A stretch of 31,187 nucleotides of DNA from a virus. Every line of letters begins with the position of its first letter. The stretch's first letter is position 1. The stretch covers positions 1-31,187 of the IMG/VR virus record IMGVR_UViG_3300035703_003729; one strand, 5' to 3'. The notes under the pieces were generated by a model, which was given only the letters and a program-made list of their open reading frames with translations, searched no databases and was not told where the DNA came from. A program made the position numbers and the translations under genes. Of the stretch, positions 1-31,187 are shown piece after piece.

Positions 1-409
1 TTAATGGATGTTCCTGCATTTTTTTTGATTGTTTTATTGCCCCGCCTGTGATAATGTAATACTTGGATTCAACTTGAATAGCGTAGATTCTGATCCACTC
101 CATTCTGTGTTTCATCCGATACAGCCAAGGTTCATTATTGCCCTTTTTGTTTAAAGGGATAAATAATGTATCCAAATTTTCTTTTTGGGATTCGAGCAAG
201 TCATACAACTGTTCTCCGTAATCTGAGGCAAATTCAATAGCCTCATCAATAGTAATTTTTTCATACTCAAGAACGTTTTCGTTTTCTGTAAAATATTCAA
301 ATAAACCTTCGGCATCCGTAAGGAAATTTATGAATTTGACCAACTCGTCATCGTCATCATCAAATTTGATGGCTGTTAAGTAGGGTTCAAAGATATGTAC
401 AATTTTCAT
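1..409 (-). CDS. Hypothetical protein, 3' end outside window (possibly RelE/HigB-like)
   Basis: An open frame begins with ATG at 409 and stays open to the window edge (136 codons), so the C-terminus is missing. The N-terminal half is acidic (a DDDDE run near residue 20). The visible C-terminal part is basic and beta-rich (WLYRMKHRMEWIRIYAIQ, then YYIITGGAIKQSKKMQEHP). That tail reminds me of RelE/HigB-type toxins, whose last strands often read 'ITGGAIK', but this is a weak family memory and not a demonstrated match. It lies 17 bp after the helicase-nuclease stop on the same strand, so the two are probably co-transcribed. If it is a toxin, an antitoxin gene would be expected just left of the window. 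Confidence 0.6.
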   Translation of the reverse strand, partial: MKIVHIFEPYLTAIKFDDDDDELVKFINFLTDAEGLFEYFTENENVLEYEKITIDEAIEFASDYGEQLYDLLESQKENLDTLFIPLNKKGNNEPWLYRMKHRMEWIRIYAIQVESKYYIITGGAIKQSKKMQEHPL

Positions 410-426
410 AAAATCAACCTATAGGT

Positions 427-3400
427 TTATATATTTTTTATAGTGTTGATTATCTGGTTTTTAATATCGCGAATGTCGTTGGCGATTTCCACAAAATGCC
501 ATTCTGGATATTCGTATTTATCCTTTAGGGCATTAACGGCGGGTATCCAACGGTTTTCAACAAACCATTTTTTCTCTGCTTTGTCTTTGCTCATTCCGCT
601 GATTTCTATCATCAGGTTCTTGATATTTCCGTCTTTGCTTTTTACCCTGGCAATGAAGTCGGTAAAGTATTGTCGGTCTTTTCCGTCCTTTGTGTACGGA
701 ATGGCAAAGCCCAGGAATTGGTTTTTTACATAGCATTCTACCGTTTCAATTTCTTCCAAGGTTTTGGCACAAATCCCTTCCCACTCGCTGTCCATCACCA
801 CATAGTTAACATGACTTTTTACGGTTGGGTACACCTCTTTCACAGTTTTTCCATTTACATATTTGGTACTACCGAATTTATTGTAATAGTTGAACACAGG
901 CCGAATAAATTCACTGCAGTTGTTTTGCGGGTTAATGCCCCTTGCTATATGGTCAACCACTTTTTTAGGTTCTTCAAAATAGAGCAGTCGTTTGTAGCGC
1001 GGGTCAGTAATGTTCAGCAACAATACTTTTTCATTGTACCATTCTTCTACAATGTTTTTTAATTTGTTGAACTTCTGAAATTGCGGATTATTTTCATCAT
1101 CGCTGAAGTGATATTTAATCAATTCTTTCGTAATAAGAAATATCAACTCCTGATCTCTTTTTTCCAAAACCGTTTTCACTTCCAACTTTTCTTCGTTGGG
1201 CGAAATAGGGCTTGCCATAGTGGTTTCAGTTGGAAATTTGGAACCATCTATTTCATAGTTTTCTATGTTGCTGAAATCGTGTTCTATTTCTCCATCTATA
1301 TTTTCCACACGGTAACCTACTACATTCGGAAAAGTAATTTCCATGGCTGCCTGTCGTTCAGGAATTGAAAAAATATGTGTAAATTCAACTGGTGGCGGCG
1401 GTGGATCCGGTGGGCCACCTTTGAACATTTTGAATGGTATACCAATGATGTGGGCATACTCGGGAGGAAATTTCTCAATTAAGTTATCCGGATTGAATTT
1501 GTGTTTTTCTTTTACATCAATTTCTTTACCAGTATCTTTTCGGTATGTTTTTAGGATATAGCTCATTCTCCGTAAAGCTCTACCTGCCACCTGCTCGCAA
1601 AGCAATTGGGAACCAAATGCTCGCAAGCCCATTATGTGAGTCACTGTGTTGGCATCCCAACCTTCGGTAAGCATAGACACCGAAACCACACAGCGTATGT
1701 GTGAACCCAGCTTACCTTGTTGGCCAACGGTATTTACCACTTCACGGAGAATTTCAGCATCCGAAATTTTCTCAATGCTTCCCTGTCCGTGCATACGGGC
1801 ATAATCTTTTTTGAACTCTTCAATTTCGGAAGCAAAAATCTTTTTGAAATCGTCATTGATTTGTTCGCCGTTTTCTAATGCATCGCTGTCAATAAGCAAT
1901 GTGGGCGGCCTTTTCAGAGGTTTGTTGGTAGCAGGGTCGTAATTACTGAAAAAGTCTTTAGCTCCTTGCACCACAACCGTTTTACCTTCAGCGTCCTGAT
2001 ATTCATACCCTGCAATGTATTTATAAACCTCTTTGGATACGCCTGTGTTGTTACAAACTACAATAAAAACAGGAGGAGCAGAGAATAGACTTTTCTTTTC
2101 CTCGCTGTGCTTTCTTATACCTTTATCGTAGTCAACATAATGATTATAAAACTGGTCTAAGGCTCCTTTAACAAGGGCAGGCAGATTGGGTCTCTGCTCA
2201 ATATATTTTTGTCCTTCTGCCGCGGCTTCTTTCTTAGCTGTTGTTCTACCTTTTTTGGGTAGTTCATCTCTTACATGGTCGTATAAGTTTCGCAACACAG
2301 GCATTGTAAGTTCCTGCGTGTTGTCGCTTTCGGGTAAGAATGGAATTTTTACCAATCCGCTTTCAATGGCTTCAATCAAACCAAAGTCAGAAACTACCCA
2401 AGGAAACAAACTATATGGGGTGTAACCTGAACCTGTAAGATAGTAAGGTGTTGCAGAAAGATCGTAAACCGATTGCAGTTTGAACTTCTTTGATATCTCA
2501 CGAAGTCCGCTAAACCAAACGGCGGCTCTTGCATTCTCGTCAGCCTCTTCGTTGTCAGTGGTTTTACTTTTTGATTTTGGTAAATAGCAGTGATGGGCTT
2601 CGTCATTCAATACCAATAAACGACTGCCTAATTTGAATTTGCCTAAAGTTCTTTTTACTACTTGTGAAAAATCTTCCTTGTTGTCGGTATCAATCTTTTT
2701 CCCTTCTAAGTTCACTTTTCCATCAAAAGGACTGCGTTTATTCCCTTGTAAAATTTTTGGTTCAAACGTATGGTAGTTGGTAATTACCAATCTGGCATTC
2801 AGATTCTCCAAGCGGTGCTCCATACTTGGGGGTATGAGTCCACGAACTCGGTAATAATCTTCAATGTCTTTCGGGTTTTTGTTTTTGGTGTCCACAAACA
2901 AAACACCTAATCGGCTTTTGATGGTGATGCCCGGAGCAACAATCAAAAAGTAGTCGGCAAAGCGAGTATCGTTTCTGTATTCTTGTCTGTTAAAGTAGTG
3001 GTAACATATAAGACAAGCCATTACAACTGTTTTTCCGCTACCTGTTGCCATTTTAAAAGCAATTCTTGGAAGTTGGTCGGCAGGGTCGTCGCTTACGGTT
3101 TGTTGTCCGTTGCGCAGAAGGTTTAAAATGTGCTGTCCTGCATTTGATTTTTCGGCAACTTCATTTAACCAAACGGCTGTTTCAATGGCTTCTTGTTGGG
3201 CAAAGAATAGTTTTTTTACTGCGTGTCTTTCGGGATTGTCGAACCAAAAAGTCATTAACTCTTTAGTGATTCTTGTCGTGTTGGGATATTTTGCTTCTCT
3301 CCATTGTCCTACTTCTTTTCGGCAAAGGTTGATGATATGAGTGATGTATTCTTCGGCATCTTCATTCCACTCAAAAACTTCCTTTTGTCCTGTTTGTCTG

Positions 3401-3543
3401 GTCGGTATAACAGCAGAATCCACCTTAAATATTCTTCGTCCTACACGAATATCGGTATAGTCTAATGCTCCCTCGCTGTCTGTGTTGTAATGGAGTAGCG
3501 GCTCTACATAAGGACTATTTAATATTGGATTATCTGCACTCAT
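427..3543 (-). CDS. Type III restriction-like DEAD/DEAH helicase-nuclease
   Basis: 1038-aa superfamily 2 helicase with a C-terminal nuclease, resembling type III restriction (Res) subunits and probably the group NCBI calls BPTD_3080 family restriction endonucleases. Walker A is ATGSGKT (about 165-171), the DEAH box is NDEAHH (about 313-318), motif III is SAT (363-365), and motifs V-VI are LTEGWDAN (about 625-632) and QVAGRALRR (651-659). A proline run (DPPPPP) sits near 713-718. At the C-terminus, TDFIAR (D962) followed by MIEISG (E980) and K986/K988 fits a PD-(D/E)xK-type fold in which the usual ExK reads ExS with nearby lysines. ATG at 3543 gives the conserved-looking N-terminus [11 protein letters not shown]. 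It would be expected to translocate on and cut foreign DNA. No methyltransferase gene is visible here; it could lie left of the window, or the enzyme may act without one. Confidence 0.85.
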
Positions 3544-3760
3544 ATTTTGTTCGATGTCGTATCAAAAGTTATGGTCGTCTAAATTACTTTTTTCTATTGG
3601 TTAATCTGTATGTGCATGATTAACGTTTTGCGTGTTGCCTTAGTTGGCGATTTCGGAGCACTTCACTTTCAACCTGTAATGAAGTTTATTAGAAGTAATA
3701 ACCTTCAAATTTCCACTATCTGCCTGCTTGATTTAAGCCTTTGTTAGCAACCGGTTTTCT
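3544..3760 (-). repeat. Intergenic imperfect palindrome, attC-like boundary A
   Basis: 217 bp without a gene separates the lipoprotein stop from the helicase start. On the minus strand it opens with GCTAACAAAGGC and a TCAAGC word (around 3733-3753) and closes with AAAACGTTAATC (around 3618-3629). The general plan (xTAACA ... CGTTAx with partly complementary arms) is that of integron attC sites, although the cores do not match RYYYAAC/GTTRRRY exactly. The inner word AGCACTTCACTTTCA (3657-3671, plus strand) recurs with one change in the next gap at 4759-4773, and AACGTTTT recurs at the same end of both gaps. No convincing promoter is visible. Confidence 0.45.
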
Positions 3761-4660
3761 TTATAATTTACTCTTGTTAAACACTTTAATTAAATTGTAA
3801 TCATTGTCAAAGTCATCTACTGTCAATGTTGATTTAATATTACAACTACCTTCAGTATATGATACAGGCGGATTTCCGTAAGTATTATTTGTTCGGTTGA
3901 AGCAATTTGCTTTTTTAACCACAACAAAAACAGGGTCTTTTTCCATTATTGATTCAGAAACGGATAAGCCACAATTAAATGAGATTGTTTTTGTATGAGA
4001 AAAATCATTCCCATAGTCAGCATAATTACCCAAGTATGAACCATAGTCTTTCCATCTTGCAAATTCATATCCCATTGTTCCTAAAAGATTTAGACTACCA
4101 TTTGAAATTTGATATACCGATATTGGTGGAAGCGATGGGTCTTTTGATTCTGCTGAAATGGAAACTTTTGCAACAATATAAATTTCACCACGTTCGGCTT
4201 TTCTTAATCTATATTCATTTCCATAGTCGTCAAAATTCCATTGACTTGCCGTATTAACACTATTAAATTTTATTGTTGCATCTCCAATTTTTAAAGATGT
4301 ATTTTCTTTAATTGCTTTAAATCCAAGAGCCTTTTTACGTTCTTCTGCTTCTTTTTTCTCGATTTCAACTTTTTCTATGTCAGCAATTAAAGTTGTGGCT
4401 TTTTTGGCTTCGTCAGTTCCCGAGAATTTTTCAATTAATTCCTTATACTCTTTTTTTGCATTAGCAAAATCATTCTCGGCTTGAAACTTTTGACCATTTG
4501 TTAACCTCATTTGAGGAGTATTACTTAATTCTTCAACAGTTTTTTTACAGTCAGTCAATTCTGCTTGAAGTTTGTCATAATCTTCCTGTTTTGGTCCTTT
4601 GTTGTTGTTACAGCCTGTCAGAATTACTATAATCAACATTGTCAAATAAAAATTTCTCAT
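3761..4660 (-). CDS. Putative lipoprotein with coiled-coil/TPR-like N-terminal region
   Basis: I place the start at ATG 4660, not the upstream in-frame ATG at 4726, because 4660 gives a short hydrophobic signal (MRNFYLTMLIIVILTGC) with lipobox LTGC and acylated Cys at residue 17. The 299-aa product is therefore probably anchored in a membrane facing the periplasm. Residues about 25-110 are charged and helical (a QKFQAENDFANAKKEYKELI stretch looks like one TPR-type hairpin, then EKKEAEERKK). The rest is beta-rich with many Tyr/Asn and several cysteines. No catalytic motif or named family is recognised. It sits alone between two similar palindromic gaps, like a single-gene cassette. Its leader (AAAAAGAACAGACATATGAG) closely matches that of the 157-aa gene at 6595. 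Confidence 0.75.
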   Translation of the reverse strand: MRNFYLTMLIIVILTGCNNNKGPKQEDYDKLQAELTDCKKTVEELSNTPQMRLTNGQKFQAENDFANAKKEYKELIEKFSGTDEAKKATTLIADIEKVEIEKKEAEERKKALGFKAIKENTSLKIGDATIKFNSVNTASQWNFDDYGNEYRLRKAERGEIYIVAKVSISAESKDPSLPPISVYQISNGSLNLLGTMGYEFARWKDYGSYLGNYADYGNDFSHTKTISFNCGLSVSESIMEKDPVFVVVKKANCFNRTNNTYGNPPVSYTEGSCNIKSTLTVDDFDNDYNLIKVFNKSKL

Positions 4661-4679
4661 ATGTCTGTTCTTTTTAAAA

Positions 4680-4809
4680 TTGGTTACTAACGTTTTCCGC
4701 TTTGCGAAGGCGGGGATTTTCAGCACTAAATTTTATTAAATGCACAAAACTTGAATTTAGCACTTCACTGTCATAGAAGCACGAAACCCCCGCTTTTGCA
4801 AAACGGCTG
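4680..4809 (-). repeat. Intergenic imperfect palindrome, attC-like boundary B
   Basis: The gap between the reverse transcriptase stop and the lipoprotein leader is one large imperfect inverted repeat. On the minus strand the left arm reads CCGTTTTGCAAAAGCGGGGG and the right arm CCCCGCCTTCGCAAAGCGG, ending in AAAACGTTAGTAACC, with a spacer of about 70 nt between. The left arm starts directly at the RT stop codon, inside TTAACAGCC. The word AGCACTTCACTGTCA (4759-4773, plus strand) matches boundary A in 14 of 15 positions. The paired arms could also act as a transcription barrier, but no T-tract follows on the minus strand. Confidence 0.55.
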
Positions 4810-6135
4810 TTAATGTCTGGTATTCTTGATTTCGTCAATTCGTTCATCAATTATTTTTAAGTCAAAGTCCTTTCTTTCCTTTGAGTAAAACAGTCTTATG
4901 TTAAACAAAAATGAATTGAATAATGCACTTTTTATCATACTATCAAGTCGTCCAAAAAATTCCGTATCATTATCTACTGCTGCTCTTATCCTTATAAAAT
5001 GCCAAAGATTAAGTCCTGATAAAAAGTCTTGGTCGAAAAACCCGCTTAATAGTCGGTGTCTAAATTTTGGGTCAATCAATTTAAAATTTACAGTCAACAG
5101 CCTTTTTAAAACAGAACTGTCCTTAAACCTTGCTCCGCTGTCAAGCAAAGAGAAGTAATGCTCAACACCTTTATTAATCATTTCTTGGTTTTCTGTATCT
5201 CTGAGCAAGTCAAATATTTCAAATGCCCAGTATTTCTCAAATTCTGCTCTTGATTGAAATTCTTTAACCTTACTGCTATTAACATTTAAGTTTATTTTGA
5301 ACAGCTCTTTTGATGCTTCAAATAAAATAAGTCTTGCGATTTCTTTATTATGTGTGAAAATTATTTGGTCGTCTGCAAATCGAATAAACTTTGAGTCGTA
5401 TTTTTCGCAAATCTCTTTCATTGCCATATCGAAGTCCTGTAAATAAAAGTTTGCAAGTATCCTTGAGCAATCACCAATTTCATCTTGCGGGAGTCCAACC
5501 GTCTTGATATTATAGCCTTCAATTTTTTTGTTCCAATTTTGAAGGAAGTGAAAAAGCAATGTTACTATTTCCTGCTTTGTTTTTGGAACAGCGTGTCGAA
5601 TTTTTCTTTCAAGGATAGCCAAATTTACTGTGTCATAAAAGTTGGCAATGTCTAAGTTTATGTAATAACTATAACTTCCGCTGTCGTTGTACTTACGAGC
5701 AATATTCTGAAAGGAACGCCATTCTTGTGTCCAAGAAAGTTCATTGATTGTATTGAAAGGAACGTAGTCTAATTCAATGATTTCTTGTTCTTCTTTAAGT
5801 CTTATTGGATTACCGAGTGTCCATCCGCCAAATGTTCCTTCAACCCTGTTTACTGCAACTTCGTGTTCGAGCAATTTTAGGGTTAGGTAATAAACGCAAT
5901 AGTCCTTACGGTTAAAAGTCGGAACAAACCGAGTTACACCGTTATGTTTGTTAATGTGAATGTAGTGTCTCGGGTGGCTTGGTGTATATGTGAAGTCAGT
6001 TACTTGCGAATGTAGTCTATCCAAAAAATCATTTTTATCCACAGGTTTGTCTGTAAACGGAACGATACTTTCATTCAGCTTAGTCCAAAATTTAGTGTTG
6101 AATAATTCTAAAAATGAGTTCTTATCTATCTTCAT
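4810..6135 (-). CDS. Reverse transcriptase of the Abi/DRT (unknown-group) type
   Basis: 441-aa RNA-directed DNA polymerase. Motif A reads YINLDIANFYDTV with Asp162 and Asp168, motif B is GLPQDEIGDCSRILANFYL (from 214), and motif C is FIRFADDQIIF with the catalytic pair Asp255-Asp256. The N-terminal part carries RFVPTFNRKDYCVYYL (about 69-84) and NRVEGTFGGW (about 96-105). The C-terminal third (about 305-441) is helical with no recognisable maturase or endonuclease domain. That architecture fits bacterial defence RTs (Abi/UG/DRT) better than group II introns or classical retrons. Its start lies inside the end of the 157-aa gene (14-bp overlap), so the two are translationally coupled. The exact UG class cannot be fixed by eye. 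Known relatives act in anti-phage defence, sometimes with an adjacent noncoding RNA template. Confidence 0.88.
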   Translation of the reverse strand: MKIDKNSFLELFNTKFWTKLNESIVPFTDKPVDKNDFLDRLHSQVTDFTYTPSHPRHYIHINKHNGVTRFVPTFNRKDYCVYYLTLKLLEHEVAVNRVEGTFGGWTLGNPIRLKEEQEIIELDYVPFNTINELSWTQEWRSFQNIARKYNDSGSYSYYINLDIANFYDTVNLAILERKIRHAVPKTKQEIVTLLFHFLQNWNKKIEGYNIKTVGLPQDEIGDCSRILANFYLQDFDMAMKEICEKYDSKFIRFADDQIIFTHNKEIARLILFEASKELFKINLNVNSSKVKEFQSRAEFEKYWAFEIFDLLRDTENQEMINKGVEHYFSLLDSGARFKDSSVLKRLLTVNFKLIDPKFRHRLLSGFFDQDFLSGLNLWHFIRIRAAVDNDTEFFGRLDSMIKSALFNSFLFNIRLFYSKERKDFDLKIIDERIDEIKNTRH

Positions 6136-6595
6136 TTAAAAAGGTAAAAATTGTTGGGAACTTTGTTTGAATTAGAGTTTCTACTTGAGAATTTAACCTT
6201 TTTATCTCTTGGGCAGCGTTTTCATCTGAGTGAAGGTCACCTGAATGATAGATAATTCCTTTTATTAAGTCTGAGTAATCAGTGTCTTTTTTTAATTGAG
6301 AAACCAAATTTTGTTTTTCATCATCTTCGATATCAAATAGCAACTCTGGATATTTGTTTTTTCTGAACAAATCGAGTTCATTATTGATTTCATCCCACTC
6401 ATCTTGACATTTTTTCTTTAAACCATATATGGGACGTTTGTTAACATCAATTTTCCATTCATTACAATCTGGATTATGGAATAATTCAGATTGACGTTGA
6501 GTCAAGTATTTTCTGTAGGGTTCACTTAAAAGTCGTTGTAACGCTTTTGTACGCTCTTTAAATTCTTCTTCTGAAATGTCATCTGTGTTTCTCAT
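6122..6595 (-). CDS. Hypothetical partner protein of the reverse transcriptase
   Basis: 157 aa, charged, probably soluble and mainly helical, with no signal peptide or membrane segment. Features visible include an N-terminal acidic/basic helix (DDISEEEFKERTKALQRLL), a middle WKIDVNKRPIYGLKKKCQDEW segment, and a C-terminal helical tail (EIKRLNSQVETLI). I do not recognise the family. Its stop overlaps the RT start by 14 bp, so it is the first gene of a two-gene unit and is likely an accessory or regulatory subunit of the RT. The leader before ATG 6595 (AAAAAGACAGATATGAG) is nearly the same as that of the lipoprotein gene, and a GTTAGTGGC core lies about 25 bp upstream, suggesting that both units were assembled in the same way. 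Confidence 0.75.
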   Translation of the reverse strand: MRNTDDISEEEFKERTKALQRLLSEPYRKYLTQRQSELFHNPDCNEWKIDVNKRPIYGLKKKCQDEWDEINNELDLFRKNKYPELLFDIEDDEKQNLVSQLKKDTDYSDLIKGIIYHSGDLHSDENAAQEIKRLNSQVETLIQTKFPTIFTFLNEDR

Positions 6596-6838
6596 ATCTG
6601 TCTTTTTATGCTTGCCACTAACTTATTTATATGCGCTATAAAGTTTTGCTTATTTGCCTAATTTGGATGGACATGCGCAACTCTGAACTTTTTATTTTTT
6701 GGTTGTAACATGGTTGAGTCAAAAGTAACCGCCCAAATTCATATTTACAAATAAATTTAACTACGACACGGTTTGTCGTACCTATAACAGTACAAACAGC
6801 TCATTTTTAACTGCTTGATTTTCTGTTTTATTTACAAT
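6596..6838. other. AT-rich boundary between phage tail block and RT unit
   Basis: 243 bp with no credible gene. On the minus strand it ends with GTTAGTGGCAAGC (around 6608-6620), the same kind of core-plus-leader seen before the lipoprotein. Nearer the phage side is a hairpin TACGACA-CGGTT-TGTCGTA (6762-6780). It overlaps imperfect inverted arms GTTTGTCGTAC (6771-6781) and GTACAAAC (6790-6797) around an 8-bp spacer, CTATAACA. Base composition changes from AT-rich to GC-richer immediately to the right, at the tape measure stop. The hairpin lacks a T-tract, so it is a poor terminator. The gap is long enough for a small RNA associated with the RT, but I see no specific evidence for one. Confidence 0.4.
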
Positions 6839-9800
6839 TCAGGCTCCCGCCAAACGCCGAATTTTATTTTTTTCTTCGGCGTTTTTTTCCCATTGTCTGT
6901 GACTTATTATGGCGGGGCGGGTCTTTTCTTCTTTCACAGCTGCCAAAAGTTGCTTTTGGATTGCAACTAATTCGTGCAGGGATTCTGTATTGTCTTTATG
7001 AGTAGGGCTTTTACCTGCGCTGAGCGGTTTAGCGGCAGTGTCGTTTTTCCAATATCCGCTTTTGGCCATGGATAGGGCATCCATGCTCCGGGTGAGGTTG
7101 CGGAAGTTTACGGGCGCAAGGTGTCCGTCTTTTCTTCCCGCATCAATCAGCGCTTCTACCAGGGCGCGGTTTTTTTCCACGGCTTTTTTGGGAATCAGCC
7201 CTTCGCCACCTTCAAAATACGCCTGGGTTTTTCCCGTCAACGGATTGACGACGGGCATCCCTTTGTGGGAGCTTTGATGGCTCGGGCCGTCAAAAATTGC
7301 ACCCTGTCCGAATTTCGGTTCGGGCTGCGTGGCAATGGCGGCAATCTGGGCGGCACCGGCCACACCCGTAGCCGCGGCGAGAATGTAGTTCGCGGGGGGC
7401 GGTGAGGAAGCCAGAGCCGTTACCACGGCAAGGGCGGTTTTTATGCTGGCCATGATGAGGTCGGCATCCCGTTGGCGTCGCCATTGTTCCGCTTTGAGTG
7501 CTTTTTCGCTGTTGGCGAGATCCTGTTCAATCCGTTCCTTTTCACGGGCGTAGTATTCTTCGGTAATCAGTCCTGCTTTCAGGTTTTCATCCAGTTTCTT
7601 CAATTTGGCGTCCTGCAGTTTGGCGAAACTGTTGAATTCAGCGGTTTCGCGGTTGTTGATTGCCGAGAGAATGCTTGATGTGGCGCTGGCGATATGGTTC
7701 CATACTTCCTCGATGCTCTGCACCATTTTTTTCAGGTTATTCTGCCATTCTTCCAGTTCCTTTTCCTCTTTTTTTGCCCAGCTGCTTTTCAGCTTGGCAA
7801 TGGCTTTTTGTTTTTCGGCTTCCAGGTCAACCGTGGTGATGTTGAATTTCTTGTTGAGTTCGATCAGGTTGTCGTAGTACCGAACAATCTTATCTATCTG
7901 TTTTTCACGTTCCGTCATGAGGCCTTCGGTGATTTCTTCCTCAGCCTTTTTGCGTTCTTCCGCATATTCTTTTGCCTTGTCTTTTCGGTATTGGTTGATG
8001 CGGTCTTCGATGTCTTTGGTCATCAGCAGCTGAAGCCGTTCTTTCTGTCCCGCATCCTGCACCAGCAGAAATTTTTCCCTGTAGGCTTTGGCCGTTTCAT
8101 ACACCAGTTTATCCTCTCCGGTGAGCAGCTCCGCGAATAGCAGCTCCTGCCGTTCCTGAATGAACCTTGCAATATCATCGTATTGCTTTTTTTGTTCCTC
8201 GGCGGAGCGTTTTCGGGCTTCCGCCAGTTTATTCGCTTTTTCGGGATCGGGCGTAGGCACGTATTCCTCTCCGAGTTGGTCTATGATTTTCTGGGTATTG
8301 TCATAGATTTTTGAGAAACTGGCATCCGAGATCTTAACCATTTTCTCATACGCCTTTGCGTTCGCTTTCAGGCTTTCTATTTCCGCTTCCATGGCCAGCC
8401 GCCTTGAATCATTGGTGGCATACACGGCCACCCCGTTTTGGGTTTTTCTCAGTTCCGCTTCTTTGGCGGCGATTGCATCCTGTATCTGCAGGAGAGCCAA
8501 TTGGTATTTGATGTTGTTCTGCGCGTTTGTTTTCAGTGCTTCTTCCTGGGCTTCCATGGCCATTTTGCGCTTGATGTTGTTTATTACGACTTCCTGCGCC
8601 CGGGCTACCTGATCCATGAATTCCTTTTCGTCTTTCAGGTTTTGGAGGGTTGTTCCGTAACGGGCATTGATTTCATCGATGAGCCGTTTCCGTTTATCCG
8701 TTTCCGGATTGGTTTTTTTGAGCGTTTCGAAAAGGGCTTTCGCCGTGCCGATTTCCTCGGCTTGTCTTTTGGCCCATTGGTCTTCCGTGGCTGCGGCTTC
8801 CTCTTTGCTTTTTTGGACTTCCTCAATGCGGTTTTTCCAGATGGAGTAGGCCATGGCTGCCGCGGTGACCAGTGAAATGGCTATGCCGATGGGAGAGCTG
8901 GACATGGCCAGGCTCAGCAATTTATATTCAGCGGCCGCTTTGCGCAGGTTTCCCGCTAGAAGGGCTTTTACCGCAGAGAGCGCCGTCGTGGCGATGATAT
9001 CCGCTTTGGAGGCCATGGTGCTGATTTTGGACGCCGCCACCGAGCGCAGCGTATTTTGGGCCACGAACGCCTGATAGAGGCCATGCAGTTTCAGGATGCC
9101 GTTCAACACCAGAACCGTGCCTTTATATACGCCGTAAACGGCGATGAGCATTCCGATGTTTTTGGCCACGAAGGCTATGTTTTTCCCGTTTTCCTTGAGC
9201 CAGTTGACCATGTCCGAGAATCCGAGGATGAGCGAGTTGATGCTGTTTTTCACTCCTTCGGTAAGAACCATACCCATCAATTCGCGGCGTGTTTTGGCCA
9301 GTGTGGCCCCGAGGGTTTGGTTTTTGATGTTGAACTCTGCCGTGATGGACGAACCCTGATCGAACGATTTGATGGCAATATCGGTTTGTCGGCGCACTTC
9401 ATCCATGTTGGCGCTGAGGGTACCCAGCACGCCGACCACTCTGCCGCCGTCCATCCCGATGTCGCCCATCTGGGCGGCGAGGGTTTCAAGGCCTCCTCCC
9501 GATTTGCCCATTTCTTCGATTACTTTCAGCAGGGCTTTGAGTCCGCTTTCGTTCATCATGGCGCGAAAATCACCCACGTTCATTTTCGCCATTTTTGCGA
9601 ACGTGCCTATGTCCGAGCCCATTCTGGTGAGCAGTTTGCTGATGGCCGTACTCGACACTTCCGAGGTTTGTCCGAGGCTGTCCAGCGTGCCCGCGAGACC
9701 GATGATTTCAGGGGCGGTGATATTGGCCACGTTGGCCACGCCGCTCATGCGTTTGGCGAAGTCTACGAGGTAGCTTTCCGTGGCCGTGCTGCTCATGCCG

Positions 9801-10609
9801 ATGTCATTGATGACCGAGGCGATTTTGAGCATCCCTTGTTCCAGCCCGAAATCATCCTTCAGTTTAAAAATGTCCACCATTTTTCCGATGGAGGTAATGG
9901 CATCATTACCGAGATCCCGTCCGAGGGAAACCTTGATCTGGTCTGCGGCACGCACGAAGGACATCACATCGTCTTTGCTTTGGTTTCCCAATTTACCTGC
10001 TTCATAGGCGAGGTCTAGGAGTTCCGCACGTCCCGTGCGTGTGTCGATTTTGGATAGCTCGGAATTCAGCGCGGTCATTTCCTCTTTGCCGAGTCCCGTG
10101 CTTTTGCTCACGTCGGCGATGGCTTCATCAAATTTTTCGGCACCGCTGATGAGGTTGCCGATTTGGGTTACCGCGAAGCCGATTCCCAAAAAGGCCATAG
10201 CCGCCTTGGCTTCGATTCCCACTTCCTTCCATGCCGTGGCGAAAGGGCCGAGGCCCGTGCTTACTTCCTGAATGCGTTGTTGCACGGCGCGGAGTTGTTT
10301 TTCGTTTTCGCGGAAAGCATCCGTGCCCGGTGTGAGGTGCTGCTTCATCAGTTTGAGCTTCGCGGCTTCTTTGTTCAGCTCGCGGAGGGTCATGGTACTG
10401 AGCCCGGCTTGTTTTCGGATTTCGCCCATGCGCATTTCCACGTCGCGCAGTTTTTCGTGGGCTTTTATGTATTCGTCCGTACCTTTTTTGAGGGTGCGGA
10501 TGTCATTTTTGAGTTTGATGTATTCCTGGTCAAGCTTGGCCAGTTCCTGTTTTGCGGCGTTGCCGTTGACGATGACGCGGAGGTTGACGACGTCGGTTCT
10601 TACGCTCAT
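6839..10609 (-). CDS. Phage tail tape measure protein (TP901-type core)
   Basis: 1256 aa. The first 110 residues are a coiled coil. Residues about 150-400 carry the TP901-like tape measure core (EKFDEAIADVSKSTGLGKEE, then GMSSTATESYLVDFAKRMSG and ISKLLTRMGSDIGTFAKM). Hydrophobic stretches near 470-510, 565-590 and 1085-1120 are the membrane-like segments expected of a tape measure, and a long Lys/Glu-rich coiled coil lies between. The protein is thought to set tail length and help DNA enter the cell. ATG 10609 overlaps the upstream stop by 4 bp (ATGA). It is the last phage gene on this side: no distal-tail or receptor-binding gene follows, and AT-rich DNA begins at its stop codon. Confidence 0.93.
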   Translation of the reverse strand: MSVRTDVVNLRVIVNGNAAKQELAKLDQEYIKLKNDIRTLKKGTDEYIKAHEKLRDVEMRMGEIRKQAGLSTMTLRELNKEAAKLKLMKQHLTPGTDAFRENEKQLRAVQQRIQEVSTGLGPFATAWKEVGIEAKAAMAFLGIGFAVTQIGNLISGAEKFDEAIADVSKSTGLGKEEMTALNSELSKIDTRTGRAELLDLAYEAGKLGNQSKDDVMSFVRAADQIKVSLGRDLGNDAITSIGKMVDIFKLKDDFGLEQGMLKIASVINDIGMSSTATESYLVDFAKRMSGVANVANITAPEIIGLAGTLDSLGQTSEVSSTAISKLLTRMGSDIGTFAKMAKMNVGDFRAMMNESGLKALLKVIEEMGKSGGGLETLAAQMGDIGMDGGRVVGVLGTLSANMDEVRRQTDIAIKSFDQGSSITAEFNIKNQTLGATLAKTRRELMGMVLTEGVKNSINSLILGFSDMVNWLKENGKNIAFVAKNIGMLIAVYGVYKGTVLVLNGILKLHGLYQAFVAQNTLRSVAASKISTMASKADIIATTALSAVKALLAGNLRKAAAEYKLLSLAMSSSPIGIAISLVTAAAMAYSIWKNRIEEVQKSKEEAAATEDQWAKRQAEEIGTAKALFETLKKTNPETDKRKRLIDEINARYGTTLQNLKDEKEFMDQVARAQEVVINNIKRKMAMEAQEEALKTNAQNNIKYQLALLQIQDAIAAKEAELRKTQNGVAVYATNDSRRLAMEAEIESLKANAKAYEKMVKISDASFSKIYDNTQKIIDQLGEEYVPTPDPEKANKLAEARKRSAEEQKKQYDDIARFIQERQELLFAELLTGEDKLVYETAKAYREKFLLVQDAGQKERLQLLMTKDIEDRINQYRKDKAKEYAEERKKAEEEITEGLMTEREKQIDKIVRYYDNLIELNKKFNITTVDLEAEKQKAIAKLKSSWAKKEEKELEEWQNNLKKMVQSIEEVWNHIASATSSILSAINNRETAEFNSFAKLQDAKLKKLDENLKAGLITEEYYAREKERIEQDLANSEKALKAEQWRRQRDADLIMASIKTALAVVTALASSPPPANYILAAATGVAGAAQIAAIATQPEPKFGQGAIFDGPSHQSSHKGMPVVNPLTGKTQAYFEGGEGLIPKKAVEKNRALVEALIDAGRKDGHLAPVNFRNLTRSMDALSMAKSGYWKNDTAAKPLSAGKSPTHKDNTESLHELVAIQKQLLAAVKEEKTRPAIISHRQWEKNAEEKNKIRRLAGA

Positions 10610-10989
10610 GGCAGTTGGTTTTTAGCCTGATACACGATGTGTTCCCGGTAATTGCTTACCAGGGCCTGAATCAGGCTGCTCAGTGTGCCGTAGGCGGTTT
10701 TTGAATAGAATTTTTTCGGTCTTCTTCCGGTGAGCATGCTTCGGTTGGATGCGATGGATTCCACGCCCCTGCGTGATCCTTTTCCGGCGCCCATGTCCAC
10801 GAAGCGTCCGTATTGAAGGAAAAGCAGCTCACCGATGTTTTGTTTTGCGCGTGCTTTCACCGAGTCGCGCAATTCCTGTGTGATGCCGATTCTTTCCCTT
10901 TTGAGTGCACGTATTACGGCATCCGTTACCCGGTTTGCCCATGCATCCAATTCGTGGTTTATGAAGTTTTCCTGATTGGCGTAATTCAT
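10606..10989 (-). CDS. Small phage tail/neck protein (HK97 gp10-like size and context)
   Basis: 127 aa, basic, mixed helix and strand, with LQYGRFVDMGAGKGSRRGVE in the middle. Its size, basic charge and the 'YGRFVDMG' style resemble tail-completion or HK97 gp10-type proteins, but this is a weak resemblance. It overlaps the 738-aa tail gene and the tape measure gene by 4 bp each (ATGA at both joints), so it is made with the tail proteins. It could equally be a tape measure chaperone. Confidence 0.75.
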   Translation of the reverse strand: MNYANQENFINHELDAWANRVTDAVIRALKRERIGITQELRDSVKARAKQNIGELLFLQYGRFVDMGAGKGSRRGVESIASNRSMLTGRRPKKFYSKTAYGTLSSLIQALVSNYREHIVYQAKNQLP

Positions 10990-13202
10990 AGTTTATACAT
11001 TTCAAATTCCGTGGGTTTCGTCTGGTCGGTTCCGAAGGTTATGCGCATCCGTTTTATCGCCAGATAAACATCCTCCACGAGTTGGGTCCGGGTAATGTCG
11101 AATTCCGAGATTTCAGCCGTGTCCAGCATGGCGTCCATTTCCACCATTTCCGTGTTTTTGAGCGCGTTCACGATTTGTTTCCAGTGGCGGTCAAACAGGC
11201 CGTAATTCGGTTCATCCCAGGTCAGGCTCATGTCAAAAATGGCCTGTCCGTCGTTCAGGTAGCGGTAGGGTGTGGCCATCGGATAGTATTTTTTGGTTTC
11301 CATGGGTTGTAAACCGCGCCAGAAAGCCATTTTAAGCGGTTGCCCGTTTTCCAGTCCCAGGCCGTAGCAGGGACTGTTGCCTTTCGTTTTGATGATCGGT
11401 TTTATGTAGGACACGCGGAAGCTCTCCTGCACGTCCGTGGATTTACCAATCATGAATACGGGCCTCAAGGCCGGTTTGATTTCTTTGGCTTCGCCTTCGC
11501 CCGTTCTGAGGGGCTGAAAATTATCCGAAAAGTACCTCCAGGCGATGAGTTGCGTGGTGGGGTTTTTCACCGTGATGAAAAAACGGTTCTGATTCAGCAC
11601 GAGCGCGACCTTATTCGGCGCGAACGCGGGAGGAAGGTCATTTTCCGTTGAAAACGTGCCGAGGTACAGATAGCTTTCCGTCGTTTTGAAGTTATCCTTT
11701 TCGGTTTCGTCATTATCGCCCCATGCGAAGGAGAAAATGTATTCCGTGCTGCCCTCAATGGTGGAATTGTACTCGTAGAGTGCTTTGTGCGTGAGGTTAT
11801 TCGGCAGAGCGGTGAGCTTGGGTTGGTAGTAATCCACGACAACCTCTTTGGTGGCGAGTTTTGGCGTGAACGTAAGGGCAAAAACATCGCGCAGGTTTTT
11901 GATGAAATCCCTTACCGTGATATCGGGCACGAAACGGTTAATCGCCACCGAGGGTTCCAGCAGATTGAGGCTGCTCAGAGATACCGCCTTAATCTGAATA
12001 TCTTTCAGCGTAAGGCTTCCCGCCACGTCGGTACCTTGTGCCTGACTGTATTTCACCATCAGCCGAAATTTTTCACCCGCACGGGAAACGGGGAGCCATT
12101 TTGATTTTACGGCGATCCGGTATTCGGTTCCGTCGTAGCTGTCGGGCAGTACATTTTCCACCGTTTCGGTGGAGCTGACGGGGTCGCCGTCGAAGAGTAT
12201 GCCGAACCAGAGCTCCGTGGTTACGAAGATCTGTCCGGGTGTGGCGAAGCGGGCCTTAAAGTCGAACAGGAATTCAAAATAGCCGATTTGGTTGATGCCT
12301 GAGCCACCGTGGGGGAAAGGCACTTCGTATTTTCCGAGGTCAAATCGGTTATCGGAGTCTTCCAATTCCTGTACGTTGATCGTATGCCACGTGTCCTTCG
12401 GATAGAGCGTCTGGGGCGTCATGTTGATGCCCGGAGTTTTGCCGCGGAAGAAACCGATTTCCCGTGTTCTGTCGAGGGCTCTTCCCGAGTAGATGACGTG
12501 TTGGGAGAGTTCCGGGTCGTTGACGAATGTGCCCGTCACGCTCCAGCCCGCCGTGGCGAAAATACGTCTGAGGATAAACTGGGTGAACACCCAGGGAACG
12601 AAGCTTTGGATGTTGTCCTGCGTGGAAGCCTGGATGATGTTGTTTTGCCAATATTCCTGCGAGTTGCTTTTCCATGCATTCAGGTACCCTTTGAAATCCG
12701 GGTTGGCCGAGTTTTGGTCTTGGTAGCTTCCGTAAAACAGCGTGTTTTCCGTAACCGGGAAACAAATCGGAATTTTCGGGTAAAACTGATTCGCCATGTC
12801 ATTGAGGGTGGCGTAGATATCCTCGGTGGTTTCACCGAGGAAGAAATCCTTGCCGTAGTCCAATTCACTCAGTTTTTTATCCAAAAGTTCCGCGCTGAGG
12901 CCGCTGATGGAGATATTCCACCGGTAGCTTTTACGGCTTGTTTCCAGCAGATTGAACGTACCGAAAAACACGGTCAGGCCTTTGAAATAAAACTCGCAGG
13001 GATATTGTTTGATTTTTTCTTTGAGGTTCAGTTTATAACCGAACGAAAGGATGCGGTTATTGATTTCGCAGACGGGAGCTTCGCCCGGGATGGAGAAGCC
13101 CGTAAAAATCACGTCATCGCTGAAGATGGAATTTTCGATTTCGAAGGTTACGCGCAGCGGGTTGACCACCAGAAATTCGCCGTTGATTTTTACTCCCGTC
13201 AT
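10986..13202 (-). CDS. Large phage tail structural protein (tail tip/hub candidate)
   Basis: 738 aa, almost entirely beta-rich and without signal peptide or membrane segments. The N-terminus reads MTGVKINGEFLVVNPLRVTF, and a conserved-looking SIPGEAPVCEINNRILSFGY region follows near 60. A central part contains repeated sandwich-like strands (PDSYDGTEYRIAVKSKWLPV), and the C-terminus returns to a hub-like section (WDEPNYGLFDRHWKQIVNAL). I infer a tail-tip or baseplate protein from size, fold style and position between another tail gene and the tape measure operon. Overlaps of 4 bp on both sides indicate coupled translation. I cannot assign a named family, and a receptor-binding role is also possible. 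Confidence 0.82.
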   Translation of the reverse strand: MTGVKINGEFLVVNPLRVTFEIENSIFSDDVIFTGFSIPGEAPVCEINNRILSFGYKLNLKEKIKQYPCEFYFKGLTVFFGTFNLLETSRKSYRWNISISGLSAELLDKKLSELDYGKDFFLGETTEDIYATLNDMANQFYPKIPICFPVTENTLFYGSYQDQNSANPDFKGYLNAWKSNSQEYWQNNIIQASTQDNIQSFVPWVFTQFILRRIFATAGWSVTGTFVNDPELSQHVIYSGRALDRTREIGFFRGKTPGINMTPQTLYPKDTWHTINVQELEDSDNRFDLGKYEVPFPHGGSGINQIGYFEFLFDFKARFATPGQIFVTTELWFGILFDGDPVSSTETVENVLPDSYDGTEYRIAVKSKWLPVSRAGEKFRLMVKYSQAQGTDVAGSLTLKDIQIKAVSLSSLNLLEPSVAINRFVPDITVRDFIKNLRDVFALTFTPKLATKEVVVDYYQPKLTALPNNLTHKALYEYNSTIEGSTEYIFSFAWGDNDETEKDNFKTTESYLYLGTFSTENDLPPAFAPNKVALVLNQNRFFITVKNPTTQLIAWRYFSDNFQPLRTGEGEAKEIKPALRPVFMIGKSTDVQESFRVSYIKPIIKTKGNSPCYGLGLENGQPLKMAFWRGLQPMETKKYYPMATPYRYLNDGQAIFDMSLTWDEPNYGLFDRHWKQIVNALKNTEMVEMDAMLDTAEISEFDITRTQLVEDVYLAIKRMRITFGTDQTKPTEFEMYKL

Positions 13203-14764
13203 GATTCGTCGCTGTGAGCCTGTTTAACCAAGGTGCGTTTGTAGCTGAAACTTACTCCGTAGAGGAAGTCATCGCGTCGGATGAGGGAGAACGATTCCGG
13301 GTTGATGTATACACGGAAAAGGAGGGAGGGGTTTGAGATTCCGTGCGTCCAGATGTTTTCCGAGATAAGCAGATCCGTGACGAAGTCGCGCAGATCCTGC
13401 ACGTCCATGAAACCCGTGAACACGGTACCCGTGTCGGTGAAATGGTTGAGCCGTTGGTACAGTTCGCGGCTGGTTTCATCGGCACCGATGGCGGGAAACA
13501 TGGCACGGAATTCTTCCTTTTCCACTTCGATGCCGATTTCCGAGTTGCCGTTGCAGATGAGCGTTTCGGTTACCCCGAAACTGCTTTCGAAATAGAAAGC
13601 GCGGCAGTCGTAGTCCTCGGGAATCACATCAACCGAGTAGCCCCATCCCGTGAATATATCGTCCATTTCCGCTTCCAGCACGTAGCTTACGAGCGTGTTT
13701 TCGTCTATGTTCAGGTCGGACGCCACCTTTTGCGGTCCGCATTCAAACGTGTAGACCGCACCGTCTCTCGGTCCTCCGATGTTATAGGCGTAGTAGTCGC
13801 TTACCGAGCCGTCGTCGAGCGTGTACGTCACGCGCATTTTCAGGCTTTGTTTGGCCTGATTGACGATGGAAATGAAGTAGCGGCCTTTCGGTCCCCGGAT
13901 CATTTCCTGTCCCGTTCTGTCGAAGCGTTTGAGCCATTTGAGTTGGCTTACGTGGTCATTGAAGTTTGACGTATTGAGCCTGGCCGAGCCTCCGCGGTAC
14001 GTGTAAAAATGAAAATTTTTCGGCAGGCTGATTTTTTGGGAGAATTGCTTTTCGGGGATGTCGCCGAACGATTCCGAGACGTTGACGTACCATTGTACGG
14101 CGCGTTCTTCGACGAGTCCGGTCGTGAAGGGATGCAGATTGAACGAAGTCTGTCCCAGGAGGAGTTCATGCAGGTCGTGGGTAAACCATTCATCCGGGTC
14201 GGGCCGGGCAATGCTTACCGTTCGGAGCGTATACGTTCCGAAGCCCGAGGTGCGCGCCCACAGATGAAACAGCAGTGCCATGTTCGGCTGAAACTCCTTG
14301 TTCCAGCCCGTGAACATGAGCGTACCCGACAGGTTGGAGCTGGAGTCTCCGACATAGTCGAGGTGGTAGACTGCGCCGATGGCATTGGCCGTGATGAAAA
14401 TATCCGTGCCGATGGCCTGAACCGTGTAGAAATTCGCGAAATACGGATTGAGCCGCAGGTAATCCGCGATGCTTTCCGTGTACACGGTGAGCGGTTCGCC
14501 CGAGTATTCCGGCAGGGCGTAGCCTGATTCCTGGGGAAGCCATGCGACGGGAAGGAAAATCCATGATTTCAGACCGAAGAGCGGGGATTCGATTTCCATG
14601 GTATTGAATGCGGAGATGCCGCCCGATACGGTCAGTCTGATTTGCGCCTGTTCGCCCGGAGCCGTCACCGTGTTTGTGCTTTTCAGTTTAAACACGACAG
14701 GGTCTTTGGCCTGGGTAAACATGGCCGGAAGTGCGGTTCCCGGTTCGGTGGTATCTACAGCCAT
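13199..14764 (-). CDS. Phage tail structural protein, family not recognised
   Basis: 521 aa, beta-rich, rich in aromatic residues and Ser/Thr, with no transmembrane segment. The N-terminal part begins with FKLKSTNTVTAPGEQAQIRL; the middle has SFNLHPFTTGLVEERAVQWY; the C-terminal part (SFSLIRRDDFLYGVSFSYKR) looks like a terminal beta-sheet. Its place between a small tail protein and the 738-aa tail protein, with a 10-bp overlap upstream and a 4-bp overlap downstream, supports a virion tail role, perhaps distal tail or baseplate. No enzyme motif is visible. Confidence 0.8.
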   Translation of the reverse strand: MAVDTTEPGTALPAMFTQAKDPVVFKLKSTNTVTAPGEQAQIRLTVSGGISAFNTMEIESPLFGLKSWIFLPVAWLPQESGYALPEYSGEPLTVYTESIADYLRLNPYFANFYTVQAIGTDIFITANAIGAVYHLDYVGDSSSNLSGTLMFTGWNKEFQPNMALLFHLWARTSGFGTYTLRTVSIARPDPDEWFTHDLHELLLGQTSFNLHPFTTGLVEERAVQWYVNVSESFGDIPEKQFSQKISLPKNFHFYTYRGGSARLNTSNFNDHVSQLKWLKRFDRTGQEMIRGPKGRYFISIVNQAKQSLKMRVTYTLDDGSVSDYYAYNIGGPRDGAVYTFECGPQKVASDLNIDENTLVSYVLEAEMDDIFTGWGYSVDVIPEDYDCRAFYFESSFGVTETLICNGNSEIGIEVEKEEFRAMFPAIGADETSRELYQRLNHFTDTGTVFTGFMDVQDLRDFVTDLLISENIWTHGISNPSLLFRVYINPESFSLIRRDDFLYGVSFSYKRTLVKQAHSDES

Positions 14765-15252
14765 TTTGAGTCGTCGTAGGAGAGGTTAACGGCCGTGTCC
14801 ACGGTAAATTCGCAGAGCCAACCGAATTTATCGATCATGAGCGGTCCCACTTTGTAGTAATTGATGGATTGCACATTGAGGTGGATTAGCCAGCGGGGCG
14901 TACCGCATTTTTTGTCGTGGCGTAAACGGCTGATGAAATCCCGCATGATGGCGCGTGTCTGGTTGAGCACCTGGTCCTGTTCGTTGTGCATTCCCGTTCT
15001 GACGGTACCCAGAATCATGAAACCGCAGCGGATTTGGTCGTACAGTTGGTCATCGTTGGGCCCCGTAATTTTTCCTTCAAAGGATTCCAGCAGCACCATG
15101 GGGCTTCTGAGGCCGGTGATCTTATCGAGGGCATCCTCGATATTTATCCGGAAAAATTTGGGTGACTGCTCAGAGTGGAGCACATTCATGTGTTCCTGGG
15201 AGAGCGTGCGCATGTAATTCACGTATTCGTTGAATTCCAGATTATCGATCAT
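14755..15252 (-). CDS. Phage tail-completion-like protein
   Basis: 165 aa with alternating helices and strands (NEYVNYMRTLSQEHMN, then GPNDDQLYDQIRCGFMIL and INYYKVGPLMIDKFGWLCEF). The pattern and size resemble minor tail or tail-completion proteins that join tail to head, but I recognise no specific family. ATG 15252 overlaps the upstream stop by 4 bp (ATGA), and its own TAG overlaps the next start by 10 bp, so it belongs to the tail operon. Confidence 0.75.
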   Translation of the reverse strand: MIDNLEFNEYVNYMRTLSQEHMNVLHSEQSPKFFRINIEDALDKITGLRSPMVLLESFEGKITGPNDDQLYDQIRCGFMILGTVRTGMHNEQDQVLNQTRAIMRDFISRLRHDKKCGTPRWLIHLNVQSINYYKVGPLMIDKFGWLCEFTVDTAVNLSYDDSKWL

Positions 15253-16013
15253 TTTTTTGCAAATTTCTTTTCCATTTCCACCGCGTCGAGCGCGGCCATT
15301 TCCAGATGAAGCAGCACATTGTGCAGCGGTTCGTCGGCGCGTTTTTCCAGCGGTCCGAACACATCACCGGGCAATTTCTGCATGATGCCCATCCATCCGA
15401 ATTTTGACGTTTTTTTTTCGCCGCCGTTGAACACGTTCGGGTACTGTCTGGCGAGAGCCGAGCGTATCAGGACGTAGTTAAAAAACAGCGCTTTCAGTGT
15501 ATTTGGGTGCAGGCGTTTTGCCCGGTTGATGTTGTTTTTCAGTTTGCCGTCATCAAATTTTTTCTGCCATGCGGGCATGATGAGGCAACCCGCCAGTCGG
15601 CTGAACCCTTCGGCGTTTTTGAGCGCCGTGGACATCCGTTCGAAGGCCAGTTCGGCTGATGCAAATTGCCATGCCGTCAGGTTGACGAAGTTATCCTGCG
15701 GGCCTTTCAGGCCGTTGAACAGGCCGAGGCGTGGAAAGAACGATTTGCGGGAGAGCGGATTTTCGTTGAACACGAAGCCGACGGTATCACCGAGTTCAAA
15801 GGCTTCCGAGAACGGGAGCCGCAGGGCGAGTATCGGCTTATTTAAAAACGCGTAGGCCACTTTGGCGCGGGCCTGGTAGGGGTTATCGTTTTCAAACAGC
15901 TCTTTGGTCACGCGGATAAACTGAGCGGTGGACATTTCATCCCAGCGCGAGGGCCAATCCGCTTTATAGACCGTTTTGCCCTTGAGCGGGTCATATATTT
16001 TGATGTGGTTCAT
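15249..16013 (-). CDS. Phage protein opening the tail operon
   Basis: 254 aa from ATG 16013; a GTG one codon earlier is also possible. Helical and basic, beginning with MNHIKIYDPLKGKTVYKADW; a WPSRWDEMSTAQFIRVTKEL segment and a VLLHLEMAALDAVEMEKKF tail are visible. Function is unknown; similar-sized proteins before tail genes in other phages are assembly chaperones or connector proteins, so that is only a positional guess. It is the first gene after a 77-bp gap carrying the recurring TGTCC/T-tract motif, and it is coupled by a 4-bp overlap to the next gene. Confidence 0.75.
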   Translation of the reverse strand: MNHIKIYDPLKGKTVYKADWPSRWDEMSTAQFIRVTKELFENDNPYQARAKVAYAFLNKPILALRLPFSEAFELGDTVGFVFNENPLSRKSFFPRLGLFNGLKGPQDNFVNLTAWQFASAELAFERMSTALKNAEGFSRLAGCLIMPAWQKKFDDGKLKNNINRAKRLHPNTLKALFFNYVLIRSALARQYPNVFNGGEKKTSKFGWMGIMQKLPGDVFGPLEKRADEPLHNVLLHLEMAALDAVEMEKKFAKK

Positions 16014-16041
16014 CACTCAAAAATGGCACGCGGGGAGAGCC

Positions 16042-16054
16042 AAAAAAAGGACAG
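16042..16054 (-). promoter_or_regulatory. TGTCC + T-tract motif before tail operon
   Basis: On the minus strand this reads CTGTCCTTTTTTT, 29 nt before ATG 16013. No GC stem precedes it, so it is not an ordinary terminator. The same word occurs in three other gaps that precede genes (20264, 28012, 30984). I infer a phage transcription signal or other recognition site, but its role is not demonstrated. Confidence 0.4.
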
Positions 16055-16090
16055 TTTGCGTATGGCCTTAATGAATAGGGCAGCGCCGTG

Positions 16091-16699
16091 TTATCTTTTT
16101 GAACTTGCAATAAGTTGCAATTTCCAGCCCAGGTGGATCATGTGGGCGTTATTCGGCACGTCGTAGGCGTAGGAGAGTAATGCGCCCGGGCGCAGGGTAG
16201 CCGTAGCCGAGGGACCGATGCCGAAGCCTTTTCCCTGTGACGGGATTCGGGCCATGATGCCCGGATAGACTTTAAGAAACGGCTCTTTGAGTCGGTGTTC
16301 CACATTTGTTTGGGTGATGATGGCCGTTTCCCTGCGGTTTTGGAAGATAAATTCCCTTGACGTGATGCGGTTGTTATAGACCGTATCATGCACCACGGCC
16401 AGCATGGACGTGTCGTTTTTCAGCGTATCCGAGTAGGCCGTCCGCGAGAAGAACATCCGGAGGATGTCGGCGGTGTCGATGTCGGCGGGCACTTGGACGA
16501 TGAGGGGAATTTCCACCTTATGCGGCACGGGAACCCGTATGGGAACCTTTACCGGGTAGGGATCACCTTTAATCCGGGTTATGGTCGTCGTTGTTTTGGA
16601 AGAGCCGTCCGCATATCCGTTGCAGCTTTGTTCCATCAGGAGCAGAAGGATGATGCCCGAAAGGGCGGCGATGATGAGGTGATAGGTCGCGGGGCGCAT
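16091..16699 (-). CDS. Membrane-anchored lysis-cassette protein, spanin-like
   Basis: 202 aa with one N-terminal membrane segment (about 7-24, YHLIIAALSGIILLLLMEQ) followed by a Cys-containing stretch, a Pro/Val-rich linker (PYPVKVPIRVPVPHKVEIPL) and a periplasm-style domain. The last 60 residues have alternating beta-strand character (GIMARIPSQGKGFGIGPSAT). Following holin and endolysin genes, it occupies the slot where a spanin is expected, and it may belong to the group sometimes listed as DUF6808; that name is from memory. It starts 1 bp past the endolysin stop. A role in outer-membrane disruption is inference from position. Confidence 0.7.
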   Translation of the reverse strand: MRPATYHLIIAALSGIILLLLMEQSCNGYADGSSKTTTTITRIKGDPYPVKVPIRVPVPHKVEIPLIVQVPADIDTADILRMFFSRTAYSDTLKNDTSMLAVVHDTVYNNRITSREFIFQNRRETAIITQTNVEHRLKEPFLKVYPGIMARIPSQGKGFGIGPSATATLRPGALLSYAYDVPNNAHMIHLGWKLQLIASSKR

Positions 16700-16700
16700 A

Positions 16701-17261
16701 TCACCAGGTTATCGGGTTACGCCATGCGGCGGGGTGGGGACGCAGGTGGAACGGTTTTCCCGGGGCGAAGAATTCAGGGCATACGTCAACGTGAACGAAC
16801 GTCATGCCCGCTCCGAGGTATTGGCGAATACCGATGCGGATGGAAAAACCCAGTTCAGCGGCCGCTTTGCGGATATCCGCTTCCAATTTCCGCACCGATT
16901 CCGGTGAAGATTCATCGATATCAGCCGCCATTCCCTGAGTGTGCGGGGAATTGAGCGAAGCCGGGTTTTTGGACGCATTGAGCGTACCTGCGCGCATCAT
17001 GGCCGCATAGCGGTCGTGCAGGGCGCGTGCTTCGGCGGGAGAGCGGAAACCCTCATTGATTTTGGTGCTTTTATTGCGAATATCCCTGACTTTTTGGAGC
17101 AGGAGCAGCAGTTGTTCCGTTATGCGTGCATTTTCCTTGTGCAGACCGAGTTCGCGCACCGAAAACTGCGGCATGGCTTTGTCGGGCGGCAGGTTATTTC
17201 GGAGTTGCCATTCGGCGAGGGAGACGGAGGAGCCGTCGCGGAGGATGATTTGGGCGTTCAT
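16701..17261 (-). CDS. M15-family peptidase, phage endolysin
   Basis: 186 aa. Zinc-site pattern of M15 D,D-/L,D-carboxypeptidases is visible: H107 and D114 in SPHTQGMAADID and H157 in FVHVDV, with Arg73 in the preceding GFRSP motif. It would cut peptidoglycan cross-links or stem peptides to release virions. There is no signal peptide, so it presumably depends on the holin just upstream, whose stop it overlaps (4 bp, ATGA). The N-terminal 45 residues (RDGSSVSLAEWQLRNNLPPD) form a short extra segment that could aid binding. Length is normal for single-domain phage M15 enzymes. Confidence 0.9.
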   Translation of the reverse strand: MNAQIILRDGSSVSLAEWQLRNNLPPDKAMPQFSVRELGLHKENARITEQLLLLLQKVRDIRNKSTKINEGFRSPAEARALHDRYAAMMRAGTLNASKNPASLNSPHTQGMAADIDESSPESVRKLEADIRKAAAELGFSIRIGIRQYLGAGMTFVHVDVCPEFFAPGKPFHLRPHPAAWRNPITW

Positions 17262-17674
17262 GGTTTATCCCGTTTGGGGTTGATGAAGTGGATGATGCGT
17301 TTGAACATGCTTTCGCCCGTGATCGTCGTGATATTTTCATCGATGCTTTTCAGTTCGATGTACACGACGAACAGGGTGATTCCTTTGATGCAGGGAAAAT
17401 CCGGCATAAACTTCCACTGCATGACCGCGGCGATGAAGATGGCCGTGCCGTATGCGATAAATTTCGGAATCGTATCGAACAGGCGCAGGCTGTTGAACGG
17501 TTCCCCTCTCTTTTTGGCGGCCAGAACGCCCGTGAGCGTGTCGCAGAACACGAAGAAAGAGGCGATGATGACATACTCCGCGCTGGGCAGCAGCACGGCG
17601 AGAATGAACGGGCTCAAGAATTTGAGGATCTGTTCCGGCAGGGCCGGTTGCATCAGGTGTTGGTATAGTTTCAT
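17258..17674 (-). CDS. Phage holin family protein
   Basis: 138 aa with hydrophobic helices near 19-33, 34-52 and 70-90, and the characteristic CDTLTGVLAAKKRGEPFNS loop (about 44-62) of the phi105/toxin-secretion type holin family. The tail is basic (FKRIIHFINPKRDKP). It forms inner-membrane holes at the end of infection so that the endolysin encoded by the next, overlapping gene can reach the cell wall. It follows the DUF6712-like gene by 11 bp. Confidence 0.88.
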   Translation of the reverse strand: MKLYQHLMQPALPEQILKFLSPFILAVLLPSAEYVIIASFFVFCDTLTGVLAAKKRGEPFNSLRLFDTIPKFIAYGTAIFIAAVMQWKFMPDFPCIKGITLFVVYIELKSIDENITTITGESMFKRIIHFINPKRDKP

Positions 17675-17685
17675 GGGGTGCAGAA

Positions 17686-18657
17686 TTAAAAAGCGGCGAA
17701 GTGGGCAGAGTCCTGTTTATTCGGGTAGGTCGAAGCGGAGGTTTCCGGGGCTTGGTAGAGATTAAAATCCGCGGCGTGCGTCATCAGGTAATTTTTGAGT
17801 TTGGCGAGGTAGGCATTACCCGTGTGGGCGGTGGCATTCATGAGATGTTGGAGGCGGTTGTCTTCCGCGGGGATGCGCACGTTGGCCGTATTGGATTCCT
17901 TGTTGCGGAACAGGCTGATGCCCCGATCATCGATGGTGATGCTCATTTCCACGGTGGCGCGGCTTATGGTGAGATTGACGACGGCACCGCGTATGAACCC
18001 GATGATGGCCTGATTTTCGGTTGAGAGCACCCCTTCGCGGATTTCGTAGATGATCTGGTCAGCGAGGGCGTCGCCCGTAATCGGGCGGATGACTTCCTTT
18101 TCGATGCGTCTGCGTATCGAGGCCGTCTGGAGGAACGTCACGCGGGGGAGAGCCAGCGAAAAATGTTCGTGCATATCCGAGGCCGTATTGACGAAGCCTG
18201 AGAAATTTTCCGTGAATTCCGGGGAGTCCTTGTATTGGGGAAAATCCACCAGATTTTCATGCAGAAAAGCGAGTGCGTCTTCCAGCGCCGAGAACCCTTC
18301 TTCAATCCAAGAGCGGGCGAGTTCGTCCGTCATCCATTGGAAGGCCACTTTCGTGTCCGGGCCCGTCACGATGTGTATTCCTGCCGAGCTGATTTTCACC
18401 TGACCGCGCGGAATCCATTTCCAGAAAGCCAGTTTCGCTTCCGCTTCGCGGAGCAGCGAGTACACGGCGATTTCCTGCACGTTGGCCGTGCCGGATGCCA
18501 CTTTGGCCATCAGATCGTTGTAGAGAATTTTCGACACCGACGGCCAGATATACATGCGGTCTACCGTTTTGAGCGGTCCCAGGAAGGGCGTGAAGTGGAA
18601 TCCTTCCACCACGTCCGCGTATTCGCTGAGTTCATTCGTACTGAAAAACAGGGGCAT
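17686..18657 (-). CDS. DUF6712-like phage head-tail protein
   Basis: 323 aa, mainly helical, with strands near 85-105. The start abuts the portal stop directly (18657/18658). Segments such as MPLFFSTNELSEYADVVEGF and SLLREAEAKLAFWKWIPRGQ fit the Bacteroidetes phage family I know as DUF6712, usually found after portal genes. The family name is from memory and its molecular job is not established; head-tail connection is the likely role from position. Confidence 0.8.
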   Translation of the reverse strand: MPLFFSTNELSEYADVVEGFHFTPFLGPLKTVDRMYIWPSVSKILYNDLMAKVASGTANVQEIAVYSLLREAEAKLAFWKWIPRGQVKISSAGIHIVTGPDTKVAFQWMTDELARSWIEEGFSALEDALAFLHENLVDFPQYKDSPEFTENFSGFVNTASDMHEHFSLALPRVTFLQTASIRRRIEKEVIRPITGDALADQIIYEIREGVLSTENQAIIGFIRGAVVNLTISRATVEMSITIDDRGISLFRNKESNTANVRIPAEDNRLQHLMNATAHTGNAYLAKLKNYLMTHAADFNLYQAPETSASTYPNKQDSAHFAAF

Positions 18658-19971
18658 TTACAGTCTGTTTTGGGGGTTGATTTGGTTGAGCGTGGCGATC
18701 ATGTAATTGCGGAACCACCAGCACAGGTTGGGGTATTTTTGTTTCCATCCGTTAAATTCGCTCACCACGTCGAGCGGTTCCAGAATCACGTCCTGGTCCG
18801 CTTTCGCGTTCAGGAGGTAGATATCCCTTGCCACCCGTTTGTCGCTGCCCGAGCCCGAGCTGCCGTGATTACGGCCCGGGCCCTGTCCCACGAGTGTCGG
18901 GTCCACGCTGAGCGCGCGCATGATGTGGGCGCTTGCCTCCTGAGAATCCTCGATATAGGCACCGTCCTTGATGGGGTCTTGAATCGGTGTGATGATCCAG
19001 CCTTCGTGCATTTTGCCGTCTAGATTTACGGTATATTCCGTGATGAAGCTTTTTCCCGCGTTTTTTTCACCTGCGAGAAAATCATCGAACGCCGCTAGTT
19101 CATCCTTTTTCTTCTGAATGCGTTCATCGGTCGAGTAGGTGTCCCAGAGCGGGTATTTTGACGGCCAGTAATCTTTGGGCACTTTGATTTGAAACTTGAT
19201 GGAGATTTGTTTTTTCATCAGGTTTCTTTTGAATTCCGGGATGGCCTTTTCGATATCGAGCCAGCCCGAGTTGAACAGGGCGTGCCATGCCGCGTCCTGG
19301 TAGTAGATTTTTCCGGGCGTGGGGAAAGCCGTGGCGTACATGAACCGGGTTTCCGGTCTGTTTTTGATGGACATGGCCGGATCCCAGTAGGGGTCAAGCA
19401 GGGGGATTTTATGGGTTTCCCGTTCCGAGGGTGCTTTTTCCCAGTTGGCGAACAGGTAAACGAAGGGGATATTTCCCGTGCGTTCGTTTTGCACCGCGAA
19501 GCGGCAGAACGAAGCCTCCTGCACGGTTATGGTGGCGATTTTGGTACGTTGTTCGTTGAGGATGAGTTCCGAGAACACCTGATTGAACCAATAGTAATCC
19601 GATGCCGCTTCCCGGCTGAAGCGTTTGAGGGCAGATTGAAACATAAACGCATCGATATCCGGGTCCGAGAACGGGACGAGTTTTTCGTTTCCGTTTTCAT
19701 CGAATTGAAGGTTTCCGTAGATGAGTCCACCCGATACGAGCGCTTTGATTTTCCAGTCCAGCAGGGCGGGGATTTGGTCGCTTCCCCAGGCTTTTTTGGC
19801 TACCGTCTGCGGGTAGAGGTTATCCGTACCCCAGGGGTAGTAAAAATAATCGCGGTCATCCGCTTCCACGGCGGGCAGCGGTTGTTTCGGGGCCGTTTCC
19901 GCGTCCGTGAGTACCGCTTCACATCGGGAGCTGTATAGAATACCGTGTGTGCTTTCCGAGATCGTCACCAT
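18658..19971 (-). CDS. Phage portal protein
   Basis: 437 aa. Portal-type features include FYYPWGTDNLYPQTVAKKAW near 42-62, an ALLDWKIKALVSGG helix near 69-82, and the typical C-terminal DPTLVGQGPGRNHGSSGSGS loop followed by DKRVARDIYLLNA. It should form the ring at one capsid vertex through which the terminase pumps DNA. ATG 19971 overlaps the stop of the 89-aa gene by 7 bp. The portal is here separated from the large terminase by more than 3.6 kb of accessory and noncoding DNA, which is uncommon. Confidence 0.85.
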   Translation of the reverse strand: MVTISESTHGILYSSRCEAVLTDAETAPKQPLPAVEADDRDYFYYPWGTDNLYPQTVAKKAWGSDQIPALLDWKIKALVSGGLIYGNLQFDENGNEKLVPFSDPDIDAFMFQSALKRFSREAASDYYWFNQVFSELILNEQRTKIATITVQEASFCRFAVQNERTGNIPFVYLFANWEKAPSERETHKIPLLDPYWDPAMSIKNRPETRFMYATAFPTPGKIYYQDAAWHALFNSGWLDIEKAIPEFKRNLMKKQISIKFQIKVPKDYWPSKYPLWDTYSTDERIQKKKDELAAFDDFLAGEKNAGKSFITEYTVNLDGKMHEGWIITPIQDPIKDGAYIEDSQEASAHIMRALSVDPTLVGQGPGRNHGSSGSGSDKRVARDIYLLNAKADQDVILEPLDVVSEFNGWKQKYPNLCWWFRNYMIATLNQINPQNRL

Positions 19972-20234
19972 GTCACCCGTATGTTATTGACGTGAGTAAT
20001 CAGGCGCACGTGTACCGTGTAGTCATGTGCGGTATTTTCCGTGCGGATGCCGATGGTATCATGTTCCCGCATATCGTGGGAGGTGGGAATGATGCGGCAG
20101 TTTTGCAGGTCGATGCGTTTACCGCCGAGGCGTGTTTTTTTATCGTAGGTAAAAAAGGAAACCGAGAAGGGCGTATTTTCCCCCTTGGGATCAGATTTAC
20201 GCATGATGTCGAACGCCTGTTTCAGTCTTAGCAT
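19965..20234 (-). CDS. Small phage protein preceding the portal
   Basis: 89 aa, basic, beta-rich (FSVSFFTYDKKTRLGGKRID, then IIPTSHDMREHDTIGIRTEN). Function is unknown. It overlaps the portal gene by 7 bp and opens that transcription block, 28 bp after a TGTCC/T-tract motif. Its ATG lies in the 3' arm of an 8-bp hairpin. Confidence 0.75.
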   Translation of the reverse strand: MLRLKQAFDIMRKSDPKGENTPFSVSFFTYDKKTRLGGKRIDLQNCRIIPTSHDMREHDTIGIRTENTAHDYTVHVRLITHVNNIRVTW

Positions 20235-20251
20235 GAAGCGAATTTCATGCT
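20230..20251 (-). promoter_or_regulatory. Start-codon hairpin with six-codon mini-ORF
   Basis: AGCATGAA and TTCATGCT pair across a 6-nt loop, so the 89-aa gene's ATG is base-paired in the mRNA. The 5' arm carries a second ATG in another frame, which reads MKFASC and stops in TAA overlapping the main start. Translation of the mini-ORF could open the hairpin; this is inference. Confidence 0.35.
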
Positions 20252-20263
20252 GATAGACGGCTG

Positions 20264-20275
20264 AAAAAAGGACAT
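20264..20275 (-). promoter_or_regulatory. TGTCC + T-tract motif before portal block
   Basis: Minus strand reads ATGTCCTTTTTT, about 30 nt before ATG 20234 and just downstream of the terminator at 20276-20306. It is one of four copies in this phage region. Confidence 0.35.
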
Positions 20276-20306
20276 AAAAAAAGCCCTGAATTGTCAGGGC
20301 TTTTTT
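20276..20306. terminator. Rho-independent terminator after the AT-rich gene
   Basis: Stem GCCCTGA/TCAGGGC (20283-20289 with 20294-20300) around ATTG, flanked by A7 on one side and T6 on the other, so it can stop transcription on both strands. It ends the 104-aa gene before the portal block begins. Confidence 0.85.
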
Positions 20307-20337
20307 GTTTTTAAATTATTGAAAACAAGAGTGTTGT

Positions 20338-20652
20338 TTAATAATTAAAAAGAGTGTTTTGTATAAATCTTAATGTGTTTCTCGTTTCTTCACTTTGTTC
20401 AAATATCAATATTTCTACAATAATTGAATCAAATATGATTTCTAGTGTTCTTATCTCATAGGAATCAATTTCATTTAAACTTTCTGTACGCATAAATCCA
20501 GTCGGTTTTTTAAAAAAATGTGCAGTTCTGGAAACTCTTTCTTCCAATTCATCACTTGATTCTCGATAATAGGAATCGCCTTTTATTATAATTGTTCCCT
20601 CAGTCGTTCTAAATACTTCAAGTCCTTTAAATTCAAATGTTATTTTTTCCAT
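20338..20652 (-). CDS. AT-rich small phage-resident protein (moron-like)
   Basis: 104 aa from ATG 20652; a longer frame reaches 20724 but its extra residues come from a repeat-rich spacer and look noncoding. The protein is beta-rich at first (MEKITFEFKGLEVFRTTEGT) and acidic later, with no motif or membrane segment. Its composition is much more AT-rich than the phage genes on either side, and it has its own terminator downstream (20276-20306) and another before it (20873-20902). That arrangement is typical of later-acquired 'moron' genes that are expressed on their own. Function is unknown. Confidence 0.65.
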   Translation of the reverse strand: MEKITFEFKGLEVFRTTEGTIIIKGDSYYRESSDELEERVSRTAHFFKKPTGFMRTESLNEIDSYEIRTLEIIFDSIIVEILIFEQSEETRNTLRFIQNTLFNY

Positions 20653-20872
20653 TTTGTAAATTTTTATTACAGATGACGAATCTACACAAAATTTAAACGC
20701 GCAAAGCGTCCATAAACCGCCCATCGGGCGTCACTAAACTTACGCGTAGCGTTCCATAACGCCCTGCGGGCGGCTGCCGTGTAAAAAGTTCCTTCCGTGC
20801 CGTGATCATCCTTTTTACACAAAAACACCTATTTATCCGTAAAAAAAAGCAGCCGCCCGCAGGGCCGCGCCC
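20653..20872. other. Repeat-rich, structured spacer upstream of the AT-rich gene
   Basis: 220 bp without a gene. A 17-bp perfect stem pairs GCCCTGCGGGCGGCTGC (20761-20777) with its complement at 20849-20865. Nested inside is a 10-bp stem, GTGTAAAAAG (20779-20788) with CTTTTTACAC (20811-20820). An imperfect direct repeat (20705-20730 and 20748-20772; AGCGTCCATAA / AGCGTTCCATAA, each followed by a CGCCC..GGGCG-type arm) and the palindrome TACGCGTA (20741-20748) lie beside it. Together with the terminator at its edge this could be a small RNA, a 5' leader of the AT-rich gene, or a protein-binding site. Confidence 0.5.
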
Positions 20873-20902
20873 AAAAAAAACGGCCTGTTTACAGGCCGTT
20901 TT
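20873..20902 (-). terminator. Rho-independent terminator after the 74-aa gene
   Basis: AAAACGGCCTGT pairs with ACAGGCCGTTTT, and eight T follow on the minus strand (A8 at 20873-20880 on plus). It lies 8 bp beyond the TAA of the 74-aa gene and ends the DUF932 transcript. Confidence 0.9.
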
Positions 20903-20909
20903 ACGCGTT

Positions 20910-21134
20910 TTAATTTGGGAGCGGTACCGGTTCGCCTCCCGTGTTTCCTCCGCTCTGTTCCGCGAATTGTTGATAATACAGGCGGTACATTTCCGGCTGT
21001 TCCTCTTTGAGTTGTTGGGCGTAGCCTTCGCAGTGGACAGAATCCAGATATTCATCGAAGGCCTGACCGAAAACGGCCGCCCGAAGGCAGTCCGTTTCCG
21101 ATTGGCGAAAATACTTCAATAGGTTCTTGCTCAT
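20910..21134 (-). CDS. Small hypothetical phage protein
   Basis: 74 aa, acidic, helical (MSKNLLKYFRQSETDCLRAA, then EEQPEMYRLYYQQFAEQ) with a Gly/Pro tail. No motif recognised. ATG 21134 overlaps the DUF932 stop by 4 bp (ATGA), and a strong terminator follows, so it is the last gene of that transcript and probably works with DUF932. Confidence 0.75.
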   Translation of the reverse strand: MSKNLLKYFRQSETDCLRAAVFGQAFDEYLDSVHCEGYAQQLKEEQPEMYRLYYQQFAEQSGGNTGGEPVPLPN

Positions 21135-22003
21135 GCGAATTCCTCCTCAAAGATTTGGTTAAACAGGCGCGAATCGAGGGCGTGTTGTTGCTCGAAGCCT
21201 TTTTTCATTTTGCCGTGGAGCATTTCATTAAAGGCGTTATACCCGTGCCATGCGTTCGTGCGCTCGTTGAAGTTTTTCGCTTCCCGGTTAATGGTGTCGA
21301 TTATCCATTGCGCGTGTGCGCTCGGTTCCGGGTTTTTGTCGCTTTTTTCAAATTTGAACAGTTTCGCTTTATCCGCGTGGAGTTTCACGAAGTGCCGGAC
21401 ATCTTCGATGGGTCGGCGGCTGAGTTCTTCAAATTTGCGTGTAAGCGTGTAGAATTCATTTTCGTGGAAAGTTTCCACCAGTTTGCGCACGTTCGGGATG
21501 GTGAGGCGTTCCATTTCGCCCACGTGCCGGATGGAAAAACCGATTTCCGATTTAGCCACGTGCAGCCCGTTGGCGCAAACCTGACGGAAGAAACCGAAAC
21601 GGCCGGATGTTTTCGTACTTCCGTCGTAGGAGTTTGTAAACCGGAGCATGGGCATGATTTTGTCCTGTCCGTTGTGGATGTTGACCGTGTAGCGGTCATC
21701 ATCGAGGATATAATCCACGGCGAACGCGCAGTTTTCCCGATTTTCGGAGCGTTTACGGAAGTTCATGCCCGTTTCCTGTATGGCGTTATCCACGTCCCCG
21801 AAAAAGCGGTCATTGGTTAAAAGCGTGTAGCGTTCAGAAACCACGTTTACGATTTTTCCCTTGCTGACTATGGCGGTGGTTTTGTTTCGTGCGGTGGGGT
21901 AGCCGGTGAGGTCGGCGAGTTTGATTTCCTGCACTTCGGGGAAAATATCATCCGTGCGCAGTTTGTCCATGTAGGCGGTAAGCCCTAAATTTGTGTTGCT
22001 CAT
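21131..22003 (-). CDS. DUF932 domain protein
   Basis: 290 aa. DUF932-type features are visible: an N-terminal region with TTAIVSKGKIVNVVSERYTL, a FRQVCANGLHVAKS segment near 140-153 (the 'V/CxNGL' core of the family), and a C-terminal NAWHGYNAFNEMLHGKM motif near 255-271. The family is common on phages and plasmids but its biochemical role is not settled. It begins MSNTN after a leader that closely resembles the leader of the 143-aa gene upstream. Its stop overlaps the next gene by 4 bp. Confidence 0.88.
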   Translation of the reverse strand: MSNTNLGLTAYMDKLRTDDIFPEVQEIKLADLTGYPTARNKTTAIVSKGKIVNVVSERYTLLTNDRFFGDVDNAIQETGMNFRKRSENRENCAFAVDYILDDDRYTVNIHNGQDKIMPMLRFTNSYDGSTKTSGRFGFFRQVCANGLHVAKSEIGFSIRHVGEMERLTIPNVRKLVETFHENEFYTLTRKFEELSRRPIEDVRHFVKLHADKAKLFKFEKSDKNPEPSAHAQWIIDTINREAKNFNERTNAWHGYNAFNEMLHGKMKKGFEQQHALDSRLFNQIFEEEFA

Positions 22004-22031
22004 AAAATTAATGTTTGATTACGTTAGTTTT

Positions 22032-22070
22032 ACCCGGTGCAGGGTTGCCGCCCTGCACCGGGTTTTTTTT
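22032..22070 (+). terminator. Strong hairpin with T-tract on the plus strand
   Basis: Perfect 13-bp stem ACCCGGTGCAGGG / CCCTGCACCGGGT (22032-22044 with 22051-22063) over a 6-nt loop, ending in T8. The tract lies on the plus strand, opposite to all genes here. On the minus strand it would be a stem without U-tract between the 143-aa gene and DUF932, perhaps an mRNA-stabilising or attenuating element. Confidence 0.6.
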
Positions 22071-22073
22071 GTG

Positions 22074-22505
22074 TCAGATTTGCGCCGTGTTTATTTCCGT
22101 TTCAATTTCTTGGATGCGTTCCGCGAACAGGTCCTCCAAATAGCTTTTGAGTTTGGAGATCAGGCGCGTGTTAGAGGTCGTGAACGTGTCCTCTCCGGAG
22201 ATTTTGAGTGTGGCATTGGTGCCGTTGTCCGCGAAACCCCACGAGCGGAGCGCGTCCAGTTCGGCGCGCAGGTTGGTGAGTCCGCGCAGTTTTTCCGAGT
22301 TTTCGCGGATAGCCTTTTCGCGTTCCGCGAGTGTCGGCCTGGGCGGTTCCGGTTTCAGTCCTGCGGCCTGGATGAGCGTTTGTAATTGCTCGTCCTGATT
22401 AGCCGTTTGCGTTTCCGTTGTCGGCGTGTTCCCGTTAGGGGTGTTTTGTGCTTGCGCGGGGGTTACTTCCTTCGCCCCTTGTGCGCTCTTGTTTTTGTTG
22501 CTCAT
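22074..22505 (-). CDS. Hypothetical phage accessory protein
   Basis: 143 aa. The first 45 residues are Gln/Thr/Asn-rich and probably disordered (AQAQNTPNGNTPTTETQTAN); the rest is charged helix (RPTLAEREKAIRENSEKLRG; LEDLFAERIQEIETEI). No known family. It starts MSNKN with the leader GTAATCAAAnnnTTACAATTTT, almost the same as before DUF932. It is the first gene after the long noncoding region, with a 15-bp palindrome (22571-22605) about 65 bp before its start. Confidence 0.72.
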   Translation of the reverse strand: MSNKNKSAQGAKEVTPAQAQNTPNGNTPTTETQTANQDEQLQTLIQAAGLKPEPPRPTLAEREKAIRENSEKLRGLTNLRAELDALRSWGFADNGTNATLKISGEDTFTTSNTRLISKLKSYLEDLFAERIQEIETEINTAQI

Positions 22506-22570
22506 AAAATTGTAACTATTTGATTACCTTTCAAATATCGTAAAAAATACCATACATTCCGCTGATTAGA

Positions 22571-22605
22571 CCGAAAAAAATGCAAAATAATTGCATTTTT
22601 TTCGG
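22571..22605. terminator. A/T-tract palindrome upstream of the 143-aa gene
   Basis: CCGAAAAAAATGCAA pairs perfectly with TTGCATTTTTTTCGG over an AATAA loop. The stem contains its own T-run on either strand, so it could be a bidirectional terminator, or an operator for the gene starting at 22505. Confidence 0.55.
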
Positions 22606-22631
22606 CTGATTTTCAAGCAGTTACCCCAATA

Positions 22632-22653
22632 GAAAAGCGGCTTTTTAGCCGCT
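22632..22653 (-). terminator. Terminator at the end of the long noncoding region
   Basis: AGCGGCT/AGCCGCT stem (22636-22642 with 22647-22653) around a 4-nt T loop; on the minus strand TTTTCT follows. It marks a plausible 3' end for RNA transcribed from the right. Confidence 0.7.
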
Positions 22654-23618
22654 CGTCACGGAGTGCACCCCGCCCCGCTCTGTCGGTCGGGCAATTTCCG
22701 GAGGTGGTCGGTTTTCGGATATGTGAGGGAGCGCGCGCCTGCGGCGCGCCGCCCCTACTGAGCGTTGCGAGTGCAGCTTGTCTGCAATTGCTTAGGCTCA
22801 GTTGGTCATGGGAAACGCCACGGCACCTGTGCCGTTCCGAATAGTCAAAATCCACCTGGCCGGAGGCGTGGTGGATTTTCTTTGCATTCACATGCAGCTG
22901 CGCCCCCATGCGCACATACGTGTTATATTCCGATAAACAAAGCGCATGGGGGTCGTGGGTGCATGGCAGAATGGCCCGTGATACGGGAGCGGAAAGAGGA
23001 GCGGGAGCGGGGGAGCGTACGCGTACCGATGCAGCGACGATGGAGCGAGTCTTCACGGGCATTTCTGCGGCAGTGGTACGTGATCATGGAGGCGTCGCAT
23101 CCGGTGGGTTAAGGGAACGCAGTGGACGTCCCCCGGGAGCAGAGACGGAATGACACGTACATCTGCCTTTTTTGGGCGAAGGAAGGTTTTCCGGAGCCTG
23201 CGGAGGGATTCCTTCCCGCCTTGGCGTGGGATGTTCTGCCGTAGGCACGTAGGCGGATATTCCCGCGCCCTGCAGTCAATAAAACGCAGTGGTGCGCATG
23301 AAGCAGGCGGCGCCGCCGAAGGGATTGCGGCAGCGTGCGGACGCATCTTCGGCATGGCATAGACGTATTTATGCGCACCTCTGCCCGGTAGTATGTCATG
23401 AACAGGCTTTACGGTCGGAGGCACGGAGACCGTTATGCCTGATGATGCAAAAGGGATGGGAACAGGCTGCCGTGCAGCGTGGACAGCCCGGTCACGCCGC
23501 AGGTACGGAGGCGGGATTTGCCCTGATTATTCAGACGGTTCAATCATCGGTGTTCTATTTTTTAAAAATTACCGTGTTATATACACCATTTATTCTGCTT
23601 ATTTTTTTGGTAATTCCA
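22654..23618 (-). ncRNA. Candidate large structured RNA between large terminase and accessory block
   Basis: About 965 bp with no credible protein gene on either strand, although short frames exist in several frames. Perfect or near-perfect stems occur one after another: 22733-22749 (GCGCGCC/GGCGCGC), 22758-22801 (CTGAGC/GCTCAG with inner TGCAG/CTGCA), 22820-22835, 22847-22879 (10 bp), 22903-22952 (11 bp, CCCCCATGCGC) and 22975-22987. Further right are 23286-23384, where GCAG-T-GGTGCGCAT pairs with ATGCGCACC-T-CTGC across 71 nt, and 23403-23441, where two helices CAGGC/GCCTG and ACGGTC/GACCGT are joined by a 3x3 loop. A minus-strand terminator closes the left end, so I favour the minus strand. 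The general plan resembles large phage RNAs such as GOLLD or ROOL, but I cannot show kinship. Confidence 0.55.
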
Positions 23619-25286
23619 CTAATAGATAATGCCTGAAGAGTCTTGGTACAGTTGTTCCGGTTTCACGTAGTATTTTCCGTACACCAATGTATCAAAAGCA
23701 TCCGTCACGTGGGTAGTTTCCGCCTGGTCTATCGTCGTATCCGTTTCCGCTTTCTTATTCTTTTCAAAGCCTTCCCGTGTCTGCCTTGCTTCCGCGTTAT
23801 TCAATGCCGTAATTAAGTGTGGGCAGTTGTTTCTGTTGATTCGTATTGTCGGAAATTTCACGGATTGTTCCTGAAAAAGTTGACCGAAATATTCAAATCG
23901 GCTGTTATGTCCCGGGGTCATTCCTATATAGAGATCATTCACCTTCCATCCCAGGTTACGCAGTTGGTTTCCGAATTCCTGATAGAAGATAATGTTTGTC
24001 GCCGCGTTGCGCCCCTGTTTCGCCGTATGATCCCAGTAATAATCTATCTCTTTGCGCGGCAGTGATTTATAGTACCGGTCAAATTCATGGGCCAGGTCTT
24101 TCAGAACTTTCGGGTGATACACGAAAAGGTGGTTGAGAATTCTGAACTCATGGTCGTTGTGTTTTGTCGGTTGGCCTATCACCAGGTTATTGATGGAATA
24201 ATTGTTATCCATGGCCACATATAACTTATCCGAGCGGTTGATGTCCGCATCCTTTCGGCAGTCGGGGAATTTGGCATATTCCACCAATTTAAGGATGTTA
24301 TAATCGAACGAGTCGATGTAGGCATAATCGTAGGCATCGTAGGTGTGGCGTGTATCGTCAAACGTGGCATAAAAGCTTTCAGCCACTTTGGGGGCGCGGA
24401 AGTTGAGAATGGAGGTTTTAAACAGAAAGTCCGAGCTCATCCCCTGTTTCTGGTCGCGCACGTATTTGGGTCCGAGGGCCTGCAGCACGTCAATCGGTTT
24501 AGGCTCCGTATAGAATACCAGATTTTTGCGTCTGTCGTATAACTGTTTTTCCAGTTGTTTGATTTTATAGAGATACGTGCGGTGCGAAGCCTCGCTGACG
24601 CTATTCTGTTGGAGCAGCAGGAGCAGACGCGCCCGTTCCCGTTCCAATACCACCACCTCATGCACCTTATTCTTATCCATGAGACCTTCATACTCATAGA
24701 TCCATTTGCCGTTCGGGGAAGTCGGCTGATCCGTGCAGAACAGTCTGCCGCCGTGTTCCGAGAAGCGCGCGAAGATTTTATCGTTTCCGCGCAGCGTCTG
24801 GATGGATTCATCGTCGTATTGTTTTTTGTTGATGAGTTTCGCTTCATCGATGATATGCCAGTCCGTCGAAAGACCGTTCGACGTGCCCTTTCGGTCCTGG
24901 CTGATGAGGTGAATTCCCGAGCCCGTTATGGTCGAGATGAAATAATCCCAATGGCGCGGATAGACGTAGGGTTTGGGCCATGCGGCGGGCGGTTTTTTCC
25001 CGATGACGTAGTGTTTATCCTCCTTCCATCCGAACATGTCAAATCCCGCGAGAACCGGCGGCAGCGTTTTGGCCAGCAGGGTGACGAACGTGGGCGCCAC
25101 GAAAACCCCTGTTCCTTTGCGCAGGCGAGTTAGGTTATTGATTGCGCGTGCCGAAATAAGTCCGGTGGATTTGCCCATGCCTCTCGGCCAGATATGAAAT
25201 TCCTGGTTGGCGTTCACCGTGGCCGACAGGAGTTGGTAACGGTTGAACTTGATGATGCGCGTATCGTCAGGGTTCGATGTCGTCAT
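23619..25286 (-). CDS. terL: Phage terminase large subunit
   Basis: 555 aa. Walker A variant PRGMGKST lies at about 34-41 and Walker B DWHIIDEAK has D147-E148. The C-terminal RNase H-like nuclease shows aspartates D360 (LYVAMDNN), D419 (DYYWDHTAKQG) and D529 (HVTDAFDTLVYG). It is the ATP-driven motor that packages and cuts phage DNA at the portal. ATG 25286 overlaps the upstream gene by 20 bp. The gene is followed by the 1-kb noncoding region, not by the portal. Confidence 0.92.
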   Translation of the reverse strand: MTTSNPDDTRIIKFNRYQLLSATVNANQEFHIWPRGMGKSTGLISARAINNLTRLRKGTGVFVAPTFVTLLAKTLPPVLAGFDMFGWKEDKHYVIGKKPPAAWPKPYVYPRHWDYFISTITGSGIHLISQDRKGTSNGLSTDWHIIDEAKLINKKQYDDESIQTLRGNDKIFARFSEHGGRLFCTDQPTSPNGKWIYEYEGLMDKNKVHEVVVLERERARLLLLLQQNSVSEASHRTYLYKIKQLEKQLYDRRKNLVFYTEPKPIDVLQALGPKYVRDQKQGMSSDFLFKTSILNFRAPKVAESFYATFDDTRHTYDAYDYAYIDSFDYNILKLVEYAKFPDCRKDADINRSDKLYVAMDNNYSINNLVIGQPTKHNDHEFRILNHLFVYHPKVLKDLAHEFDRYYKSLPRKEIDYYWDHTAKQGRNAATNIIFYQEFGNQLRNLGWKVNDLYIGMTPGHNSRFEYFGQLFQEQSVKFPTIRINRNNCPHLITALNNAEARQTREGFEKNKKAETDTTIDQAETTHVTDAFDTLVYGKYYVKPEQLYQDSSGIIY

Positions 25287-25881
25287 AGTCCGCTTCTTCG
25301 ATGTCCAGGTTCAGGTTGTTCGTCCGTTTCGGTTTCATCATTTCTTTGAGCAGCCGTCGGGCCTCGTCCTCCGTAATTTCCGAGAGCCCGAGCGTATTTG
25401 GCTGGAACTGGATGATGATCGTCTGCGGCGGCATGTCCGCGGCGGCATCTTCCGTGTCTTCGCGGTCCAGCATGCGCACCTTCATCATGATTTTGATGGC
25501 GTCGCCTTCCGCTTTCAGGTTACCCTCCAGAATGGCTCGGTCCCGGTATTCCGAGGCCCAGTCCGTGGCCACGTCGCGCCAGTAATCCTTGGTGGCTTTC
25601 GGCTGTGAGTTGAGGGCAGTCTGAGTCTGTCCGTAAATCCGCTCCGCGGTTTCTTTGGGGATGTGGAAGTGTTTCTCCAGCATGGGAACCACTTTCGAGC
25701 GTCCCCCGTATTTGCGGATGAGGTTATCGCAGAAATCGATGCGCGTGCGCAGTTCCTCCTGTTTGGGCGTAAGCCGTACCGAGTTTTCCGTGTCCTGGTA
25801 CCAGGCGATGAGCGTATGCAGGTCATTCAGGGAAGAATAGACCGATTTTTTGCGCAGTACGTGTTTTATTTTCTGGCCCAT
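25267..25881 (-). CDS. Probable terminase small subunit
   Basis: 204 aa. The N-terminal half is helical with an HTH-like part (RSKVVPMLEKHFHIPKETAERIYG, about 60-85), followed by helices (DYWRDVATDWASEYRDRAIL) suited to oligomerisation, and an acidic tail (NLDIEEADYDDIEP). Direct position before the large terminase, with 20-bp overlap, makes it the best small-terminase candidate; it would recognise phage DNA for packaging. The 101-aa gene before it is an alternative. Confidence 0.72.
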   Translation of the reverse strand: MGQKIKHVLRKKSVYSSLNDLHTLIAWYQDTENSVRLTPKQEELRTRIDFCDNLIRKYGGRSKVVPMLEKHFHIPKETAERIYGQTQTALNSQPKATKDYWRDVATDWASEYRDRAILEGNLKAEGDAIKIMMKVRMLDREDTEDAAADMPPQTIIIQFQPNTLGLSEITEDEARRLLKEMMKPKRTNNLNLDIEEADYDDIEP

Positions 25882-26171
25882 TGTTTATCCAATTTTTCAA
25901 AGATGCGCAGGGCCGTTTTCTGGGCTTCGGGCGCGTCGCGTTCCGCGGCCGTCATGATGCAGTTGAGAATCCGTGTTTTGCGCAGGATGATTTCTTTGCG
26001 ATAGATTTTATATTCCTCCGTTTCCGGATCCGAAAGCGCCCGGCGCAGTTCCTCCGCGTTGCGTCCGAGCACCGTGGCCATTTCCTCCACGGATATGCCG
26101 ATGGCGCTGCTCATTTGGCGCAGCACGTCCGCTTCCTCCTCGCTCATCGGTTGATTTGGTCTAAGATCCAT
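25866..26171 (-). CDS. Small HTH-like protein, packaging block
   Basis: 101 aa with a likely helix-turn-helix (IGISVEEMATVLGRNAEELRRA, about 24-45) and a helical C-terminus (APEAQKTALRIFEKLDKQWA). Overlaps of 28 bp upstream and 16 bp downstream bind it tightly to the terminase genes. It may recognise phage DNA together with the 204-aa protein, or be a separate regulator. Confidence 0.72.
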   Translation of the reverse strand: MDLRPNQPMSEEEADVLRQMSSAIGISVEEMATVLGRNAEELRRALSDPETEEYKIYRKEIILRKTRILNCIMTAAERDAPEAQKTALRIFEKLDKQWARK

Positions 26172-26710
26172 GTGCGTTCAAATTCGGCGACAATGCGGTC
26201 GCAGGTGATGACATATTTTTCGATGCGTCTTTTGTTGGTGGCGTTCGCGGTGGACGTTACCGAAATGCCCCAGGAATCGTTTTCGATGACTACTATTTTG
26301 GCGTGGATGCCCGTGAGTTTTATTTTGCCCATCTGCCCCTGCACGAGTTGCATGGCGGCCGGGCAATACCGCGTGACGCGGTGGTCGAACAGGCAGTGCA
26401 GGGAGCGTATTTTTCCGTCCCTGAGCAGATTGGAAATCTTGCGTGCGGGACCTTCGCTGATGGCCCAACTGGTGAGGCAGACATGGGCAGGGCCCGTCAG
26501 TTCGATGAGCCGTTCCAGCACGTCGTGCAGGCTCCAGTGCACGAAGCAGGGGATATGGTAACTGAATCCGTCTTCAATGGAGGGAATGGCGGCGGCGATG
26601 TTCGTACCTGATTCCGCGAAGCGCACCAGTGCTTTTGTTTTGCGTGCCAGCGAGAGCGGCTTTGCGTCGGGCACTTCGGCAGGCAGTATGTCCTGTTTGG
26701 AAAAGAGCAT
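26144..26710 (-). CDS. PLD-like (HKD-type) protein
   Basis: 188 aa. A single phospholipase D-type half-site is visible: H136-A-K138 in GIHAKIVVIENDS, followed by STANATNKRRIEKYVI where Asn/Glu residues usually complete the site. One HxK per chain suggests it would act as a dimer, as in small PLD-type nucleases. Its place before the terminase genes suggests DNA processing during packaging or degradation of host/competing DNA; that is inference. Start overlaps the upstream stop (TGATG). Confidence 0.72.
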   Translation of the reverse strand: MLFSKQDILPAEVPDAKPLSLARKTKALVRFAESGTNIAAAIPSIEDGFSYHIPCFVHWSLHDVLERLIELTGPAHVCLTSWAISEGPARKISNLLRDGKIRSLHCLFDHRVTRYCPAAMQLVQGQMGKIKLTGIHAKIVVIENDSWGISVTSTANATNKRRIEKYVITCDRIVAEFERTWILDQINR

Positions 26711-27351
26711 CAGGAAGAGAACCGTTCAAGGAGTTTTTCCACCTGTTCCAGGCGTGTGCGGATGTCCGCGAGTCGGGCGGGGTTGTGTTTGTTTTTGCTG
26801 ACGCGCGAGCGAAGGTTGTTCAGCGTGCGGATGAGTTCCGCCTCTTTCAGCGCATCATAATCCGTTTCCGTTTTGGTTTCCGGTCTGCGGATCGGTTTTT
26901 CATGAAGCAGTTCCTTTTTGTCCGCCGCGTGGTTGAGGATGCGGTGGATCTGGTTGATGCGCAGCCCGTGGTAGTAGATGATTTCACAGGCCTCGTTGCG
27001 CGTGTGGTCGTTCTGTTCCATATCCAGCCGGGAATGCAGGTGGGCCGCTTCCTGCAGGAGCACTTTACGTTCCTCCTGAAGTTTGGCGAGTATGGATGCG
27101 AGGCTTTCCGTCGGTGTGGCTTGAACCGGTTCGGGTTTTTGGTTTACGGGAGTTTGCGGCGACAGTCTGTGGAGCAGATGGCGCAGTTCATATTCCAGTT
27201 TTTCCGTGTTATAGGCCGTAGGGCCTTTCAGCATGAACAGCCGTTTCAGGTTGGGGTTACCGCGTCCGAGCGCGTAGAGATCCAGCCCCTCCCGGAAGTC
27301 ACGCATTTGGCGCGGGGTGGAAAGGTAGTGGTGTATGCGTTCAGAATGCAT
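26710..27351 (-). CDS. Coiled-coil hypothetical phage protein
   Basis: 213 aa from ATG 27351, chosen because it lies 11 bp inside the end of the glycosyltransferase gene; a longer frame to 27507 gives a Ser/Arg-rich extension read through the glycosyltransferase in another frame. Long charged helices are visible (ILAKLQEERKVLLQEAAHLH; DALKEAELIRTLNNLRSRV), with a Pro/Thr-rich linker between. No known family. It may be a structural or scaffolding partner of its neighbours. Confidence 0.72.
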   Translation of the reverse strand: MHSERIHHYLSTPRQMRDFREGLDLYALGRGNPNLKRLFMLKGPTAYNTEKLEYELRHLLHRLSPQTPVNQKPEPVQATPTESLASILAKLQEERKVLLQEAAHLHSRLDMEQNDHTRNEACEIIYYHGLRINQIHRILNHAADKKELLHEKPIRRPETKTETDYDALKEAELIRTLNNLRSRVSKNKHNPARLADIRTRLEQVEKLLERFSS

Positions 27352-27985
27352 CGAGGTACTGAAAAGAAGGTTTGATGTTTTGCACGTCCGTTCCCGCGCC
27401 CGTCTGGCTGACCGCCGAGGGATAAATGCAGTAATGCTTGATCTGATGGAGGGAACGGCCGATGAGTTGGAGGTCGATCTGGTCATGCATGATTTTGATG
27501 TCCTCATAAATCGTGCGTATGGCCTCTTTGCCGCGCACGACGTACGCCTGTGTGCCCCAGAGGGCCGTGGTCGTCATCCAGTAGTCGTTGTGTCTGGTGA
27601 TGCGTGCGGCGGTTTTGTTTGTTGGCAGTTGCCAGCCCAGCCAGAGGAACTGCCAATCTTCGGGAACCTGTTTCCAGGCATTTTCAAACAGGTAATCGAA
27701 GCCCGGCACCGGTTCAAAATCATCCTCCAGCACGAGGAAGCAGTCCCACCCTTCGCGGACCGCCTGCTGAAAGATGAAGAAGTGGCTGAGGAAACAGCCG
27801 ACCATTCCCTGCGTGAAGCGGGAGTCGTCGTGTCGGATGTTCAGTTGTTTTGCGTAGACCGCGTCGAAGCGTTCATGGGGCAGTTGCCATTTGCGGAGGT
27901 GGTTTTCCGCCTGATTCAGCCGTTCGCGGTTATGTTCCAGATTGATGAGGAACACTTTATCCAGTGGGAGATCCGATAGCTTCAT
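27341..27985 (-). CDS. Family 25 glycosyltransferase in the phage operon
   Basis: 214 aa from ATG 27985; a TTG 21 nt earlier is also in frame but less likely. GT25 features: the N-terminal VFLINLEHNRERLNQAENHL, GCFLSHFFIFQQAV, and the DxD-like FLVLEDDFEP segment. A C-terminal SQTGAGTDVQ stretch is also visible. The family transfers sugars from nucleotide-sugar donors, mostly onto lipopolysaccharide or protein. Being first in the packaging block, just after a terminator, it is phage-encoded and could decorate the virion or modify the host surface. Confidence 0.85.
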   Translation of the reverse strand: MKLSDLPLDKVFLINLEHNRERLNQAENHLRKWQLPHERFDAVYAKQLNIRHDDSRFTQGMVGCFLSHFFIFQQAVREGWDCFLVLEDDFEPVPGFDYLFENAWKQVPEDWQFLWLGWQLPTNKTAARITRHNDYWMTTTALWGTQAYVVRGKEAIRTIYEDIKIMHDQIDLQLIGRSLHQIKHYCIYPSAVSQTGAGTDVQNIKPSFQYLDAF

Positions 27986-28011
27986 GGTACGAAGTTGCGG
28001 AGGCAATTGCC

Positions 28012-28048
28012 AAAAGAAAAGGACAATCCGCTTGGTGGCAGATTGTCC
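28012..28048 (-). terminator. Terminator of the capsid block, containing a TGTCC-type motif
   Basis: GGACAATC (28021-28028) pairs with GATTGTCC (28041-28048) over a 12-nt loop; TTTTCTTTT follows on the minus strand. It ends the capsid transcript 24 bp after the 208-aa gene. The stem's left arm plus T-tract also gives a GTCCTTTTCTTTT version of the recurring motif. Confidence 0.82.
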
Positions 28049-28072
28049 TTGTGTGACGTGATGGAATCGGAA

Positions 28073-28699
28073 TCAGTTGCAGTACACGAGCGGCTGCGCA
28101 CCTAAGCCCAGGCCCGAGTTGTTTGCGGCATCGGTGAGGATGATGTTTCCTTTGAAGAAATACAGTGAGCGGGCCGTATTGAAATCAAACTGGAGCATGC
28201 CGCCTTTGCGCTCATCCGACTTTTTGGACGTGGTCCAGTCGAAGTTGATGAGGTTGGCGGGGTAACACGCCGAGCCGAAGATGTATTTATTTCCGTCGAG
28301 GTCGGGCACGACGAAGATGGAAGCGCTGTTTTTGAGCAGGCTGACGAAGCCGTGGAATTGTTCCTTGGATCCCGGGAAGTAGGTGGACAGTTCCTGTTTG
28401 AAGCTTTTGCCGTCGCGCAGCCCCTGGAGGGTGGATTTCAGTTCCCCTTCTTCCAGCGTGCAGTAGAGTTTGGTGAACCGCTTATCGGGTTTCATGACGA
28501 TGTTGTCCGTCACGGTAACCAGGTGTTCCAGTTCATAGTCCATGGTCTGCAGCGGGTCGGTGACCATTGCCTTGGGAAGCACGGCAATGTCTTTGACGAA
28601 AGCGTGGTATACGTTTTGGGATATTCCGGGGGTATTGTCCGATCCGTCCGGAAAAGAAATGTCGATGGTGGAGTTTACGTTTCCGTAGTTAGCGCCCAT
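28073..28699 (-). CDS. Phage virion protein, possible tail tube
   Basis: 208 aa, beta-rich (SASIFVVPDLDGNKYIFGSA; GGMLQFDFNTARSLYFFKGN), without signal peptide. It lies just after the 95-aa capsid-block gene and ends that transcript. Size and strand pattern resemble major tail tube or head-decoration proteins; I cannot choose between them. No named family recognised. Confidence 0.72.
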   Translation of the reverse strand: MGANYGNVNSTIDISFPDGSDNTPGISQNVYHAFVKDIAVLPKAMVTDPLQTMDYELEHLVTVTDNIVMKPDKRFTKLYCTLEEGELKSTLQGLRDGKSFKQELSTYFPGSKEQFHGFVSLLKNSASIFVVPDLDGNKYIFGSACYPANLINFDWTTSKKSDERKGGMLQFDFNTARSLYFFKGNIILTDAANNSGLGLGAQPLVYCN

Positions 28700-28701
28700 G
28701 A

Positions 28702-28989
28702 TTACGAGGTTTTAAATTTGATGTGAAATTTGGAGAAAGTGAGTAGCCCTTTCGGGTCCGGTTTGGCAGGCATGCAGTGGTAGATATCTTCGACGGGTTT
28801 GCCGTCCAGCACGGAAAACAGGGAAGCGTTGGAGGCGATGAACAGGTATTCCGAATCCGTCACCTTTTTCACCACGATTTCCGCGGGCCCTTTGACTTCT
28901 TTTCCCGCGGGCGTGGTGTACGATATGGTGCCGGACGCCGTGGCGTATCCGTCATTGAGCTCCCGTGTTATTTTCACGCGCAGGGGCAT
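28702..28989 (-). CDS. Small virion protein following the capsid gene
   Basis: 95 aa, beta-rich (DGYATASGTISYTTPAGKEV; LLTFSKFHIKFKTS), a size typical of head-decoration or completion proteins. Start and capsid stop share one base (TAATG), giving strong translational coupling. Exact role unknown. Confidence 0.75.
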   Translation of the reverse strand: MPLRVKITRELNDGYATASGTISYTTPAGKEVKGPAEIVVKKVTDSEYLFIASNASLFSVLDGKPVEDIYHCMPAKPDPKGLLTFSKFHIKFKTS

Positions 28990-29996
28990 TATTCCACGAA
29001 GTAGAGTTTTTTGAGTTCTTCGGCTCCGCTGCCCGTTGCCGCGAATCCGCTTTCCGTGCCGTTGAAGTTGGCGACGAACACCAGTTGGTTGTGTGCGAAA
29101 TCGATGCCGATTTCAGCTTCGGCGAAAATCTTCACGTCATAATCCAGTATCTGGATGTCGTTTACGGTCGGCGCATTGAAGTAATCTACCAGCTTGAGGA
29201 TGTTTCCGTCCAGCGTGGTGAACATGTAGTTATCCGGCAGCCAGGGCAGTTCCACGATCTGGAGTTTGCCCAGGGGCGTCTTCATGAATTTATCCTCCGT
29301 GAAGTTATTGAAGCCCCCGTAGGTCTGCTGCATGTCGATTTTATACATGTCGGCCACGTTGGTCGACACGAACACCTTGGAGATTTTGGTTCTTGCCTTT
29401 ACGGGGATGGCGCGTTCAAACTGTTGGAGCATGGCGGTGGCGTTGGCTTCCGAGATCGCGTCCAGCGGAATGAGGTAAGCGGGGTTGGAGCCGTTGTTCA
29501 TGGCTTGGTCAATGCTTGCGCAGAGACCCGGAAAGGCGTATTTGAACTGGCCGTAAGGGTTGGCGTCATCCGAACCGTTGAGCATGAGCCAGGCCAGGTC
29601 CTCCTGAATTTTCGGTTTCAGTTCCTTTTCCATGATGTATCGGCTGATGGGCATGGCCTCTTTGCGTGCGTTTTCGTCATACATGCTTTCGGCGAGCCAG
29701 CTGCCGAGGATATCGGCGGGTGTGAATTGGTAATTCACCTTGATGCGGTAGCTTTTCAGGATTTTGGCCTGAAAGCCCGTTTCCCCGAACGGATCCCATT
29801 TGGGTCGGAAGCGTTGGATGACGTTGGAGGTCACCGAGTGGATGGAGGGGTATTCCCCTTTCACTTTGGTGATGGTGCGCAGGTGTTGGTCCAGGGAAGG
29901 CGTGACATAAAACATGTTTGTCACGTCCTGATGGTGTTTGCGTGCGTATTCGCCGAGTTCCTGTTTGATTTGTTGGGTTGAAATACCGTTTGACAT
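28989..29996 (-). CDS. Probable major capsid protein
   Basis: 335 aa. Position after the protease gene, length, and content fit an HK97-like capsid protein: an N-terminal helical arm, a WLAESMYDENARKEAMPISR stretch, a central helix-rich domain (ISEANATAMLQQFERAIPVK), and KVFVSTNVADMYKIDM, which resembles the spine/strand region. It should form the icosahedral shell after cleavage or assembly by the protease/scaffold gene. No clear Pfam signature can be read by eye, so the call leans on context. Confidence 0.8.
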   Translation of the reverse strand: MSNGISTQQIKQELGEYARKHHQDVTNMFYVTPSLDQHLRTITKVKGEYPSIHSVTSNVIQRFRPKWDPFGETGFQAKILKSYRIKVNYQFTPADILGSWLAESMYDENARKEAMPISRYIMEKELKPKIQEDLAWLMLNGSDDANPYGQFKYAFPGLCASIDQAMNNGSNPAYLIPLDAISEANATAMLQQFERAIPVKARTKISKVFVSTNVADMYKIDMQQTYGGFNNFTEDKFMKTPLGKLQIVELPWLPDNYMFTTLDGNILKLVDYFNAPTVNDIQILDYDVKIFAEAEIGIDFAHNQLVFVANFNGTESGFAATGSGAEELKKLYFVE

Positions 29997-30015
29997 GATG
30001 TGATGTATTGAAAGG

Positions 30016-30936
30016 TTAGGCTTTTATTTTAATGCCGAGTGTGTGAGCGAGTCGGTTGTGTTGGGCGTTTTCGTCCACCAGCCTGTCGGTGTTTTCCGGT
30101 TCTGCCGCGGGAGCTTCGGGAGCGGGGTTACCCGGGCTTGACGGATATCCGCCCGGGCGTTCCGACAGGTCTTTTTTCAGCTGGTTGATTTCTTGGGAGA
30201 GGGAGGTGTTCTGTTCGGTGAGTTGCTGCACCAGCGTATCTTTTTCCCGCAGTTGTCGGTTGAGGGAATGGACCTCGTTGGCGAGGCCGTTCAGTCCGGT
30301 GAGTTCTTCTTCCGTGAATTCATGTTCCACGGTTTCGGCCCCTTCGGGAGCCGTTATGTTCAATACGGAAAGCAGGCCTATCCAGGCTGCTTTTAGGGAG
30401 ATTTTCTTCATGTTATGGTCGTCTTGGATGGATGCTTCGGAGAAGGGGTGTAGAGAGAGCACGCGGAAGTCGTGTTCCTCTTTGAGTTCGACGCGTTTAC
30501 CGTTTTGGTCGAACAGGGCCAGTGCATTTTTATTGGCGGGAATGTCCACGATGGATATTTCCACGAGTTTGCATCTGGTCACGGTGGGTCTGGTCTGTCC
30601 GGTAAGGCGCAGTGCGGGATCGTCGGAGGTTTCCGTGATGCGGAATCCGATGGAAGCGGCGCGGATGAAATTGTTTTCCACTTTACCCGCAAGGATTTTT
30701 CCTTTGGGATCTTCGGTATCGATGACGGGTTCGGCGATGAGCTGACCGTCTTCCTTGCGGATGTTTTCCCAGCGTCCGATGGGACCGTTATAGACATCCG
30801 ACCCCCAGGAGAAGCTTTCATGGTTGAAGAGCATGATGGGGTTTTTGCGGAAGTCGGACACATCGATGCCCGAGGTAAGGACACGGAAGCCGTAAGCATT
30901 TACGGATTCGTCGGAGCAGATGAACGTTTTGGGCAC
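30016..30936 (-). CDS. HK97-type prohead protease fused to a scaffold-like domain
   Basis: 306 aa from GTG 30936; a TGA two codons upstream excludes an earlier start. Residues 1-150 are protease: YGFRVLTSG, H39 in MLFNHESFSW, S95 in AASIGFRI and the typical ISIVDIPANKNALAL end. Residues about 205-265 form a coiled coil (ANEVHSLNRQLREKD...) followed by a Pro/Gly-rich tail (PSSPGNPAPEAPAAEP), as expected of a scaffold. An ATG at codon 176 (30411) could start a separate scaffold product. The protease would mature the capsid. The gap before it contains the TGTCC/T-tract motif. Confidence 0.9.
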   Translation of the reverse strand: MPKTFICSDESVNAYGFRVLTSGIDVSDFRKNPIMLFNHESFSWGSDVYNGPIGRWENIRKEDGQLIAEPVIDTEDPKGKILAGKVENNFIRAASIGFRITETSDDPALRLTGQTRPTVTRCKLVEISIVDIPANKNALALFDQNGKRVELKEEHDFRVLSLHPFSEASIQDDHNMKKISLKAAWIGLLSVLNITAPEGAETVEHEFTEEELTGLNGLANEVHSLNRQLREKDTLVQQLTEQNTSLSQEINQLKKDLSERPGGYPSSPGNPAPEAPAAEPENTDRLVDENAQHNRLAHTLGIKIKA

Positions 30937-31187
30937 GCGTCAGATTGATTTGGCAGTGTAAAGATTCGGCGGTTGCCGTGCCTAAAAAAGGACAGGCGCA
31001 TCAGGACACGGAGGCGGCTATGGCTGCACCCGTGCCTGGAAGGGCAGGGTATGTAAGGCAGCGGTAAGGGAGGATCGGCATTAAGGTTCCGGGTCCGGGT
31101 AAAATTGGGTGTCTTGAAAATTCCCGACGGTTTGGGGTGTTTTTTCCTGTTTTGCTAATGACGGGAGCGTTTCGGATAATTCCGTCA
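30937..31187. other. Noncoding leader upstream of the protease gene
   Basis: 251 bp to the window edge with no credible gene. It is purine-rich on the plus strand with scattered short GC arms. It contains the TGTCC motif at 30984-30995 and a 6-bp inverted pair TGACGG/CCGTCA near the edge (about 31159-31187). Confidence 0.4.
30984..30995 (-). promoter_or_regulatory. TGTCC + T-tract motif before capsid block
   Basis: Minus strand reads CTGTCCTTTTTT, about 47 nt before the GTG at 30936. No stem precedes it. It is one of four copies in the phage region. Confidence 0.4.

Follow-up and report, generated by a model that had tools for sequence, protein, structure and literature searches.

The window analysed here, the 31,187-base IMG/VR virus record, carries its late genes on the minus strand. 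In minus-strand order, capsid-side genes are followed by the large terminase gene terL (23619-25286), a gap, a 143-aa gene, a DUF932 gene and, farther along, the portal gene (18658-19971). The portal was assigned from a PHROG portal match (E=1.3e-4) and from tblastn matches to the portal-position ORFs of relatives; in linear relatives, it lies at the opposite genome end. The terL product is 36% identical to the annotated TerL of Microcystis phage Mea-Yong924-1. Since the nearest isolates reached only 36% identity, no relative exceeded 37% and neither Pfam nor PHROG gave a match to terL, this phage lineage is sparsely sampled. The gap, located at the 3′ end of terL, extends from 22506 to 23618, between minus-strand genes at 22074-22505 and terL.

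The first-pass annotation had proposed that 22632-23618 (987 nt) contains no credible protein gene and forms a large structured phage RNA of about 1 kb, on the general plan of GOLLD and ROOL. The first of these statements was borne out. The longest ORF in the gap was 123 aa, compared to a mean of 121.5 aa in shuffled sequences, 122 of 300 of which had an ORF at least as long, and a 149-aa minus-strand ORF that overhangs the gap edge had no Pfam match. As ORF lengths were at the level of chance, we rejected a protein-coding reading of the gap.

Folding of the 987 nt exceeded chance on both strands (z -5.3 on the plus strand and -5.0 on the minus strand, relative to dinucleotide shuffles), with the plus strand folding at lower energy. 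Four long inverted-repeat families were present, whereas 60 shuffles averaged 0.23 such families and none had more than 1. Most of the fold excess came from 22726-22990 (z -5.5); the middle part of the gap gave z -4.4, and 22966-23440 alone folded weakly (z -2.1, with 5 of 150 shuffles as low). All the stems that had been listed are present: those within 22733-22987 are repeats I11, I6, I7 and I12 (22726-22987), the helix at 23286-23384 is I3, which pairs 23286-23302 with 23368-23384 and contains a T.T mismatch, and the helix at 23403-23441 is I1 (23397-23447). A terminator-like hairpin followed by T-rich sequence is also visible at 22636-22653, where a minus-strand terminator had been claimed. 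Searching the window against Rfam revealed no match to any family, and blastn of the whole gap against phages and plasmids gave no match.

Two separate conserved parts lie within the gap. The part farther from terL is a candidate cos element (E2, 22653-22727, plus strand), made up of an upstream cosN half, a cleavage point, a dyad and a GATATGTGA motif at fixed spacing. The motif was first noticed in the gaps of relatives that lack the second conserved part, which lies on the same strand. About 27 relatives carry it at a fixed length immediately beyond terL, on the strand opposite to that gene. The consensus, of about 49 nt, consists of C-rich CACGCN/CTRTC (slash, cleavage point), a GCAATTGC-type dyad and GATATRTGA. 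A sequence model built from 27 other phages, with the window excluded (R2), matched 22653-22727 (E=1.8e-8) as its sole match in the window, and position and orientation relative to terL were those of the relatives. The predicted cut falls before 22680 on the plus strand, and the 10-nt cohesive overhang, CCGCCCCGCT, is predicted at 22670-22679. These are followed by an imperfect dyad, GGGCAATTTCC (22689-22699; family consensus GGCAATTGCC in alignment A6), and by the GATATGTGA motif (22718-22726, plus strand), the best conserved block, in which ATRTG is invariant or nearly so in alignment A6.

Just outside cos, on the other genome end, is the terminator-like hairpin (minus strand). A 15-bp perfect inverted repeat (CCGAAAAAAATGCAA/TTGCATTTTTTTCGG, 22571-22605), between the 143-aa gene and cos, is also on that end. 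The minus strand encodes, without a single difference, the peptide RPTERGGVHSVTSG, which the first-pass annotation had described as an ending of short annotated Bacteroidales ORFs; it lies at 22648-22689, with its stop at 22645-22647, in a stretch that overlaps the cos cleavage site. Its supposed wide distribution was not seen: there were zero exact DNA matches in the genome and viral contig collections.

Contigs from relatives revealed a defined DNA end at this motif. CTRTC marks the exact terminus of six contigs from different metagenomes (L012, L036, L041, L056, L069 and L271), and L040 stops one nucleotide past this point, giving seven contigs from seven metagenomes. In all four contigs of this kind that were checked (G397, G399, G400 and G401), terL was at that end and the portal at the far end, and in contigs that span cos, the motif has terL on one side and, on the other, the genes that lead to the portal. 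Five others (L014, L045, L049, L063 and L073) end near cos, not exactly at the site. No matching other cos half was visible at the far contig ends, which loss of a 3′ overhang during library preparation could explain. The linear record of Cellulophaga phage Ingeline, the ends of which were not determined experimentally, starts 10 nt before CTGTC, with terL at one end and the portal gene at the other. A cos site with a 3′ overhang is found in HK97. The record of Polaribacter phage Leef joins just past terL, and for this phage PhageTerm predicts “Cos 3′”, that is, 3′ cohesive ends (PMC8776804). From the contig ends, the placement of terL and portal at opposite ends and the Ingeline and Leef records, we conclude that the motif at 22653-22727 is, on sequence grounds, a cos site, its end position being read from relatives rather than from the window's own virions. 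Cleavage probably leaves a 10-nt 3′ overhang, a length and type that we infer from the Ingeline record and the Leef prediction.

As in the cos site with 3′ overhangs predicted for Leef (PMC8776804), the window has a defined genome end by the terminase gene and a putative 3′ overhang. Unlike such sites, it lies at the 3′ end of terL, not before the terminase genes, and its family carries a different motif (CACGCN/CTRTC, dyad and GATATRTGA). The cos packaging locus is an ordinary kind of object with a new sequence family, and the motif provides a way to place the genome ends of Bacteroidota phages from sequence alone. Literature searches with the raw motif strings returned only chance matches to primers.

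The second conserved part, adjacent to terL, is a small branched element. Comparison of the gap with 395 Bacteroidia genomes by blastn gave repeated matches to one stretch of 35-45 nt (window 23443-23496 at its widest). The first 11 aligned copies formed a three-way junction with a 5-bp P1, a 3-bp P2, a P3 with a CGU-type loop and a variable P4; every pair cell was standard, with two-sided changes at 9 of 17 pairs. With 65 copies, 99.8% of cells paired and two-sided changes occurred at 14 of the 17 pairs. Across alignments A3, A4, A7 and A8, standard pairs made up 99.1-100%, with many two-sided changes and strong covariation (34 two-sided and 0 one-sided changes in A7); the phage copies also covaried among themselves (A8). 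A covariance model from which the window was excluded (R3) detected the window copy of the element (R1) at 23444-23526 on the plus strand (63.5 bits, E=3.7e-13). Its helices are P1 (23447-23451/23517-23521), P2 (23453-23455/23487-23489, extended by 23457-23458/23484-23485), P3 (23462-23470/23474-23480) and the variable hairpin P4 (23491-23516). This 83-nt element, which the first-pass annotation had not singled out, is the one part of the gap with demonstrated covariation.

Copies of this element with a longer P3 stem are the Rfam family Flavo-1 (RF01705). Matches to RF01705 coincided, on the same strand, with R1/R3 matches in phages (L023, L036, L045, L048 and L064) and in genomes (e.g., G196 and G039). 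The window copy had no RF01705 match even at E<=10 and did not reach the Rfam gathering threshold, and we therefore call it Flavo-1-like. It resembles Flavo-1 in its core, strand, bacterial phylum and dispersed multi-copy habit and differs in its short 5-bp P3 with a CGU loop; judged by the shared core, it is a short-stem variant that had gone unrecognised. Flavo-1 itself dates from a 2010 report (PMC2864571). The portions of the Flavo-1 literature available to us assign no function and describe neither a fixed place beside terL and cos nor a near absence of G-U pairs. As far as that literature shows, the position beside cos is new.

Using an earlier covariance model, we detected copies in 115 of the 395 sampled Bacteroidia genomes, with tens per genome in some. 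Chromosomal copies were intergenic, had unrelated flanks and no orientation preference, and occurred in all gene arrangements, including divergent ones. At one orthologous chromosomal site, some congeners carried the element and most of the others examined lacked it, which fits a mobile or readily lost repeat. In phages with related terminases, nearly all copies found sat right at the terL stop codon, in opposite orientation to the gene; the window copy, also on the opposite strand, is 93 nt beyond the stop. A scan of viral contigs for the core pattern, made independently of terL, identified 11 contigs, 9 of which had terL on the 3′ side within ~150 nt. This position is kept across terminases that are only 30-43% identical. 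The Flavo-1-like element is missing from many relatives that do have cos; packaging in general therefore does not require it.

Some copies occurred as outward-facing pairs around short stretches with unrelated genes (L196:832-893/1963-2023 and L198:1197-1258/1962-2022), and these comprised two subtypes, with GCG/CGC and GGG/CCC as P2. We rejected the idea that the pairs are transposon ends, as the enclosed genes were ordinary and not transposases. REP elements moved by RAYT transposases are likewise dispersed, structured intergenic repeats. This reading of R1 was also rejected: no copy was near any of 30 Y1_Tnp genes, and three R1-rich genomes had no Y1_Tnp match.

We asked whether the helices behave as RNA or DNA. 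Only 6 of 842 standard pairs in the Flavo-1-like helices were G-U (0.7%), compared to 56 of 1000 (5.6%) in tRNAs of the same genomes (Fisher p=8e-10), and the phage copies had 1 among 437 standard pairs (441 pair cells). Collecting copies with a model could contribute to the low G-U content, although the blastn-derived set, A3, was equally low (1/177). The near absence of G-U pairs suggests a fold at the level of DNA. The role of Flavo-1 as an RNA is an assumption in Rfam, and the superfamily counts among the most abundant sRNA families listed for bacteria. A transcriptome study (PMC9723704) reported Flavo-1 to be indifferent to transcript sense, its hits falling without distinction on the sense or the antisense strand and frequently beyond transcribed regions. 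A DNA fold is favored by this report together with the strict Watson-Crick rule and the lack of orientation preference. The expanded P3 inserts of two contigs, in which ~250 nt replace the P3 stem of terL-side elements (L043:5617-5891 and L044:3570-3844, minus strand), would suit RNA equally well.

A model that accommodates these data, to which we give a probability of roughly three in four, is that the gap serves a tailed phage of Bacteroidota as its DNA-packaging locus, carries a Flavo-1-like element and is not one long RNA. The terminase would cut the concatemer at cos (22670-22680), probably leaving 10-nt 3′ cohesive ends, such that terL would be on one genome end while the other end would lead to the portal. 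The dyad and GATATGTGA motif, inside the terL-side end, would be the presumed terminase recognition part, similar to cosB. Between cos and terL, the Flavo-1-like element would fold into a strict Watson-Crick three-way junction. Our tentative view, held at somewhat less than even odds, is that this element, as folded DNA, marks the region of packaging or end processing and belongs to the same family as the mobile repeats of the hosts. A broader proposal, which we consider doubtful, is that the entire Flavo-1 superfamily is a mobile DNA element rather than an RNA and acts through a folded strand or a cruciform with strict Watson-Crick pairing, with phages keeping the cos-side copy for packaging, end processing or recombination with host copies.

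Between the two conserved parts is a GC-rich, multi-hairpin spacer of 0.72 kb (22728-23443), which folds with z -4.9 on the E2 strand and -4.5 on the terL strand. On the idea of a single RNA, the whole ~1 kb would be one plus-strand structured phage RNA with a Flavo-1-like 3′ domain and a fast-evolving body. The plus-strand fold excess and its lower energy agree with this, as do the ~250-nt P3 inserts and the spacers of relatives, which are non-coding too and in some cases highly structured (z -5 to -10). However, the window's spacer, which contains the stems listed at the outset, had no blastn match in phages or plasmids, and no homologue was found. Relatives have 55-360 nt at this place; with the window included, spacer length runs from 55 to 716 nt, and certain spacers lack structure. 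Further, the claimed RNA would contain cos, and the helices of its conserved part avoid G-U. The window resembles the GOLLD and ROOL RNAs (PMC12286853) in being a large, non-coding, structured phage region, and differs in having neither an Rfam match nor a conserved body and in that one end, the 5′ end of the gap, is a packaging site; the two conserved parts explain the ends. What stands of the original proposal is a non-coding, highly structured, terL-adjacent region with a conserved covarying part inside, and we regard a single long RNA as quite improbable.

The position of the phage copies bears on two other explanations. The element could be a host repeat inserted into the sole tolerant gap of the phage, with no phage function, as its dispersal in Bacteroidia chromosomes without preferred orientation and its variable presence among congeners would allow. 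This is unlikely, since phage copies are nearly always at the terL stop and on the opposite strand despite the divergence of the terminases, and covary among themselves. That most phage copies start at the terL stop codon would also fit a role in terminating transcription of the terL operon or in processing its 3′ end. The element has no U tract, its chromosomal copies are found in every gene arrangement, and the reported Flavo-1 hits show no preference for sense (PMC9723704); we consider this role decidedly improbable. Least credible, and in our view very improbable, is a reading of 22653-22727 as a late promoter or a regulatory sequence instead of cos. This stretch is a DNA motif of fixed spacing upstream of the next operon, but no promoter motif was identified, and contigs end there with nucleotide precision, with terL and portal at opposite ends. 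For the packaging-locus model, a fixed copy by a phage packaging site, together with G-U avoidance, provides a testable lead to a DNA role of the Flavo-1-like element in packaging or recombination.

Elsewhere in the window, the top local fold in the scanned part was at 20700-20900 (z -9.6 on the plus strand), where GC-rich hairpins, including AACCGCCTG/CAGGCGGTT, are flanked by two minus-strand genes. A DRT-class defence reverse transcriptase, RT_UG13b, is encoded at 4810-6135 on the minus strand (PADLOC E=2.6e-153); its neighbours are a 157-aa partner ORF and a 1038-aa ResIII-type protein. Together these make up a region of defence cargo located at the phage contig end.
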